Positions 1 to 64,000 of a stretch of DNA of 64,000 nt are shown here, one piece after another. How positions within the stretch are numbered: the stretch's first letter is position 1; every line of letters begins with the position of its first letter. Origin of the DNA: Lachnospiraceae bacterium (lineage in GTDB: Bacteria; Bacillota; Clostridia; Lachnospirales; Lachnospiraceae). Under the pieces are notes generated by a model. It did not search any database. It saw nothing but the letters and a program-made list of their open reading frames with translations, and was not told where the DNA came from. The DNA lies in assembly GCA_028689655.1 (NCBI GenBank), contig JAQVCT010000010.1:1-64000 (forward strand), given 5' to 3'. The translations under genes were made by a program, and so were the position numbers.

Positions 1-132
1 GCAACTGTTATGGATCAGGCAAGAGCTAGAAAAGTTATTGTATACAAATACAAGAGAAAAACTGGCTATCACAAAAAGAATGGTCATAGACAAGCATACA
101 CAGAAGTTAAAATTGACAAAATTAATGGTTAA
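1..132 (+). CDS. rplU: 50S ribosomal protein L21 (3' part only)
   Basis: The window opens inside this gene; 43 C-terminal codons remain, ending in a TAA at 130-132. The visible peptide ([21 protein letters not shown] then [22 protein letters not shown]) has the basic 23S-binding tail of bacterial L21, with the typical YKRKxGYxKKxGHRQ stretch. It is the first gene of the rplU-prp-rpmA operon, and L27 and Prp follow in the usual order. The start and promoter, where an L21-type leader would be expected, lie outside the window. The identification rests on the C-terminus and the gene order together. Confidence 0.96.
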
Positions 133-367
133 TTTGTTCCGATTACGACAGTAATCGAGAACACGAAGTCACACTAGTGACGTAGGTTAACTTGTTCCGA
201 TTATGAAATAATCGAGAACACGGAGTCACGCTAGTGACGTAGGTTAACTTGTTCCGATTATGAAATAATCGAGAACACGGAGTCACGCTAGTGACGTAGG
301 TTAACTTGTTCCGATTATGAAATAATCGAGAACACGGAGTCACGCTAGTGACGTAGGTTAATGTCAT
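133..367 (+). repeat. Four tandem 57-bp units, each with two hairpins, between rplU and prp
   Basis: Units begin with TTGTTCCGATTA at about 134, 192, 249 and 306, so the first is 58 bp and the others 57 bp. Each holds two inverted repeats. Hairpin one is CGATTAT-GAA-ATAATCG in units 2-4 and CGATTAC-GACA-GTAATCG in unit 1, so one base pair changes on both arms. Hairpin two is GTCAC-GCTA-GTGAC (loop ACTA in unit 1). The array directly follows the rplU stop and ends about 20 bases before prp, so it would be transcribed within the ribosomal-protein operon. The reverse strand is open through the array only because 57 is a multiple of three. Confidence 0.93.
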
Positions 368-385
368 ATATGACGCAGGTATGTT

Positions 386-715
386 ATGATCACAATAACT
401 GTTTTAAGAGATAAATCAGGAAACTATACTGGTTTTCATACATTTGGACATGCAGAATTTGCTGATTCCGGTGAAGATATTATATGCGCAGCGGTTTCCA
501 TGCTGGTCATTAATACCATCAATTCCATGGAAGTGTTACTCCAGGAGCCTTTTGAATGTAATTCGGAGGATGAGAATGGATTTATCCATTTTCGATTTAA
601 GGAACTTCCCGGTAAGGACGCAGTGCTTTTGATGGATTCCATGATTCTTGGTTTGCAGGAAGTACAAAAACAATATGGTAAGAAATATATTTTACTTAAA
701 TTCGAGGAGGTGTAA
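386..715 (+). CDS. prp: Ribosomal-processing cysteine protease Prp
   Basis: This 109-residue protein matches the YsxB/Prp family in length and motif. His22 (FGHAEFA) and Cys34 (DIICAAVS) are the catalytic pair known from the Staphylococcus aureus enzyme. Prp removes a short N-terminal extension from ribosomal protein L27 in Firmicutes and some other phyla. Its substrate gene rpmA starts 3 bases after the prp stop codon, and L27 here carries the matching extension. An ATG at 386 follows a weak AGGTATG ribosome site. The only oddity is the 57-bp repeat array separating it from rplU, which could tune its expression relative to L21 and L27. Confidence 0.95.
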   Translation: MITITVLRDKSGNYTGFHTFGHAEFADSGEDIICAAVSMLVINTINSMEVLLQEPFECNSEDENGFIHFRFKELPGKDAVLLMDSMILGLQEVQKQYGKKYILLKFEEV

Positions 716-718
716 ACC

Positions 719-1003
719 ATGTTAAATATGAACCTTCAATTTTTCGCTCATAAAAAAGGAGTTGGTTCTACTAAGAACGGTAGAGATTCTGAATCTAAGA
801 GATTAGGTGCGAAAAGAGCTGACGGACAATTCGTAAAAGCTGGAAATATTTTATACAGACAACGTGGAACAAAGATTCACCCTGGGATCAATGTTGGTCG
901 TGGTGGAGATGATACTTTATTCGCTTTAGTTGACGGTGTATTAAAATTCGAAAGAAAAGGAAGAGATAAGAAACAAGCTTCCGTTTATCCAGTAGAGAAA
1001 TAA
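719..1003 (+). CDS. rpmA: 50S ribosomal protein L27 with Prp-cleaved leader
   Basis: This 94-residue L27 has the Firmicute N-terminal extension ending [12 protein letters not shown]. Prp is known to cut between FF and A, exposing the residues that reach the peptidyl-transferase centre. The conserved [15 protein letters not shown] and [26 protein letters not shown] blocks are intact. A strong GAGGTG ribosome site lies inside the end of prp. A terminator follows at 1021-1053, which closes the operon. Confidence 0.97.
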
Positions 1004-1020
1004 TTACGTAACTTTAAGTT

Positions 1021-1053
1021 GGACTTCAAACAAACCTGTTTGAAGTCCTTTTT
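1021..1053 (+). terminator. Rho-independent terminator after rpmA
   Basis: A perfect 12-bp stem (GGACTTCAAACA / TGTTTGAAGTCC) with loop AACC is followed by TTTTT. It separates the L21-Prp-L27 operon from obg, which starts 24 bases later. Confidence 0.93.
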
Positions 1054-1076
1054 AGCTACAACAAAGGAGTATTAAA

Positions 1077-2363
1077 ATGTTTGCAGATAGAGCTAATATA
1101 TATGTTAGAAGTGGTAAAGGCGGAGATGGTCATGTTTCCTTTCGCCGTGAAAAATATGTACCCAATGGTGGTCCTGACGGCGGAGATGGCGGACGTGGCG
1201 GCGATGTGATCTTTGTGGTAGACGAAGGTCTGAATACGTTATCCGATTTTAGACATGTTCGCAAATATAAGGCTCAGGACGGCGAACCGGGCAGTAAGAA
1301 AAATTGCCGTGGAAAAGATGGCGAAGATATCATCTTAAAAGTACCGGAAGGTACTGTGATCAAGGAAGAAGAGTCTGGCAAAGTCATCGCTGATATGTCC
1401 GGTGAGAACAAACGCTATGTATTATTGATTGGCGGTCGTGGTGGTAAGGGCAATCAGCATTATGCCACACCTACCATGCAGGCACCGAAATATGCCCAGC
1501 CCGGACAACCAGCGAGAGAATTGAACCTTTTATTAGAGTTAAAAGTTATCGCAGATGTGGGACTGGTAGGTTTTCCAAATGTGGGTAAATCTACTTTATT
1601 ATCCAGAGTTACCAATGCCACACCAAAGATTGCAAATTATCATTTTACCACATTGAATCCAAACCTTGGAGTGGTGGATCTGGAGGGTGGTAAAGGATTT
1701 GTCATCGCTGATATTCCCGGTCTCATCGAAGGTGCATCGGAGGGTATCGGTCTTGGTCATGAATTTTTACGTCATATCGAACGTACCAAAGTGATCATCC
1801 ATATTGTGGATGCCGCTTCCACCGAGGGACGTGACCCCATTGAGGACATCTATGCCATCAATAAAGAGTTGGAGGCATATAACGTCGACATTTCTAAAAA
1901 GCCACAGGTGATCGCAGCCAATAAAATAGATGCCATTTACGAAGGAGATGAAGATCCTGTAGCTAAGATCCGCGCAGAATTCCAGCCAAAAGGAATTAAA
2001 GTATTTGCAATCTCTGCTGTGAGTGGAAAAGGACTGAAAGAACTGTTATACTATATAAGTGATCAGTTGGAAGCACTTCACGAAGCACCCACTGTTTTTG
2101 AACAGGAATTTTTCCCTGAGTTCGAAGGCACTTCCGATGAACCTTATACCGTGGAATATGATGCTGAAAATAATGAATATGTGGTAGAAGGGCCCAGAAT
2201 CGACAGAATGCTGGGATATACCAATCTGGAATCCGAAAAAGGATTTACCTTCTTCCAGAAGTTCATGCGTGAAAATGGAATCCTGGAGCAGTTGGAAGCA
2301 TTGAATATTCACGAGGGTGACACGGTTCGTATGTACAATTTAAAATTTGATTACTATAAATAA
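1077..2363 (+). CDS. obg: GTPase Obg/CgtA
   Basis: This 428-residue protein has the three Obg parts. A glycine-rich N-terminal Obg fold spans about residues 1-158 (GGDGGRGGDV, GGRGGKGN). The G domain has G1 GFPNVGKST, G3 DIPGLIEGAS and G4 NKID. A C-terminal OCT domain covers about 345-428. Obg is an essential GTPase in 50S subunit maturation and stress signalling. The start ATG has an AAAGGAG site 7-8 bases upstream. Downstream a MITE-like element abuts the stop codon, and then yhbY continues the ribosome-maturation theme. Confidence 0.98.
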   Translation: MFADRANIYVRSGKGGDGHVSFRREKYVPNGGPDGGDGGRGGDVIFVVDEGLNTLSDFRHVRKYKAQDGEPGSKKNCRGKDGEDIILKVPEGTVIKEEESGKVIADMSGENKRYVLLIGGRGGKGNQHYATPTMQAPKYAQPGQPARELNLLLELKVIADVGLVGFPNVGKSTLLSRVTNATPKIANYHFTTLNPNLGVVDLEGGKGFVIADIPGLIEGASEGIGLGHEFLRHIERTKVIIHIVDAASTEGRDPIEDIYAINKELEAYNVDISKKPQVIAANKIDAIYEGDEDPVAKIRAEFQPKGIKVFAISAVSGKGLKELLYYISDQLEALHEAPTVFEQEFFPEFEGTSDEPYTVEYDAENNEYVVEGPRIDRMLGYTNLESEKGFTFFQKFMRENGILEQLEALNIHEGDTVRMYNLKFDYYK

Positions 2364-2365
2364 AA

Positions 2366-2520
2366 TGTAACTATTCAGAGCCAAGCAAATTCATAAAAAT
2401 ATGTGAATCATGCTTGCATGAGTGAGTTGATTTTTGTAAGTTTATTTGGCGAAGTAACCACATAAGCAAAAGGAAAGCTTCGAAGAAGCGATTTTGCCCA
2501 TGGGGTTCTGAATAGTTACA
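2366..2520. mobile_element. MITE-like element (155 bp) at the obg stop codon
   Basis: The ends are inverted repeats: TGTAACTATTCAGAGCC on the left, and on the right a sequence whose reverse complement is TGTAACTATTCAGAACC, so 16 of 17 bases match. The element is flanked by ATAAAA on both sides (2360-2365 and 2521-2526), consistent with a 6-bp target duplication that includes the obg TAA. There is no meaningful ORF. Internal hairpins include CATGC-TT-GCATG and GCTTC-GAA-GAAGC. Short length, terminal inverted repeats, a possible duplication and no coding capacity fit a non-autonomous element. The flank is AT-rich, so the duplication is suggestive only. Confidence 0.78.
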
Positions 2521-2565
2521 ATAAAATAACCAAAAACAAGGATAAAAAAAGAAGAATGGAGTATT

Positions 2566-2856
2566 ATGACAAGTAAACAACGTGCTTATTTAAAAGGTCT
2601 CGCTATGAATATTGAGCCTATTTTTCAAGTTGGAAAATCAAGTTTAACACCTGAAGTGACAGAAGCTGTTTTGGAATCCTTCAATACAAGAGAGCTCATC
2701 AAAATATCAGTTCTCAAAAACTGTATCGATGATCCAAAAGAAATCGCCACTATCATGGCAGAGAGAACACATTCCCAGGTAGTACAGGTCATCGGAAAGA
2801 AGATCGTACTGTACAAGGAGAATAAAGATCACAAAAAAATTCAATTACCTTTATAA
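2566..2856 (+). CDS. yhbY: YhbY family (CRM domain) RNA-binding protein
   Basis: This 96-residue protein is almost entirely one CRS1-YhbY (CRM) domain: MTSKQRAYLKGLAMNIEPIFQVGKSSLT, then RELIKISVLKNC and the VQVIGKKIVLYK C-terminus. Family members associate with pre-50S ribosomes. It lies between obg and nadD, and rsfS follows further on, a common Clostridia arrangement. A GAATGGAG site precedes the ATG. The MITE inserted upstream may have separated it from obg or altered read-through. Confidence 0.94.
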   Translation: MTSKQRAYLKGLAMNIEPIFQVGKSSLTPEVTEAVLESFNTRELIKISVLKNCIDDPKEIATIMAERTHSQVVQVIGKKIVLYKENKDHKKIQLPL

Positions 2857-2888
2857 TAATCTGAGACAGATCAAGGAGTTGATACTAC

Positions 2889-3494
2889 ATGGATCGAAAA
2901 AAGATTGGCATTATGGGTGGGACTTTTGATCCCATTCATATCGGTCATTTATTAATGGCCAACGCGGCAAGAGAATATTTTCGGTTAGATGAGATTCTAT
3001 TTATACCCAGTGGGAATCCTTATTTTAAGGAACATATCACCGACAAACAGCGACGATACGAGATGGTCTCATTGGCGATAGAAGACAACAAAAGCTTTAC
3101 CATATCAGATATCGAGATCAATCGCCCGGGAAATACCTATTCCTACGAGACTCTGGAGGAACTAACAAGGGAGCATCCGGAGAACCGTTATTATTTTATC
3201 GTGGGGGCTGATTCTGTCTTTTATATGGAGCAGTGGAAAAATATAGAGCAATTATTTCATTGCTGTACCATTGCCGTGGCAGTTCGCGATGGGTACAGTG
3301 TGGATGAATTAAAAGTATATATGAATAAGCTGATGACTACGTATCCGAACTGCAGGATCGAGCTATTCAATACGTCACGTTTTGATATTTCCTCCACAGA
3401 GATCCGGGACCATATTGCAACGGGACATTCGGTACAGTATCTGGTTCCCGATAAGGTATTGTCCTATATTAATGAAAATCATATTTACAGATAA
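2889..3494 (+). CDS. nadD: Nicotinate-nucleotide adenylyltransferase
   Basis: NadD transfers AMP from ATP to nicotinate mononucleotide in NAD synthesis. The 201-residue product begins with the nucleotidyltransferase signature GIMGGTFDPIHIGHL, contains FIVGADSV and ends with the SSTEIRD motif near residue 168 (ISxTxxR). Length is normal for the family. A CAAGGAG site lies upstream of the ATG. It sits in the usual yhbY-nadD-yqeK-rsfS order. Confidence 0.97.
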   Translation: MDRKKIGIMGGTFDPIHIGHLLMANAAREYFRLDEILFIPSGNPYFKEHITDKQRRYEMVSLAIEDNKSFTISDIEINRPGNTYSYETLEELTREHPENRYYFIVGADSVFYMEQWKNIEQLFHCCTIAVAVRDGYSVDELKVYMNKLMTTYPNCRIELFNTSRFDISSTEIRDHIATGHSVQYLVPDKVLSYINENHIYR

Positions 3495-3521
3495 ATTGAA
3501 TGACTTAATGGAGCAGGGCAA

Positions 3522-4130
3522 ATGAATGATAAATTAAATAATTCAAAAAAAATACGAAAAGTACTGGAAAAATCTCAAGATGAGAAACGATATGAACACA
3601 CATTAGGTGTGGCATACACGGCGGCTTCCCTTGCCATGAGATATGAAGCTGACGTGAAAAAGGCTGAAATTGCCGGACTTTTACATGATTGTGCAAAGTG
3701 TATTGATAATGAAAAAAAGCTTTCCATGTGTCAGAAATATAATATTAATGTCAATGAATTTGAGCGGAGAAATCCATTTCTGCTCCATGCAAAGCTGGGC
3801 AGTTTCCTGGCAATGAAAAAATTTAATATCACAGACAAGGACATTATCAATGCGATTCTGAATCACACCACAGGGCGTCCAGAGATGTCTCTCTTAGAGA
3901 AGATCATATATGTGGCGGATTATATAGAGCCGAACCGCATGCAGGCACCTAATTTACGTGAGATTCGCAGATTAGCCTTCCTTGATCTGGATCAGGCTGT
4001 AATAAAAATATTGGGAGACACCCTCCAGTATCTGGATACAGTCAACAGCGACATCGATCCCATGACCAAAAAGACTTATGACTATTACAATCGTTTATTA
4101 AATAATCAAACAGAACAGGAGCATTCGTAG
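3522..4130 (+). CDS. yqeK: YqeK family HD-domain hydrolase (Ap4A hydrolase type)
   Basis: This 202-residue HD protein has the metal-binding pattern HTLGVAYTAASLA then AGLLHDCAKC (His-Asp pair) and ILNHTTGRP, followed by YVADYIEPNR. The YqeK family is described as a symmetrical diadenosine tetraphosphate hydrolase in Firmicutes. The ATG at 3522 follows GGAGCAGGG. The stop codon is directly followed by the rsfS ATG, so the two are likely translationally coupled. Confidence 0.93.
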   Translation: MNDKLNNSKKIRKVLEKSQDEKRYEHTLGVAYTAASLAMRYEADVKKAEIAGLLHDCAKCIDNEKKLSMCQKYNINVNEFERRNPFLLHAKLGSFLAMKKFNITDKDIINAILNHTTGRPEMSLLEKIIYVADYIEPNRMQAPNLREIRRLAFLDLDQAVIKILGDTLQYLDTVNSDIDPMTKKTYDYYNRLLNNQTEQEHS

Positions 4131-4481
4131 ATGGATCACTCAAAAGAAATGGTAAAACTTGCAATTCATGCATTGGAAGATAAAAAGGCAATGGATATTC
4201 GTGTCATAGATATCAGAGAAGTATCTGTTATCGCAGATTACTTTATCGTCGCCAACGGTACCAACCACAACCAGGTACAGGCGTTGGTAGACAACGTAGA
4301 CGAGACTTTGGGACGCGCAGGGTATCAGTGTCGGGTAGAAGGCTACGACAGCGCAAATTGGACGCTGATGGACTACAAAGATATCGTAGTACATGTATTT
4401 GACCAGGAGAACAGATTGTTCTATGATTTGGAACGAATCTGGAGAGATGGTAAGAGAGTAGATATCGAAGATTTAAAATAG
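4131..4481 (+). CDS. rsfS: Ribosome silencing factor RsfS
   Basis: This 116-residue protein has the RsfS/Iojap fold signatures: DIRxxSVIADYFIVANGTNHNQVQAL, GYDSANWTLMDYKDIVVHVF and FYDLERIW. RsfS binds L14 and blocks subunit joining in starvation. The ATG immediately follows the yqeK stop, with AGGAG nine bases upstream. A strong terminator at 4571-4625 ends the operon. Confidence 0.97.
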   Translation: MDHSKEMVKLAIHALEDKKAMDIRVIDIREVSVIADYFIVANGTNHNQVQALVDNVDETLGRAGYQCRVEGYDSANWTLMDYKDIVVHVFDQENRLFYDLERIWRDGKRVDIEDLK

Positions 4482-4570
4482 AATTGAACTGAAAATAAGA
4501 TGAAAAATAAAGGTAAGACAGAGATGTCATATTTCTCTATCAATTTCCAGTAAGATTAAATCTCAAAATA

Positions 4571-4625
4571 AAAAAGGAAAATTGTTTCGCGACCTGATAT
4601 GGTTTAAAGCAGTTTTCCTTTTTTT
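4571..4625 (+). terminator. Terminator after rsfS
   Basis: AAAAAGGAAAATTG at 4571-4584 pairs with CAGTTTTCCTTTTT at 4610 onward over 14 bp (one G-T pair), followed by further T residues. It ends the obg-yhbY-nadD-yqeK-rsfS transcript. A hydrophobic 77-codon frame that begins inside this hairpin has no ribosome site and is not annotated. Confidence 0.82.
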
Positions 4626-4663
4626 GTTTTTAACAGTATTTATTTTTCTTATTCTTTTTTATG

Positions 4664-4795
4664 TTCTTTATCTTATTATTTCTTTACTTACTCTTTATTT
4701 TGTCTGTTTTTATCCTGTTATTTCTTTACTTACTTTTTATTCTATCTGTTCTTATCCTGTTACTTCTTTATTTAATCTTAATTTCTTCCTTCATT
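4664..4795. repeat. Imperfect 42-bp tandem repeat, T-rich
   Basis: The core TCTTTACTTA/TCTTTATTTA recurs at 4681, 4723 and 4765, exactly 42 bp apart, with TTATCCTG and TCTGTT elements repeated alongside. It fills the convergent gap between rsfS and lexA (4482-4821), which holds no convincing gene. The strand is strongly pyrimidine-rich. On the lexA strand it reads as an A/G-rich 3' untranslated stretch. Confidence 0.75.
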
Positions 4796-4821
4796 ACCCA
4801 ATTTCATTTTCCTAAATGGAA

Positions 4822-5439
4822 CTAGCTGCATAAACGGAAAACACCAAATACTTTGCCCAGAATCTCCACGTGATCTACAATGATGGGGTCCATGGTATCA
4901 TTTTCCGGCTGCAGGCGATAATGACCATTTTCCTTATAAAATGTCTTCACAGTAGCAGAGTCATCAATCAGAGCTACCACCATATCGCCATTGTGGGCTG
5001 TACTGCATGACTCCACGAAGATCTGATCTCCATTGAAAATACCGGCATTGATCATACTTTCACCTTTTACCTTCAGGATAAAGACATCACCGTTTGGTAC
5101 ATACTCGGTGGGCAGTGGAAAATAGCCTTCGATATTCTCCTGTGCCAGGATCGGCTGACCGGCCGCGACCTGACCCACAATGGGAATACTTGCCATTTCA
5201 TGTCGTACCATCTGAAAACTATCATCCACGATTTCAATGGCACGTGGTTTCGTGGGATCACGTCTAATATATCCATTTTTTTCCAATGTCTCTAAATGGG
5301 AATGAACAGATGAGGTGGATTTCAAATGAACCGCTTCACATATTTCACGAACAGCAGGCGGATACCCTCTTTTTAATATTTCATCTTTTATATATTCCAA
5401 TATTTCAAGTTGTTTCGCACTTATTTTACCCTGAGCCAT
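4822..5439 (-). CDS. lexA: SOS repressor LexA
   Basis: This 205-residue LexA has an N-terminal winged helix-turn-helix (about 1-70, [23 protein letters not shown]). The C-terminal S24 self-cleaving domain has scissile bond Ala93-Gly94 (VAAGQP), nucleophile Ser128 (GESMINAG) and Lys165 (ATVKTFY). RecA filaments trigger self-cleavage, which derepresses SOS genes. GGAGG lies 7-8 bases before the ATG. It is divergent from a YneA-like gene, as in Bacillus. The shared upstream region carries SOS boxes, including one at 5598-5611 that may serve autoregulation. Confidence 0.97.
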
Positions 5440-5597
5440 AGCGTTACCTCCAATTATTATTTTATCACAATTTTATAGGATTCCTGATCTTCATAAAAAT
5501 GACTTAAATGACTTTAATCCTTTTCACTTAAACAGAACAATTCAAATGCTTTATAAGTAGTTTATCATACAGGATTACGAAAAGCAAACATATATTC

Positions 5598-5611
5598 CAA
5601 ATATTTGTTCG
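5598..5611. promoter_or_regulatory. Candidate SOS box, lexA side
   Basis: CAAATATTTGTTCG matches the Firmicute LexA consensus CGAAC-N4-GTTCG at 8 of 10 fixed positions. It lies about 160 bases upstream of the lexA start, on the lexA side of the divergent promoter. It is weaker than the boxes at 5638 and 5669. Confidence 0.5.
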
Positions 5612-5629
5612 ATTTTTTTATAAAATCTA

Positions 5630-5658
5630 TTGACTTTCGAATACATGTTCGCTATAAT
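5630..5658 (+). promoter_or_regulatory. Sigma-A promoter of the YneA-like gene with SOS box in its spacer
   Basis: TTGACT (5630-5635) and TATAAT (5653-5658) are separated by exactly 17 bp. The SOS box CGAATACATGTTCG (5638-5651), 9 of 10 consensus positions, fills the spacer, so bound LexA would block polymerase directly. A second box follows at 5669-5682. Transcription would start near 5665 and leave an untranslated leader of roughly 170 bases before the ATG at 5837. Confidence 0.88.
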
Positions 5659-5668
5659 GGCAAGCATA

Positions 5669-5682
5669 AGAACAGTTGTTCG
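5669..5682. promoter_or_regulatory. Second SOS box, near the transcription start
   Basis: AGAACAGTTGTTCG matches CGAAC-N4-GTTCG except at the first base. It is 31 bp centre to centre from the box at 5638, about three helical turns, so two LexA dimers could bind on the same DNA face. A half site (ATGTTCG) follows at about 5689-5695. Confidence 0.75.
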
Positions 5683-5836
5683 TATCATATGTTCGCATCT
5701 ATCATATGACATAAATTCATGATAAGCATGATACAACTTATGAGCTCATGATAAAAATGTCTTTCTCGTCTTTCGGAGAAAGTTCGTTGAGGAGAGCAGT
5801 ATCTACTATTTCGAACAGGTTAATGGAGGTTTGAGT

Positions 5837-6199
5837 ATGAAGAGTAAGGGTGATTTAAGAATTCACAGAAATCATATAAAGAGACAGAGGGAGTTAAGAA
5901 ATCATGTTCTATTATTTATTGGAACATTTCTAATGATTTCAGTGTTGACGATAACCTTCGGCAGCTTCTTATCAAAAGCCAAGGACGCCAACAGTGAGAT
6001 ACCATCCTATAAATATTTCAAAAGCATTGTCATAGAGCAGGGAGACAGTTTGTGTTCCATCGCAGAAGCAAATGTGAATTCTGCCCAGGAGATTGATTCC
6101 TATGTGAGTGAAGTCATGCACATCAATTCTTTGGATGACACCGAGATTCATGCAGGACAATTTATCATTGTCCCCTATTATTCCACAGAATTTAAATAA
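5837..6199 (+). CDS. YneA-like LysM protein, SOS-induced division inhibitor candidate
   Basis: The 120-residue product has a basic N-terminus, one membrane segment (about residues 25-43, VLLFIGTFLMISVLTITFG) and an extracytoplasmic LysM-like domain (YFKSIVIEQGDSLCSIAE to IHAGQFIIVPYY). Size, topology and position divergent from lexA match YneA, which delays division after DNA damage in Bacillus. The SOS box inside its promoter supports the role. A TTG at 5831 would extend the frame by two codons, but GGAGG at 5825-5829 is only one base from it, so ATG 5837 is preferred. Function is inferred from synteny and architecture because YneA sequences diverge strongly. Confidence 0.82.
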   Translation: MKSKGDLRIHRNHIKRQRELRNHVLLFIGTFLMISVLTITFGSFLSKAKDANSEIPSYKYFKSIVIEQGDSLCSIAEANVNSAQEIDSYVSEVMHINSLDDTEIHAGQFIIVPYYSTEFK

Positions 6200-6276
6200 A
6201 ACCGGTCTGTAACTTTGTTAATTTTTTAGCAGTATGTATAAAATTTGATACATCATTGATTTCAATTTATATCTTA

Positions 6277-6306
6277 TTGACGAGTGAAACATGTGCATAA
6301 TATAAT
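6277..6306 (+). promoter_or_regulatory. Promoter of the gene at 6397
   Basis: TTGACG (6277-6282) and TATAAT (6301-6306) have an 18-bp spacer. They lie about 90 bases before the ATG at 6397. Confidence 0.7.
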
Positions 6307-6396
6307 AGTAGATATTAACTTGCAAAAAATAAGTCGCTATTTTCAAGATTTATCGTGCATATTTATTTTAGATAAGATTTCAAGGAGGATTAATTG

Positions 6397-6798
6397 ATGC
6401 AGAGACAAGAGGGCTGCTTTAGAGTTTGGACGGATGACAGTGGACGTAAGATCGTATATTCAGAAGGAACCGGTGTTGCAAAGGCACATGAAGTAGAATG
6501 GTTATATAATACTATTTGTGATATAACAAACGATTGGCATGATCATGATTGGGCTTATATTGCTTATATTGAGAAGTTACAGCAAGTCAGCCCTAAGGGC
6601 AGTAGCAGATATATTCGTTTACATGAGGAATTAGCTGCACATAACTGTAAATACATCGCTTACATTGAAGGTAATTCCTATGAGGTATCCGTACAGGCTG
6701 CACGTCATAAGGAAGCATCCAACACCCCTACTACCACGAATAAATATTTCACAACCGTGGATGAAGCGTTGGAGTGGTTGAGCGGATTAGGGTTCTAG
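6397..6798 (+). CDS. Conserved hypothetical protein, possible SpoIIAA/STAS-like fold
   Basis: This 133-residue soluble protein has no signal or membrane segment and I do not recognise it with certainty. The order of strands, AYIAYIEKLQ then KYIAYIEGNSYEVSVQA, ending in TVDEALEWLSGLGF resembles short SpoIIAA/STAS-like proteins, where a DEALxWL helix closes the domain. ATG 6397 follows GGAGG with 8 bases between, better than a TTG at 6394. It has its own promoter and terminator, so it is a single-gene unit. Function unknown. Confidence 0.8.
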   Translation: MQRQEGCFRVWTDDSGRKIVYSEGTGVAKAHEVEWLYNTICDITNDWHDHDWAYIAYIEKLQQVSPKGSSRYIRLHEELAAHNCKYIAYIEGNSYEVSVQAARHKEASNTPTTTNKYFTTVDEALEWLSGLGF

Positions 6799-6842
6799 AT
6801 TATTTATAATTTAACAGAATTTGTGATATGTTTTTTATTATT

Positions 6843-6875
6843 AACCACAGGAGTACTTATTTTCCTGTGGTTTTT
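6843..6875 (+). terminator. Terminator between 6397 gene and AraC gene
   Basis: AACCACAGGA and TCCTGTGGTT form a 10-bp stem with a 10-base loop, followed by TTT and then AT-rich sequence. Confidence 0.88.
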
Positions 6876-6947
6876 ATATGATATAATGCAATGAATAAAT
6901 AGGTATGGACATGATTGGGAACAGATTGGGCTAAAGGGCAGAAGTGT

Positions 6948-7781
6948 ATGATAGAAAATCAGGTAGTGAATAAGGCAATTGATTATATTATGAAGCATGT
7001 TGGTGAAGAAATTAATATTGATGATGTAGCAGAATACTGCCATTTTTCTAAATATTATTTTAGCCGTATGTTCAAAGCTGAGACAGGAGAGAGTATCTAT
7101 GCTTTTATCAAAAGAGCGAAGATAGAGCAAAGTGCTTTTAAGCTGAAAGTAGAGAGAAATAAAAAGGTAACAGACATTGGATATGAATATGGTTATAGCC
7201 CCTCCAATTACAGTTCTGTATTCAAACAGCAGCAAAATACCTCCCCTGTAGCATTTCGAAAGCTGATTTATGAGAAGTCACTGCATCACCCATTTTATCA
7301 TGTAGAGTTGAACCATCTGGAGTCTTTTGAGGAATGTAACCAAAAGGTCTCCATCGAAGAGGTAAATGATTATTTTGTGATCTACGAACGTCGAAAAGGA
7401 AATTATCATAATCTATCTTTAGACTGGGAATCATTTCTGGAAAAATACAAAGAATATGTCGCAGAGGACACTTTGCTCATGGAACGTACCTTTGATGATC
7501 CCTCCATCACAGACGCAGACAATTGTCTCTATGATATCTGTATCAGTGTAGATCGAAGCTGTCCTCTGGAAAACACCTGTGTGATACAGGGTGGCAAATA
7601 TGCGGTATATCACTTTACGGGTCTGGTGCAGCAAATCTATGGTGCCTATCAGAACTTATTTACCGTCTGGTTTCCCAATACCCCTTATGAGATTGATGAA
7701 CGCTATGGGTTTGAAATCTATCGGGAAGTAAATTGTGACACTATGGAAATGAGACTTGATATTTATTTTCCCATTCGATAG
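6948..7781 (+). CDS. AraC-family regulator with GyrI-like ligand domain
   Basis: The product (277 residues from ATG 6948) has an N-terminal double helix-turn-helix AraC domain, about residues 8-105 (IDDVAEYCHFSKYYFSRMFKAETGESIYAFIKRAKIEQ, then VTDIGYEYGYSPSNYSSVFKQ). A C-terminal GyrI/Rob-type effector-binding domain follows (about 120-277, with VIQGGKYAVYHFTGLVQQIYGAYQNLF). This Rob-like arrangement is usual in regulators that bind lipophilic or cationic compounds. A TTG at 6915 would lengthen it, but AAAGGGC near 6932 suits ATG 6948. The MATE exporter gene follows on the same strand, so it is the likely target. Confidence 0.9.
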   Translation: MIENQVVNKAIDYIMKHVGEEINIDDVAEYCHFSKYYFSRMFKAETGESIYAFIKRAKIEQSAFKLKVERNKKVTDIGYEYGYSPSNYSSVFKQQQNTSPVAFRKLIYEKSLHHPFYHVELNHLESFEECNQKVSIEEVNDYFVIYERRKGNYHNLSLDWESFLEKYKEYVAEDTLLMERTFDDPSITDADNCLYDICISVDRSCPLENTCVIQGGKYAVYHFTGLVQQIYGAYQNLFTVWFPNTPYEIDERYGFEIYREVNCDTMEMRLDIYFPIR

Positions 7782-7788
7782 CCAGCCA

Positions 7789-7851
7789 ATCTAAGTCACT
7801 TCTCCAAACGATTGACTTAGATAAGACAGACAGGAGAAGGCGATCCTCCGG
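7789..7851. promoter_or_regulatory. Inverted repeats upstream of the MATE gene
   Basis: A perfect 10-bp inverted repeat ATCTAAGTCA (7789-7798) / TGACTTAGAT (7813-7822) is followed by a second, interrupted one: AGACA..GGAG at about 7824-7837 and CTCC..TGTCT at about 7846-7856. Neither is followed by a T-run, so they are not typical terminators. They could form leader structure or an operator for the adjacent AraC-type regulator. This assignment is inference. Confidence 0.45.
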
Positions 7852-7994
7852 TGTCTAATCCCATTATAGGAAAGCAGAGCAAGAATTCAGAAGTTTATAT
7901 TTAAATTTTCTTCTATAATAAGCGTTATGAAAATGACAGGGCTCCATAAGATGAGTCTTGTTTTAACGAGTAGAAATCGTAGAAGGGAGTTTAT

Positions 7995-9335
7995 ATGAAC
8001 GTAGAAATGATTCAAAAAAATGAAGTGGAAATGATCTTAAAGTTCTCAATACCATCCATCATTGCCATGGTATTGACCTCCATGATTACCATTGCGGATG
8101 GGTTTTTCATGGGAAACTATATTGGAAAAGAGGCAATCGCCGCGGTGAACATGGGCTTACCTATCATCTATCTGTATCTTGCTCTGGGATTGATGTTATC
8201 CGTGGGAGGTATCGCCATTGCAGGAATGGCACTGGGCGGAAACCGAATCGAAGAATGCAATAACGTATTCAATCAGACCATGGTGACAACAACTGCAATT
8301 TCCATTGTATTATCAATGGTCGTATTTTTATTTTTCAGTCAAGTCATGGATCTATTGCATGTAAACAGCCAGGTAGAAGATTATTTCAAACGGTATTATA
8401 TGATTCTTCTTTGGGAATTACCCATCATGGTCATTAATTCCTCCTTTGGCATGTTTATCCGTGGTGAAGGAAATCCACAGTTTTTCATGAAGGTAAATAT
8501 TCTCAATGTTGTCACAAATGTGATACTGGATTATATATCAGTGCGCTGGCTGCATATGGGCGTGGAAGGAATCGCCGGAGCTTCCCTGTTATCCGCAATT
8601 CTGGAACTTCTATGCATTCTCTATTTCTTTTGGAAGAAGTCCAAGGTCTATAAGATCAGAAGATTTACTTTTTCCGGAGAGGTCCTAAAACACACCATAC
8701 TAAATGGCAGCTCTGAATTTATCGGAGAGATGTCCATGAGTATTTCCATGTACGCCTACAACTGGGTCATTATGAATCACATTGGGGTGGACGGGGTAGC
8801 CGCATTCACCGTAGTAGGGTATACTTCTTATCTGTTCAACATGATCATCGTAGGATTTGGGCAGGGTGCCAGCCCGCTTTTCAGCTTCACCTATGGGGCA
8901 CAGGAATATGAACTGTGCAGGAATATCCGTAAGAAAACAAATCTATTTGTCTTTCTGGCAGGTGTGGTGGTTATGGGATTACTGTTCGTGGCATCTGACT
9001 GGTATAGCAATCTCTTTGTGAAAAACGAGGTAGTAAGTGCCATGGTACATTCTGGTATTTTTATTTTTATATTCTCATTTTTATTTTCAGGGATCAATAC
9101 CATCACTTCCTTTTACTTCACATCCATCGGAAAAGCAAAGGAATCTGCCATTATATCCTCCGCCAGGGGCTTTGTAGTCCTGCTCCTATGCATCTTTACT
9201 TTGCCAGTCTTATGGGGAATGACGGGAGTATGGCTGGCGTCGCCAGTGACAGAAGTGATTACGATATTGATCAGCATCTATTTTATAGGAAGAATAGATA
9301 GTTGTAAGATCCTTGATACAATATGCCATGAATAA
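7995..9335 (+). CDS. MATE-family multidrug/Na+ antiporter
   Basis: This 446-residue integral membrane protein has about 12 hydrophobic segments arranged as two similar halves. The MATE N-terminal pattern is IPSIIAMVLTSMITIADGFFMGNYIGKEAIAAVNMGLPI, and the second half has GSSEFIGEMSMSISMYAYNWVIMNHIGVDGVAAFTVVGY. MATE proteins export organic cations or xenobiotics with Na+ or H+. GAAGGGAG precedes the ATG. It lies 213 bases after the AraC/GyrI regulator and overlaps the next small ORF. The substrate cannot be told from the sequence. Confidence 0.93.
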   Translation: MNVEMIQKNEVEMILKFSIPSIIAMVLTSMITIADGFFMGNYIGKEAIAAVNMGLPIIYLYLALGLMLSVGGIAIAGMALGGNRIEECNNVFNQTMVTTTAISIVLSMVVFLFFSQVMDLLHVNSQVEDYFKRYYMILLWELPIMVINSSFGMFIRGEGNPQFFMKVNILNVVTNVILDYISVRWLHMGVEGIAGASLLSAILELLCILYFFWKKSKVYKIRRFTFSGEVLKHTILNGSSEFIGEMSMSISMYAYNWVIMNHIGVDGVAAFTVVGYTSYLFNMIIVGFGQGASPLFSFTYGAQEYELCRNIRKKTNLFVFLAGVVVMGLLFVASDWYSNLFVKNEVVSAMVHSGIFIFIFSFLFSGINTITSFYFTSIGKAKESAIISSARGFVVLLLCIFTLPVLWGMTGVWLASPVTEVITILISIYFIGRIDSCKILDTICHE

Positions 9336-9447
9336 ATACGATCCGGGTGTGATTGGTTACCTTTGGGACGATGAAAATCCAAGGATTCAGTTGGAACCAA
9401 GAGGAGAGCGCGGGTATATTGAAATGCGTGCCATACACCGAAAATAA
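9328..9447 (+). CDS. Small ORF (39 aa) overlapping the MATE stop codon
   Basis: ATG 9328 lies eight bases before the end of the MATE gene in another frame. The ORF runs MNKYDPGVIGYLWDDENPRI then QLEPRGERGYIEMRAIHRK and stops four bases before a clear terminator. Overlap and terminator position suggest translational coupling. It is soluble, rich in charged residues, and I do not recognise the family. It could also be the remnant of a longer gene cut off by deletion. Confidence 0.45.
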   Translation: MNKYDPGVIGYLWDDENPRIQLEPRGERGYIEMRAIHRK

Positions 9448-9451
9448 CCTT

Positions 9452-9491
9452 AAAGGTACTGATGTATTAAATTCAGTACCTTTGTTTTTTT
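9452..9491 (+). terminator. Terminator after the MATE/small-ORF unit
   Basis: AAAGGTACTGA at 9452-9462 and TCAGTACCTTT at 9473-9483 form an 11-bp perfect stem followed by GTTTTTTT. Confidence 0.93.
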
Positions 9492-9604
9492 GTTTTACAT
9501 TGAATTAATCATGCATTTAGAATATAATATAAGTAGATATAAATATTGGAATATGAGATATATGAAAGCGTATCAATGACCATAATAGAAAGGTGTGTGA
9601 TTAT

Positions 9605-10231
9605 ATGAATACAATCATTACAATAGGACGTCAATTTGGTTCAGGTGGTAGAGAAATTGGAGAGAAGGTAGCAGCGCATTTTGGAATCAAATGTTTTGAC
9701 AAGGAATTACTTACGAGAGCAGCAAAAGAGAGTGGATTCTGCGAAGAAATGATACAAAATCATGATGAGAGACCTACCAATTCATTTCTATACAATTTAG
9801 TTATGGATACCTATTCCTTTGGATACAATTCTTCCTCCTTTGTGGATATGCCTATCAGCCATAAAGTATTCCTGGCACAGTTCGATACTGTGAAAAAAAT
9901 AGCAGACGAAGGACCATGTATCATCGTAGGAAGATGTGCCGATTATGCTCTGTCAGAGTATAAGAACTCCCTTCATTTATTCATCTCAGGTGATATGGAT
10001 ACGAAAATAAAACGTATCTCCGGAAAATATAATCTTTCCGCTGATAAAGCGAAAGATATGATTATTAAAAAAGATAAACAGCGTCAAAGCTATTATAATT
10101 ATTATTCCTCCAAGAAATGGGGGCAGGCTGAGAGTTACGATCTATGTATCAACAGCAGTGTCCTTGGTATTGAAGGCACTGTGAAATTAATTATCCAATA
10201 TATTGAAGATTTCGAGAAAAGGAATGTATAA
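9605..10231 (+). CDS. Cytidylate-kinase-like family protein
   Basis: The 208-residue P-loop protein begins MNTIITIGRQFGSGGREIGE. The G-x4-G-G-R-E pattern replaces the classical GKS/T, as is usual in the Cytidylate_kin_2 family widespread in Lachnospiraceae. Downstream blocks CFDKELLTRAAKESG, CIIVGRCADYAL and a lid-like RISGKYNLSADKAKDMI-KKDKQRQSYYNYY agree. A substrate has not been assigned for most of these proteins, so nucleotide kinase activity is only plausible. ATG 9605 is preferred over GTG 9593 because GAAAGG at 9588-9593 would overlap the latter. The next gene begins three bases after the stop. Confidence 0.85.
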   Translation: MNTIITIGRQFGSGGREIGEKVAAHFGIKCFDKELLTRAAKESGFCEEMIQNHDERPTNSFLYNLVMDTYSFGYNSSSFVDMPISHKVFLAQFDTVKKIADEGPCIIVGRCADYALSEYKNSLHLFISGDMDTKIKRISGKYNLSADKAKDMIIKKDKQRQSYYNYYSSKKWGQAESYDLCINSSVLGIEGTVKLIIQYIEDFEKRNV

Positions 10232-10234
10232 ACC

Positions 10235-10702
10235 ATGGCAATTACTAGAGAGGAAATAGACTTACAGGAGTTATTCAGAGACTTAGGAAAAATATGCAAA
10301 ACAGAGGCAGTATGTCAGAAATGTGCTGATCGTGCCTGTCTGGTAGGATATGCAAAAGACTGTGCAGCGCAGTGTAGAATTAAAAAGCAGACTTTTGTAG
10401 CAGGCGGTTTTCAGGAAATTCCGGAAGTTGATATCCGGGGCGGATATGATGAATATGATGTGTTACATGGTATTGCCCATATTTTATTACAATGCCGTTC
10501 CTGTAAGAAAGATCATTATGAAGAATGTATTTTAAATGTAATCAGAAGCTGTATGGAAATTATCGAATTTGGTGATAATCAGGACTATGAAGGTGATGTA
10601 TTATCCTACTTAATGAAGATGAAATCACTTCATGAGGAAAAGGCATCCATCATCGCCAGTGAATATAGCGAAGCAAAAGAAAAAAAACTTTCAAGTAATT
10701 AA
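10235..10702 (+). CDS. Cysteine-rich conserved hypothetical protein
   Basis: This 155-residue soluble protein starts three bases after the kinase-like gene, so the two are co-transcribed. It has nine cysteines concentrated in CKTEAVCQKCADRACLVGYAKDCAAQC and CRSCKKDHYEEC. The spacing suggests metal binding, either zinc or an Fe-S cluster. The rest is largely helical and the C-terminus is lysine/glutamate-rich. I do not recognise a named family. The pairing with a P-loop kinase-like protein is the main clue to its job. Confidence 0.82.
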   Translation: MAITREEIDLQELFRDLGKICKTEAVCQKCADRACLVGYAKDCAAQCRIKKQTFVAGGFQEIPEVDIRGGYDEYDVLHGIAHILLQCRSCKKDHYEECILNVIRSCMEIIEFGDNQDYEGDVLSYLMKMKSLHEEKASIIASEYSEAKEKKLSSN

Positions 10703-10730
10703 TTTAGTAATTTATTTAACTTATTATAGA

Positions 10731-10783
10731 AGCCTGCAGAACAGAGAAATAGATTTTCATGTTCTGCAGGCTTATTATTTTTG
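10731..10783 (+). terminator. Terminator after 10235 gene
   Basis: AGCCTGCAGAAC (10731-10742) and GTTCTGCAGGCT (10761-10772) form a perfect 12-bp stem with an 18-base loop, followed by TATTATTTTTG. A second inverted repeat, AACTATTCG / CGAATAGTT at 10874-10907, lies before the dtd stop and may serve the opposite strand. Confidence 0.85.
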
Positions 10784-10936
10784 TTTGATAGGAAATTTCT
10801 CTGAACCTCTGAAATAGAAACTCTGTTCTCTTAGATATTATTTTTGAGTATATTGCCAGTATGAGTAGTTTGGAACTATTCGCAAAAGAACAGTTTAACG
10901 AATAGTTTGTGTGAGAAAACACCGTAAATACGCCAT

Positions 10937-11386
10937 TTATGCCAATTCATCCGAATCCAGCATTACGGTGAATGGTCCGTCATTCTCCAATGATACTTTC
11001 ATATCTGCACCGAATTCTCCATGTTCCACATGATACCCGGCATGCTGGCATTCCTGTAATATATATTCGTACAATGCCTTTGCATGTTCCGGATCACCTG
11101 CATGTACAAAGGATGGTCTGTTTCCTTTTCGGCAATCCGCATATAAGGTGAACTGTGACACCATTAACAATGTGCCGTTCACATCCGACAGGGCCAAATT
11201 TGTCTTTCCATTTTCGTCCTGAAAAATACGCAGACCTAATAATTTTCTAATTAATTTATCCGCCTCAATCTGTGTATCGGTTTCATTTACACCCACCAGG
11301 ACTAAAAATCCCTTTTCAATAGATCCATGTATTTTTTCATCAATTGTAACGCTTGCCGAATTGACCCGTTGAATTAAAAAACGCAT
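10937..11386 (-). CDS. dtd: D-aminoacyl-tRNA deacylase
   Basis: Dtd hydrolyses D-amino acids and mischarged glycine from tRNA. The 149-residue product has the SQFTLYADCRKGNRPSF active-site segment and the ENDGPFTVMLDS cross-subunit Gly-cisPro motif that gives chiral selectivity. Length is standard. It follows the AI-2E-type permease on the same strand with a 73-base gap. No strong terminator is seen between the two. Confidence 0.97.
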   Translation of the reverse strand: MRFLIQRVNSASVTIDEKIHGSIEKGFLVLVGVNETDTQIEADKLIRKLLGLRIFQDENGKTNLALSDVNGTLLMVSQFTLYADCRKGNRPSFVHAGDPEHAKALYEYILQECQHAGYHVEHGEFGADMKVSLENDGPFTVMLDSDELA

Positions 11387-11459
11387 ATACTCAATGCCTC
11401 TCTGTATAAGTTATTTTCATATCTATATTTTTTTGTAATTGGTTATTAATTATTAATTA

Positions 11460-12776
11460 TCAGTCTTTCTTCTCTGAATCCTCTTTAAGCGTCGTTTCTT
11501 CCTCACTACTCTTCTGCTTTTTCTTTTGTAGTAAATTTAACGAACTTTTAGTAATAAATTCTTTATCCTGTATCTCATGGGAATTTATGTACAAATCCGT
11601 ATCCGTACGCAATCCCTTTTTAGCCAGCATTCGATTACAGATGGCTTTAAACGCCGCCAGAATCACAGCAAAGGTCGGTACTCCAATAAGCATACCGAAG
11701 ATTCCGAACAATCCGCCAAATAACGTAATGGAAAATATAACCCAGAAACTGGATAATCCCGTGGAATTTCCCAATATTTTAGGTCCCAGAAAGTTTCCAT
11801 CGAACTGCTGCAGAATTAATATAAAGATAATAAAGTACAGGCATTGTAGGGGATTCACCAGAAGGATCAATATGGCACTGGGAACCGCACCCACATAAGG
11901 TCCAAAGAACGGAATGACGTTCGTCACGCCAACGATCACACTGATCAATACCGGATAGGGAGTTCCTATGGCGCTTGTCACCACGAAGCAGATGATTCCA
12001 ATAATCACAGAGTCAACAATCTTGCCACCGATAAATCCACTAAATGTTTTATGGATAAAGCGGACATTCTCGATAAATTCATTTGCATTTTTCGTTTCCA
12101 GAAAAGCATAGATGACCTTTTTGCACTGCCCACAGAACAACTCTTTGCTGCTGAGCAGATAAATGGATATGATAAATCCTATAATCAGATTCCACAATGC
12201 TTTCACAAAGCTTATGAGGCTTAACGATAATGTCTTGATAAGCTGATTCATCTGTGGAAGCAAAGTCTGATTCAACCATTTTTCAATTTCCAATGAATAC
12301 TGACTTAACAGATCATTGGCAATACTTTCAATATTCTGATTATCCGCCAACAATTTTGTGATCCACATACTCAGATTATTGATATAAATAGGAAATTGTA
12401 AAATAATACTTTGAATGCTCTTGATCAACTGTGGAATAACCATAGAGAAAAAGCCATATAAAAAAACAGCTACGATGAACAAGGTACAAATAATAGAAAG
12501 AAACCGAAGTTTTCGATGATGTTTCTCAACTTCCCAATGCATGAATTCAAAAATCGGAATCAATATTTTATTTTCTATCATGTTCATAATAGGAGTCAGA
12601 AGATACGCTACCACCAGACCATCGATTACTGGCATCGTGATGGATATGATCTTACCAAATGCAGTGGAAAATGCAGTTCCGTGAAATAGTAAATAATAAA
12701 AACATGTTGATGCTACGATAACTGAAAAGGCAGTTATTCCCCAATATAAATATTTTTTGTCCCAATGAAATTTCAT
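11460..12776 (-). CDS. AI-2E family transporter (PF01594 type)
   Basis: The 438-residue membrane protein has about eight segments in the pattern of the AI-2E/PerM family: an N-terminal pair, a long periplasmic helical stretch (about 120-215), then FSGFIGGKIVDSVIIGIICF, IPFFGPYVGAVPSAIL and LFGGLFGIFGMLIGVPTFAV. The family includes AI-2 exporters and Na+/H+ antiporters, so the substrate is open. The C-terminal tail is charged (KKKQKSSEEETTLKEDSEKKD). GTG 12791 would add five residues. ATG 12776 gives the more usual MKFHWDKKY start, though spacing to AAAGG is long. Hairpin repeats lie just upstream. Confidence 0.88.
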   Translation of the reverse strand: MKFHWDKKYLYWGITAFSVIVASTCFYYLLFHGTAFSTAFGKIISITMPVIDGLVVAYLLTPIMNMIENKILIPIFEFMHWEVEKHHRKLRFLSIICTLFIVAVFLYGFFSMVIPQLIKSIQSIILQFPIYINNLSMWITKLLADNQNIESIANDLLSQYSLEIEKWLNQTLLPQMNQLIKTLSLSLISFVKALWNLIIGFIISIYLLSSKELFCGQCKKVIYAFLETKNANEFIENVRFIHKTFSGFIGGKIVDSVIIGIICFVVTSAIGTPYPVLISVIVGVTNVIPFFGPYVGAVPSAILILLVNPLQCLYFIIFILILQQFDGNFLGPKILGNSTGLSSFWVIFSITLFGGLFGIFGMLIGVPTFAVILAAFKAICNRMLAKKGLRTDTDLYINSHEIQDKEFITKSSLNLLQKKKQKSSEEETTLKEDSEKKD

Positions 12777-12844
12777 ATATGAATAAACCACGCCTTTCTG
12801 CGATATTATAATTTAATTTAAACTGATCTGCGGAACTACAGCAG

Positions 12845-12957
12845 AGCCTCGAAAAACCTCGATTTTCGAGCATGCGTGACACAGATTACTTGGTAATCTG
12901 GTCATATAAGACCTTAGTCGTTTCACTCCTGTGTGACACAGGTTGCTTTGCAACCTG
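12845..12957 (-). repeat. Two 57-bp hairpin repeats upstream of the AI-2E gene
   Basis: The motif GTGACACAG begins at 12876 and 12933, exactly 57 bp apart. Each copy carries a perfect 8-bp stem with a 3-base loop: CAGATTAC-TTG-GTAATCTG and CAGGTTGC-TTT-GCAACCTG. The stems differ at several positions, with both arms changed together. The copies are flanked by GGTCATATA / GGCCATATT. A further small stem CTCGA-TTT-TCGAG lies at about 12858-12870. The period and two-part layout resemble the array at 133-367. A frame on the minus strand through the repeat (12813-13019) is not considered a gene. Confidence 0.82.
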
Positions 12958-13037
12958 GCCATATTATACCATACTTGAAATAAATATTGTATATAAAAAA
13001 TAAATGAGCAGCAGTGCAATATAACAGCTTTATAAAA

Positions 13038-13208
13038 TCAGTTTAAGATTATGCACAATTGTTTGGTAGTGAGATAAGATGGATATTTTCTATTTAGCTC
13101 TATAAAAAAAACATATAGAGTAACCATTATCAATACAAATGTAATCGCAAAAGGAGGATAGCAAATCCCATCACCAGTTATTGGGAATACAAGCCAATAT
13201 ATATCCAT
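13038..13208 (-). other. Possible small membrane-protein ORF or gene remnant
   Basis: A 56-codon frame on the minus strand (MDIYWLVFPITGDGICYPPF, then a segment rich in F, I, L, V, and FFIELNRKYPSYLTTKQLCIILN) contains one plausible membrane segment. It has no ribosome site. The frame stays open upstream to a TAG about 20 codons earlier. The rest of the gap 12792-13360 holds the hairpin repeats and the promoter of the next plus-strand gene. It may be a decayed gene; evidence is weak. Confidence 0.22.
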
Positions 13209-13360
13209 ATCAGTATTGTTTTTAAATATTAAGTTAATTCCACAAGTGAAATCATCTGCCTATTCAGATAAATCTTTCATGAAAATAAAAAATAGATGAA
13301 ATTAAAATGTTTTAATTGTATAATAAGTGCAGTGTAAACTTTAGAGAATGGAGTACATAG

Positions 13361-14113
13361 ATGAAATTACAACAATTATTAAGTTATACAAGAAAAGCAA
13401 TTGACGACTATGGATTGATCGATGAGGGGGATAAGATCGCTGTTGGTATCTCCGGGGGGAAGGACAGTCTCACACTTCTGTGTGCCCTGAATGCGTTAAA
13501 GAGATTCTATCCGAAAAAATTTGAAATATACGCAGTGACTGTTGATCTGGGATTTAAAAATCTTGATTTGGATAAAATCAAGGCATTCTGCAAGGATCTG
13601 GATGTTCCTTATTACATCATCGAAACGGATATCGCCCAGATCGTTTTTGAGGATCGCAAGGAATCCAATCCCTGCTCTCTTTGCGCGAAAATGAGAAAAG
13701 GTGCTTTAAATGAGAAGATCAAGGAATTAGGCTGCAATAAAGTTGCCTATGCTCATCATAAAGATGACGTGGTGGAAACCATGCTATTATCACTCATCTA
13801 TGAGGGACGTTTTCATACATTTTCACCGAAGACCTATCTTGACCGCATGGATATCACGGTGATCAGACCGTTGCTCTATATGAATGAGATGGACGTGATC
13901 GGATTTGTGAATAAGAATAACCTGCCGGTAGCCAAAAGTCCCTGTCCTGTGGATGGCTATACTAAGCGTGAATATGCGAAAAATCTGTTGAAACAATTGA
14001 CAGCAGAAACCCCCGGGGTAAAGGAAAGGATGTTTACAGCGATTGTGCGTTCCAATATGGAAAGCTGGCCGCCTTATGTTGGGAAGAAAGTGAGCGGATC
14101 ATCACATGAGTGA
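13361..14113 (+). CDS. TtcA-family tRNA 2-thiolation ATPase
   Basis: The 250-residue protein has the PP-loop SGGKDSL (residues 30-36), which adenylates the tRNA base before sulfur transfer. Paired cysteines CSLCAKMRKGAL and SPCPVDG fit the Fe-S binding TtcA/TtuA class acting on tRNA cytidine-32. The AHHKDDVVETMLLSLIYEGRFHTF segment is characteristic. A -10 TATAAT lies at 13319-13324, and GAATGGAG precedes the ATG. It overlaps the recombinase gene by 8 bases, so the two are coupled despite unrelated functions. Confidence 0.88.
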   Translation: MKLQQLLSYTRKAIDDYGLIDEGDKIAVGISGGKDSLTLLCALNALKRFYPKKFEIYAVTVDLGFKNLDLDKIKAFCKDLDVPYYIIETDIAQIVFEDRKESNPCSLCAKMRKGALNEKIKELGCNKVAYAHHKDDVVETMLLSLIYEGRFHTFSPKTYLDRMDITVIRPLLYMNEMDVIGFVNKNNLPVAKSPCPVDGYTKREYAKNLLKQLTAETPGVKERMFTAIVRSNMESWPPYVGKKVSGSSHE

Positions 14114-15161
14114 AACATATAACGAACAAGTAAATAATAAAAATATCTTGAAACTGAGAGAGCTCCTCGCTGCTCTCCCACCTTTCTGCAAGGATTTTTT
14201 CCGTGGCATTACGGATACCACTTCCTCACGTACAAGGATTGCCTATGCTTATGATCTGCATATCTTCTTTGCATTTCTTCATGAGACCAACGGTGTCTAT
14301 CGGAAAATGGATATTGTGGACTTTCCGCTCTCTATCCTGGAGCAGCTTACCAGAGAAGACATCGTAGAGTATTCAGAATATCTGAACCTGTATATCAACA
14401 GTGAGGGCAAACAGGTCACAAATGATGAGCGTGGAAAGACCAGGAAACTGGCTTCCCTTAGAACTTTTTACAATTTCTATTTTCAGAATGAATATATAAA
14501 GAATAATCCGGCAGTTCTCGTCCCGCTTCCCAAACAACACCAAAAGGAAATCATCCGTTTGGAAGCCAATGAAGTCGCTACTCTCCTGGATCAGGTGGAG
14601 GATGGCACTAAATTGACCAAGACCCAGACGAAATACCACCAGAAAACAAAAATAAGGGATCTTGCCCTGCTGACGCTGTTATTGGGGACAGGCATTCGTG
14701 TTTCTGAATGTGTGGGACTGGATCTCAATGACGTGGACTTTAATACCAACGGTATCAAGATACATCGAAAAGGCGGCTACGAGACCATCGTTTATTTTGG
14801 AGATGAGGTGGAGACTGCGCTCCGGGACTATCTGGAGGAACGGCATCATGTAATACCAGTGACTGGTCATGAAAATGCGCTTTTCTTATCCATGCAGAAT
14901 AAACGAATCTCCGTGCGAGCTGTTGAAAAACTGGTAAAAAAATATGCCAGTCTGGTGACGAATATCAAAAAAATCACGCCACATAAATTGAGAAGTACCT
15001 ATGGTACTTCTCTTTACCAGGAGACCGGAGATATCTATCTGGTCGCAGATGTCCTTGGTCATCGCGATGTGAATACTACCAAGAAACATTATGCTGCCAT
15101 CGAAGATGCCAACAGGCGTAAAGCCGCAAAGGTAGTAAAACTTCGTGAAGAATATAAATAG
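14106..15161 (+). CDS. Tyrosine recombinase, XerS-like
   Basis: This 351-residue integrase-family protein has an N-terminal SAM-like core-binding domain (about 25-150) and a catalytic domain. The catalytic residues are visible: Arg in GTGIRVSE, Lys in HRKGG, HKLR, the second His in LGHRDVNTTKKHY, and the Tyr nucleophile at the end of that motif. Length and the long N-terminal domain resemble XerS, the single recombinase of streptococci that resolves chromosome dimers, rather than the ~300-residue XerC/D. No neighbouring phage or element is seen, so a housekeeping role is likely. I find no clear dif-like site beside it. Confidence 0.87.
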   Translation: MSETYNEQVNNKNILKLRELLAALPPFCKDFFRGITDTTSSRTRIAYAYDLHIFFAFLHETNGVYRKMDIVDFPLSILEQLTREDIVEYSEYLNLYINSEGKQVTNDERGKTRKLASLRTFYNFYFQNEYIKNNPAVLVPLPKQHQKEIIRLEANEVATLLDQVEDGTKLTKTQTKYHQKTKIRDLALLTLLLGTGIRVSECVGLDLNDVDFNTNGIKIHRKGGYETIVYFGDEVETALRDYLEERHHVIPVTGHENALFLSMQNKRISVRAVEKLVKKYASLVTNIKKITPHKLRSTYGTSLYQETGDIYLVADVLGHRDVNTTKKHYAAIEDANRRKAAKVVKLREEYK

Positions 15162-15243
15162 CATCTTCCACACGAACTTGAGCATAATGTACAGCAGGCG
15201 ATAAGAAGATTAGATTCTATACTCAAAAATAATTCATAAGTAC

Positions 15244-16119
15244 TTATAATTTTTTCTGTAATAGCTGGCATATCTTCACAGCTTCGCTGGTGGCTGCCAG
15301 ACCGCCTTTTCCTGTCTCGCGGAGGCTCACATCCATCTTATCCCCCACTTCCTTCATGGCATCGATGACCTGATCCGGTGGGATGCGGCTCTTGATCCCG
15401 GCCATGACCATATCCGTGGCTGACATGGCATTTACTGCACCGATGACATTTCTCTTCACACAGGGTATCTCCACAAGCCCTGCCACGGGGTCACAGACCA
15501 GGCCTAACAGACTTTTCAGGGAAATAGCCGCTGCATGAATGATCTGTTCCGGATCGCCACCCTGTAAATAGGTCATTGCCGAAGCTGCCATGGCGCTGGC
15601 TGAACCGATTTCTGCCTGACATCCCCCTTCCGCACCACTGATGGATGCGCGGCTTGCGATGACCTGTCCGATTCCTGCACTCACATACATTGCCTCTATA
15701 ATCTTTGGCGTATCTGCCTTTTTGTGCATAAAATAAGGGACTAATACAGCGGGAAGCACACCGCAGGAACCAGCCGTGGGAGCTGCCACGATTCGTTTCA
15801 TGCAGGCGTTGGATTCCCCCATCTGCAAGGCATGTGCCATCACCAGATTCATATAGGACCCACACAGAGAATTTTCATTTTTCATATAGCGTTCCATCTT
15901 GGCACCATCTGTTCCTACCAGTCCACTGGCGGATACCAGCTTTTCCTCATAGGTGGAGGATGCCAGCAGTATGGCATCCCATGTAGCTTCCATCTGTAAC
16001 AGAGAATCCTCCCTCGTTACCTTTCGTTCGTCACAATCATTTTCCAGTACAATCTCATATACACTATTCTGTTCTTTATCGCATAGATCTACGATTTGCT
16101 GTAAGGATTCAAATGCCAT
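15244..16119 (-). CDS. sdaAA: L-serine dehydratase, alpha (Fe-S) subunit
   Basis: The 291-residue catalytic subunit deaminates L-serine to pyruvate and ammonia using an oxygen-sensitive [4Fe-4S] cluster. Cysteines fit the known pattern: APTAGSCGVLP, GGCQAEIGSASAMAA, and the CDPVAGLVEIPC pair. The C-terminus GKGGLAATSEAVKIC is typical. AGGA lies six bases before the ATG. Its partner sdaAB is upstream on the same strand, but 250 bases of T-rich repeats (16120-16369) separate them, unusually wide for this two-subunit operon. Confidence 0.96.
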   Translation of the reverse strand: MAFESLQQIVDLCDKEQNSVYEIVLENDCDERKVTREDSLLQMEATWDAILLASSTYEEKLVSASGLVGTDGAKMERYMKNENSLCGSYMNLVMAHALQMGESNACMKRIVAAPTAGSCGVLPAVLVPYFMHKKADTPKIIEAMYVSAGIGQVIASRASISGAEGGCQAEIGSASAMAASAMTYLQGGDPEQIIHAAAISLKSLLGLVCDPVAGLVEIPCVKRNVIGAVNAMSATDMVMAGIKSRIPPDQVIDAMKEVGDKMDVSLRETGKGGLAATSEAVKICQLLQKKL

Positions 16120-16124
16120 TTTCT

Positions 16125-16365
16125 ATCCTGCCCTTCTTTTATGATATTTTCTTATTTTATATTTTCCTATTTTATATTTTCTTGTTTTATATATTTCTTA
16201 TATTACATATTTCTTATTTTATATATATTTCTTATTTTATATATTTTTTATTTTATATATTTTTTATTTCACATCTTCATATTTTATTTTTCCACTTTTT
16301 ACATTTCATTTTTTTATTCGTTATTTTTTCTTACTTCTAATTTTTTCTTATTCTTTTTTATATTA
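16125..16365. repeat. Low-complexity TTTTATATTTTC-type repeats between sdaAB and sdaAA
   Basis: About 240 bases consist of imperfect 12-16-bp repeats of TTCTTATTTTATAT-like words (C+G is very low). Apparent plus-strand frames of 75-87 codons, made only of F, I, L, S and Y, come from this bias and have no ribosome site. On the transcribed minus strand it forms an A-rich, unstructured spacer between the two serine dehydratase subunits. Confidence 0.85.
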
Positions 16366-16369
16366 ATTT

Positions 16370-17050
16370 TTAATCCTGTCGTATCTCTTTGTCCTCCGTA
16401 TTGATGTACGTGACCTTGATGATTCCCTCCAGGTGTTCCAGCCAGTGAATGGCTTCCATGGGGATACTCTGATCCGTCTCCACCACCATCACGGCATAGC
16501 CACCCCGCTTATCCCGATACAATTGCATCGTGGCAATATTGACAGACTTATGGCTGAGCATAGAGGTAACTTCTGCGACATGACCCGGCTGGTCAATATT
16601 ATGGACGATGAGCGTTGGCTTTTCCGAGGTAAAATTAACATCGATTCCATCCAGTTTATTGATCATGATACGCCCTCCGCCTATGGAGGAAGCCTGTATC
16701 TCGATCTCTCTGCCGCTTTCCCCTTTAAGACACAGTAATGCTGTGTTGGGATGTGCATCCTTGATGGTGGTATTCTCAAAAGAAAAAGAAAGATGTTCTT
16801 TTTTGGCTATTTCAAAACTCTTTGGAATCCTGATATCATCCGGATATAAACCCAGTAAGCCCGCAATGATCGCCCGATCCGTACCATGCCCGATCCCGGT
16901 GGATGCAAAGGAACCATGGAGATAAATATGTGCCTCCACGGGTCTGTCCTTCAATAATTCCGCGGCTACAAGGCCTATCTTCACTGCACCGGCCGTATGG
17001 GAACTGCTGGGTCCTACCATAACGGGTCCTAATATGTCAAATATATTCAT
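16370..17050 (-). CDS. sdaAB: L-serine dehydratase, beta subunit
   Basis: The 226-residue regulatory subunit starts MNIFDILGPVMVGPSSSHTAG, the family signature, with PSSSHTAGAVKIG near residues 13-25. A C-terminal ACT domain follows (VHNIDQPGHVAEVTSMLSHKSVNIATMQLYR). An in-frame ATG at 17083 lacks a ribosome site, while ATG 17050 is preceded by GGAAGG with about 12 bases between, so the shorter form is chosen. It is first in the sdaAB-sdaAA unit. Hexamer repeats lie just upstream. Confidence 0.94.
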   Translation of the reverse strand: MNIFDILGPVMVGPSSSHTAGAVKIGLVAAELLKDRPVEAHIYLHGSFASTGIGHGTDRAIIAGLLGLYPDDIRIPKSFEIAKKEHLSFSFENTTIKDAHPNTALLCLKGESGREIEIQASSIGGGRIMINKLDGIDVNFTSEKPTLIVHNIDQPGHVAEVTSMLSHKSVNIATMQLYRDKRGGYAVMVVETDQSIPMEAIHWLEHLEGIIKVTYINTEDKEIRQD

Positions 17051-17071
17051 ATGCTCGCTGATCCTTCCTAT

Positions 17072-17160
17072 TTGTATTTTCATTTTTATTTCTATTTGTA
17101 TTTCTATTTCTATTTTTATTTCTATTTGTAATTTTATTTCTATTTTTATTTCTATTTTAA
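17072..17160. repeat. Hexamer-type simple repeat upstream of sdaAB
   Basis: The stretch is made of ATTTCT, ATTTGT and ATTTTT words in near-tandem order, about 14 units. It lies between the presumed sdaAB promoter and its ribosome site (starting about 20 bases before the ATG). The remainder of the 17051-17365 gap holds a terminator and AT-rich DNA. Length change by slippage could alter leader length. Confidence 0.75.
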
Positions 17161-17288
17161 ATTTATTTTAAATTATATTGATTTCTAGTCGTAACCTTAT
17201 GCACTTATTGCACCAGCACCCTCCCATTTGATACTGTTTGATTCTCATACATACAATATATATGTTACCTTTTAACGAAAAAAAAGTA

Positions 17289-17330
17289 AAGAAAAACCCT
17301 GTAAGAACTTATTTGTTCTACAGGGTTTCC
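17289..17330 (-). terminator. Terminator after cstA
   Basis: On the minus strand AAACCCTGTAGAAC and GTTC-TTACAGGGTTT pair over about 13 bp with one bulge, followed by TTCTTT and further T residues. Confidence 0.87.
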
Positions 17331-17365
17331 ATTTACTTATGAAGATATACTTTTCACTTTGCAGA

Positions 17366-19087
17366 TTAGTTCGATACCTTTTTATTTCCCCAAAGTACCT
17401 GGCTTCCATCAATGATAAGGATAACAGCCAATACTACGATAGGAACGATGATCACACACTGTAATACATCTGTGAAGATTGCTGTGCCGGTCAATGCTGC
17501 ACCGGTTGCATCTGCGCCAGCCAATAAAGTCATTACGTTTGTCTTAAATGTTAAGAACAGAGAACATAAGGTAGCTGCTGACATAAAGATGATTGGAATA
17601 TATAACATTTTGTTATTCTTACCAATTCTCTTTAAGTAAGTACCGATTGCAAGGAATGCAGGAACAGCTACTAACTGATTACATGCACCGAACAATGGCC
17701 ATACCTTCTGATATCCTGCAAGGCAGAGTACAAATCCACAGAAAGCTGTGATAGCTGTTGCAACATACATATTATGTAAGATATTTTTCTCGCCGTTTTT
17801 GCTGGTTGCGAATAATTCCTGGAACATAAAACGTCCAAGTCTCGTAGCTGTATCCAAGCTTGTCAGACAGAAACAGGATACTGCAAGACTGATTACTGTA
17901 TAAGTAGCTTTTACAGCACCGGCGCCCATGCCCATTTTTTCAAAGAAGCCTGAAATTGCCTGGCCAAATACGATGGTAGGAGTTGCGCTTGCACCCTCTG
18001 CTAAGATTCCTTTGCTGACTAACACTTCTGTTGCTGCTTTTAAAGATCCTGATTCGCCCGCCAAAGCACCGATCGCAATCAAAGAAATAACAGCAAGTAT
18101 ACATTCAATTAGCATGGAACCATATCCAATTGCCAATGCATCTTTTTCATTATCCAACTGTTTGGATGTTGTACCAGATCCAATTAATGAGTGGAAACCT
18201 GAAATAGCACCACAGGCGATTGTGATAAATAAGGTTGGAAACAGATAGTTACCGCCGACAGAAAAGCCATTAAAAGCATTTGTCTCGATTGTTGGGTTTG
18301 CTCCAATGATACCAACAACGGCAGCAATGATCATAAAGTAAAGTAAAAAGCTGCTGAGATAATCTCTGGGCTGTAATAAGATCCATACAGGTGTTACAGA
18401 TGCAATCATAATATAAATAAATACAAACGCGATCCAGAAAGATTTTGGTAACATGATCGGGCATACCAGACTGATTCCGATACATACAGTCAGAAGTACA
18501 ACACCTACAACTGTTGCTGCACCCATAGGTACATTTTTTCTATAGACAGCATATCCGAACATAACTGCCAACACAATGAACAGTAAGGAAGCGGTTGCAA
18601 CAGATCCGTTTGCTTCACTTCCTGTAAAGCTGCCTGCTACGATATCGGCGAAAGCTGCCACTACAAGAAGTAATACGAGCCATGAAAATACGGTAAACAA
18701 TACACGACATTTCTTTCCAATGTTCTCTTCAATGACTTCACCAAGAGATTTACCTTCATGACGAATGGATACGAATACGGAACCGAAATCCTGAACTGCG
18801 CCAAAGAAAATACCGCCGATTACGATCCATAAGAAACATGGAACCCATCCAAAAAATGCTGCCTGAATTGGTCCGTTGATAGGACCCGCACCTGCGATTG
18901 ATGAGAAATGATGTCCCATAAGTACTTGTGTTTTGGCTGGACAGTAATCCACACCATCTTCTAAAACATGTGCCGGAGTCTTGATTGATGGATCAATTCC
19001 CCAAGTCTTAGCTAACCATTTACCATACGTAAGGTAAGCTGCTACAAAAATAACAATTGATAATACGATTAATAATATTGCACTCAC
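17366..19087 (-). CDS. cstA: CstA family carbon-starvation/pyruvate transporter
   Basis: This 573-residue protein has about 15 membrane segments and the CstA hallmarks: YGKWLAKTWGIDPSIKTPAH, GHHFSSIAGAGPINGPIQAAFFGW, PRDYLSSFLLYFMI and GFHSLIGSGTTSKQL. CstA proteins are linked to peptide and pyruvate uptake. The GTG start at 19087 is chosen because AGGAGGG precedes it by 7-8 bases. It lies next to L-serine dehydratase on the same strand, behind its own terminator. The shared substrate theme is pyruvate. Confidence 0.95.
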   Translation of the reverse strand: MSAILLIVLSIVIFVAAYLTYGKWLAKTWGIDPSIKTPAHVLEDGVDYCPAKTQVLMGHHFSSIAGAGPINGPIQAAFFGWVPCFLWIVIGGIFFGAVQDFGSVFVSIRHEGKSLGEVIEENIGKKCRVLFTVFSWLVLLLVVAAFADIVAGSFTGSEANGSVATASLLFIVLAVMFGYAVYRKNVPMGAATVVGVVLLTVCIGISLVCPIMLPKSFWIAFVFIYIMIASVTPVWILLQPRDYLSSFLLYFMIIAAVVGIIGANPTIETNAFNGFSVGGNYLFPTLFITIACGAISGFHSLIGSGTTSKQLDNEKDALAIGYGSMLIECILAVISLIAIGALAGESGSLKAATEVLVSKGILAEGASATPTIVFGQAISGFFEKMGMGAGAVKATYTVISLAVSCFCLTSLDTATRLGRFMFQELFATSKNGEKNILHNMYVATAITAFCGFVLCLAGYQKVWPLFGACNQLVAVPAFLAIGTYLKRIGKNNKMLYIPIIFMSAATLCSLFLTFKTNVMTLLAGADATGAALTGTAIFTDVLQCVIIVPIVVLAVILIIDGSQVLWGNKKVSN

Positions 19088-19167
19088 ACTTAATCCCTCC
19101 TGTTTTCTTTTTTAGAGTGTTTGTGTCTTTTCTTATTTTAAAATATCTGTAAAGATATTAAATAAGC

Positions 19168-19770
19168 TTATTCTATAACTGTCTGCGTAAATGCCTGGGA
19201 TTCTGTTTTCTTTAACAACTCTTCAAAACCGATCCTCCCATTTCTCACGTCGTGAAATGTTTCCTTCAATACGGTCTTTAATTTTCTTCCCACAAAATTC
19301 GCATATACTTTTTCGTCTTCCATGGATACCACTGCGATATGCCCCTGACTGTAACCACGCATATTAAAACGATATCCTTTTTCAAAGTTCAGTTTCCTGA
19401 TCTGTTTCGCGATCTCTCTTTCCAGTTTATGTTCCGCGATAACGATCACGGACAAATAACTGTACATATGATTTTCTTCCGGTTCTTTTGTGCCATGACA
19501 TACCAGTTCAGGTTCCATATAACCTTCCCATAACTGTTTTACTTCCTCCAGCGTTTCTAATGTACATTTCTCCTCCGAAAGGAACATGACGTGTTCATAG
19601 CTCTTGGAGGACCATAGGTTCGCTTCCCTCACCAGAACATATTTCTCGACGCATGAAAAAAAGTACCCATACGCCGGATACTCTCTGCCATGAACCACAT
19701 ACGGCTTATAGATATCAAAGGTACCCGAGTATTTAGCTAAAAGTCTATCTAGATAATCCGTTCTGTCCAT
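19168..19770 (-). CDS. Conserved hypothetical protein upstream of cstA
   Basis: This 200-residue soluble protein starts MDRTDYLDRLLAKYSGTFDI and has no membrane or signal segment and no motif I can assign with confidence. It contains a mixed alpha/beta central part (SYLSVIVIAEHKLEREIAKQIRKLNFEKGYRFNMRGYSQGHIAVVSMEDEKVYANFVGRKL). It precedes cstA by 80 bases and a promoter at 19855-19883 could serve both genes. Proteins of this type are found in Clostridia, but the function is unknown. Confidence 0.83.
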   Translation of the reverse strand: MDRTDYLDRLLAKYSGTFDIYKPYVVHGREYPAYGYFFSCVEKYVLVREANLWSSKSYEHVMFLSEEKCTLETLEEVKQLWEGYMEPELVCHGTKEPEENHMYSYLSVIVIAEHKLEREIAKQIRKLNFEKGYRFNMRGYSQGHIAVVSMEDEKVYANFVGRKLKTVLKETFHDVRNGRIGFEELLKKTESQAFTQTVIE

Positions 19771-19854
19771 GTGTAATACTCCTTTGTATTAATATGCAAT
19801 TGTTATATTATTAACACTACTATGAGTTAATAGGTTAAAGCACTAAACAATAGA

Positions 19855-19883
19855 ATTTTACCACTTACTTTGACATAATACAA
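19855..19883 (-). promoter_or_regulatory. Promoter for the 19770 gene
   Basis: Read on the minus strand, TTGTAT (19883-19878) and TAAAAT (19860-19855) are separated by 17 bp, about 85 bases before the ATG. Confidence 0.65.
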
Positions 19884-19977
19884 CCTTTTTTCTCATAAAA
19901 ATTCATAAAAAATTAATAATGTTTTGTGAATTTTTACAAATAAATTATAATTATGCAGGATATTATCCTTTTAAAGG

Positions 19978-20017
19978 AAAAAGAGCAGAAACCAGATTAT
20001 ATCTGATTCTACTCTTC
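19978..20017 (-). terminator. Terminator overlapping the rluD stop codon
   Basis: An interrupted hairpin (GAG-AGAA-CAGAT / ATCTG-TTCT-CTC arms) is followed on the minus strand by TTTTTCCTTT. Confidence 0.7.
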
Positions 20018-20923
20018 TAATGTATTTAACAAATGTACAAAATATTCTGGTAATGGTGCAATCACTTCTACATATTCCTTTGTCCTGGGATGCTGAAATC
20101 CCAGGGTCATGGCATGCAAAGTCTGCCCAGTCAGCTTGTAGGGACATTTCTGTGAAGTATAGACATCATCACCCAACAGTGGATGTCCGATGCTTGCCAT
20201 ATGTACACGGATCTGATGGGTGCGCCCGGTCTCCAGTTTACACTCTATATAAGTATATTTCTTGAACCGCTTCAGTACTCTGTAATGCGTGACTGCATTT
20301 TTCCCATTTTTTGCCACTATGGACATTTTCTTGCGATCCATGGGATGGCGTCCTATGGGTTTATCAATGCAACCTTCCTCCTCTTTGATGACACCATACA
20401 CAATCGCCCGATACCTGCGGTCAATGGAATGTTCCTTCAATTGTTCCGCGATGGCATTATGCGCCTGATCGTTTTTACACACAATAATAGAGCCGGTGGT
20501 ATTCATATCAATACGATGCACGATACCGGGTCTCATAATACCGTTGATACCGGATAAATTCCCCTTGCAGTGATACATTACCGCATTTACAAGCGTATCC
20601 GTATAATGCCCTGCCGCCGGATGGACTACCATGCCCTTGGGCTTATTGACTACCAGCACATCCCGGTCTTCATAGAGCACTTCCAGTGGAATGTCCTGGG
20701 CAGTAATCTCAGGCTCAATTGCATCCGGAATTTCAAAAGATACCACGTCATCCGTCTTTACTTTATAATTTGCTTTTACCTTTTTATGATTTACTTCTAC
20801 TTTTTCATCTTTTATTATTTTCTGAATATAGGAACGGGATAAATCATCCAATAGTACTGTGATGTACTTATCAATTCGTTCATTTTCATATTCTTCCGTC
20901 ACTGTTTCATGGATTGATTTCAT
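20009..20923 (-). CDS. rluD: RluA/RluD-family 23S rRNA pseudouridine synthase
   Basis: The 304-residue enzyme has an N-terminal S4 RNA-binding domain (about 14-75, ERIDKYITVLLDDLSRSYIQKIIKDEKVEVN). The catalytic domain has the HRIDMNTTGSIIVCKN motif holding the catalytic Asp, then RYRAIVYG, LETGRTHQIRVHMASIGHPLLGD. The closest characterised relative by layout is RluD, but RluA-family members are hard to tell apart. It is downstream of lspA, a typical Firmicute pair. Confidence 0.92.
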   Translation of the reverse strand: MKSIHETVTEEYENERIDKYITVLLDDLSRSYIQKIIKDEKVEVNHKKVKANYKVKTDDVVSFEIPDAIEPEITAQDIPLEVLYEDRDVLVVNKPKGMVVHPAAGHYTDTLVNAVMYHCKGNLSGINGIMRPGIVHRIDMNTTGSIIVCKNDQAHNAIAEQLKEHSIDRRYRAIVYGVIKEEEGCIDKPIGRHPMDRKKMSIVAKNGKNAVTHYRVLKRFKKYTYIECKLETGRTHQIRVHMASIGHPLLGDDVYTSQKCPYKLTGQTLHAMTLGFQHPRTKEYVEVIAPLPEYFVHLLNTLEE

Positions 20924-20933
20924 ACATCACATT

Positions 20934-21045
20934 TCCTATTCCTATACTTCCTATACTTCCTATACTTCCTATACATCCCATACTTCCTACACTTCTTATA
21001 ATTCTTGTAATTCCCACAATTCCTGTCATTCTCATACGACAAGTT
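20934..21045. repeat. Decamer repeat between lspA and rluD
   Basis: On the plus strand CCTATACTTC-type decamers recur about ten times, perfect in the centre (20940-20970) and degenerate toward 21045. Read on the coding minus strand the unit is AGGAAGTATA, which contains an AGGA core similar to a ribosome-binding site. The block ends 15 bases upstream of the rluD ATG. No other feature fills this 171-base gap. Confidence 0.8.
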
Positions 21046-21094
21046 CTTATCCAATATTAAGCATATTTATTTAGGTTTTGTATAAAAACTGCCT

Positions 21095-21622
21095 TTATTT
21101 GATCTCCCGAATCTTATTCTGCTTAAAGCTGAGGAAATTCAGATCCTCTTCCTTATATACAAATAATAATACAATCACCAGTAAAAAGGTAGCCACCGTC
21201 ACATAGATATCTGCCACATTAAAAATGGGGAAATGAATGATCACTGCATAGATAAAATCAACCACATAGTCCAGACGAATCCGGTCTATCATATTGCCAA
21301 TGGCACCGGATGCGATCATGACCAACAGAGGATGCAGAATATCATATTTCTTTTTATCCGGCATTTTATAGAGAAAATAAATGATCAATCCGATGATAAC
21401 AAATGCAATGAACACGAAAAAGAATTTCTGGTTCTTCAACATGCCAAAAGCCGCACCTCTATTTTCCAGGTAGTTCAGTTCCAACACGCCCGGTATAATT
21501 TCAAATGGTTTTTGTTCCTTTAATTTGATGACCGCCAAATACTTGGTAAATTGATCCAGGGCGATCAAAATGCACAGAATCAACAGATCCAGTGCAAATA
21601 AAATCTTTTTCTTTTTACTCAT
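21095..21622 (-). CDS. lspA: Lipoprotein signal peptidase II
   Basis: LspA cleaves lipoprotein signal peptides after lipidation. The 175-residue protein has four membrane segments and both catalytic aspartates: ASGAIGNMIDRI (Asp) and PIFNVADIYVTVA (NxxD). LNYLENRGAAFG is the conserved periplasmic segment. The C-terminal tail KEEDLNFLSFKQNKIREIK is charged. AGGAG lies before the ATG. It sits between aroB and rluD on the same strand. Confidence 0.97.
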   Translation of the reverse strand: MSKKKKILFALDLLILCILIALDQFTKYLAVIKLKEQKPFEIIPGVLELNYLENRGAAFGMLKNQKFFFVFIAFVIIGLIIYFLYKMPDKKKYDILHPLLVMIASGAIGNMIDRIRLDYVVDFIYAVIIHFPIFNVADIYVTVATFLLVIVLLFVYKEEDLNFLSFKQNKIREIK

Positions 21623-21657
21623 AATAGTACTCCTATTTTCTAATATGCTTACGATTC

Positions 21658-22767
21658 CTATTGTCTGGCATCTTCTTCACTGAAATAGATTTCCTGAATT
21701 GCCTCTAATATTTCTTCGTCCGTTACGGTCATGTCCACAACAGCTTTCCCGATTTTCTTTAACAGAATAAACTTAATCTTCCCAGATTCCATCTTTTTAT
21801 CCGATTTTGTGAGTTCCAGAATCTCCTGGGGATCGATATTTTCCACCGTAATAGGCAGTTGAAAAGGAACGAACATGTCACGCACTTCATAGTATTCATC
21901 AGCACTCAGCAATTGATGCTTCATGGAGATATAGGCAGCCGCCACACAGCCCAGTGCCACACACTCGCCGTGGAGCAGTTCAAAATTCTTCGCTTTTTCA
22001 ATGGCATGACCGATGGTGTGCCCCAGGTTCAGCAAAGCTCTGTCCGCTTTCTCCGTAGGGTCTTTCTCCACGATCACTTTCTTGATCTGATCTGCGCGCA
22101 TTACCATCTCTTCCATGGTAGTGAGATTTCTTTCACAGATCTCATACATGTTGGCGAGCAGCCATTCGTAGAATAAGCTGTCCCTTAATAATCCACCCTT
22201 CATCACTTCCGCCATACCGGCATAATATTGTCTGTCATCCAGATCTCTCAAAGTGGACAGATTAATATATACAAGTTTTGGCATATGAAATGCACCTACC
22301 ATATTCTTATACTGATCAAAGTCAACGCCGGTCTTTCCGCCGATGCTGCTGTCCACCTGTGCCAGCAACGTAGTCGGGATCTGTATGAACTCCATGCCCC
22401 GTAAAAATGTGGCGGCGGTATATCCTGTGAGATCCCCCACCACTCCGCCTCCCAAGGCTACAAGCAAATCTTTTCTGGAAAATTTCTCCTGAATCAGGAA
22501 CGTATAGGCAGCCTTAACGGTATCTAAGGTCTTGCTTTGTTCTCCTGCCGGGAATGAAAAAATAACCACTTTCCTGCAATGATTTTCGAATAACGCTTTT
22601 ATCTCTTCCCCGTAGAGTTTCTCCACATTGGAATCAGTAATGATGCAGATGTTCCTCTCTCCAATGGCAAGATCCTCGAACTCCAGGATGAACTCCTTAA
22701 AATTATCACTGTATACAATATCGTAACAGGGCTTTCTATTGTAGTTGATCGTCAGTCTTGTAGACAT
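21658..22767 (-). CDS. aroB: 3-dehydroquinate synthase
   Basis: AroB converts DAHP to 3-dehydroquinate, step two of the shikimate pathway. The 369-residue product shows the NAD-binding GGGVVGDLTGYTAATFLRG segment, QIPTTLLAQVDSSIGGKTGVD, and metal ligands in GMAEVMKGG, LNLGHTIGHAIE and LLHGECVALG. AAGGAG precedes the ATG. No other shikimate genes are adjacent. A leader hairpin (22798-22823) lies upstream. Confidence 0.97.
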   Translation of the reverse strand: MSTRLTINYNRKPCYDIVYSDNFKEFILEFEDLAIGERNICIITDSNVEKLYGEEIKALFENHCRKVVIFSFPAGEQSKTLDTVKAAYTFLIQEKFSRKDLLVALGGGVVGDLTGYTAATFLRGMEFIQIPTTLLAQVDSSIGGKTGVDFDQYKNMVGAFHMPKLVYINLSTLRDLDDRQYYAGMAEVMKGGLLRDSLFYEWLLANMYEICERNLTTMEEMVMRADQIKKVIVEKDPTEKADRALLNLGHTIGHAIEKAKNFELLHGECVALGCVAAAYISMKHQLLSADEYYEVRDMFVPFQLPITVENIDPQEILELTKSDKKMESGKIKFILLKKIGKAVVDMTVTDEEILEAIQEIYFSEEDARQ

Positions 22768-22797
22768 CTTTTTTCTCCTTTATTAATACTGCAATCT

Positions 22798-22870
22798 CTG
22801 ATGGTAGAACTACGCACCATCAGGTGCCGCCTTTCATAGAAAAAGCCTAGCTTCCACAAGCTAAGCCTTA
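22798..22870 (-). terminator. Terminator of the sepF operon plus an aroB leader hairpin
   Basis: At 22838-22870 a 12-bp stem (AAGGCTTAGCTT / AAGCTAGGCTTT, two G-T pairs) with loop GTGG is followed by TTTT on the minus strand, and ends the sepF transcript. A separate 8-bp inverted repeat CTGATGGT / ACCATCAG at 22798-22823 has no T-run and lies in the aroB 5' region. Confidence 0.75.
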
Positions 22871-22889
22871 TCATAACCTTCATTTATCC

Positions 22890-23393
22890 TTAATTATTCA
22901 GAGATGGAACATCAAATGAACCTGCTATCAGGTCTTGAAAATCACCTGAAATATCTACGCTTGCCGGTGTGATAATAAATATGTAGTGGGATATTTTCTG
23001 TAAATTACCACTGATTGCGAAACAGGATCCTGAAGTGAAATCAATAATTCTCTGGGCAATATCTACATCCAGACCTTCCAGATTCAATACCACAGTTCTA
23101 TTAGCCAGTAAGGTCTCCGTTATCTCTCTTGCATCTTCCACCGAGGTAGGTTTGATCACACATACTTCCATGCCTGCACCACTTCTCTTTGTCTGTTGGC
23201 GCATTGGTGTAACCTTTGGTGAGGCCTTCTTGATTGGTTTATCATCCACATCATCTATATAATCTTTTGCATTTGACTTTTTCATAGGTCTTTCAGGAAT
23301 ATCGTCCTCATCGTCAAAGTAATCATCATCATAGTCAAGATCTTCCTCATCTGTCAGTTTCATCGCATTTAGAAACTTATCCATTACACCCAT
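22890..23393 (-). CDS. sepF: Cell division protein SepF
   Basis: The 167-residue protein has the N-terminal membrane-targeting helix (MGVMDKFLNAMKL), an acidic linker (about 15-50, DEEDLDYDDDYFDDEDDIPE) and the SepF core domain (CVIKPTSVEDAREITETLLANRTVVLNLEGLDVDIAQRIIDFTSGSCFAISG). SepF tethers FtsZ to the membrane and shapes the septum. yggS lies immediately upstream, the standard Firmicute pair. Confidence 0.96.
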   Translation of the reverse strand: MGVMDKFLNAMKLTDEEDLDYDDDYFDDEDDIPERPMKKSNAKDYIDDVDDKPIKKASPKVTPMRQQTKRSGAGMEVCVIKPTSVEDAREITETLLANRTVVLNLEGLDVDIAQRIIDFTSGSCFAISGNLQKISHYIFIITPASVDISGDFQDLIAGSFDVPSLNN

Positions 23394-23417
23394 ATCAATT
23401 CTCCTTAACTGCTTTTT

Positions 23418-24119
23418 CTATATTTGGTAATTCCTTTCACCAAATATGCCTGTCCCAACGCGGACAAGCGTAGCACCTTCTTCCACAGCGACCTGGTAAT
23501 CACCGGTCATACCCATAGAAAGTACACTCATATTAACATTATCAATGTTTTCATTCCTTATGTCAACAGATAAATCACGCAATTTCTCAAAATATTGTCT
23601 GTTTTTCTCGGCATTTTCAACATATGGTGCTATGGTCATCAAGCCCTGGATCTTGACATGAGGCAGCTTTGCGACGTCCGTGATCAGTGACTTTGCATTG
23701 TCACATGTAATTCCAAATTTGGATTCTTCCTCCGCCACATTCACTTCTATTAGTACGGACACTGTGATCTGATGCCTGGCTGCTTCCTTATTGATCTCCT
23801 CTGCGAGTTTTAGGGAATCCACGCTGTGAATCAATGCCACTTTATCCACGATATATTTTACTTTATTCGTCTGCAAATGCCCGATCATGTGCCATTTGAT
23901 ATCCTTTGGCATTTCCTCGTATTTATGAACCAGTTCCTGTACCTTGTTCTCGCCGAAATTCCTGCAGCCATAGTCATATGCTTCCAGAAGCATTTCTATG
24001 GGCTTTGTCTTGCTGACAGCGATCAGGGTAACCTCCTGTTCCTGGCGTCCTGCTGTCAAACAGGCTTTTGTGATATTTTGTTCTACCTCTTTGATATTGT
24101 CCGTTATCACTTTTTCCAT
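23418..24119 (-). CDS. YggS/PLPBP family pyridoxal-phosphate homeostasis protein
   Basis: The 233-residue single-domain protein has the PLP-lysine motif LIAVSKTKP (Lys near residue 38), the YGCRNFGENKVQEL loop, WHMIGHLQTNKVKYI, and MSVLSMGMTGDYQVAVEEGATLVRVGTGIFG binding the phosphate. It buffers intracellular PLP. It lies between sepF and the membrane adaptor gene, with 6 bases to the latter. Confidence 0.96.
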   Translation of the reverse strand: MEKVITDNIKEVEQNITKACLTAGRQEQEVTLIAVSKTKPIEMLLEAYDYGCRNFGENKVQELVHKYEEMPKDIKWHMIGHLQTNKVKYIVDKVALIHSVDSLKLAEEINKEAARHQITVSVLIEVNVAEEESKFGITCDNAKSLITDVAKLPHVKIQGLMTIAPYVENAEKNRQYFEKLRDLSVDIRNENIDNVNMSVLSMGMTGDYQVAVEEGATLVRVGTGIFGERNYQI

Positions 24120-24125
24120 CTCCCT

Positions 24126-25523
24126 TTAATGTATGAAATCATTTTCATTTACCGTGGACGAATCCAATACAATATAATCATATACGCTCAGACCATATTG
24201 GGTATTGGATTGCACAATGGCATACTCATCATTCTGATACAGAATATTGATCTGCTTAAAGTCCGCATACCCCTTATTAATATTATAAACACCGATCAGC
24301 GTCGCCTTTTTACTGATGGGATACTTGTCATTGGAATCCGGTTTTACGATATAATCTCCAATCTTCAATACCGTGTCATCCACATAATAATCCGTATCCG
24401 TAGAATTGTAAATGGTAGTCGCCACGAACTCCGTGGACACGCTTCCGTCCTCCGCATAGGATTCCCTCATAAAACCGTCACTGCTACCATCGCCACCTTT
24501 AGTGATATACTCCACCGGTATCAGGAAAAATTCTTTCTCCACAATGGAGGACAATGGAATCTTCAAGCCTGACTCCGCCGTGAACTCCAGCTCTATATCA
24601 ATAAAACGATCTCCGCTGAACGTGACCATGGAATTATTAAAGGCAAGATTCGCATAAGTTCCATCCGCATTGTTTATAATGGTAGCAGTCGCCCAGGATT
24701 CCTCCTGATTTTTCAGGAACTTCACTTTCACGTAAGGGTCTTCCGTCAATTCCTTTGCCCGCTCTTCATCCACAGGGATCATGATGGACCAGTTCTCACT
24801 GGTACATAATTTGTAGATTGGATCACCCTTACTCACCAGTTCATTATTGATCAACTGCTGTTTCTCATACTTCTCTTTATCAAAAGAATCTGCTGTAATA
24901 TCAGAAGCTTTCACATTTTCAAATCCATCTGTACTGTAGGTGATCACACCATCTCTTTTTGCCCGTCCAAAGTTGATCATGCCACTCACAGCATTATCCG
25001 AAAGTGTTCCCAGGCTGTTCAGTGTATTAATATTGGACAGCTTTAACACCGTTCCCTGTATACTGTATTTGAAATCATACACCTGGGAAAAATCTTTATT
25101 GGAATATCCATTTAGGAAAGAAAGGATATCTGTTTTCAGTTCCGATATATTTTCATCTGTCAGGGTATTTTCACCGGAAGCCGCGTTGGTATTCAAAGTT
25201 TCTGATAATTTGCCGGATTCATCCACGGAATATACCAGATTGCTGACGCCCACTTTTTCGCCCTCTCTTGCATAATAATTAATATATCCTGAATAATCGC
25301 TCTTCTGGATGGATTCCTCCCGAAGTGCAATGCCTGCATATACATTCTCCACTGACAGCGTTCCCGCATTGACCTCATATCCCACGATATGTTTATTGGT
25401 AAAATAAAGGAACACACAGATAAGAATGTATATAAAAATAATACTGAATATAATCAGTCCTATATTGATATTCAGAGGTTTACGATATTTTCTTACATTT
25501 CCGGTATTTTTTTGTGGTGCCAT
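24126..25523 (-). CDS. Membrane protein with HlyD-like periplasmic-adaptor architecture
   Basis: The 465-residue protein has one N-terminal membrane segment (residues about 22-45, NIGLIIFSIIFIYILICVFLYF) and a large extracytoplasmic part. The first strands (VEAGTL-like GYEVNAGTLSVENVYAGIALREE, then YINYYAREGEKVGVSNLVYSVD) look like the biotinyl-lipoyl/barrel sandwich of HlyD adaptors. No exporter partner is encoded nearby. Its stop is 6 bases before yggS, so it appears co-transcribed with sepF and may act in septation. That role is inference from position. Confidence 0.75.
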   Translation of the reverse strand: MAPQKNTGNVRKYRKPLNINIGLIIFSIIFIYILICVFLYFTNKHIVGYEVNAGTLSVENVYAGIALREESIQKSDYSGYINYYAREGEKVGVSNLVYSVDESGKLSETLNTNAASGENTLTDENISELKTDILSFLNGYSNKDFSQVYDFKYSIQGTVLKLSNINTLNSLGTLSDNAVSGMINFGRAKRDGVITYSTDGFENVKASDITADSFDKEKYEKQQLINNELVSKGDPIYKLCTSENWSIMIPVDEERAKELTEDPYVKVKFLKNQEESWATATIINNADGTYANLAFNNSMVTFSGDRFIDIELEFTAESGLKIPLSSIVEKEFFLIPVEYITKGGDGSSDGFMRESYAEDGSVSTEFVATTIYNSTDTDYYVDDTVLKIGDYIVKPDSNDKYPISKKATLIGVYNINKGYADFKQINILYQNDEYAIVQSNTQYGLSVYDYIVLDSSTVNENDFIH

Positions 25524-25555
25524 AATAAGGTAAACCTCCCTTCACACTGCATAGA

Positions 25556-25587
25556 AAAGCCTCGATAAATAGTAACCGAGGCTTTTA
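25556..25587 (-). terminator. Terminator after the small ATPase gene
   Basis: AAAAGCCTCG and CGAGGCTTTT form a 10-bp stem with a 12-base loop. The A and T runs on both sides make it usable in either direction. Confidence 0.85.
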
Positions 25588-25603
25588 GAATATATTCTAT
25601 TTA

Positions 25604-26023
25604 TTAAAGTGAAACAATTACCATAGATTTATACTCTTCCGGCAATTCTTTCTCGTCCATAGAAACACTCAACACAAAATCTATATGAAACTTTTCACTA
25701 ATAATGTTCAATTTATGTATAATCCTTGATATATCTTTGTCTTCAATACATGCTACTTGTAATACAGAATCCAAATACATTTGCTGCAAATCATGATCCT
25801 GAGAAATGATACCACAGATGAAACCAATAAATTCATCGCTGCTTGAAATTAAATAGTCCGGAACATTGATGAGACGAACCTTATTGTTCAATTCATACAT
25901 TTTCTTGGCACTTTTATCAAGAAATACGATATTTCCCTCTACCTTTTGTACCTCTGAATTTACCTTGTCTAACAAATATTTAGTTTTTCCTTTTCCTTTA
26001 TCTCCTACAATTAACTGAACCAT
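25604..26023 (-). CDS. Short P-loop protein of unknown function
   Basis: The 139-residue protein begins MVQLIVGDKGKGKTKYLLDKVN, a clear Walker A (GxxGxGKT, residues 7-14). A hydrophobic strand before Asp (HIDFVLSVSMDEKELPEEY, near residue 115) could be a Walker B. There is no nucleotide-kinase lid or ABC signature and the domain is about half the size of a normal AAA or RecA core. It is a stand-alone gene between the dac-mgsA-rodA cluster and the sepF group. Function unknown; a small regulatory ATPase is possible. Confidence 0.8.
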   Translation of the reverse strand: MVQLIVGDKGKGKTKYLLDKVNSEVQKVEGNIVFLDKSAKKMYELNNKVRLINVPDYLISSSDEFIGFICGIISQDHDLQQMYLDSVLQVACIEDKDISRIIHKLNIISEKFHIDFVLSVSMDEKELPEEYKSMVIVSL

Positions 26024-26135
26024 AATGAAAACCCTCCTGTCGTAAATTTGTAATTACATCAGAGCCGTGAAAACAGTCTTAATATGTATTTATTATAATT
26101 TATATTATAGTAAAAGACAACCACTATTTACTGAT

Positions 26136-27125
26136 TCATTTTTTTATTTCATCTAATAAATCTGACATCTCTGTATATAATATGCCGCGCTCTTTCGCCC
26201 TGAGAATGACAGAAATATAAGATTTTCCAGAGGTATCCTTCACGTAAATAATCAAACAATTCTGTGCCGCGTTGGTGGTACCTGTCTTTCCTCCGATGAC
26301 GGTGACATTGTCCGGTGCTGCCTGAGACCCATTCAGGTACTGGTTCGTGGTATCAAAAGATAAAGTCTTTGGATCTCCAATGCTGTCTGAATAGGTGGAC
26401 TCATAGGAAGTGGTCTGAATGATCTCTGTAAACTTTTCATATTTTAGTGCTTCATTGAAAATAAGATACATGTCATAAGCTGTCACATAGTGGTTGTCAT
26501 CATGAAGTCCATTGGGATTTACAAAGTGACTGTTGGTGGCTCCGATGGCTTTCGCCTCCTCGTTCATCATATCCGCAAACCCCTCCACAGAACCGCCAAT
26601 ATGTTCCGCAATGGCAACCGCCGCGTCATTTGCCGAATGAATCAGCAATGCGTGGAGTGCCTGATCCAGTGTCAGCGTATCCCCCGCTGCAAGATCACAT
26701 ATCTGTGCACCTGATTCTGTGATTATTGCATTATTGGTCACTGTGATCACATCCTCCAGCTTTCCATATTTCAATGCCACCAGTGCTGTCATGACTTTTG
26801 TCAGGCTTGCCGGATACATCTGTGCATGTACATTCTTCGCATATAGCACCGTGGAATCTGTCAGATCAAATAATCCTGCGGCTCCGGCCTGCTCCATATC
26901 CACCTTGGTATTTTCCAGAACATCCTGTGCTGTGACACACAAATTAGATGCAAAAGAATCTGCAACTTCTGCATCTTTAACACCATTCATGGAAAAACTG
27001 CTCACGGATGAATTGGGATCATAACTCATCTGAAAACTATTACCGCTGCATCCGGTGAGTAAAAAACATAATAAAAGGACAAAGGCGCACAATCTTCGCG
27101 CACTTTTCTTATTTGTACATCTCAC
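26136..27125 (-). CDS. D-alanyl-D-alanine carboxypeptidase, lipoprotein
   Basis: The 329-residue serine peptidase (DacF/PBP5 class) trims the terminal D-Ala of peptidoglycan stem peptides. The lipobox FLLTGC ends the signal peptide at Cys26, so it is lipid-anchored. Catalytic motifs are SxxK in PASLTKVM, SxN in SANDAAVA and KTG in GGKTGTT. The C-terminal PBP5-like beta domain is absent, hence the short length. The GTG start at 27125 lies inside the end of mgsA, a 17-base overlap. It is at the 3' end of the mre-min-rodA cluster. Confidence 0.93.
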
Positions 27126-27504
27126 GCCACTCTAAATCTCCTCTATCCAAAGATTTGATCAGCAACTCTGCTGAAGCAAGATTGGTAGCTAATGGAATAT
27201 TGTGCATATCACATAAACGAACCACATTATTCACATCAGGTTCGTGCATTTTCTGAGTCAATGGATCTCTTAAAAAGATAACCAGATCGATCTGATTATG
27301 TTCGATCTGTGCACCGATCTGCTGTTCACCACCCAGATGTCCTGCCAGATATTTGTGAATGGAAAGGTTGGTGACCTCCTCTATCAAACGTCCTGTGGTA
27401 CCAGTGGCATACAATTCATTTTTACTTAAAATTCCCCTATATGCGATACAAAAATTCTGCATTAATTTCTTTTTTGCATCATGTGCAATTAAAGCTATAT
27501 TCAT
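27109..27504 (-). CDS. mgsA: Methylglyoxal synthase
   Basis: The 131-residue enzyme converts dihydroxyacetone phosphate to methylglyoxal, a bypass when phosphate is limiting. Start [15 protein letters not shown] is family-typical, with AGGAG eight bases upstream; a TTG six codons earlier is less likely. Conserved [27 protein letters not shown] and [18 protein letters not shown] are present, including the catalytic Asp in the last two blocks. It lies 14 bases after rodA and overlaps the carboxypeptidase gene, an odd metabolic guest in a cell-wall operon that recurs in Clostridia. Confidence 0.96.
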
Positions 27505-27518
27505 ACGCTCATCTCCTA

Positions 27519-28628
27519 TCAATATTTTTTCGTATTTTGCAATCTCACATTTAACACAAAGCCCATTCCCAGAAACAAACTGACAAGTGATGTCAGTCCA
27601 TAACTCACAAACGGAAGCGGTATTCCTGTGTTCGGCAATAATCCCGTGGCAACTGAGATGTTAATAAAACTTTGAAAACCAACCAGTGCCGCCATTCCCG
27701 CACATATCAAAGTACCTGACAGATCCTTTGCTTTCTTTCCAATCATGATACATTTCAAAGTAATAAATACCAATAACAATATGACAATACAGCCTCCTAT
27801 AAAACCCAGCTCTTCTCCAATAATTGCAAAAATAAAGTCTGTCTGAGGTTCTGATATAAAATTACCATTTTTTACAGAACCTATAATATTGTTATTTAGC
27901 CCTTTGCCAAACAATTGTCCGGAGCCGATGGCTGTGATGGCGTTCGTCTGCTGATACCCCTCCGTGTTGGCATAATTTGCAGGCTGCAGCCATGCCAGAA
28001 TACGGGTCTGCTGATAATCTTTGATCAACTCCTGATCCGGTTGCAGTACGATACTCAGGAAGATCACAAAGGATGGAATCAGAACAGCCAGAACCCCTAT
28101 TACTATTTTATAACTAAGTCCGCCAATAAACAATAGCACACAAAAAATAATTCCAATCATAATACTTGTTGACAGATCAGGCTGCTTATAGATCAGGAGA
28201 AGCGGTGGTATCAAAAGTAGAACGATCATTGCTAAAGTTCTGAATGTATTTAACGTACTCTCATGTTTCATGATAAACTGTGCAAAAAATAAAATCAATA
28301 TAATTTTTGCAGTTTCAGAAGGTTGAAACTGAATTCCTAAAATATTGATCCATCTCTGGGCTCCTCCCACCTCTTTGCCAAAAAAGGTAACGGACAATAG
28401 CAGGGCGATATTTAGAATATACAATATCCAGTAGAAATTCAGGAAAAAGGAGTAATCGAACAGGGAAATCACGATCATGAGAAAAACGCCCATGATCAAT
28501 CCCATGATCTGCTTATCCTGAACGGATTCCTTGGCACTTCCAATGGCAAGCACCCCTATTATGGAGATGGCGATCAGCATGATCACCAACGCAAAGTCAT
28601 AATCTTTTATTTTGTAACGTTTTAGCAT
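27519..28628 (-). CDS. rodA: Rod-shape SEDS glycosyltransferase RodA
   Basis: The 369-residue SEDS protein has about ten membrane segments and polymerises glycan strands with PBP2 during elongation. Motifs seen are [29 protein letters not shown], and [24 protein letters not shown]. Start ATG 28628 is preferred to ATG 28634 because AGAGG sits directly against the latter. It follows minE by about 20 bases, so the whole mreB-to-dac block may be one transcript. Confidence 0.95.
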
Positions 28629-28649
28629 ATGCATTCCTCTAATGAATCA

Positions 28650-28910
28650 TTATTTTTTCAGATCTATAATCGGTATATTTGCATAAAGAGAAGGAGCGAT
28701 TGCATTTCTTCCTTTACTGTTCTTCTTTGTAATATTGATTTCCATTTTCTCAGAATCAATTTTCATGTATTTTGATAACACCTGGATGATCTCATTTTTG
28801 ATCAGCTCCATCATTTCCGGCGAACAGTTCACACGGTCGGAGATCAATAAGATCTTTAATCTGTCTTTGGCAACGTTCCCAGAACTTTTTTTATGAAAAA
28901 TTTTCCACAT
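28650..28910 (-). CDS. minE: Cell-division topological specificity factor MinE
   Basis: The 86-residue protein carries a MinE topology domain: AKDRLKILLISDRVNCSPEMMELIKNEIIQVLSKYMKID, followed by the MEINITKKN strand. MinE stimulates MinD ATPase and drives pole-to-pole oscillation. Among Firmicutes, MinE is present in many Clostridia while Bacillus uses DivIVA. It is 11 bases from minD. Confidence 0.95.
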   Translation of the reverse strand: MWKIFHKKSSGNVAKDRLKILLISDRVNCSPEMMELIKNEIIQVLSKYMKIDSEKMEINITKKNSKGRNAIAPSLYANIPIIDLKK

Positions 28911-28921
28911 AGCGCATCCCC

Positions 28922-29713
28922 CTAATTTTTATGAAATATTCCTGTTACTTTTCCCCAGATCGAAGTATTCTGTTCAAAAGTAATCATAGGAACATTTGGG
29001 TCAACGATACGCATGGTCACATTCTTAAATGCACGACCGGCAAAACTCTGACTGCCCACCAGGGGTTCACCCTGATTGGTGGCGATCACCACATTCTCAT
29101 CGTCGGGAATGGCACCCAGTAACGGAATCGATAAGATCTCTACCACATCATCCACAGACATCATATCTCCTTTTTTGATCATATCTAACCGTAGACGATT
29201 GATGATCAGGTCAATCTGTTTGAGCTCATTTGCTTCCAGAAGTCCGATAATGCGATCTGCATCACGAATCGCAGATACCTCAGGTGTAGTCACTACGATT
29301 GCGCGATCAGCACCGGCAATGGCATTTTGAAATCCCTGTTCGATTCCTGCGGGACAGTCCAATATGATATAATCGAACTGTTCTCGAAGATGTGTTGTTA
29401 ATTTGATCATCTGTTCCGGATTCACCGATGTCTTATCTCTGGTCTGTGCCGATGGCATCAGATACAGGCTGTGATATCTCTTATCTTTGATCAGTGCCTG
29501 CTTGATCCGGCAGTTGCCCTCTATGACATCCACCAGATTATACACGATGCGATTCTCCAGTCCCATTACCACATCCAGGTTCCGAAGTCCGATATCCGTG
29601 TCAATCATGACTACTTTCTTACCCAGTGCAGCCAGTCCTGTTCCTACGTTTGCTGATGTAGTAGTCTTTCCTACACCGCCTTTTCCTGACGTAATGACAA
29701 TTACCTCTCCCAT
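28922..29713 (-). CDS. minD: Septum site-determining ATPase MinD
   Basis: The 263-residue ParA/MinD ATPase shows the deviant Walker A GKGGVGKTT (residues 10-18), switch DTDIGLRNLD and DCPAGIE. The C-terminal amphipathic membrane helix is SIWGKVTGIFHKN. It recruits MinC to the poles. minC is 93 bases upstream and minE just downstream. Confidence 0.97.
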   Translation of the reverse strand: MGEVIVITSGKGGVGKTTTSANVGTGLAALGKKVVMIDTDIGLRNLDVVMGLENRIVYNLVDVIEGNCRIKQALIKDKRYHSLYLMPSAQTRDKTSVNPEQMIKLTTHLREQFDYIILDCPAGIEQGFQNAIAGADRAIVVTTPEVSAIRDADRIIGLLEANELKQIDLIINRLRLDMIKKGDMMSVDDVVEILSIPLLGAIPDDENVVIATNQGEPLVGSQSFAGRAFKNVTMRIVDPNVPMITFEQNTSIWGKVTGIFHKN

Positions 29714-29806
29714 ACTATCTGTTCCTGCCTTTCTACCTCCTGCATCCCTGCAGGGAAATATTCAATATGTAAAGCAAGTATGGTCCCTAATTGCCTGCTG
29801 TTCTTA

Positions 29807-30478
29807 TTACAGCAAGGAGCTAACTAGTAATTCTTTTGTAAGAGATTCTATCACGATCTTCTTATCTTTCATGTATGCGATCTTCGGTTGTACTTTCGGT
29901 TTGATAGACCATTTGGGCAATCGCTCCGTCCTGTATTTCAGATCCCCGATCTTTAATTTCTCCGGAGACATATCAAGTGCCACCACAAAATGTCCCGCCT
30001 CCCCACCTCCACCAGCATAGGCTTCCCCATAGAGGCCTCCCAATATAATAATATCTTTTAAGGAGACGATGGAAGATCCCGGATACACATCTCCCAGGAT
30101 CACGATGCTTGTCTCTGTTTCCAGGGTCTGTCCATTCTTCAGCGTTCCCCGATAAAATTGTCCGTTATTCCTGTCGGACTTATAACTTGTCTGCTGAATC
30201 GCTTTCAAGTACAGTTGATCCCAATTCTCATCTTTTCCCACAAGACACACGATATCAAGCCCTGAAACATTACAGATTGTATCCACAACCTGTTTTTCTT
30301 CCTCTGTGGTCAGTTCCCGTCCCTCCAATGACAGCGCCAGTCTTGCATCCTGGAAAAACTTACTGGACTCTCTGAACTTATTTTCCAGACTTTCTAAGAG
30401 TACAGGAAACGGCACATCCGGCTCCATGATGACATTCAGACCATTTTGAAAGCTTTTAATCAATACATTCTGACTCAT
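29807..30478 (-). CDS. minC: Septum site-determining protein MinC
   Basis: The 223-residue FtsZ inhibitor has an N-terminal domain (residues 1-100) and a C-terminal beta-helix domain (about 110-215: YRGTLKNGQTLETETSIVILGDVYPGSSIVSLKDIIILGGLYGEAYAGGGG). A frame from 30535 would overlap pbp2, but the ATG at 30478 follows GGGAAAGGGG closely and gives the usual MSQNVLIKSF start. It continues the mre-pbp2-min transcript. Confidence 0.94.
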   Translation of the reverse strand: MSQNVLIKSFQNGLNVIMEPDVPFPVLLESLENKFRESSKFFQDARLALSLEGRELTTEEEKQVVDTICNVSGLDIVCLVGKDENWDQLYLKAIQQTSYKSDRNNGQFYRGTLKNGQTLETETSIVILGDVYPGSSIVSLKDIIILGGLYGEAYAGGGGEAGHFVVALDMSPEKLKIGDLKYRTERLPKWSIKPKVQPKIAYMKDKKIVIESLTKELLVSSLL

Positions 30479-30509
30479 TACTACCCCTTTCCCAGTATTT
30501 CTGTTTCCG

Positions 30510-33413
30510 TTAATCTGTTGCATTGCCCTGTGCATCTGGTATTACAGCGTTTCCTGTAATGATGTCACTTTCATCTTCCAAATTAAAGTAGTATTTTATA
30601 ATATCCCGCGATATTTCAGCGGCATAGTCTGAGGTATATCCAAAGGCAATACGTGTGGCGATGGCGATCTCCGGCTTTTCATAAGGTGCATATCCCACAA
30701 ACAACGCATGGTTCGCACGATTCCGGTTCTCCTGTGCCGTACCTGTCTTACCAGCTACATTCACACCAAGATTGGAATAGTAAGCCTTGTCCTGAACCAC
30801 CCTTCTCATACCGGAATGGATGGCATTCCAACTGGTAGGAGCCAGATCGATCTGATTGCGGACTTCCGGTGTATAGTCTTCCAGTACTGCTCCATTGGCA
30901 TCTGTAAGTTTGTCTATCAAGCTTAGATTATAACACGTTCCGCTGTTGGCAACAGCAGTAACATATCGCGCTAATCCCGCTGTGGTATAGTTGCTGGTAC
31001 CCTGACCGATGGCAGAACGCACGGCATCCTGATCCGATACATGTGGGGTAGACTCCTCTATCTCCACACCGGATTTATCGGACAGACCATAGAGATCTGC
31101 ATATTTCGCCAGTCTTTCCAGACCATAATCACTGTTTAGACTGCCTGTGTTATCCTGCTCCAGGCGATACCCCATCTCATAGAAGAAGAAGTTGCAGGAA
31201 TGCTGGATCGCTCCTGCAATATCCAGCGCACCATGACCGGAATGCAGCCAGCATCTCGGGGATGGTGTTACCTTTTCGAAAGTACCGGTACAGCGCACCG
31301 TTTCATGAAGACCTGTCACACCTTCCTCCAGTGCTGCGGAGGCAGACACCATCTTAAAGGTAGAACCCGGTGCTGACAACTGCTGCGTGGCATAATCCCA
31401 CATAGGCAGGGACAGATCCGATTGTAACTGATTATAGTAATCCGCATCGATGGAATTGGCCAGGCGGTTATTGTCATAGCTTGGATAGGTCACCATGGCA
31501 AGCACTTCCCCTGTATTCACATCTGTGATCACACTGGAACCGGAGCAGGGGTCCAGTGCCAGTTGTGCCGGCGTGATGTCAAGATCCGCGATTCGCTGCA
31601 GGATAAAGGCGTAGGCTGACGTGGAACCGTTCTGCAGTTTTGCCACTTCCGTGGCATTGATATCAATGAGTTCCTGATCCATCAGTAAGGTGCAGACCTG
31701 TTTTCCGGTCAATGTATTTTCCTTGATCATATACTTGTATAGTTTCTTGGAAAATTCCGTATTATTTTCCAGATTATCAAAGATACAGGTCAGCAGACTT
31801 TGATAGATCTCATCGGAATCCGCGTACTGATTGGTCAGATTCAGCTTGGAAATATTGATCCAGTTCATAGCAATGGCATAATTTAAATATTCTTTCAGAC
31901 TGATGGACTCATCCGTTCTCCATGCAATATAAGTGGCATCCGAGGTATCTATTTTGCTGCTGTCCAGAATTCCTTTGTTACTGCTGGACAACATGGATAC
32001 AATATAACTTTCATACACCTGATATTCTTCGTTGAGACTGGAATAGACCGTCGGATTATCCGTCAGTTCCTGTTTCAATCGTTCAAATACTGTATTTTGT
32101 TTCGTCATATAGCTACTGTAGACCGCTTTTTCTGTCTCTGTTGCATTCTTATCCTGAAATCCCGCAATATCTATAATATTATTATTGATCAGTGCAAAGT
32201 AAACATCATCGATGGGAATAATAATACTGGACGCACTGGCATTTTCAGGTGCGACATATTCCTTCACATTTCTAATCTTGGACACCAGAATACCTGCAAT
32301 TTTCTGCTCCAGGATGTTATAGGTGGCTTTTTGAAGTTCCTTATCAATGGTAAGATACAGATTGTTTCCTGCCACAGAATTAACCTTATTACTGGTCTCA
32401 ATCACCTTTCCAAGGTTGTCCACATACACGGTCTCCGAGCCCTTGGTTCCCTGCAGCTTGGTCTCCATGACCTGCTCGATCCCGGCTTTACCAATCATAT
32501 CGTTCATATCATAAGAATCTTTTTCTTTTTTCAGGGTATCCAGCTCATCTGTGGAGATCTTGCCGGTATAACCGATAATATGGGAAAAATAAGTGCTGTC
32601 CACATATTTCCGAATGGTATCCTCAGCGATAGAAACACCCTCCAGACTATCGCTGTTCTCCATGACCACAGCCACGGTCTCATCCGATACGTCCGCAGCC
32701 ACCTGGGTGGGAATATACTTCTGATAACTGTTGGCATTCATGGCATAACGAATGGTGGTCAGTTTCAATCGCTCACTCTTGGTATATCCATCTCCGATGA
32801 CAAATGATTTCCTGTCTCCCGGAACCTTATATGTGCCAATACCAAACATACTGGTGCCTGCCAGGTAGTCCATGACTTCATCCGGTGTGGCTGTCTTCTG
32901 TGCATATTTCAATTTATCGGTCTTGGCACATCCATACACGTCCGCCAGAAATCTCAGCAGCTGCTTATCTTCCACATTAAATACATAATTATTATCCTTG
33001 TCCAGGATAATATTAAAGTCATTAATAATCTTGTCATTATTATTTTCTATGATACGAATCAAGTCTAAGATGGTTTGATTCAGGTTCGCATTTTTCTCAT
33101 TTCCTGATTCATAGACATCCTCGATGGTAACAGAGTACGCTAATTCATTATACGCTAATAAATCGCCGTTACGATCGTAAATATTACCTCTCGTTCCAGC
33201 GATGCTTCGTTCTTTCTTTATCTTTAAAGTAAAATTATTCAGATATGACTCACCATTCACGATCTGCAAATCAAAAATTCGATATATTAATGTCCCGCCC
33301 ATAGCAACAACGCAAACAATCAATACAAACAATCTGGATGTGACCAGATTAATGAAATAGTCTCTTAGATCTCTAAACAAATTTTTGAGCACTCCTTTTT
33401 TCTTCTTCAGCAA
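30510..33413 (-). CDS. Elongation penicillin-binding protein 2 (class B), enlarged
   Basis: The product of up to 967 residues has one N-terminal membrane segment (about 26-45), a dimerisation domain, and a C-terminal transpeptidase domain with SxxK in SAPGSTFKMVS (near residue 684), SxN in SCNFFF and KTG in KTGTAQEN (near 889). PBP2 forms the elongation synthase with RodA. It is about 250-330 residues longer than most PBP2s; the extra part lies roughly at residues 380-650 and is largely helical. The start is uncertain: TTG 33413 overlaps mreD by 41 bases, while AAAGGAG at about 33393 would suit a TTG near 33380. Confidence 0.92.
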   Translation of the reverse strand: MLKKKKGVLKNLFRDLRDYFINLVTSRLFVLIVCVVAMGGTLIYRIFDLQIVNGESYLNNFTLKIKKERSIAGTRGNIYDRNGDLLAYNELAYSVTIEDVYESGNEKNANLNQTILDLIRIIENNNDKIINDFNIILDKDNNYVFNVEDKQLLRFLADVYGCAKTDKLKYAQKTATPDEVMDYLAGTSMFGIGTYKVPGDRKSFVIGDGYTKSERLKLTTIRYAMNANSYQKYIPTQVAADVSDETVAVVMENSDSLEGVSIAEDTIRKYVDSTYFSHIIGYTGKISTDELDTLKKEKDSYDMNDMIGKAGIEQVMETKLQGTKGSETVYVDNLGKVIETSNKVNSVAGNNLYLTIDKELQKATYNILEQKIAGILVSKIRNVKEYVAPENASASSIIIPIDDVYFALINNNIIDIAGFQDKNATETEKAVYSSYMTKQNTVFERLKQELTDNPTVYSSLNEEYQVYESYIVSMLSSSNKGILDSSKIDTSDATYIAWRTDESISLKEYLNYAIAMNWINISKLNLTNQYADSDEIYQSLLTCIFDNLENNTEFSKKLYKYMIKENTLTGKQVCTLLMDQELIDINATEVAKLQNGSTSAYAFILQRIADLDITPAQLALDPCSGSSVITDVNTGEVLAMVTYPSYDNNRLANSIDADYYNQLQSDLSLPMWDYATQQLSAPGSTFKMVSASAALEEGVTGLHETVRCTGTFEKVTPSPRCWLHSGHGALDIAGAIQHSCNFFFYEMGYRLEQDNTGSLNSDYGLERLAKYADLYGLSDKSGVEIEESTPHVSDQDAVRSAIGQGTSNYTTAGLARYVTAVANSGTCYNLSLIDKLTDANGAVLEDYTPEVRNQIDLAPTSWNAIHSGMRRVVQDKAYYSNLGVNVAGKTGTAQENRNRANHALFVGYAPYEKPEIAIATRIAFGYTSDYAAEISRDIIKYYFNLEDESDIITGNAVIPDAQGNATD

Positions 33414-33891
33414 AACGCTTGTTCATGACCAAAATAATGGGATACAAAAAAATAGTAATTACAATGGTATATACGATTTCCGGCAAAATGACCTTCATAA
33501 AATAGAAGGGAAAGTTAAATTTACTTCTTAACAGGAACATTAAAAAATATGTAATAATACCATATACCGTGTCACTTAATGCAATCAAAGACAGAGGCAG
33601 TTTGATGTCCTCCGGATAGAATATCTTATGAAACATACCATTCACAAATCCAATATACATATAGATCAAAGCGTAAAACCCTAATACACTTCCAAAAAAG
33701 ATATCCATCAAAAGTCCACAGAAAAACCCGATCAATGTTCCCGTCTTTTTGCCGTTCATAAATCCAAAGACTGCGGTGATAATAATCAAGAGATTAGGAC
33801 CGATTCCACCAAAACTGAAAGTACGGAACACCGTACTTTGCAGACAGAAACAAAATATAACTGTAAAGAACATAATTATATTTTTCTTCAT
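33373..33891 (-). CDS. mreD: Rod-shape protein MreD
   Basis: The 172-residue protein has five or six membrane segments and the MreD pattern (FGGIGPNLLIIITAVFGFMNGKKTGTLIGFFCGLLMDIFFG). It links MreC to the elongation machine. The ends overlap pbp2. It starts 16 bases after mreC. Confidence 0.92.
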   Translation of the reverse strand: MKKNIIMFFTVIFCFCLQSTVFRTFSFGGIGPNLLIIITAVFGFMNGKKTGTLIGFFCGLLMDIFFGSVLGFYALIYMYIGFVNGMFHKIFYPEDIKLPLSLIALSDTVYGIITYFLMFLLRSKFNFPFYFMKVILPEIVYTIVITIFLYPIILVMNKRFAEEEKRSAQKFV

Positions 33892-33907
33892 GAATGATCC
33901 TTTCCCG

Positions 33908-34777
33908 CTATTGTGTGATTTTTTGTTTTAATTGTTTGATAATCAGGACTTCCTCCAAATGTTCAAAGTCCACTGCCGTGGTAAGATATCCTGACTTTGT
34001 AAGGTTATTGGAATCCACCTTCATATCGGTGATATAGCCGATCAAAATACCCGGAAGATACTTATCACTGATCTTGGATGTAACAATCTTGTCTCCCACG
34101 GCCACCTGATTGGCACTGTCCACTAACTGTTGGAACTTGATGACCCCTGACTCCATGAGTTCCAGGTCTCCTGATACAATGAGATTATCAGAGGTAGACA
34201 AGATCATGCCGCTGACATTGGAGTTATCATCTATGATGGAAGTCACTTTTGCCCAATTGGGACCTACACTGCTTACGCGTCCTACCAGACCGCCCCCGGC
34301 GATCACATTCATATCTACTGCGATACCATCGTCACTTCCTTTGTCAATGATAAAGGAATGAAACCAATTTCCGGTATCTTTTCCAATGATCCTGGCACCT
34401 ACTTTATCATACTGTGCATACTGTTCATCCAGTTGATACAGTTCCCGCAGATCGTTTAATTCATATTTTTCCTGCTGTAATTCTGTTAATTGCACCGTCA
34501 GATCAGCAACTTGCTGCTCCAGTTCCTTGTTCTTCGCCAATACGACTTTTAATTCTCCAAGCTCCTCTGCTCTGTCGGAGATCCAGGTTCCAACGGTGGT
34601 AATTCCATTCTGAAAAGGAACGATCACATAGCCCGTTACCACGCTGAGGGAACCGCCCAGATAGTCCGTTGTGAACGTGATTCCCATCATGATCACACAT
34701 AGAAACGTCAAAATCAACAAGAGATATTTACTGGGTAAATGAAATTTTTCTCTTTTTCTTTTTACGATAGGACTCAT
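33908..34777 (-). CDS. mreC: Rod-shape protein MreC
   Basis: The 289-residue protein has a single N-terminal membrane segment (about 18-36), a coiled-coil (about 65-105, AEELGELKVVLAKNKELEQQVADLTVQLTELQQEKYELNDLRELYQL) and two beta-barrel domains beyond. MreC scaffolds PBP2-RodA outside the membrane. Its ATG directly follows the mreB stop codon, so translation is coupled. Confidence 0.96.
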   Translation of the reverse strand: MSPIVKRKREKFHLPSKYLLLILTFLCVIMMGITFTTDYLGGSLSVVTGYVIVPFQNGITTVGTWISDRAEELGELKVVLAKNKELEQQVADLTVQLTELQQEKYELNDLRELYQLDEQYAQYDKVGARIIGKDTGNWFHSFIIDKGSDDGIAVDMNVIAGGGLVGRVSSVGPNWAKVTSIIDDNSNVSGMILSTSDNLIVSGDLELMESGVIKFQQLVDSANQVAVGDKIVTSKISDKYLPGILIGYITDMKVDSNNLTKSGYLTTAVDFEHLEEVLIIKQLKQKITQ

Positions 34778-35788
34778 TTATTTACTCATTCCTTCTATTG
34801 TATAGGCAACGGATTTATAATTTTCTTCTTTGATGATCTTCGAAAGACCCACCACGACACTCTGCAGTGGATTCTCAGCAATATTTACCTTTAATCCTGT
34901 GCCCTGGTTGATCAGCTCGCTGAGATGATTTACCTGGGAAGCCCCGCCCGTGAGATAGATACCGTGTCTGAAAATATCTGCTGCTAATTCTGGCGGCGTT
35001 CTCTCCAGGATGACCTTTACATTGTCCATAATGGTGTTAAAATGCTCTTTTAAGGCTGCATCTACGATATCCGTAGGGATCTGTTTCTCCACTGGAAGTC
35101 CTGTCACGATGTCGCGGCCATAGACCACCGCCTTTTCTCCAGAAGCTTCCAGATCTTTCAGGGCAATCTTCACATTCTCTGCAGTCTTGCCACCGATCAG
35201 CAGATTGAACTCATGACGCACTGCATTTCTGATGGCTTCATCAAATTTATTGCCCCCCACTTTGATCAGCTTGCTGAGGACGATTCCCCCCAATGATAAG
35301 ATAGAAATCTCCGTGGTGTGGAATCCCACATTGACCACCAGAACACCCTGTGAATTCTTCACATCGATATCCAGACCCAATCCGTCTGCGATTGCCTTCT
35401 CTACCACCTGAATTTTCTTTGCCTTCACATTGGCATCTTTTACCAGATCGTAAAAGGCTCTCTTCTCCACTTCCGTGATATCGGTAGGAACTGCGATAAT
35501 GTAATCCGCCTGTTTCAGATTATTTTTGGAAACATCCGCCAGGAAATATTTTAACAATGTCTGCATGCTCTGAATATCTGCAATGACACCATTACATAGC
35601 GGATAAGAGATATTGATATTGCTGGGTGCTTTCTCATACATATCAAATGCCGAATTTCCATAGGCAAATAAATCATGTTTGTTGGCGATGGCGATCATAT
35701 TTCTCTCCACTAAGATTTCATCGTCATTCCTGCTATAAATTTTTATATTACTTGTTCCAAGATCGATTCCAAATGTATTGTTCGTCAA
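34778..35788 (-). CDS. mreB: Actin-like rod-shape protein MreB
   Basis: The 336-residue bacterial actin has the phosphate-1 loop GIDLGTSNIKIYS (residues 7-19), connect-1/phosphate-2 VVNVGFHTTEISIL and adenosine motif IYLTGGASQVNHL. MreB filaments orient lateral wall synthesis. The N-terminal ILVERNMIAIANKHDLFAYGNSA is more divergent than in Bacillus MreB. It is first in the mreBCD-pbp2-minCDE-rodA series, 16 bases after radC, the frequent Firmicute order. Confidence 0.94.
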   Translation of the reverse strand: MTNNTFGIDLGTSNIKIYSRNDDEILVERNMIAIANKHDLFAYGNSAFDMYEKAPSNINISYPLCNGVIADIQSMQTLLKYFLADVSKNNLKQADYIIAVPTDITEVEKRAFYDLVKDANVKAKKIQVVEKAIADGLGLDIDVKNSQGVLVVNVGFHTTEISILSLGGIVLSKLIKVGGNKFDEAIRNAVRHEFNLLIGGKTAENVKIALKDLEASGEKAVVYGRDIVTGLPVEKQIPTDIVDAALKEHFNTIMDNVKVILERTPPELAADIFRHGIYLTGGASQVNHLSELINQGTGLKVNIAENPLQSVVVGLSKIIKEENYKSVAYTIEGMSK

Positions 35789-35804
35789 TGCTAAAAACCC
35801 CTTT

Positions 35805-36527
35805 CTACTTTAAAAAACCCTTTTCTTTAAAACTCATATATTTCCGATCTCCGATGATGATGTGGTCAATCAACGGGATGCCAATCAGGTCTGCTACTTC
35901 CCTGATCCGTTCTGTGATGGCAATATCCTGCTTGCTGGGCGTTGGATCACCGCTGGGATGGTTGTGCAATATCAGAATATAAACTGCCTTATATCGAAGT
36001 GACATGAGAAAAATCTCTCTTGGTGATAAAAGAGACGCGTTTACAGTACCCTTTGAAATAATCTCATCCTTGATGATACGGTTCTTATTGTCTAACATCA
36101 CCAGCATGATCCATTCGCTTTCCTGATGTCTCATATCTTCCATATAGTAATTGGCTACGGTCTTGGGATTGCCAATTTGCAGACTTAATCCCGCGCTGGT
36201 CTTGGACAGACGTCTTGAAAGTTCCGCAACGCACTTGATCTTCACCGCTTTTACCTCACCGATACCCTTGATGGTCATCAACTCATCCACCGAGATATGG
36301 TGGATTCCCAATAGGCCAAGGCGTGAATCCGACAGATCCAGTACCTTTTGACCGATGGTCACAGAATCCGCGTCCCTGGTACCCGTTCGAATGATAATCG
36401 CCAGCAGTTCCGCATCACTTAGATTATCTGCGCCCAGTCGCAAAAATTTCTCATATGGCTTATCCATATCTGCTGTCAGTAATTTTACCTTGTTCTTTGT
36501 CTGATCATTTTGTCTTATCATATACAT
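35805..36527 (-). CDS. radC: RadC-family JAB/MPN domain protein
   Basis: The 240-residue protein has an N-terminal helix-hairpin-helix part (LMTIKGIGEVKAVKIKCVAEL) and a JAB1/MPN metalloprotease-like domain with HNHPSGDPTPSKQDIAIT (HxH-x10-D) near residues 182-199. It is called a DNA repair protein, but biochemical function is not established. It lies directly upstream of mreB. Confidence 0.95.
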   Translation of the reverse strand: MYMIRQNDQTKNKVKLLTADMDKPYEKFLRLGADNLSDAELLAIIIRTGTRDADSVTIGQKVLDLSDSRLGLLGIHHISVDELMTIKGIGEVKAVKIKCVAELSRRLSKTSAGLSLQIGNPKTVANYYMEDMRHQESEWIMLVMLDNKNRIIKDEIISKGTVNASLLSPREIFLMSLRYKAVYILILHNHPSGDPTPSKQDIAITERIREVADLIGIPLIDHIIIGDRKYMSFKEKGFLK

Positions 36528-36622
36528 CTCCTGTTATACCGCCTCTCCAGACATATCTAACGCAAGATGTACCATAACTGATCCGTGTCGTCACAGTTAC
36601 ACTTATTTCATTATATTATAAA

Positions 36623-36865
36623 TTATAGAAATCTATAAATAATAATACCGATAATAATACCTACAATACTCGCAACTGTGATCTTAATCGTCAGCGCAAA
36701 GGTAATACACAATATGCCAAGATCCAGAATCAGTGGACTTGACAGACCAAATGTTTGTCCATAATTCAGCCATGTATTGGGGAACAGATTACCGATGAAT
36801 CCCCCGATTACGATGCCGGCCAATATCATGAGAAAACAAGCCCAGTTATTCTTTCTTCCCTTCAT
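36623..36865 (-). CDS. DUF4321-type small membrane protein
   Basis: The 80-residue protein has two membrane segments (FLMILAGIVIGGFIGNLFP and a long IVGIIIGIIIYRFL end) around a central LNYGQTFGLSSPLILDLGILCITFALTIKI. The pattern matches DUF4321, found next to radC/mreB in many Clostridia. AGGAGG lies before the ATG. Function unknown; position suggests an envelope role. Confidence 0.85.
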   Translation of the reverse strand: MKGRKNNWACFLMILAGIVIGGFIGNLFPNTWLNYGQTFGLSSPLILDLGILCITFALTIKITVASIVGIIIGIIIYRFL

Positions 36866-36941
36866 ATGTAACCTCCTGATTCGTCTTTTGTATCCTATCT
36901 CATCAGCCCGATAGATAGAATTAGTTTATCACAAATAAATA

Positions 36942-38240
36942 TTAATGTATACATGGTATTTCTATTAATTTCTGCTCCTTCATGGCCTGCATGGTCTTTA
37001 AGATGCCCAGCTTTGCATGGGGAAATGTAAGTCCTCCCTGGAAATAAACAGCGTAGGGCGGCTTGATGGGGCCATCTGCACTGAGTTCTATGGAAGATCC
37101 GGATACGAAGGCACCGGCAGCCATGATCACATCGCTGTCATACCCTGGCATCGCCCAGGGTTCCGGTGATACATAGCTGTCCACAGAAGCCGCTGCCTGG
37201 ATGCCCTTGCAAAATGCGATAACACCCTCCGGTGTACCAAGGGTCACCGCCTGGATAATATCATGTCTGGACTCTGTGCTGTTGGGCACTACCGGAAATC
37301 CCAGAGCCTCATAGACATTGGCTGCAAAGATGGCTCCTTTCAGCGCTGCCGCCGTGACGGTGGGTGACAGGAATAACCCTTCATAAAATGAACTCATAAC
37401 ACCCAGGGAAGCACCCACTTCTTTTCCCAGTCCCGGTGAGGTGAGACGAAAGGCTGCATTCTCCACACATTCTTTTGTCCCTGTAATATAGCCGCCAATG
37501 GGGGCAAGTCCGCCGCCCGGATTCTTGATCAGAGAACCTACCACCATGTCAGCACCCACTTCTGACGGTTCGATTATCTCCACAAATTCGCCATAGCAGT
37601 TATCCACCATACAGATCACATCCGGCTTAATATCCTTGATAAAAGCGATGAGTTCGCCGATTCTCTTCACCGATAAGGTAGGTCGGGTCTGATATCCTTT
37701 GGAACGCTGTATGGTCACTAATTTTGTCTTGTCATGAATCGCCTTTTTGATGTTTTCATAATCAAACGCACCATCGGGTAGCAGATCCACCTGACGGTAG
37801 GTGATTCCATATTCCCGCAGAGAGCCTTTGGATTCCCGGATGCCGATGACTTCCTCCAGGGTATCATAGGGCTTTCCCACGGGGGACAGTAACTCGTCTC
37901 CTGGTCTCAGGTTACTCATGAGTGCCAGTGCCAGCGCGTGAGTTCCACAGGTGATCTGCGGTCTCACCAATGCGTCCTCCGTCTTGAAAATAGAGGCATA
38001 AACTTTTTCCAGTGTATCTCTTCCAATATCATTATACCCATATCCGGTGGTTCCTAACAGGCAGGCTTCACTGACTCTGTTTTCCTGCATGGCGCGAATG
38101 ACCTTCCATTGATTATATTCCGCATTTTTATCGATTTCCTTAAATCTTTCTTCTAATTTACTTAATATTTTCTCACCAAATGTGTATACATCGGAGTCGA
38201 TTCCCATTGTCTGATACATTTCACTGATATTCATTTCCAT
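36942..38240 (-). CDS. YnbB-type methionine-gamma-lyase-family PLP enzyme
   Basis: The 432-residue aspartate-aminotransferase-fold protein belongs to the group named aluminium resistance or methionine gamma-lyase family. Seen are TGYGYNDIGRDTLEKVYASIF, CMVDNCYGEFVE (PLP-Asp) and DMVVGSLIKNPGGGLAPIGGYITG, whose Lys is the expected Schiff base. The in vivo substrate is not settled. AAAAGG precedes the ATG. It lies 150 bases after miaA, as in many Firmicutes. Confidence 0.9.
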   Translation of the reverse strand: MEMNISEMYQTMGIDSDVYTFGEKILSKLEERFKEIDKNAEYNQWKVIRAMQENRVSEACLLGTTGYGYNDIGRDTLEKVYASIFKTEDALVRPQITCGTHALALALMSNLRPGDELLSPVGKPYDTLEEVIGIRESKGSLREYGITYRQVDLLPDGAFDYENIKKAIHDKTKLVTIQRSKGYQTRPTLSVKRIGELIAFIKDIKPDVICMVDNCYGEFVEIIEPSEVGADMVVGSLIKNPGGGLAPIGGYITGTKECVENAAFRLTSPGLGKEVGASLGVMSSFYEGLFLSPTVTAAALKGAIFAANVYEALGFPVVPNSTESRHDIIQAVTLGTPEGVIAFCKGIQAAASVDSYVSPEPWAMPGYDSDVIMAAGAFVSGSSIELSADGPIKPPYAVYFQGGLTFPHAKLGILKTMQAMKEQKLIEIPCIH

Positions 38241-38393
38241 TCTATATTCGTTTCCTTTTCTGCTTCTGTTTTTATAATATTATAATATCCTTTTTCTTAC
38301 CTTTTTTATTTCATTTTTCACTCTTTGTCTTTAGAATCCATCTATCTGCCTTTATGAGATTCTGTAATTTAATGCTTTATTTTTTTATTATGA

Positions 38394-39356
38394 TTATTGT
38401 ATTTGTTTTTTTCTGTTTTCTATTTTTATAATATCTTCCATATAATGCAGCAGCGCTTCCGTGGATTCTCCCACCACGGATTTGTCCACCCAGCATACAT
38501 CCCGCTCCCTGCGAAACCAGGTGAGCTGTCTCTTGGCAAAATGCCGGGTATCCCGTTTGATGAGATAGACAGCTTCCTCCAGGGAGCACTCCTCATTGAG
38601 ATAAGCTAATATCTCTTTATATCCAAGACCCTGCATGGACACAGAATCTCTGTTACAGCCCATCTCCTTTAGTTTCAGAACCTCCCGGACGAGTCCCTGT
38701 TCCAGCATCAGATCCACACGCTTGTCAATGTTGGCATATAGTTTCTCTCTCTCATCTGTCAGCACAAAATAATGGAAGTCATAGGGAGACCGCTTCTGCT
38801 TCTCCGTCTCATTGTGGGCCGATATTTTGGTTCCGGTCTGGGCGTAGAATTCCAGAGCACGAATGACACGTTTACTGTTATTCTCATGGATGATCGATGC
38901 TGACTCAGGGTCTTTTTCCAGCAGCATCTCATACAGGCAATGATTTCCCTTTTCCCTTGCCAGTGCCTCCAGATAAGCGCGGTATTCCTTGTCCTCTTCA
39001 TGCTCTGTAAAATCAATATCGTACAGAACGGACTGAATATAGAACCCCGTTCCTCCCACGATGATGGGGATTTTATGATCACTCCATATTTGCGCCATCG
39101 CCTGTTTTGCCAGCTTTTGAAATAATACCACATTGAACTCTTCCGTGGGTTCCAGACAATCAATGAGGTAATGGGGAATTCCCTCCATCTCCTCCTTCTG
39201 CACCTTCGCGGAGCCGATGTCCATATGTCGGTATACCTGCATAGAATCGGCGGAGATGATTTCTCCGCCGATGGCTTTTGCCAATGCAATGGATATTTTT
39301 GTTTTTCCTACCGCAGTAGGTCCTGTGAGTATTATCAGGGGATACATATTGACCAT
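38394..39356 (-). CDS. miaA: tRNA dimethylallyltransferase
   Basis: MiaA adds dimethylallyl to A37 of tRNAs reading UNN codons. The 320-residue protein has the P-loop GPTAVGKTKIS (residues 11-21), DSMQVYRHMDIGSAK, GGTGFYIQSVLYDIDFT and RDTRHFAKRQLTWFRRE. AAAGG lies six bases before ATG 39356. It starts 12 bases after mutL, the conserved mutS-mutL-miaA order. Confidence 0.97.
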   Translation of the reverse strand: MVNMYPLIILTGPTAVGKTKISIALAKAIGGEIISADSMQVYRHMDIGSAKVQKEEMEGIPHYLIDCLEPTEEFNVVLFQKLAKQAMAQIWSDHKIPIIVGGTGFYIQSVLYDIDFTEHEEDKEYRAYLEALAREKGNHCLYEMLLEKDPESASIIHENNSKRVIRALEFYAQTGTKISAHNETEKQKRSPYDFHYFVLTDEREKLYANIDKRVDLMLEQGLVREVLKLKEMGCNRDSVSMQGLGYKEILAYLNEECSLEEAVYLIKRDTRHFAKRQLTWFRRERDVCWVDKSVVGESTEALLHYMEDIIKIENRKKQIQ

Positions 39357-39368
39357 GATAAGCCTTTC

Positions 39369-41462
39369 CTATAAAATTCGTTTAAATTTCTTCTCAATCT
39401 CATATTTTGACATGGAGATGATCGTCGGTCTGCCATGAGGACAGTGGTAGGGATTGTCTAACTCCAGCAATTGATCCAGCAAAGCACCTGCCTCCTCCAC
39501 ACTCAGGGTATTATTTCCCTTCACAGCAGCTTTGCAGGACATGGACGCTATTTTTTCCTCAATGACCTGTGGGTTTCTGGAAATATTATTTTCCTCTAAT
39601 TCCGATAGGATTTCTTCGAACAGTTCCTTTTCATTTCTGCCATAGAGATCCGTCGGCACACTGCGAAGAGCATATTCGTTTCCACCGAACTCTTCGATTT
39701 CAAAGCCCAGTTCCGTAAAATACGTGATATAGGTCTTCAAAACCGCTTCCTCGCGGCTGCTGAGGGTGATGATCACAGGGGGATTGACCTGCTGGGACAC
39801 GATATCTTTCTCCCGCAGTCTCTTGATCAGACTCTCATATTTTACCTTTTCATGGGCCGCATGCTGATCCATGATAAATAATTTATCACTGAAGGCGATG
39901 AGCCAGTAGGTGTCAAAGATCTGCCCCAGTATCTTATAATAAGACCGTGCCTCTTTGGTGAGGAGCTTATCATCAAAAAAGTCTAACTGCGTTGCCTTTT
40001 CCACCAGAATATGATCCTTGGATTTGATTACATTGGACACAGGACTTTGTGGTGTGGCAATGATGGTATTTTGAAAAGTGCTGAAGATCTTGCTCTGCAC
40101 CTCTGCCTTCTGATCCTCTTCCGATTTGATCTGAGCGGTGGTATAGAAAGATTCCTCCCTTACACAGGGCGCCTCCACCTGCTGTCTTTTTACCTCGAAT
40201 GGTTCCGGTGCCTTCTTTTTCTCGTAATTGATGGTACTCTGTATGGTATTTGCTTCTTCCTTTTTATGAATATCCGCGGGACCCAGCTCAGAAGTGCATG
40301 AATCTGATATATTGGAGTTGGATGCAGATATACCGTCTGTATCCGTCCGGATATCACGCACTTCATCCAGAATAGGAATCACTCGATTATCGCTGAAATC
40401 CTGAGACAATTTCTCAACGGATTTTCCGGAAGACCGGTTGCCAGGGATCTCGATGGTGACCTCCGGGATCAGTTCCTGCATGGATAAACTCTCCGACACA
40501 ATGTTCTGGATGATCTGATACAGCTCGTTGGGATTGGAAAACCGAATCTCCATCTTGGTGGGATGAACATTGATATCAATGGTGTCAGGATGCAGTTCAA
40601 AATGCAAAATGGCAAAGGGGAACTTATGCTGCATCAGAAAGGGCTTGTACGCCCCCTCCACAGATTTCCCAATGATATCACTTTTGATGTACCGGTGATT
40701 TACAAAAAAGTTCTCAAAATTGCGGTTGGAACGGTTGATGGTAGGTTTTCCAATATAACCTGAAATCGTAATTCCATTTTTTCCATAATGAATGGGCAGT
40801 AACTCTTTCGTAATATCTCTTCCATAAATACGGTAGATGATCTCTTTTAAATCTCCATTTCCGGAAGTATGAAATTTCAGTTGTCCATTGATTACATACT
40901 TAAAAGAAATATCAGGCTTTGACATGGCGAGATGTTCCATCAGTTCCGAGATGTAACTTGCCTCCGTCTGGGGTGTCTTTAGAAACTTGCGTCTTGCCGG
41001 AGTATTAAAGAAAATATTTCGGACAATGATGGTGGTGCCATCCGGAACACCGATGTCCTCCATCTCTTTCTCCTCCGTGCCTTCCAGCACATAGCGTACC
41101 CCCATGAGGGCATCCTTTTGCTTGGTCGCCAGCTCAACCATGGAAACCGCCGCGATACTGGACAGTGCCTCCCCGCGGAACCCCAGACTGGAACAGGATA
41201 ATAAATCTTCCACATTGTAGATCTTACTGGTAGCATGTCGGAGAAATGCTTTTCGAATCTGGTCTTTTGGAATCCCATATCCGTTGTCCGTAATACGCAT
41301 AAAGGCGATGCCGCCCTGCTTTATATCCACGGTGATGGCGGTAGCTCCCGCATCAATGGCATTTTCCACAAGCTCTTTCACCACACTTGCAGGTCGTTCC
41401 ACCACTTCACCTGCCGCTATTTTATCAATGGTTCCATTATCAAGCACATGTATCTCTGGCAT
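39369..41462 (-). CDS. mutL: DNA mismatch repair protein MutL with endonuclease motif
   Basis: The 697-residue protein has an N-terminal GHKL ATPase (ELVENAIDAGA, DNGYGIPKDQI, SCSSLGFRGEALSSI), a variable linker (about 340-500) and a C-terminal domain. The C-terminal metal site IMDQHAAHEKVKYE fits DQHAx2Ex4E, and SCKAAVKG and CPHGRPT are also present. This marks it as a nicking MutL, as in bacteria lacking MutH. Confidence 0.97.
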   Translation of the reverse strand: MPEIHVLDNGTIDKIAAGEVVERPASVVKELVENAIDAGATAITVDIKQGGIAFMRITDNGYGIPKDQIRKAFLRHATSKIYNVEDLLSCSSLGFRGEALSSIAAVSMVELATKQKDALMGVRYVLEGTEEKEMEDIGVPDGTTIIVRNIFFNTPARRKFLKTPQTEASYISELMEHLAMSKPDISFKYVINGQLKFHTSGNGDLKEIIYRIYGRDITKELLPIHYGKNGITISGYIGKPTINRSNRNFENFFVNHRYIKSDIIGKSVEGAYKPFLMQHKFPFAILHFELHPDTIDINVHPTKMEIRFSNPNELYQIIQNIVSESLSMQELIPEVTIEIPGNRSSGKSVEKLSQDFSDNRVIPILDEVRDIRTDTDGISASNSNISDSCTSELGPADIHKKEEANTIQSTINYEKKKAPEPFEVKRQQVEAPCVREESFYTTAQIKSEEDQKAEVQSKIFSTFQNTIIATPQSPVSNVIKSKDHILVEKATQLDFFDDKLLTKEARSYYKILGQIFDTYWLIAFSDKLFIMDQHAAHEKVKYESLIKRLREKDIVSQQVNPPVIITLSSREEAVLKTYITYFTELGFEIEEFGGNEYALRSVPTDLYGRNEKELFEEILSELEENNISRNPQVIEEKIASMSCKAAVKGNNTLSVEEAGALLDQLLELDNPYHCPHGRPTIISMSKYEIEKKFKRIL

Positions 41463-41568
41463 TTTCTCCCCCTGTCTATTTCTTCGTCAACGCTTCCATT
41501 TTTATGATTCAAACTGTCTTATAAGACACTTTCTTCTAATACTTATCTGATTGCCTTGCTTTATCAGA

Positions 41569-44262
41569 TTACCAGCGGTTCTTCAATTTATTCTGCAGGC
41601 TGTACAGTGTATTCAGTGCATCCAGCGGTGTCAGGTTACTGATGTCGATTTCCTTTAATTCCTTCAGCACATCCTCATCCTTTACGGTATCAAAAAGTGA
41701 GATCTGCTCCAGATCCACCTCGTCCAGCTTCACTGATTTTCTTTTCTCGCCGCCCTTTAGATCCACGTTAATATCCTGCACCCGCTGGGTGATATCATTG
41801 TCGGAAAGCTGCTCCACAATCTCTTTTGCCCGGTCGATGACAAAGTCCGGAACACCTGCCAGCTTCGCCACCTGGATTCCATAACTCTTATCCGCACCGC
41901 CCTTGATAATCTTCCGAAGAAATACGATGTCATCGCCTTTTTCCTTTACCGCGATGCAATAATTATTCACATTGCTCATCTTATCTTCCAGCTCCGTCAA
42001 TTCATGGTAATGGGTGGCAAATAAGGTCTTCGCCCCCAATAATCGTCGATTGCTGATATGCTCGATCACTGCCCAGGCAATGCTGAGTCCGTCAAACGTG
42101 GAAGTACCGCGTCCAATCTCGTCCAATACCAGTAAGCTATTAGAAGTAGCATTTCTAAGAATATTTGCCACCTCATTCATCTCCACCATGAAGGTACTCT
42201 GTCCGCTTGCCAGATCATCCGAGGCACCCACTCTGGTAAAGATACGGTCAACGATGCCAATATTGGCAGATTTTGCAGGCACAAAAGATCCCACCTGTGC
42301 CATGAGTACGATCAATGCGGATTGCCTCATATAAGTGGATTTACCTGCCATATTAGGACCTGTGATGATGGAAACACAGTGGTTACTATTATCCAGATAG
42401 GTGTCATTATCGATGAACATGTCGTTATCGATCATTTTTTCCACCACAGGGTGTCTGCCGCCCTTGATGTCTATGACACCCTTTTCATTTAATTTGGGGC
42501 GGGCATAGCGGTTCCGCTCTGCCACCAGAGAAAGATTGGTGAACACATCCAGCTTTGCGATGGCTTTCGCTGTTCTCTGTATGCGCTCCAGTTCCGCCGC
42601 GATGGAATCCCGTATCTTACAGAACATATCATATTCCAGGGTGTATAATTTGTCCTCCGCGTTCAGTATGGTATCTTCCAATTCCTTTAATTTCGGTGTG
42701 GTATACCGTTCCGCATTGACCAGGGTCTGTTTTCTGATATAATCTTCCGGTACCAGGTTCTGGTAGGAATTGGTCACCTCAAAATAATACCCGAACACCT
42801 TGTTATATTTGATCTTCAGTCCTTTTATGCCTGTGCGCTCCCGGTCTTCCTCCTCCAGCTTGGCAAGCCAGCTCTTGCCGTCCCTTTTCGCATGGCGAAG
42901 GGTGTCGATATCCTCATCAAAACCTTCTTTGATAATACCACCCTCACGAATCAGAAGGGGCGGCTCCTCTATGATGGCACTGTCAATGAGATGATAGATG
43001 TCCTCCAGACCGTCGATCTCGTCATTGATGTCGTTGATTAATTTTTTATCAATGCCATCCAGCACCTTTTTGATGGGGGTCAGCATCTCCAGGGAATTGC
43101 GAAATGCAATCATATCCCTGGGATTGGCAGACTTATAGCTCACCTTACCTAACAATCGCTCCAGATCATAGATTGGATTCAGATATTCCCGTATCTCATC
43201 TCGGCTCACTGGATCTTTACAGAATACTTCCACCGCGTCCAGACGATTCTCAATCTCCGTTTTATCAATCAAAGGCTGTTCCAGATAGCTTCTAAGGGTT
43301 CGCGCCCCCATTGCTGTCCTGGTCTTATCCATCACCCACAGTAAGGACCCTCTTTTCTGTTTCTCACGCAGAGTCTCTGTCAATTCCAGATTACGTCTGG
43401 TAGAACTGTCTAACAGCATATATTTACTGGTCACATAAGGATACAGGTGGGTAAAATGTTCCAGTCCGTTTTTCTGCGTCTCATACAGATATTGTAACAG
43501 TGCTCCGGCGGCGATGAGGCCTGATGGGAAATCATCAATGCCAAGTCCAGCCATGGTATTCACTTTAAAATGCTTCATGATGACTCTCTTGCAGGAATCA
43601 TCGTCAAAATACCAGGAGTCCAGAGTATAGACAGCAATGCCCATGCGTCCCTTCAGATCCTCGATGTCCAGTCCACTCACCAGCAGTGCATCATTACAGA
43701 TAATCTCTGTGGGCAGATATTTGTAGATCTCATCCAACAGCTTCCTGATATCTTCCACCTCTGTGAGGTAGTAATCTCCCGTGGTCACATCTGCGATGCT
43801 GATACCGATCTTATTTGGCAGATAGACGATACTCATAAGGTAGTTATTCTTCGTCTCCTCCAGTGCCTGAATATTCAGATTTGTGCCCGGGGTGACGATG
43901 CGTGTCACTTCACGCTTCACAAGTCCTTTGGCCAGCTTTGGGTCCTCCACCTGTTCACAGATGGCAACTTTATATCCTTTGGAGACCAGTTTGTTCAGAT
44001 AACCATCCACCGCATGATAGGGAATGCCGCACATGGGAGCCCGTTCCTCCAGCCCACAGCTTTTCCCTGTGAGGGTGATCTCCAGTTCTTTTGATGCGAT
44101 CCTGGCATCCTCGAAAAACATTTCATAGAAATCGCCCAGCCGGTAAAAAAGAATACAATCCTTATATTCCGCTTTTGTTTCCATATATTTTTGCATCATA
44201 GGGGTCAATCCCGTTAAATCGATGTCCACTTTTGTACACTCCATTTCTTTTATCATCACCAA
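41569..44262 (-). CDS. mutS: DNA mismatch recognition protein MutS
   Basis: The protein of up to 897 residues has the mismatch-binding FYE motif (YRLGDFYEMFFEDA), Walker A GPNMAGKSTYMRQS, Walker B DEIGRGTSTFDG and the C-terminal dimerisation helix. The N-terminus is longer than usual before TPMMQKYMETK. ATG 44262 lacks a strong ribosome site, whereas GTG at about 44229 follows GGAG by nine bases, so the true start may be 11 codons downstream. It heads mutS-mutL-miaA. Confidence 0.96.
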   Translation of the reverse strand: MVMIKEMECTKVDIDLTGLTPMMQKYMETKAEYKDCILFYRLGDFYEMFFEDARIASKELEITLTGKSCGLEERAPMCGIPYHAVDGYLNKLVSKGYKVAICEQVEDPKLAKGLVKREVTRIVTPGTNLNIQALEETKNNYLMSIVYLPNKIGISIADVTTGDYYLTEVEDIRKLLDEIYKYLPTEIICNDALLVSGLDIEDLKGRMGIAVYTLDSWYFDDDSCKRVIMKHFKVNTMAGLGIDDFPSGLIAAGALLQYLYETQKNGLEHFTHLYPYVTSKYMLLDSSTRRNLELTETLREKQKRGSLLWVMDKTRTAMGARTLRSYLEQPLIDKTEIENRLDAVEVFCKDPVSRDEIREYLNPIYDLERLLGKVSYKSANPRDMIAFRNSLEMLTPIKKVLDGIDKKLINDINDEIDGLEDIYHLIDSAIIEEPPLLIREGGIIKEGFDEDIDTLRHAKRDGKSWLAKLEEEDRERTGIKGLKIKYNKVFGYYFEVTNSYQNLVPEDYIRKQTLVNAERYTTPKLKELEDTILNAEDKLYTLEYDMFCKIRDSIAAELERIQRTAKAIAKLDVFTNLSLVAERNRYARPKLNEKGVIDIKGGRHPVVEKMIDNDMFIDNDTYLDNSNHCVSIITGPNMAGKSTYMRQSALIVLMAQVGSFVPAKSANIGIVDRIFTRVGASDDLASGQSTFMVEMNEVANILRNATSNSLLVLDEIGRGTSTFDGLSIAWAVIEHISNRRLLGAKTLFATHYHELTELEDKMSNVNNYCIAVKEKGDDIVFLRKIIKGGADKSYGIQVAKLAGVPDFVIDRAKEIVEQLSDNDITQRVQDINVDLKGGEKRKSVKLDEVDLEQISLFDTVKDEDVLKELKEIDISNLTPLDALNTLYSLQNKLKNRW

Positions 44263-44302
44263 TCTCTGATTGAAGTAAATGCTTCCCCTTATAAGAGATC
44301 AA

Positions 44303-44342
44303 GAAAAGCGTACGCTACCAATGGTAGTACATACGCTTTCAA
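44303..44342 (-). terminator. Terminator after the SulP gene
   Basis: AAAGCGTA...CTACC and GGTAG...TACGCTTT arms form a hairpin with a small internal loop, followed on the minus strand by TTC TTG. It separates the SulP gene from mutS. Confidence 0.7.
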
Positions 44343-44359
44343 TATATCACAAAATGTAG

Positions 44360-46000
44360 TTATTGTAAATCTTGTGCCCGTTTCAATGCCTCATCAATAT
44401 GCACACAGAAATTCTCTTTTCCAACCATTTCATAAAAGCCTGATTTCTGCATAATGCTCAAGGGCTGTTCATTGACATGGCTCAGGATCAGGGTAACATT
44501 TTTACGCTTGCAATCCTTCAGGATAGTCTCCAGATTATGCATGGCTGTGGCATCGATGGCTGTGACGCTTCTCATTCTGAGGATCAGTGACTTGTCTTCA
44601 TTCTTATAAGTAATATCCAGCAATTTATCTGCTGCTGCAAAGAACATTGGTCCGCTGATCTCGTACACCAGGGTTCCCTTTGGCACTTTTCTAAGGGAGA
44701 TACTGTCCGCATCATTCTCTTCGTCCATGTACTTCCAGCCCGTTACCTCTGTCACCTCACTCATTCTCTTCATGAAAAGAATCGCTGCCAGGAGAATGCC
44801 CGCTTCAATGGCTACCACCAGGTCAAATACCACCGTCAGCACAAAAGTTGCCACCAGCACTATGATATCACTCTTTGGAGATGTCTTCACTAAGTGAATG
44901 AATTTACGCCACTCACTCATATTGTAAGCCACCTGGAACAGGATGGCTGCGATGCATGGCATGGGAATCCAGGATGCATATGGCATGAGGACAACCAGGA
45001 TCAGTATCAGTGTAATGGAATGAACCATGCCGGCAATGGGAGAACGTCCACCATTCTTGATATTGGCCGCTGTTCTGGCAATGGCACCCGTGGCGGGAAT
45101 ACCGCCAAATAATGCAGAACCGATATTGCCGATGCCCTGTGCCACAAGTTCCATATTGGAATTATGCTTATCTTCGATCATCCCGTCAGCTACAACCGCG
45201 GAAAGCAGGGATTCTATGGCAGCCAGGATCGCAATGGTAAATGCGCTTGGAAGCATGTTTTTAATGGTAACTAACTGAATGGATGGCATATGGAATGCCG
45301 GAAGTCTATTGCTGATATCATAGAGATCCCCGATGGTATTTACCTGCATGTGCAGACCTTTCACCATGAGAATGCCCACGATAACGGCGATCAACGATCC
45401 AGGGATCTTCTTACTTACCTTTGGCCACAGGATCAGAATCCCCAGACAGACCACTCCCACGACGACTGCCTGCACATTGAAGGTCCCAATGTGGGCGATC
45501 ACTGCTTGTGCCTTTTCCATGGTCTCGATGGTAACCGTTCCCTTAGGATATGACAGACCCATAAAATCCTTGATCTGACCGATGGCTATGGTGATAGCAA
45601 TACCGGATGTAAATCCTGTGGTTATGGTATAGGGAATGAATTTGATGAGATTACCCAGATGTAACACTCCCATTAAGATCAATATGATACCTGCCATCAC
45701 CGTGGCTACGATCAGTCCGTCGATACCGTTGGTAGCTACAATCCCTGCCACGATGGTGGCAAATGCAGCCGTGGGTCCTGCAATCTGAACCCGGCTTCCC
45801 CCGAAGAAGGAAATCAGGAATCCTGCAACGATCGCTGTATAGATACCCTGCTCCGGACCCACGCCGGATGCCAGTGCCAGTGCAATGGATAATGGTAATG
45901 CGATAATTGCCACAATAATACCTGCCACAATATCTTTTACCAATTGTTCTTTTGAATAATGTTTTAATGCATGAAAAAGCTTAGGTCTCAATTTTTCCAC
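44360..46000 (-). CDS. SulP-family anion transporter with STAS domain
   Basis: The 546-residue protein has about 12-14 membrane segments with the SulP sequences ALPLSIALALASGVGPEQGIYTAIVAGFLISFFGGSRVQIAGPTAAF and GGIPATGAIARTAANIKNGGRSPIAGM. A C-terminal STAS domain follows (about 440-546, SLILRMRSVTAIDATAMHNLETILKDCKRKNVTLILSHVN). Family members carry sulfate, bicarbonate or other anions, and the substrate is not readable here. Confidence 0.94.
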   Translation of the reverse strand: MEKLRPKLFHALKHYSKEQLVKDIVAGIIVAIIALPLSIALALASGVGPEQGIYTAIVAGFLISFFGGSRVQIAGPTAAFATIVAGIVATNGIDGLIVATVMAGIILILMGVLHLGNLIKFIPYTITTGFTSGIAITIAIGQIKDFMGLSYPKGTVTIETMEKAQAVIAHIGTFNVQAVVVGVVCLGILILWPKVSKKIPGSLIAVIVGILMVKGLHMQVNTIGDLYDISNRLPAFHMPSIQLVTIKNMLPSAFTIAILAAIESLLSAVVADGMIEDKHNSNMELVAQGIGNIGSALFGGIPATGAIARTAANIKNGGRSPIAGMVHSITLILILVVLMPYASWIPMPCIAAILFQVAYNMSEWRKFIHLVKTSPKSDIIVLVATFVLTVVFDLVVAIEAGILLAAILFMKRMSEVTEVTGWKYMDEENDADSISLRKVPKGTLVYEISGPMFFAAADKLLDITYKNEDKSLILRMRSVTAIDATAMHNLETILKDCKRKNVTLILSHVNEQPLSIMQKSGFYEMVGKENFCVHIDEALKRAQDLQ

Positions 46001-46199
46001 GTTTATCTCCTCGTAATTATTAAATTTTTATAAAATTAACGCGCAAATCTAATAATATCCTTATTTGTGAAAAATTTCAACCTCTAATTTACTATAAATA
46101 CACATATCTTCTATCGTTTTCTTTACCGTAAAGGTTCCTGTTATCTTTCTATTCTTTCTTCAATCATTTCTTTTTTAGAACTCCCCATTCCGTTTTTAC

Positions 46200-49184
46200 T
46201 TACTTTTTATGATGTGAATTCCTTTTGTTTGCTTTCTTTGTAATATATAATGTAAGATTCACCAGAATGATTGTTATCAGTATTACCACACAGATCAGTA
46301 GGATGAATACCACTTTGCCGGAACCCTTTTCCTCTATGTTCGTGACAGAGGTGGTCTTCGCCTCAGGTTGCGCCTTCGTCTCCAAGGTCGTGATCGGCGC
46401 ATTGCTAATGACTACCAGATAGGAGGAAGCATGTCTCATTTCGAAGCTTGCATATCCACTGTCATCAATATCACAGGAGGATACCAGTTCCAGATCCTCT
46501 GAAACAGGGTTGTAGTAGATCAGATTCGCGTACTGTTCTGTGGTTCCTGATTTGACCGGGATGGTAAGGGATGCGGAGAAGCCAAAGGGACCTTCATATG
46601 CAATATCAAATTCACGGCTTACCTTTCCCAGCTTTGCGGCCTTGCTCACCAGTGTATCGGGAATGGATACAGCGGTATCTTTGATACCAAGATCAATGTC
46701 ATTGGAGGTATCCTCTATGGTATCCGAGAGAATCGTCCACATGACATGGTTATCCATACCAACATAAATATCTGCATTGGCTTCCTTTGCCGCCTGTATT
46801 ACCGTAGCTGGAATCGCTGAAGTCTCATGCATCTCTATTAATACAGGCTGTCCTTCCACGATATTTTCCCGAATAGAATCCCAACCCTGAACGCTGGAAT
46901 CTGATACCAGAACCGGGTCTGCATTTGTGCTTTCGCTCTCCCCTCGTGAATCTGTCTGTGATTCCGTCTGCATTTCCTGTTCCTGAATTACTTCTGTTTC
47001 AGCAGTCTTTTCGTCTGTTTTACCCGTATTCTTTCCCGCTGCATTTCCTGTGGTATTGTCAGTCGTCTCTGTGGGTTTTGCTGTGGTGGTATTTGTGGGC
47101 TGTTTATTTGTCACAGTTCCCTGATTCATGCCCACCAGAACACCCACAGCATCGCTTGGAAGTACATTATAATTTCCACAGCTTCTCACCAGATAGGTGG
47201 CAGGCTGCAAATCGGTCAGTGTTACGCCCTGAATGACTGTCCAGGCACTGCCATTCACAGGCTTATACTCCATGTTATGATTCACGCCATTGATCACTCC
47301 AGGACTGGTTGGCGTGGCATTCACAACAGACAGCGTGGCAGGTGCACTTGCTTTACTTAATTTAATGATCTGTACGTCAGAATCTGTGGTGCTCTTTCCA
47401 TCCCCCGGACGGTACAACCTGATACCTTTTGCAGTATTAAGGGAGGATTCCGATAAAGTTATGGTATCCCTGTCATTGTAGTAATTCCAATGATCACCGC
47501 CATCGAGAGAATACTTCACGTTTCGGATATTATAAAGAGTCATATTCCCGGCATCAAAATTAGCGGTCGGTGTGGCCTGCTTCACAGAAGTACTCTTTTT
47601 GCCCACATTTACCCTGACACTGTCACTGGCTAACGTGGATTCACTTGCTTTATACCGTACATAGTAGTCTCCAGGTGTGAGATTTGTTACCGTGCTGCCA
47701 TCGATATTTTTCCAGCCGCTGTTTTCCTTGGCGTACTCCATGTTACTGTTTACATTGTAAATCGCTCCCGCATCAAAAGTAGTCTTTTTCGTGGAGAGGT
47801 CGGAAGGCGGATTGGCTTTGTTGATTCCTATCACCTGCACATCAGAATCCAATGTGGTGATTCCGTTTCCCAGCATTTTTAAACGGATTCCGTTATTTGC
47901 CATTGCGGTCAATGCATTGTCATTAGAAAGTGTCACACTGGTGCAGTGATTGTCATTGATGGTGGTAAAATTGCGGCCACCGTCAAAGGAATATGCCATT
48001 CCCACAGATATATTATTTAAGGTCATAGAAAGGGCGTCAAATCTGCCGCTTGGTGTGGTTTCTTTTATTTTCTGTGGTGCTATGGGAACTGTAATCTGAA
48101 TGCTGTCACTGTCGAACTTGCTGCCCGAAGCTGCCACTCTTACCTCATAGACGCCAGGTGTCAGACCACTCACACTGCTTCCACCTGCACCACGCCAATT
48201 GTCGGTTCCCTGTGCCCGGAATTCCATAGTCGTATTCAGATGATCAAGCCCGCCAAGTCCTGTGGAAGAACTTGCAGGAATCGCTGTGATTCCTGTGGGT
48301 GGATTCTGTTTTGTGAGGGAGATGTACTGTTCCTCCGAATCCTCTGTCTGCTCTCCATCTCCAAAGGTCTTTACACGGATCGTCATCCCGGGTACAGCAT
48401 TACTGATGGCTTCGCTGCCCGCCGCGTCTTTCCAGTGACTGCCGTTATCCATGGAGTACGCACTGTTATAGGGAATATCATATAGCGTCAACTGCCTTGC
48501 ATCAAATATCGCTTTTGGCGTTGGCTCTTTGCTCTTGGGCTGTGGAATCTGCACCTCCACTGTGACCACTGTGGGTTCACTGGCAAAGTCAGTGCCATAG
48601 CTCCTGGTCCTGATATCGTAATCGCCAGCCTCTGACACCGTAACTGTCTGATCATGGACCACAGACCAGCTGCTCCCGGCATCATAGGAAAGCTCCATCT
48701 TCTCAGGCACAAATCCTGCGATGAGGCCTGTCCCCCCAAGGGCTGTAATATGTGTAACTTGAAATCCACCCGGGCGTGATGCTTTGCCCATATTGATGGT
48801 CTGCCGGTCCGAATCTGTGGATTTTCCCTTCACCCCCGGCAGATAGACGAGTATCGTACCGCCCGGGTTCATCTGTCCGGATACCGCTTCCAAAGATTCT
48901 GTGACATACTGGGTTGCAATCCATGTGTCCCCACTATTCACAGAATATTTTGCCCCTGAAGGCAGGTTGGATAAGGTCATCGCTGCCAGATCCAACACAG
49001 CATTGGGGGTTGGCTGCTTGGTGGTAACTGCGGGTTCCGGCTCTGCCTCCGGATCTTCCTCCGTAATGACCTGTGCGTCTCCTTCGTAAGACCCGTCACC
49101 CTCAACAGCAAAAGCCTGTATGCTCATACTACAGATCATGATAAAGCACAGAAAAACCACAACGATCTTTTGGAATTTGTCCAT
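46200..49184 (-). CDS. Large secreted repeat protein with C-terminal membrane anchor
   Basis: The 994-residue protein has a signal peptide (residues 1-26, ending SIQAFA). Four repeats of about 155 residues follow (roughly 58-690), each with two similar halves: an M-T-L-x-N-I...YSxDxGxxW half and an MEYxxxxxxWxxI half ending VTxLTPGxYxVRxxxS..SDS. Next are a Thr/Glu-rich linker (about 690-765), a folded domain (about 770-925) and a C-terminal membrane helix with a KKANKRNSHHKK tail. No LPxTG is present. It starts 19 bases after the polyferredoxin gene, so the pair is an operon. I do not recognise a named family. Confidence 0.88.
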   Translation of the reverse strand: MDKFQKIVVVFLCFIMICSMSIQAFAVEGDGSYEGDAQVITEEDPEAEPEPAVTTKQPTPNAVLDLAAMTLSNLPSGAKYSVNSGDTWIATQYVTESLEAVSGQMNPGGTILVYLPGVKGKSTDSDRQTINMGKASRPGGFQVTHITALGGTGLIAGFVPEKMELSYDAGSSWSVVHDQTVTVSEAGDYDIRTRSYGTDFASEPTVVTVEVQIPQPKSKEPTPKAIFDARQLTLYDIPYNSAYSMDNGSHWKDAAGSEAISNAVPGMTIRVKTFGDGEQTEDSEEQYISLTKQNPPTGITAIPASSSTGLGGLDHLNTTMEFRAQGTDNWRGAGGSSVSGLTPGVYEVRVAASGSKFDSDSIQITVPIAPQKIKETTPSGRFDALSMTLNNISVGMAYSFDGGRNFTTINDNHCTSVTLSNDNALTAMANNGIRLKMLGNGITTLDSDVQVIGINKANPPSDLSTKKTTFDAGAIYNVNSNMEYAKENSGWKNIDGSTVTNLTPGDYYVRYKASESTLASDSVRVNVGKKSTSVKQATPTANFDAGNMTLYNIRNVKYSLDGGDHWNYYNDRDTITLSESSLNTAKGIRLYRPGDGKSTTDSDVQIIKLSKASAPATLSVVNATPTSPGVINGVNHNMEYKPVNGSAWTVIQGVTLTDLQPATYLVRSCGNYNVLPSDAVGVLVGMNQGTVTNKQPTNTTTAKPTETTDNTTGNAAGKNTGKTDEKTAETEVIQEQEMQTESQTDSRGESESTNADPVLVSDSSVQGWDSIRENIVEGQPVLIEMHETSAIPATVIQAAKEANADIYVGMDNHVMWTILSDTIEDTSNDIDLGIKDTAVSIPDTLVSKAAKLGKVSREFDIAYEGPFGFSASLTIPVKSGTTEQYANLIYYNPVSEDLELVSSCDIDDSGYASFEMRHASSYLVVISNAPITTLETKAQPEAKTTSVTNIEEKGSGKVVFILLICVVILITIILVNLTLYITKKANKRNSHHKK

Positions 49185-49203
49185 CTTATCCCTCCTTTTT
49201 CAC

Positions 49204-50088
49204 CTACTTTTTATTCGTTCTCTTCCATCTCCTGGAGAAAGTCTCACAGGTCGTTGTAATGGCATGTGTGGGACAGGCATTCTTACACTTTCCGCAGCGA
49301 ATACACTCTACACTGTTGGGTGTCTCCCACACCTTGATATCCATATCACATGCCTTCTGACAGGCACCACACTTAACGCAGGCTTCCTGGTCCACCTGGT
49401 AGCGGTAGAGGGAAATGGGATTGCATAATCCATAAAGGGCACCTAAGGGACATAAGTACTTGCAGAACGGTCTATATACTTTGACTGCCATAAGTACGAT
49501 GACCAGTAAGACCAGAACCTTCCATATAAATCGGAAGCCGATGGCCGTGCGCAGTTGTGGATTCAGTATCACAAGAGGGATCCCCCCGAACAATGTCCCA
49601 CTTGGGCATATGTATTCGCAGAACCATGGCTGCCCTAAGCCTGTTATATCTTTCACAAGGGAAGATAATAAGAATACAAACACCACGAGAATCACGTATT
49701 TCAACTTTGTGAGATATTTATGTCCCGGCAGATTCTTAATCTTCCGGCAAAGGGGAATCTTATAGAGCAGATCCTGTACCATTCCAAAGGGACACAGCCA
49801 CCCGCAGACAAAACGTCCCATAAGAGCACCCACCATCATGAGAAAGCCAAATACATAGCAGGATATTGAAAACTGCCTGCTGTTGAGTACTGCCTGTAAG
49901 GAACCGATGGGGCAGGCGTACAGCGCTCCAGGACAGGAATAACAGTTCAATCCCGGCACACAGATCTTCTTATTACCTCCGGCATATATTTTTCCAGTCA
50001 CAAACCCCTGCACATATCCATTGGTCAGGGCAAAAAAAGCTGCCTGAACCACATGGCGAAATGTTTGTTTATAAACTTTTCTCTCCAT
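49204..50088 (-). CDS. Membrane-bound polyferredoxin (NapH/YccM-like)
   Basis: The 294-residue protein has about five membrane segments and two sets of CxxxCP motifs on one face (CGWLCPFGMVQD, CKYLCPLGALYG, also CYSCPGALYACP and CEYICPSGTLFGG). Two ferredoxin-type [4Fe-4S] motifs follow (CVKCGACQKACDMDIK and CIRCGKCKNACPTHAI). Such proteins move electrons across or along the membrane. ATG 50088 is chosen because AAGGAG lies six bases before it; a GTG at 50094 would overlap the site. It follows the CxxC mini-protein and precedes the repeat protein. Confidence 0.94.
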   Translation of the reverse strand: MERKVYKQTFRHVVQAAFFALTNGYVQGFVTGKIYAGGNKKICVPGLNCYSCPGALYACPIGSLQAVLNSRQFSISCYVFGFLMMVGALMGRFVCGWLCPFGMVQDLLYKIPLCRKIKNLPGHKYLTKLKYVILVVFVFLLSSLVKDITGLGQPWFCEYICPSGTLFGGIPLVILNPQLRTAIGFRFIWKVLVLLVIVLMAVKVYRPFCKYLCPLGALYGLCNPISLYRYQVDQEACVKCGACQKACDMDIKVWETPNSVECIRCGKCKNACPTHAITTTCETFSRRWKRTNKK

Positions 50089-50097
50089 AATCACTCC

Positions 50098-50268
50098 TTA
50101 TCCGATCCCGATGCATTCCATACAGATCTTGATAGCTTTCTCCAACACGACCTGTACTTCACCATTCCGGATTCCCATTATCATAAGTCCTATTCCCAGT
50201 GCAAGAACCAGCACCCCCATCATTCCTGCTTTTCTATCCGCACTTAGTTTCATCCTTTGCTCCTTCAT
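50098..50268 (-). CDS. CD1871A-family small CxxC protein (56 aa)
   Basis: This small gene reads MKEQRMKLSADRKAGMMGV, a hydrophobic segment LVLALGIGLMIMGI, then RNGEVQVVLEKAIKICMECIGIG. One membrane helix and a terminal CxxC followed by IGIG match the CD1871A family found beside polyferredoxin genes in Clostridia. AGGAGG lies 5-6 bases before the ATG. Its stop is 9 bases before the polyferredoxin ATG, so the two are coupled. The CxxC suggests redox or metal handling at the membrane; this is inference. Confidence 0.88.
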   Translation of the reverse strand: MKEQRMKLSADRKAGMMGVLVLALGIGLMIMGIRNGEVQVVLEKAIKICMECIGIG

Positions 50269-50346
50269 CTGCTCCTCCTATCTCACTCCTATTTACTTCT
50301 ATTTTACTTCTTTTTTTCTGATTTTTCCATCATCTCAACAGATTAT

Positions 50347-50640
50347 AGAACAAAGTGTCTTCGACACTCTTATGTCGACACTACTTTACTGACACTTTGC
50401 TTCGGATATTAGCAGTATCGAAGATGCTGCCAATAGGAAATTTCGAAGGAATTTCCTATTAAAGAACAAAGTGTCTTCGGCACTCTTATGTTACCACTAC
50501 TTTAATGACACTTTGGGCAATGTTATGCATCTATAAGATGCATAATCCCTACGGGATAATACTTCCTTTGGAAGTATTACAAGCTTAGCAGTATCATTTA
50601 TGATGCTGCCAATAGGAAATTTTGAAGAAATTTCCTATTA
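50347..50640. repeat. Duplicated chain of short hairpins
   Basis: Two related copies (50347-50461 and 50463-50640) begin AGAACAAAGTGTCTTC and end AATTTCCTATTA. Each has hairpin AGTGTC-TTC-GACACT (GGCACT in copy 2), a GCAG-type stem (AGCAGTATC / GATGCTGC) and a 10-bp stem with loop GAA (arms AGGAAATTTC / GGAATTTCCT; AGGAAATTTT / GAAATTTCCT in copy 2). Copy 2 has about 66 extra bases with three more hairpins: TTATGCATCT-ATA-A..., ATCCC-TAC-GGGAT and AATACTTCC-TTT-GG.... This fills the gap 50269-50691 and no coding frame is seen. Confidence 0.87.
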
Positions 50641-50691
50641 AACAAAAAAAAAGAAGAAATCAGCACACGTCCATTCCTTCTCTTTTCTATA

Positions 50692-52068
50692 TTATAGATT
50701 CATATGCTCCAAATCCACCAGAAAAAGATTATTTTGTTTCTCTGCCTCCAACACGATTCTTTCATCAAATCCTTTCATAGAAAATAAATAGAGATAATCC
50801 GGAGATAATTTTGCGTTATCCAAATTAAAGAGATCCCACTCTAAATCCTCATAGGTGGTGGGCATCTCTCCACATTTACAGAATCCCGCTATCAGTTTTC
50901 CTGACTCATCTTCCCGAATCATATCGATATTGCCCGTCTTACCTACCCATTCCCCGGTTTTTGCTGTCTGAAAATGTAACAATTCCTGCGCTTCCGGTAA
51001 ATCCAGATAAAAATCCAGATAGGAAGCACAGATTTCTCTGTAAGCATCCGCAAGATAGGTCAAAAAGGTAGGTCGAATATAGGTCTCATAAAACAGTTCT
51101 TCACTCATCTCTTCCAACTTGCTTAAATTAGGGAATACATAAGTATACCAGAATGCCGCAAATTTATTTTGAATGCGGTAAACACCCTTTTTTGCATTTT
51201 CCCTGCCATCGGTATCGTAGGAAAATACCTTTTCCACGATTTCCAATTGAATCAGATTCTTCATATAGACACTGATCTTCGCTCTGGAAAAAGCTGTGGC
51301 AATATAGATATCATTGAGTTTATCCCTGCCGGATGCCAAAGTCTCCAGGATGGTATTATATACCCCCGTCTCCCGCAGATCATCTAACAGCATTCCTTCC
51401 CCGAACAGTCTGCCAAAAGAATTTGTCTTTAACAGAACCCTGCAGATATTTTGCTCAATGTCAACAGAAGGATCCATCTCCCGCAAGATGCCCGGCACTC
51501 CTCCGGTCACGCCATAGAGCATGAGGCAGGCACGCATTGAATACGATGGGAACATTTTTCTGATCCATGTGACAGAAAGTTCTCTGACTTTATATAGACC
51601 TGTTATCTTTAACGCTGTCCTGCCCATCTTTCGTACCATGGTATTTTCCACCCAGCCAATGGAGGAGCTTGCTAATATGATCATGACCTCCTTCCGAGAA
51701 TACTCCAGAAATGTATTCAATTCACTTATGAATCGGTCACTGGATTTCACCAGCAATTGAAATTCATCCATGATCATAATTATTTTACGCGTTTCATTCC
51801 CAATGCTGTCTCTGAACAGGGTCTCAAAAGACTGTCGGGGCATGTTCTGCTCGTCTCCGGATAAGAACGCTCTCTGTAACATCTGTAACTGCATCGTCTC
51901 CGAACAGGAATGCGCCAGATAATACAGATGAGGATGTATCTTTGCAAATTCCAGCAGCAGGCTGGTCTTTCCAATATTTTTCTGACCATATACAATTAAA
52001 AGCTGATTTCCGGTCTTCTCATAGACTTGTTGCAAATATGAGAGTTCTGCCTCTCTTCCTACCAGCAT
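50692..52068 (-). CDS. Archaeal-type AAA ATPase (ATPase_2 / DUF234 family)
   Basis: The 458-residue protein has an N-terminal ATPase (about 1-235) with Walker A YGQKNIGKTSLLLEFA and Walker B IIMIMDEFQLL. A winged-helix region follows (about 250-310, IYIATAFSRAKISVYMKNLIQLEIVEKVF) and then a C-terminal DUF234/PD-(D/E)XK-like part (GNIDMIREDESGKLIAGFCKCGE). This family is common in archaea and anaerobic bacteria and is often linked to mobile or defence loci, but no partner genes are seen. Function unknown. Confidence 0.87.
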   Translation of the reverse strand: MLVGREAELSYLQQVYEKTGNQLLIVYGQKNIGKTSLLLEFAKIHPHLYYLAHSCSETMQLQMLQRAFLSGDEQNMPRQSFETLFRDSIGNETRKIIMIMDEFQLLVKSSDRFISELNTFLEYSRKEVMIILASSSIGWVENTMVRKMGRTALKITGLYKVRELSVTWIRKMFPSYSMRACLMLYGVTGGVPGILREMDPSVDIEQNICRVLLKTNSFGRLFGEGMLLDDLRETGVYNTILETLASGRDKLNDIYIATAFSRAKISVYMKNLIQLEIVEKVFSYDTDGRENAKKGVYRIQNKFAAFWYTYVFPNLSKLEEMSEELFYETYIRPTFLTYLADAYREICASYLDFYLDLPEAQELLHFQTAKTGEWVGKTGNIDMIREDESGKLIAGFCKCGEMPTTYEDLEWDLFNLDNAKLSPDYLYLFSMKGFDERIVLEAEKQNNLFLVDLEHMNL

Positions 52069-52099
52069 AGTATTCTCCGATCTTTGTCATGTAAGATTA

Positions 52100-53839
52100 T
52101 TATTCCCGACTTAATAATGCTTCCATTTCTTCATATGTCTTTGGTTTTCCCAGCAGGAAGCCCTGAATCGTGTTGCATCCGATTCCTTTCAGATAGTCAT
52201 ATTGTTCCCTTGTCTCCACACCCTCTGCAATGATCTCAAATCCCAGCTTTTGTGCCATAGTTATAATGGAATTAACGATTATGTTGCTTGCCTCGTCCTT
52301 TGTGACAGAATCAATGAAAGATTTATCGATCTTCAGCGTATTGATGGGCAGCCCTTTTAGATAAGACAGGGAGGAAAAGCCTGTCCCAAAATCATCCAGA
52401 GATACATGGATTCCGTAATCCCGAAGTGTGAGCATCTTCTGCACCACATCATCGAAATCTTCGATCAAAACACTTTCTGTGATTTCCAGTTCAATATCTT
52501 TACATTCAATATTGTATTTCTTTAATACACTGAGTAATTTTGGGATAAAATCTCTCTTTCTGTACTGAATGGCAGATATATTGATGGACAGGACAAATGC
52601 GTAGCGATATCTTTGCTTCCAGTCCGCATAGGTCTTGATACTCTCTTCTATGATCCAGTCCCCAATTGAAATAATGAGACCATTTTTCTCTGCAATGGGA
52701 ATAAATACCGATGGCGAGACCATGGTACCATCCAGATCCTGCCATCTGATCAGCGCCTCTATTCCACGTAAGGCATGGGTCTTCACAGAATACTGTGGCT
52801 GATAGCATACGGTAAAATTATGAATTGCGATTGCTTCCTTTAATTTATGCTCGATCACTACATTTTGTAAAAAATCATCCAATATCTTTGCATTGAAATA
52901 CTGAATCGATCCTTTTCCATTTTTCTTGGAACGGAACATAACGATCTCCGCATAATTGATCAATTCCACTGCCGTGGTGGCGGCTTCCGGATATTCCGCT
53001 ACACCGTAACTTACCGTCATGGTCAATTCTCTGCGATCTGACAGTAAAAATGGCTTCGTAATCCTGTCCTCGATGGCATTATAGATATATTCCACGCTTC
53101 TGGAACCACAGGGATCATAGATGGCAATGCAGAAGATATCACTGGTAAAATGGGATATTATGACATCATCTGAATTGAACTCATTGAGGAACTGTCCAAA
53201 CTGCTGTACCAGTTCATCCCCCACGATCATTCCCATCCCATCATTGATCTTCCTGAATCCATCGATATCCACGAACATCACACTGATGATCTCATTGTTC
53301 ACAGCCTTCTTGATCCATTCTGACAAAACCTTAACAAATTTATTTCTATTATATAACCCCGTAAGCCCATCATAATAAGCCATATACAACAACTCATCTT
53401 TTTGTATTTTTCCATGAGTGATATTCTGGATACGTATGGTCTTATTCAGAGGATTGTGTCCTTCATCATATTTGATGCTTACTTTGATCTCGATCCAGGT
53501 CTTGTGATCCGCCAGACAGCATTCTCCACTATCCAGGTCTTTCCCACTTTTCTCCAGAAATAAAAGTTCCTTCATGGGAATCATGAACTTATCCTCAGTG
53601 CAGTCCACGATAACATTCAGATCTTTTACATCTTCCACCTGAAAATTAAAGAAACTGTTCCAACTTCCCAGTACCTCAATATGCTTCTTCGTAAAATCAT
53701 AGAAAATGAAGGCATTCTGTGAAGTTTCACAAATCAATTGATACATAGTCTCCCTATCTTTTAATTTGTGATTCAATGCAGTCAGTAAATCTATCTGGTA
53801 ATGTAATTCGTCCACAAAAGAATGCCCCCATTTCCCCAA
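52100..53839 (-). CDS. EAL phosphodiesterase with degenerate GGDEF domain
   Basis: The 579-residue cytosolic protein has an N-terminal PAS-like sensor region (about 25-150), a GGDEF-type domain (about 152-315) and an EAL domain (about 330-575). The cyclase signature is replaced by FTSDI at residues 231-235, so synthesis of c-di-GMP is unlikely. The EAL domain keeps EAL (361-363), NISAIQY, ELEITES, DDFGTGFSSL and EGVET, so hydrolysis is plausible. There is no membrane segment. It is adjacent to the ATPase gene with 31 bases between. Confidence 0.94.
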   Translation of the reverse strand: MGKWGHSFVDELHYQIDLLTALNHKLKDRETMYQLICETSQNAFIFYDFTKKHIEVLGSWNSFFNFQVEDVKDLNVIVDCTEDKFMIPMKELLFLEKSGKDLDSGECCLADHKTWIEIKVSIKYDEGHNPLNKTIRIQNITHGKIQKDELLYMAYYDGLTGLYNRNKFVKVLSEWIKKAVNNEIISVMFVDIDGFRKINDGMGMIVGDELVQQFGQFLNEFNSDDVIISHFTSDIFCIAIYDPCGSRSVEYIYNAIEDRITKPFLLSDRRELTMTVSYGVAEYPEAATTAVELINYAEIVMFRSKKNGKGSIQYFNAKILDDFLQNVVIEHKLKEAIAIHNFTVCYQPQYSVKTHALRGIEALIRWQDLDGTMVSPSVFIPIAEKNGLIISIGDWIIEESIKTYADWKQRYRYAFVLSINISAIQYRKRDFIPKLLSVLKKYNIECKDIELEITESVLIEDFDDVVQKMLTLRDYGIHVSLDDFGTGFSSLSYLKGLPINTLKIDKSFIDSVTKDEASNIIVNSIITMAQKLGFEIIAEGVETREQYDYLKGIGCNTIQGFLLGKPKTYEEMEALLSRE

Positions 53840-53862
53840 CTTATCCCATTAAAAATTATTAC

Positions 53863-54948
53863 TTATTTTCTGGTAATATAGCCCTGTGATTTCAATAATT
53901 CTGCACACAGTACAGCTCCACCTGCCGCACCACGTACTGTATTGTGGGATAACCCTACAAATTTCCAATCATACACATGGTCTTCTCTGATACGTCCCAC
54001 AGAGATCCCCATTCCATTCTCAGAATTAACGTCCAGCTGAACTTGTGGCCTGTTATCTTCCTCCAGATACTGAATGAACTGCTTTGGTGCACTCGGAAGC
54101 GCTAATTCCTGGGGAAGACCTTTGAATTCCACTAATTTCTGAATCAGTTGTTCTTTGGTGGGTTTCTTTCTGAATTTTACAAATACAGCGGCCGTATGAC
54201 CATTTAAGATGGGTACACGGATACACTGACATGTGATCACTGGTGAGGTGGCTGGCACGATGACGCCATCCTCCACTTTACCCCAGATTCTAAGGGGCTC
54301 TTTTTCAGATTTTTCTTCCTCTCCACCGATATACGGGATAATATTGCCTTCCATCTCCGGCCAGTCTTTGAATGTCTTTCCGGCTCCTGAGATTGCCTGA
54401 TAAGTGGTTGCTACCACTTCATATGGTTCGAACTCTTTCCATGCTGTCAATACAGGTGCATAGCTCTGGATGGAACAGTTAGGCTTTACAGCGATAAAAC
54501 CTCTTGTGGTTCCCAGACGTTTTTTCTGTGATTCGATGACTTTCATGTGCTCCGGATTGATCTCCGGTACCACCATCGGCACATCCTCTGTCCATCTGTG
54601 CGCGCTGTTATTGGAGACAACCGGCGTCTCTGTCTTCGCATATTCTTCTTCTATTTTCTTGATCTCATCCTTTGTCATATCTACCGCACTGAACACGAAG
54701 TCCACTTTGGCAGCTACTTTCTCTACTTCATTCACATTCATGACCAGGATATTTTTCACATTTTCAGGCATTGGTGTATCCATTTTCCATCTGCCGCCTA
54801 CAGCCTCTTCATATCTCTTACCTGCAGAACGTGGGCTTGCTGCAATGGTCGTTACCTCGAACCATGGATGATTCTCCAGCAAAGAAATGAATCTCTGACC
54901 TACCATACCTGTTCCACCTAAAATACCAACTTTTAATTTCTCACTCAT
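53863..54948 (-). CDS. asd: Aspartate-semialdehyde dehydrogenase
   Basis: This enzyme reduces aspartyl phosphate to the semialdehyde, leading to lysine, diaminopimelate, threonine and methionine. The 361-residue protein has the NADP-binding GGTGMVGQRFISLL and catalytic Cys in VKPNCSIQ, with GHTAAVFVKFR and HNTVRGAAGG near the end. The length and VVPEINPEH segment fit the archaeal/fungal-type branch used by some Clostridia. Its start lies one base from the argH stop codon. Confidence 0.95.
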   Translation of the reverse strand: MSEKLKVGILGGTGMVGQRFISLLENHPWFEVTTIAASPRSAGKRYEEAVGGRWKMDTPMPENVKNILVMNVNEVEKVAAKVDFVFSAVDMTKDEIKKIEEEYAKTETPVVSNNSAHRWTEDVPMVVPEINPEHMKVIESQKKRLGTTRGFIAVKPNCSIQSYAPVLTAWKEFEPYEVVATTYQAISGAGKTFKDWPEMEGNIIPYIGGEEEKSEKEPLRIWGKVEDGVIVPATSPVITCQCIRVPILNGHTAAVFVKFRKKPTKEQLIQKLVEFKGLPQELALPSAPKQFIQYLEEDNRPQVQLDVNSENGMGISVGRIREDHVYDWKFVGLSHNTVRGAAGGAVLCAELLKSQGYITRK

Positions 54949-54949
54949 T

Positions 54950-56353
54950 TTAGTCCCTTTCCTTTCTCATCTCGAACTCCTCAGCAAGATACGCTTTATT
55001 ACTTGCAATTACTTTTTGCATTGCTTTTTCACTTGGTGCGCCGATGGTCAGACGCTTTTGTACACAGGTCTCCAGACTGATTGCCTGATAGATATCTGAT
55101 TCAAATATCGGAGAGATCTTCTGATACTCTTCGATGGATAATTCATCTAATGATTTATTCTGCTGGATGCAATATAAGACCAGTCTTCCGATAATACCGT
55201 GGGCATCCCGGAAGGGAACGCCCTTATTTACCAGGTAGTCAGCCGCATCTGTGGCATTGGTAAAGCCATTCATGGCACTCTTTTCCATAATGGCATTGTT
55301 GAACTTCATCGTTCCGATCATCCCATTGAACAGTGATATACATCCCTTTACGGTGTCAATGGCATCGAATGTCAGCTCCTTGTCCTCCTGCATATCCTTG
55401 TTATACGCCAGAGGAAGTCCCTTCATGGTGGTGAGCAGTGACATCAATGCGCCGTAGACACGGCCTGTCTTACCCCGAACCAACTCTGCGATATCTGGAT
55501 TTTTCTTCTGGGGCATGATGCTGCTTCCGGTGGAATAGGCATCATCGATCTCCACGAACCGATACTCATTGGAATTCCATAGGATGATCTCCTCCGAAAA
55601 TCTGCTGAGGTGCATCATGATGGTGGATAATGCTGACAGAAATTCAATGAGGTAATCACGATCCGCAACGGAATCAATACTGTTCAGGGTAGGTCCTTCA
55701 AAACCCAGAAGGCTCGCTGTATATTCACGATCCAGAGGATACGTGGTACCAGCCAGTGCCCCCGATCCCAACGGACAGTAATTCATGCGGGCGTAGATAT
55801 CTTTCATCCGAAGCCTGTCTCTCTTGAACATCTCGAAGTATGCGCCCAGATGATGTGCTAATGTAATAGGCTGCGCTTTCTGCAAATGGGTGAATCCCGG
55901 CATATAAGTATCAATATTTTTCTCCATGATCTCTATCAGGGTCTCCAATAACTCTTTCAGCAGCTGATCTGTGACCAGCACTTCTGATCTGGTATATAAT
56001 TTCATGTCCAGTGCCACCTGGTCGTTCCTGCTCCTGCCTGTATGTAATTTCTTTCCCACATCTCCGATGCGGTCAATGAGATTGGCCTCCACAAAACTGT
56101 GGATATCTTCATATTCACCGGTGATCTTTAATGTCCCATTCTCCACGTCCTCGCAAATACTGGTTAAACCCTTCACAATTTCATCTTTTTCCCCATTTGT
56201 GAGGATTCCCTGCCTGGCAAGCATGATCACATGGGCAACACTTCCCTCGATATCCTGCTTATAGAACTTCTGGTCAAAGGAAATCGATGCATTAAAATTG
56301 TATACAAGCTGATCTGTTTCTTTGGTAAATCTACCTCCCCAAAGCTGTGCCAT
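54950..56353 (-). CDS. argH: Argininosuccinate lyase
   Basis: ArgH splits argininosuccinate to arginine and fumarate. The 467-residue protein carries the fumarase-superfamily signature [12 protein letters not shown] and [33 protein letters not shown] precedes the ATG. It is followed by asd; argG is not adjacent. Confidence 0.97.
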
Positions 56354-56545
56354 ATCTATATTCCTCCATCTTATCTTTTACCTTTATTAAATCTTCATTT
56401 GATATTATCATAAACACCGCTTTATTGCAATAAAGTGTTCAATTTTTTTATAAGAATATTCGATTGTTATGATCTAAAATTCACAGAAACCTCTTTCGGC
56501 ACATATGATATTCTATATCTGAACATCATGTAAAAAGGAGCGATC

Positions 56546-57322
56546 ATGATAGAAACACAGCCTAAAGTACTGATGGCACTGAAAAATGTCAGCTATTCCT
56601 ATCACAGTCTAAGCGGTGAAATTCCCGCACTTTCCAATATATCTTTCAATATTTACAACGAAGAATTTCTGGCGATCGTCGGTCCCAGTGGATGTGGAAA
56701 ATCCACGCTGCTCTCTCTGATCGCCAAATTGAATGAACCGGAACAAGGCACTATTTTTGTAGAAAATCCAGACGGTATGATTCGTTATCCCAAAGTCGGC
56801 TACATGCTGCAGCGTGACCATCTCTTTGAATGGAGAACGATCTATCGCAACGTGACGCTGGGGCTGGAGATCAATCATCAGCTCCAGGAGGAACGGCTGG
56901 CATATGTGGAGCAGCTGCTGGAGGAATATGGACTCTCCTCCTTTCGGAATAAAAAGCCAAGTGAACTATCCGGAGGTATGCGGCAAAGGGCGGCACTGAT
57001 CCGAACCCTTGCCCTGAATCCGGATATTCTGCTCCTGGATGAACCTTTCAGTGCCCTGGATTATCAGACACGGCTCTCCGTCTCCGGGGATATCTGTCAG
57101 TTGATCCGTAAGACCGGAAAGACTGCCATACTGATCACCCACGATCTGTCGGAAGCCATCAGTATCGCTGATCGGATCATCGTGTTGAGCAAACGACCGG
57201 GAACCGTCAAAAAAATTATTCCCATCTCATTGAGCGTCGCTCATAAGACACCCCTGGAGTCACGAAATGCAGTGGAATTTCGTGATTATTTCAATTTATT
57301 ATGGAAGGAGATCGACTCATGA
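56546..57322 (+). CDS. ABC transporter ATPase, nitrate/taurine/riboflavin-precursor class
   Basis: The 258-residue ATPase has Walker A GPSGCGKSTL, Q-loop MLQRDHLF, signature LSGGMRQR, Walker B ILLLDEPFSALD and switch His in ITHDLSEAI. It is closest to the NitT/TauT importer group (SsuB, TauB, ThiZ type). AAAAAGGAG lies before the ATG. Its stop overlaps the permease ATG (ATGA). Confidence 0.94.
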   Translation: MIETQPKVLMALKNVSYSYHSLSGEIPALSNISFNIYNEEFLAIVGPSGCGKSTLLSLIAKLNEPEQGTIFVENPDGMIRYPKVGYMLQRDHLFEWRTIYRNVTLGLEINHQLQEERLAYVEQLLEEYGLSSFRNKKPSELSGGMRQRAALIRTLALNPDILLLDEPFSALDYQTRLSVSGDICQLIRKTGKTAILITHDLSEAISIADRIIVLSKRPGTVKKIIPISLSVAHKTPLESRNAVEFRDYFNLLWKEIDS

Positions 57323-58152
57323 ATCTATCCACTCAAACTGCCTCTGAAATGCCCCTGTCCTCCGTCTCCAGTGAGCAGACTGCATTCCTTGAAAAGCATA
57401 AAAAATATCATCTTTGTATTGCCTTTTCCCGCTGGTCGATCCTGGTCATTTTCCTGTTGTTATGGGAACTGGCTACACAGTTATCCTGGATCGATGGATT
57501 TTTTTTCAGCAGCCCCAGCCGGATCGTGCTGTGTCTTATCCGATTACTGCGGCAGAATGAACTGCTGACCCATTGCTCTATCACACTGGCAGAGACCTTT
57601 CTCAGCTTTCTGCTAGTGACAGTCCTGAGTGTATTATCCTCTATTATTTTCTGGTATTCCCAGAAAACTGCGGAGATCGTAGAACCTTTCCTGGTGGTGT
57701 TAAATTCTCTTCCCAAATCTGCGCTGGCACCTTTATTTATCGTATGGCTGGGCACCGGTATGAAGACCATTATCGTGGCGGGCATCTCTGTTGCACTTTT
57801 CGGATCCATCATCAGTATCTATAACGGTTTTAAACAAATCGATGCGGAGGAAGTCACCCTGATCTACACCCTGCACGGTACCAAACTGGATGTATTACAG
57901 AAAGTGATCATCCCTGGTTCCATCCCCACTCTGCTCAGTACCATGAAGGTAAATATCGGGCTTGCCCTGGTGGGTGTGGTCATCGGAGAATTTCTCTCCG
58001 CAAAAAGAGGCCTGGGATATCTCATCATCTATGGCAGCCAGGTGTTCCAGCTGGATCTGGTCATCACCAGTATCATCATCCTGTGTCTCATTGCCATGGG
58101 GCTCTATCTATGTATCCAGTATATGGAACATTTCTATAAAAAGCATCATTAA
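57319..58152 (+). CDS. ABC transporter permease, NitT/TauT class
   Basis: The 277-residue permease has about six membrane segments and the EAA loop (EEVTLIYTLHGTKLDVLQKVIIPGSIPTLLSTMKVNIG). ATG 57319 follows GGAG with eight bases and overlaps the ATPase stop by ATGA; the ATG at 57301 has no such site. No substrate-binding protein is encoded in the window, so the substrate is unknown. The stop overlaps the stop of the opposing VanZ-RDD gene. Confidence 0.93.
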   Translation: MNLSTQTASEMPLSSVSSEQTAFLEKHKKYHLCIAFSRWSILVIFLLLWELATQLSWIDGFFFSSPSRIVLCLIRLLRQNELLTHCSITLAETFLSFLLVTVLSVLSSIIFWYSQKTAEIVEPFLVVLNSLPKSALAPLFIVWLGTGMKTIIVAGISVALFGSIISIYNGFKQIDAEEVTLIYTLHGTKLDVLQKVIIPGSIPTLLSTMKVNIGLALVGVVIGEFLSAKRGLGYLIIYGSQVFQLDLVITSIIILCLIAMGLYLCIQYMEHFYKKHH

Positions 58153-59327
58153 TCCATCGCTTTATTCTTTTTAGGCTGGGGAATAACACTTTCCTCACAG
58201 GTATTGCTGGCAAATTCATATAAGAATAAATTTCCGTGTATAAAAATGCGAATTACCATACAGCCCCAGAACAGAATCATGAAAACGGCAAGCACGATCA
58301 TCAGAAATGCACCGATGGCGAAATCCATCCTTGTGACAGAATCTGTGTTGATATATTGGAACAGACGAAGCAGGTAGAACGCTCCGGGGGCAAATAATCC
58401 ATATAAAATCGTATACCGCACAAAGTATTGCAGGATACCCGCCTTTTTCCCTTTTTTGTCCACCACCTTGATCCGAACGACCCTCTTCCCTATAGTTGCT
58501 CCTCCCATGAAATAAGAACCCAGGATAAAATAGATTACCACCATGGCAGCATAGAAAACATCACTTTGTATATTATTTAACAATAAGACATTAAACACTG
58601 ATACAGGCTCATACACCGTATGCATCAGTGCTGCTGTCACCATCAGTATGGACCAGTCGATACAGGCTGCAAAGAGCCTTCGGATCACAGAAACCCGCTT
58701 TCCTCTCTCATAAGAAATCTCATTTAATCTCTCTTTGCTGGGGAACAGGAACACAAAACATGGCTCCATGATAAAACCTATGATTCCACCCATGGTATTG
58801 AGCATCAGATCGTCCACATCGAAGAGACGATACGCTCTGGGGTAGATGCCATATAACCCTGTCAACTGTGTCAATTCGAAAAATAATGACAGGGAAAAAG
58901 AAAGTAAAACACACTCAAAAATATTTCTCCTGTAATAGTATCTCAAATAGATGCCAAAGGGAATGAACATCAATATATTATATAATACCTGCAAAAAAGC
59001 ACCGCTGAAAAAAGAATCCCAATAAGTACCTGGTGTCCACACGGAGAACTTTGTATACATCTCAATATCATTGACGAACTGAAATGGCACCAGCTGTGTG
59101 GAGGGTCTGGTGAGCTTTGCCACTTCCGCAAACGATGGCAGGGGCAATACCACCAGCAGATAGGTACACAGTAAATATAATATAAAAGAATAAAATATAA
59201 TTGCTCGAAATAATACAACCGATCCAAACCTGTGATAATGGATCAGCACATATGGAATCGTAATAAAAGCAGCCATGATGGGGAATAAAATCATTGCCGT
59301 ATGGATGCTGACGCTCAAAGAATACAT
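58149..59327 (-). CDS. VanZ-RDD fusion membrane protein
   Basis: The 392-residue membrane protein has an N-terminal VanZ-like domain (about 1-190: VVLPLPSFA, NILMFIPFGIYL, SLFFELTQLTG, DDLMLNTMGGIIGF) and a C-terminal RDD domain (about 215-385: RRLFAACIDWSILMV, YFMGGATIGKRVVRIKVVD). ATG 59327 with AAGGAAG upstream is preferred over a longer frame from 59375. VanZ links to glycopeptide tolerance and RDD to transport; the fused function is unknown. Confidence 0.86.
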   Translation of the reverse strand: MYSLSVSIHTAMILFPIMAAFITIPYVLIHYHRFGSVVLFRAIIFYSFILYLLCTYLLVVLPLPSFAEVAKLTRPSTQLVPFQFVNDIEMYTKFSVWTPGTYWDSFFSGAFLQVLYNILMFIPFGIYLRYYYRRNIFECVLLSFSLSLFFELTQLTGLYGIYPRAYRLFDVDDLMLNTMGGIIGFIMEPCFVFLFPSKERLNEISYERGKRVSVIRRLFAACIDWSILMVTAALMHTVYEPVSVFNVLLLNNIQSDVFYAAMVVIYFILGSYFMGGATIGKRVVRIKVVDKKGKKAGILQYFVRYTILYGLFAPGAFYLLRLFQYINTDSVTRMDFAIGAFLMIVLAVFMILFWGCMVIRIFIHGNLFLYEFASNTCEESVIPQPKKNKAMD

Positions 59328-59349
59328 GTGTTTTGCTTCCTTATAATTT

Positions 59350-59388
59350 AGAACAAGACAGCTTTGAAAATTCATACAAAGCTGTCTT
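59350..59388. terminator. Hairpin between the GH25 and VanZ-RDD genes
   Basis: AAGACAGCTTTG and CAAAGCTGTCTT form a perfect 12-bp stem with a 10-base loop. The plus strand continues ATTTTCTGTTTTT. Its place after the GH25 gene on the minus strand makes it a terminator candidate for that gene. Confidence 0.75.
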
Positions 59389-59427
59389 ATTTTCTGTTTT
59401 TATTTTATTGTATTGTATTGTACGAAC

Positions 59428-60924
59428 TTATTGACCTGCAAATCCTTCCGGAGCATTTATGAAGATACCATTTTCGTCAAACTGACAAGGATATCCGCCA
59501 ATAGCAACAACGGTGTTCGTGACCATGATGCCATTGGGTGCAAAGTAAAACCAGCGGTCACTGATATTCTTCCATCCTACTACAAGCTTACCGTCAATGT
59601 CATTATAGTACTTCTCATTGCCCAATACCAGCAGACCAATGTTCATGGTTCCATCCGGCTTGAAGTAGTAAATAGAGCCTTCAATATTCTGCCATCCTGT
59701 GGCCATCTTGCCATCTGTCAGGAAGTAATATTCGATCTGTCCATTTCCCACCCATCCTGTTTTCAAAGATCCATCTGCGTCGAACATATAGGTGGCATCT
59801 CCTATGGTGGTAAGACCTACTGCCGCCTGACCTGTCTCTGTGAAGTAGTATCTCTTACCATTGATATCAGACCATCCTGTTACCATAGATCCATCCGGAT
59901 TGAAGTAGAACCGTGCAACACCTGTATCCAGCCATCCAGTCTGCATCACACCTGTGATATCAAAGTAGTATTTCTTTGCTCCGATGGTTACAAGTCCCAC
60001 CTGCATCAGACCATTGTCATCAAAGTAATATCTCTTACCCTGAATATCTGCAAATCCTACCTGCATCTTACCGTCCGGATTGAAGTAGAAGGTGGTAGAT
60101 CCGTTAGAGATCCATCCAGTCTGCATCTCGCCTGCCGGATTGAAGAAATATTTAGCCCCCTCAATGGTCGCCCAGCCAGTCATCATCCTGTAGTTACTGT
60201 AATAATGGGTCTTATCCCCTCTCTTCACGAATCCGTTTGCCGGAATCAGAGAGTTATAATCTTTATATAAGATATCCATATCTACTCTGCCGTTAATACC
60301 ATTCACCGAACCGCTGCTGGTATACTGCCAGATGGCGGGATTCGGATATTCACATGCCGCCGCATACTGTGCCACCCATTTATCATATCCCACAGGGGCG
60401 ATTCTCGTGGTGAGCCAGTTCTTGCTGCCGTATACGATGGGGTAATATCCCGCACTCTGTATGATCGAACAGAATGTGTTGGCGATCATTGCCAGCTGCT
60501 CCGGCGTACAGGCCTTTTGTACGGAATCTTCTATATCAATTGCAATGGGAAAAGAAACGGTGTAAGGCGCTACACACTGCAATACCAGATTGGCTTCGTA
60601 TGCTGCCGCTTCCACAGTGGTCGCATAGGAATAAATATAGACACCTGTACGAATTCCCGCCGCATTTGCTCCCGCCATATTCTGTGCAAATTTTGCGTCA
60701 ATTCCCTTTTTGGTGGTTCCTACTCTGACAAAGGCAAATGAAACTCCACTTGACTTTACAGCACTCCAATTGATATCTCCCTGATATACAGATACATCAA
60801 TTCCCGTTACCGGAGCCGCCGCTGCCTTCAGGCCTGTACCTGCCAGCGGACTCACTACCATAGCTGTCACTAATCCCAGGCAAAGCAAAGACTTCCCTAA
60901 TTTCTTCCAAATGTTCTTCTTCAC
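59428..60924 (-). CDS. Secreted GH25 lysozyme with choline-binding-type repeats
   Basis: The 498-residue protein has a signal peptide (about 1-37), a GH25 muramidase domain (about 38-230, GIDVSVYQGDINWSAVKSSG, AIDIED, AIWQYTSSG, VDMDILY) and about 11-12 cell-wall-binding repeats of about 20 residues (GWxxxxGxxYYFxxDGxMxTG). Acidic residues of the GH25 active site (DV, DIED) are present. It cuts glycan strands. It is 25 bases downstream of the amidase gene, so both are one hydrolase operon. Confidence 0.95.
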   Translation of the reverse strand: MKKNIWKKLGKSLLCLGLVTAMVVSPLAGTGLKAAAAPVTGIDVSVYQGDINWSAVKSSGVSFAFVRVGTTKKGIDAKFAQNMAGANAAGIRTGVYIYSYATTVEAAAYEANLVLQCVAPYTVSFPIAIDIEDSVQKACTPEQLAMIANTFCSIIQSAGYYPIVYGSKNWLTTRIAPVGYDKWVAQYAAACEYPNPAIWQYTSSGSVNGINGRVDMDILYKDYNSLIPANGFVKRGDKTHYYSNYRMMTGWATIEGAKYFFNPAGEMQTGWISNGSTTFYFNPDGKMQVGFADIQGKRYYFDDNGLMQVGLVTIGAKKYYFDITGVMQTGWLDTGVARFYFNPDGSMVTGWSDINGKRYYFTETGQAAVGLTTIGDATYMFDADGSLKTGWVGNGQIEYYFLTDGKMATGWQNIEGSIYYFKPDGTMNIGLLVLGNEKYYNDIDGKLVVGWKNISDRWFYFAPNGIMVTNTVVAIGGYPCQFDENGIFINAPEGFAGQ

Positions 60925-60949
60925 GTTCTCTTTTCTCCTCTGTTCTGTA

Positions 60950-61966
60950 TTAATATGTAAGTGTATTACTGATAGTCATGCCATCATAACTGTTGAATAC
61001 TGCAACGGAAACTGCTCTGTTCACTCCATATTTTGCCGGCACTGTGATGGATAACGTGTCCGTGGCACTTGGCCATATCTGCAGGCTTGACCAGCTTGCT
61101 CCGCCATCTGTGCTGTATGCATAATACATGATGCCCGTGTTGCTGTCCGCTGCATTGATCGCAAGGGAAACCGTCTTATTATTCTCATCATTTCCTGTCA
61201 CACGGATTGCAGCCACTTCTGGTGGTGTCAGATCCTGTACCTTGGGTGTTGCCACCGGTGTCACATTTGCCTTTGGATAATCGGAATAATCAACGCCCAA
61301 TGTCTTCGATGACAGTCCGAAATATTTTGCCACCGCTGTGGCATCAGATCTTCCAAACGCCTGCAATTTCTCAATAGAATTGTAATGCTCCGCATCATTG
61401 GCATGATCCAGGTGGCAATGCTCCACTATGACTGCCGGCACTCCAAGAGCAGATGCATTTCTCAGGATGCCGTAATATTCATTCCCTGATTTGCCCAGCT
61501 TTACCTTGACCCCTCTGCTGAATAGTCCGGCGTTGGTAAATTCATTTAACAATAACTGTCCCTGGGAATATCCCTTTGTATAATTCACCCCAGTGGACTG
61601 TGCCCATACTTCTGATCCATAGAAAAAATGATTGGCAGACATATTATAATGAAGACTGTACAAAAAGTCCGCATTTACACTTTTCGCAAGCTGTGCCCGC
61701 TGTTCCAGTGATAATTCCGCATCTCCGGTACGGGTCATATAAACGGTAACGCCCTCATATTTTTCCAGTTCTGTCTTCATTGCCATTGCTGTCACAAGGG
61801 TCATTTCCTTCTCCAGATACCCCGGTGGATTTGCCCCAAGATTAGAACCGCCATGTCCCGGATCTATCATGATCACTACATTTTCTTTTGCCTGTGCCTG
61901 CATGGGCATCTGTAAACTTCCCAGCAATACAGCAACACCTAATAATATGCTTGCTATTCTTTTCAC
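60950..61966 (-). CDS. Secreted N-acetylmuramoyl-L-alanine amidase (Amidase_3)
   Basis: The 338-residue protein has a signal peptide (about 1-26, QAQA) and a zinc amidase domain (about 30-215). Zinc ligands are His in DPGHGG, Glu in YLEKEMTL and His in SLHYN; the catalytic Glu lies in VIVEHCHLDHAND. A C-terminal Ig-like region (about 245-338, YYAYSTDGGASWSSLQIWPS) follows. It cleaves the bond between glycan and peptide. It overlaps the upstream small gene by four bases. Confidence 0.94.
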   Translation of the reverse strand: MKRIASILLGVAVLLGSLQMPMQAQAKENVVIMIDPGHGGSNLGANPPGYLEKEMTLVTAMAMKTELEKYEGVTVYMTRTGDAELSLEQRAQLAKSVNADFLYSLHYNMSANHFFYGSEVWAQSTGVNYTKGYSQGQLLLNEFTNAGLFSRGVKVKLGKSGNEYYGILRNASALGVPAVIVEHCHLDHANDAEHYNSIEKLQAFGRSDATAVAKYFGLSSKTLGVDYSDYPKANVTPVATPKVQDLTPPEVAAIRVTGNDENNKTVSLAINAADSNTGIMYYAYSTDGGASWSSLQIWPSATDTLSITVPAKYGVNRAVSVAVFNSYDGMTISNTLTY

Positions 61967-62292
61967 GATATCTCCTTCTCATTCCACATTTTCTGTTCTT
62001 TCATTCCCATCAGCAGGAGCTCTGTCATCTGTTCATCCATATTTTCCGCAGGAACGTATTCTACTACCATATGTATCAAATTCTTCTCAAAAGGTTCTTC
62101 TGTCTCATAAGTGTTGATCTGTGACATCAATCTTTCTTTCAGTTCTTTCATGTTATCATATTCCGGTATCTGAAAATCTCCAACTTTGCATAAAATCCCC
62201 AGTGCATATGCCAGTTCGTAGTTGGAAAGAATGATGGATGTCTCATTTTTACTCTTAATAATAACAGCACTTCTGGCAAGACAAGGTACCAT
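61963..62292 (-). CDS. Conserved small protein upstream of the amidase
   Basis: The 109-residue soluble acidic protein (MVPCLARSAVIIKSKNETSI, later YELAYALGILCKVGDF and ENMDEQMTELLLMGMKEQKMW) is not recognised. AGGG precedes the ATG and its stop overlaps the amidase start by four bases, so the genes are coupled. A promoter lies at 62356-62385. It may regulate the hydrolases, but nothing in the sequence shows that. Confidence 0.78.
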   Translation of the reverse strand: MVPCLARSAVIIKSKNETSIILSNYELAYALGILCKVGDFQIPEYDNMKELKERLMSQINTYETEEPFEKNLIHMVVEYVPAENMDEQMTELLLMGMKEQKMWNEKEIS

Positions 62293-62355
62293 TTTAATCC
62301 CTCTATTTTCTTCGTTTCATTTTGAATCGTCCCATAAAAAATCTGCGACCCCTAT

Positions 62356-62385
62356 ATTGTAGTCGATTACTCCGTTTATTGTCAA
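62356..62385 (-). promoter_or_regulatory. Promoter of the small protein-amidase-GH25 operon
   Basis: On the minus strand TTGACA (62385-62380) and TACAAT (62361-62356) have an 18-bp spacer, about 65 bases before the ATG at 62292. The rest of the 62293-62594 gap shows only AT-rich DNA and the tRNA terminator. Confidence 0.82.
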
Positions 62386-62536
62386 CCGCATAATCGTGGA
62401 ATATATTTCCAGGTTTCACATTACATAGATGATAATTTTGACGACAATCAGATCAAAAATAGGTGTTGACCATAACCTGGCGATAATAATTTTAATACAA
62501 TATAACCTATTTTAAATCATTGCTCAAGATATAAAA

Positions 62537-62575
62537 ATAGCCACGAAACGCTCCAAATCAACGTTTCATGGCTAT
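62537..62575 (-). terminator. Terminator after tRNA-Thr
   Basis: A 14-bp stem with one G-T pair (arms ATAGCCATGAAACG / CGTTTCGTGGCTAT on the minus strand) is followed by TTTTATA. Confidence 0.88.
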
Positions 62576-62594
62576 CTTACTATCATCATTTAAA

Positions 62595-62667
62595 AGCTGA
62601 AAATCGGATTTGAACCGACGACCCCTTCATTACGAGTGAAGTGCTCTACCAACTGAGCTATTTCAGC
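62595..62667 (-). tRNA. tRNA-Thr (CGT anticodon)
   Basis: Read on the minus strand, 73 bases fold as a cloverleaf: acceptor GCTGAAA / TTTCAGC with discriminator T, D arm AGCTCAGTTGGTAGAGC, anticodon stem CTTCA...TGAAG with loop CTCGTAA (anticodon CGT, reading ACG), and T arm with GGTTCAAATCC. No CCA is encoded. It lies between the mscS stop and a terminator. Confidence 0.96.
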
Positions 62668-62721
62668 AATTAACAACAATAGCTATTATATATAGAAATG
62701 CAAAATATTTCAAGTGATTTT

Positions 62722-63636
62722 TTATTCTTTTCTGATATGAACATCCAACTGGTCATACGGAATCTCTATGCCGACCTCGTCAAACCGCAGTTTTACGGTC
62801 TCATTGAGTCTCCATTTCGCTGCAAAATAATCTTCATTTTTTACCCATATTTTGGCAGATAACACCACTGCACTGTTACCAAGCTCTTCCACCACCACCA
62901 GCATCTCCTGATCCTTCAGAACTGCCTCATCATTTTGGATCAGTTCCTCCATCACTTTCTTCGCCTTGCGCAGATCCGCACTGTAAGAGATTCCCACATG
63001 GATATCCAGTCTTCTCTTATAAGTAGCTGTCACATTTGTGATACTGGTATTCGCCAGAGTACCATTGGGCAGCACGATCACTTTTTCGTCCGCGGTGATC
63101 AGTTTGGTGTAGAAGAGTTCAATCGCTGATACCACACCTTCATTTTTCTTATTGTCCTCGATAATGTAATCCCCTACTCGAAATGGTTTTACCAGCAGGA
63201 TGATCACACCCCCTGCAAAATTGGACAGACTTCCCTGAATCGCCAGTCCGATTGCCACGCCGGCTGATCCCAGCACCGCCACCACGCTGGTGGCATCCAG
63301 CCCGAAACTGTTGGCTATGACAAATACCAGAATCACATAGAGCGATGCCTTCACAAAGGAATCCAGAAATTGAATCACTCCTTTGTCTGCATTGGCATGA
63401 TGTAGTGATTTTTTCAGGATCTTTCTGATCAGCTTGATGACCTGCACACCGATGAGGAAGAAAATCGCTGCAAATACTACTCTGATTCCGATTTGTAACG
63501 CTTTCTCCGGCAGCTCCTGCAGAAATTTTTCTATGACACCCATATTGATGTTATTATTTACTTCCTCTGAAATATTGTCCACAATTGTCTCCGCAAGACC
63601 CACTGTAACTTTGTTCGTTAATATATTGTCAAGCAT
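62722..63636 (-). CDS. mscS: Small-conductance mechanosensitive channel MscS
   Basis: The 304-residue channel has three membrane segments (about 45-145). The pore-lining helix GSAGVAIGLAIQGSLSNFAGGVIILLVKPFRVGDYI is the family signature, followed by a cytosolic beta/alpha cage domain (about 170-300, VVSAIELFYTKLITADEKVIVLPNGTLANTSITN). It opens on hypo-osmotic shock. It precedes tRNA-Thr on the same strand. Confidence 0.95.
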   Translation of the reverse strand: MLDNILTNKVTVGLAETIVDNISEEVNNNINMGVIEKFLQELPEKALQIGIRVVFAAIFFLIGVQVIKLIRKILKKSLHHANADKGVIQFLDSFVKASLYVILVFVIANSFGLDATSVVAVLGSAGVAIGLAIQGSLSNFAGGVIILLVKPFRVGDYIIEDNKKNEGVVSAIELFYTKLITADEKVIVLPNGTLANTSITNVTATYKRRLDIHVGISYSADLRKAKKVMEELIQNDEAVLKDQEMLVVVEELGNSAVVLSAKIWVKNEDYFAAKWRLNETVKLRFDEVGIEIPYDQLDVHIRKE

Positions 63637-63699
63637 ATTCTTCCTATCCTACTTTTCTAATATGTCCTGTTTTATTATTTACTGTTTCTATCTTCTCAC

Positions 63700-64000
63700 T
63701 TATTTGGCTTTTTTTGCAGATGGTTTTTTCTTTACATTTATTTTCTTTTTTGCCATGGTCTTTTTGGTTCCTGTTGTACTTTTTGTTCCAGATATATTTT
63801 TCTGCTCATTCTCAGATATTTCTTTCTTTTCTGGTGTCTTTTTTACTGCCGATGTCTTTTTTAAAGTCCTGGACTTCACAGTCTTACCTGCTGTGGGTAT
63901 GGTCTTTGTCACTTCACATCTCTCACAGGTAAAGAAACTGACAGACAGGGGTGCCACTGTGATCTTAATGGAATCTTCTCTGGCATCGCATTCATCCTTT
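63700..64000 (-). CDS. Partial protein with CxxC and lysine-rich tail
   Basis: The frame runs to the window edge, so the N-terminus is missing; the visible part is about 99 residues. It reads DECDAREDSIKITVAPLSVSF then FTCERCEVTK, followed by a long tail of K, T, S and A (KKTPEKKEI, AKKKINVKKKPSAKKAK). The pair CERC suggests metal binding, perhaps with an upstream partner pair. The basic tail resembles histone H1-like or nucleic-acid-binding tails. A GTG at 63957 could be mistaken for the start, but the frame is open beyond it. Confidence 0.6.
   Translation of the reverse strand, partial: KDECDAREDSIKITVAPLSVSFFTCERCEVTKTIPTAGKTVKSRTLKKTSAVKKTPEKKEISENEQKNISGTKSTTGTKKTMAKKKINVKKKPSAKKAK

Follow-up and report, generated by a model that had tools for sequence, protein, structure and literature searches.

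A dispersed, REP-like two-hairpin element lies between rplU and prp in a Lachnospiraceae bacterium and adjoins -10 boxes elsewhere in its genome

The tandem array that separates rplU from prp in this Lachnospiraceae bacterium in our view likely goes back to a single insertion event. The element concerned is non-coding, dispersed and REP/REPIN-like, comprises two hairpins in about 56 bp, and has multiplied in the source species. The element is probably non-autonomous, with an unusual strand-specific targeting that would act via single-stranded DNA; the family appears to have spread recently through the genome of this gut bacterium. Mobile repeats are mostly found downstream of genes, where harm is least; the two-hairpin family is positioned to the exact base at the -10 boxes of dozens of promoters, and in a congener such boxes exist without it. 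If this targeting is real, it would couple insertion chemistry to transcription initiation, and a single genome would offer a natural collection in which dozens of housekeeping genes carry hairpins in place of their leaders.

The window, that is, the whole 64,000-nucleotide stretch of DNA analysed, opens on the + strand with the 3' end of rplU (L21; 1-132, stop codon at 130-132, the remainder on contig C43). The array (133-361), prp, coding for the protease that trims L27 (386-715), and the reading frame of rpmA (L27; 719-1003) follow on the same strand. Prp was recognized from homologues in relatives, with 31-61% identity to named records, mostly from Lachnospiraceae, and 60-69% to congeners. 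The initial annotation had described four head-to-tail units of 57/58 bp with two hairpins each, and both TRF (127-361, period 57, 4.1 copies, 96% match) and folding confirmed them. Unit 1 (133-190, 58 bp; DNA fold z -5.14) consists of hairpin A (TGTTCCGATTAC/GTAATCGaGAACA), the linker CACGAA, hairpin B (GTCAC/GTGAC) and the tail GTAGGTTAA. Units 2 (191-247), 3 (248-304) and 4 (305-361), all of 57 bp, are identical in sequence, and the two-sided change reported for hairpin A was found as described, CGATTAC/GTAATCG in unit 1 being CGATTAT/ATAATCG in units 2-4. All four units match the covariance model presented below (3.1e-22 for unit 1 and 1.6e-22 for unit 2). The final piece ahead of prp, GTCATATATGACGCAGG at 363-379 (+ strand), has the appearance of a worn hairpin B and is a probable remnant of a further unit. 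The insertion point GGTTAA (127-132, + strand), whose TAA is the rplU stop codon, is the same as the GGTTAA tail of every unit in this array. Contig C43 stops at window base 127 and contig C53 starts at base 1; this 127-bp overlap puts the array at an assembly junction, so that the unit number there may be off. Two diverged units of the family lie on the - strand at 12853-12963 (covariance-model matches of 24.6 and 25.2 bits). The window also has other A/T-rich tandem repeats, at 4655-4784, 16133-16371 and 17068-17179.

Each unit is predicted to form its two hairpins both as RNA and as single-stranded DNA. The 265-nt array region folded as RNA at -89.1 kcal/mol (z -6.15), and single units folded as DNA gave z values of about -4 to -5. 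The stem of hairpin A, 11-12 bp long, is interrupted on its 3' arm by a single-base bulge; that of hairpin B has 5 bp. We examined co-variation in a sequence-only alignment of 66 distinct units, one of them a copy from the congener G003. Pairing was present in 89.3% of cells and two-sided changes in 14 of the 17 pairs, values matched by none of 500 shuffles; sliding the partner by 1-3 columns reduced pairing to only 25-40%. The earlier claim that the paired change reflects a selected structure thus stands as far as strong co-variation is concerned, but an RNA role does not follow from it. Compensatory changes have been reported in the hairpins of REPINs, which are mobile, without these being regulatory RNAs (PMC3116915), so co-variation alone is no proof of such a role; more generally, co-variation in bacterial repeats need not imply a regulatory RNA. 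An Rfam scan of the window returned tRNA only, the best match in the array region (E = 1.1) being far under its gathering score. At another locus (L086:2592-2764), a weak, sub-threshold match to the Clostridiales-1 RNA adjoins an array, outside the unit.

The initial annotation had placed the function of the repeats in the L21/Prp/L27 operon, and had suggested a covariance-model search of the genome and a comparison of the spacer in relatives. Both went against an operon-specific role. A model built from nine units (R1) gave 132 matches at E<0.01 in the 3.41-Mb source genome, G000. These form 67 arrays, each holding 1-7 units spaced at 55-59 bp, with edges set from the model matches and neighbouring genes called by a simple ORF finder. 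Nearly all units fall outside long ORFs, and they lie ahead of unrelated genes. The layout is fixed: hairpin A, whose stem is variable but paired, a short linker, hairpin B, then GACGTTAA or GTAGGTTAA. Class 1 units have the linker CAGGA and GACG after hairpin B (CGTC on the opposite strand); class 2 units, among them those between rplU and prp, have CACGNA and GTAGG. The tags GTAGG and GACG deviate in other units and are not located at a unit end. At least two units, in head-to-tail order, are carried by 35 of the 67 arrays. Mean unit identity is 0.970 inside an array and 0.771 across arrays, and 45 of 92 same-array pairs are fully identical; arrays therefore grow by local duplication, whereas the family is dispersed and older. 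The unit shows no long terminal inverted repeat, and no consistent target-site duplication was found at the arrays. At the left edge, TATAA or TTAA is similar to the tail of the unit, with a match that is inconsistent across arrays. Several arrays (at L070, L086, L078, L087, L094 and L098) are followed without a break by another repeated module, a long hairpin with GAGCAACGCGAACGAGAAAATCGCAGATTTTCGAGTCTCTGCTGG. N runs adjoin arrays at C66:8172 (L083) and beside C42:31825 (L067); the arrays break the assembly there, and unit numbers at these two places are uncertain.

The boundaries of the arrays are not placed at random with respect to promoters. A perfect TATAAT occupies the left edge in 34 of the 67 arrays, its final T being base 1 of the unit, and the edge fits TATAAT at five or more of six positions in 45; the background of TATAAT among AAT sites of these loci is 2.4% (P = 1.4e-45). 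These 45 often read TRTGNTATAA/T (here and below, the slash in an edge sequence marks the junction), and in 22 of the 67 the left edge is TGNTATAAT. The score for a TTGACA (-35) sequence has a single peak, 2.51 at a 17-bp spacer, as against about 1.2-2.0 at other spacings. Beyond these -10 and -35 signals the flanks have nothing in common, and this single peak makes them look like real, unrelated sigma-A promoters. About a third of arrays lack a clear -10 box and lie at stop codons or elsewhere: many of the remaining arrays start at the upstream gene's stop codon or a few bases from it, and in several the unit's own TGA now acts as that stop. The rplU-prp array is of this stop-codon type (GGTTAA, with the rplU stop), and its absence from our automatic stop-codon tally is due solely to rplU extending beyond the contig end. 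Class 1 units are found at -10 boxes in 33 of 38 cases; the placement of class 2 is mixed. Orientation is likewise strict: where the flanking genes are co-directional, the unit shares their direction in 42 cases and opposes it in 1-2, and -10 boxes are found forward at the left edge in 45 arrays and in reverse at the right edge in 3.

Comparison with relatives suggests that the sites preceded the units. In four congeners the rplU-prp spacer is about 20-30 bp long and has no unit; TTAA stands at the position of the insertion point, followed by a short plain spacer. For 16 further arrays we aligned the orthologous regions of G003, the nearest congener, with the array omitted. A genome-wide model search found no unit at any of these 16 regions, the empty sites being judged against a genome whose intergenic DNA aligns only partly. 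At gyrB/parE (TGTGCTATAC/TTCAG) and deoD (ATGGTATAA/TTCT), the G003 sequence has a -10 box exactly at the junction. TATAA/T is also kept at glgA, dapB and contig C63, where the alignment is less clean and the evidence supportive, and the grpE-dnaK site reads CAATAAGTA/TAG. The rpsH-rplF spacer (L099, L191) has a hairpin in both species with differing sequences; since G003 has its own hairpin there, this is not a clean empty case. The presence of -10 boxes in G003 without the element indicates that the promoters came first and that units inserted without destroying them. An element bringing its own promoter was considered and rejected on the grounds of the unrelated flanks, the fixed 17-bp spacing to the -35 sequence and the -10 boxes that G003 keeps without it.

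Since the dispersed copies mostly land exactly at promoter edges, they are probably mobile DNA and not a switch made for this operon. Movement would involve a folded single-stranded hairpin inserted strand-specifically, as in IS200/IS605 and REP systems, into DNA exposed as a single strand, of which the promoter bubble may be one source; the enzyme may be supplied in trans or have since been lost. Tandem copies would then arise by local duplication after insertion. Between rplU and prp, the element may have inserted just after the rplU stop codon and then grown to four units; if L21/Prp/L27 output is affected at all, this would be incidental to the co-transcription of the hairpins. More tentatively, we suggest that the mobile hairpin targets the promoter bubble itself, in one orientation, between the A at -8 and the T at -7. 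The element's first base would restore the T, so that the -10 box stays intact; the hairpin would replace the transcript start, and the element would thereby ride on active promoters. If transcription starts about 7 bases past the -10 box, hairpin A's upper stem would form the beginning of many mRNAs and could protect the message; a 5'-leader RNA role acquired after insertion is possible.

A different reading, which we regard as unlikely, is that the units constitute a functional 5'-leader RNA family, whose hairpins at or near the transcript 5' end stabilise or regulate mRNAs and whose copies are retained for this reason, their spread being attributed to recombination or an old mobile step. 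The position between -10 box and start codon, the stems that remain paired and the co-orientation with the downstream gene all agree with it, and the last of these counts against a mobile element, since strong co-orientation is also expected from selection for leader function. However, no common theme links the downstream genes (dnaK, spoVG, pth, xseA, pgi, deoD, dapB, glgA, rplF, gyrB/parE, LacI and others), and the arrays without a clear -10 box do not fit a leader. The sites are also empty in the congener, at odds with the orthologous conservation across species of a selected structural RNA. Stem composition points both ways: G-T pairs outnumber A-C (10 versus 2), but with about 1,150 stem cells they make up less than 1%, which by general expectation is low for a selected RNA helix. 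This low count is in keeping with stems maintained chiefly through copying at the DNA level, which may have an RNA role as well. The initial annotation had itself taken a recent slippage product present in one strain only to speak against a selected RNA, and local duplication together with empty congener spacers points to such a recent product, confined to this lineage.

That the array serves the rplU-prp-rpmA operon as a dedicated RNA stability or processing element, setting the L21/Prp/L27 ratio, appears highly improbable: it is structured and probably co-transcribed, but the unit occurs at about 66 other places, is missing from the spacer of four congeners and has no conserved site. Replication slippage or an assembly artefact in one genome as the sole origin is scarcely credible, in spite of the identity of units 2-4, the contig junction at base 127 and the N gaps by arrays on C66 and C42, because slippage accounts for copy number but not for a dispersed family or its boundaries, and other arrays lie deep inside long contigs with unique flanks.

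The preferred reading, a mobile element, invites comparison with known repeats. REP and REPIN families are GTAG- and CGTC-tagged palindromes with RAYT/TnpA-REP partners. The two-hairpin unit resembles them in being short, palindromic, non-coding, high-copy and intergenic, and they too are often species-specific, with compensatory hairpin changes, stems that are bulged in one group, tandem clusters in some cases, and a terminus from which flanking ORFs take their stop codons (PMC3733652, PMC3116915, PMC8266576). Most REPs are located downstream of genes, and head-to-tail dimers are rare among them (PMC3733652). Our unit differs in having two hairpins within about 56 bp, in its head-to-tail order, in lying upstream of genes at -10 boxes and in that no Y1 gene was detected in the genome. 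As a short intergenic palindromic repeat (132 matches, about 67 arrays) it behaves like a REP-type repeat, but neither a RAYT/Y1 gene flanked by repeats nor a head-to-head or tail-to-tail dimer was found, and we therefore do not file it as a REP. The -10-box targeting and the head-to-tail arrays set it apart from described REPs. Non-autonomous elements derived from IS200/IS605 are strand-specific, have bulged hairpins and insert 3' of a short motif with no obvious target duplication. The likeness to them is one of mechanism only, and no TnpA was detected for the two-hairpin unit. Mycobacterial MIRU/VNTR loci are dispersed, tandem, intergenic units of 50-100 bp that touch stop codons; compared by description only, they have to our knowledge no promoter-box specificity. 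BOX, RUP and SPRITE repeats of Streptococcus pneumoniae share a low-G+C Gram-positive host and are structured, modular and co-transcribed, with a repeated internal module (PMC3049150). BOX repeats are over-represented between convergent genes, and placement at -10 boxes is not described for them in the parts of that account available to us, the comparison being by description only (PMC3049150).

The G000 assembly (94% complete) has no match to a Y1 transposase (PF01797) or to a reverse transcriptase (PF00078, RVT_1), and for the latter reason a retro-element origin was rejected. Y1 genes of three relatives (G002, G329 and G336) adjoin no unit found by a further model, R3. Those at L254 (G336:C34) and L255 (G329:C23) are flanked by palindromes of 28-33 nt in a REPtron-like arrangement, unrelated to the rplU-prp units; having their own, different palindromes, they are not the partner of the two-hairpin unit. 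A phage or plasmid origin was set aside after blastn gave no match and two unit patterns were without a match in viral contigs. A protein operator also seems improbable, as both arms vary too freely.

Over 60 relatives, R1 gave a single match, in G003, and thus none in the three other congeners; a further search added one weak G003 match. The clearest G003 copy (L131:2490-2547) has a segment of a group II intron about 135 bases away. A search of the literature for such repeats in Lachnospiraceae found none. Searching 299 genomes of the family with model R2, under strict filters and with few candidates scored per genome, gave weak matches in two other genera. One of these two genera has its own two-hairpin family of like layout, TATGTC-hairpin-ACACGGCG-hairpin-TTGGTT, present in four species at 6-12 copies and often immediately following a tRNA gene or a stop codon. 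The two-hairpin layout is thus wider than the source species, and the burst and the -10 preference are seen only there. At the loci of the other-genus family (L205, L207, L216, L217 and L222-L251), hairpin lengths change.
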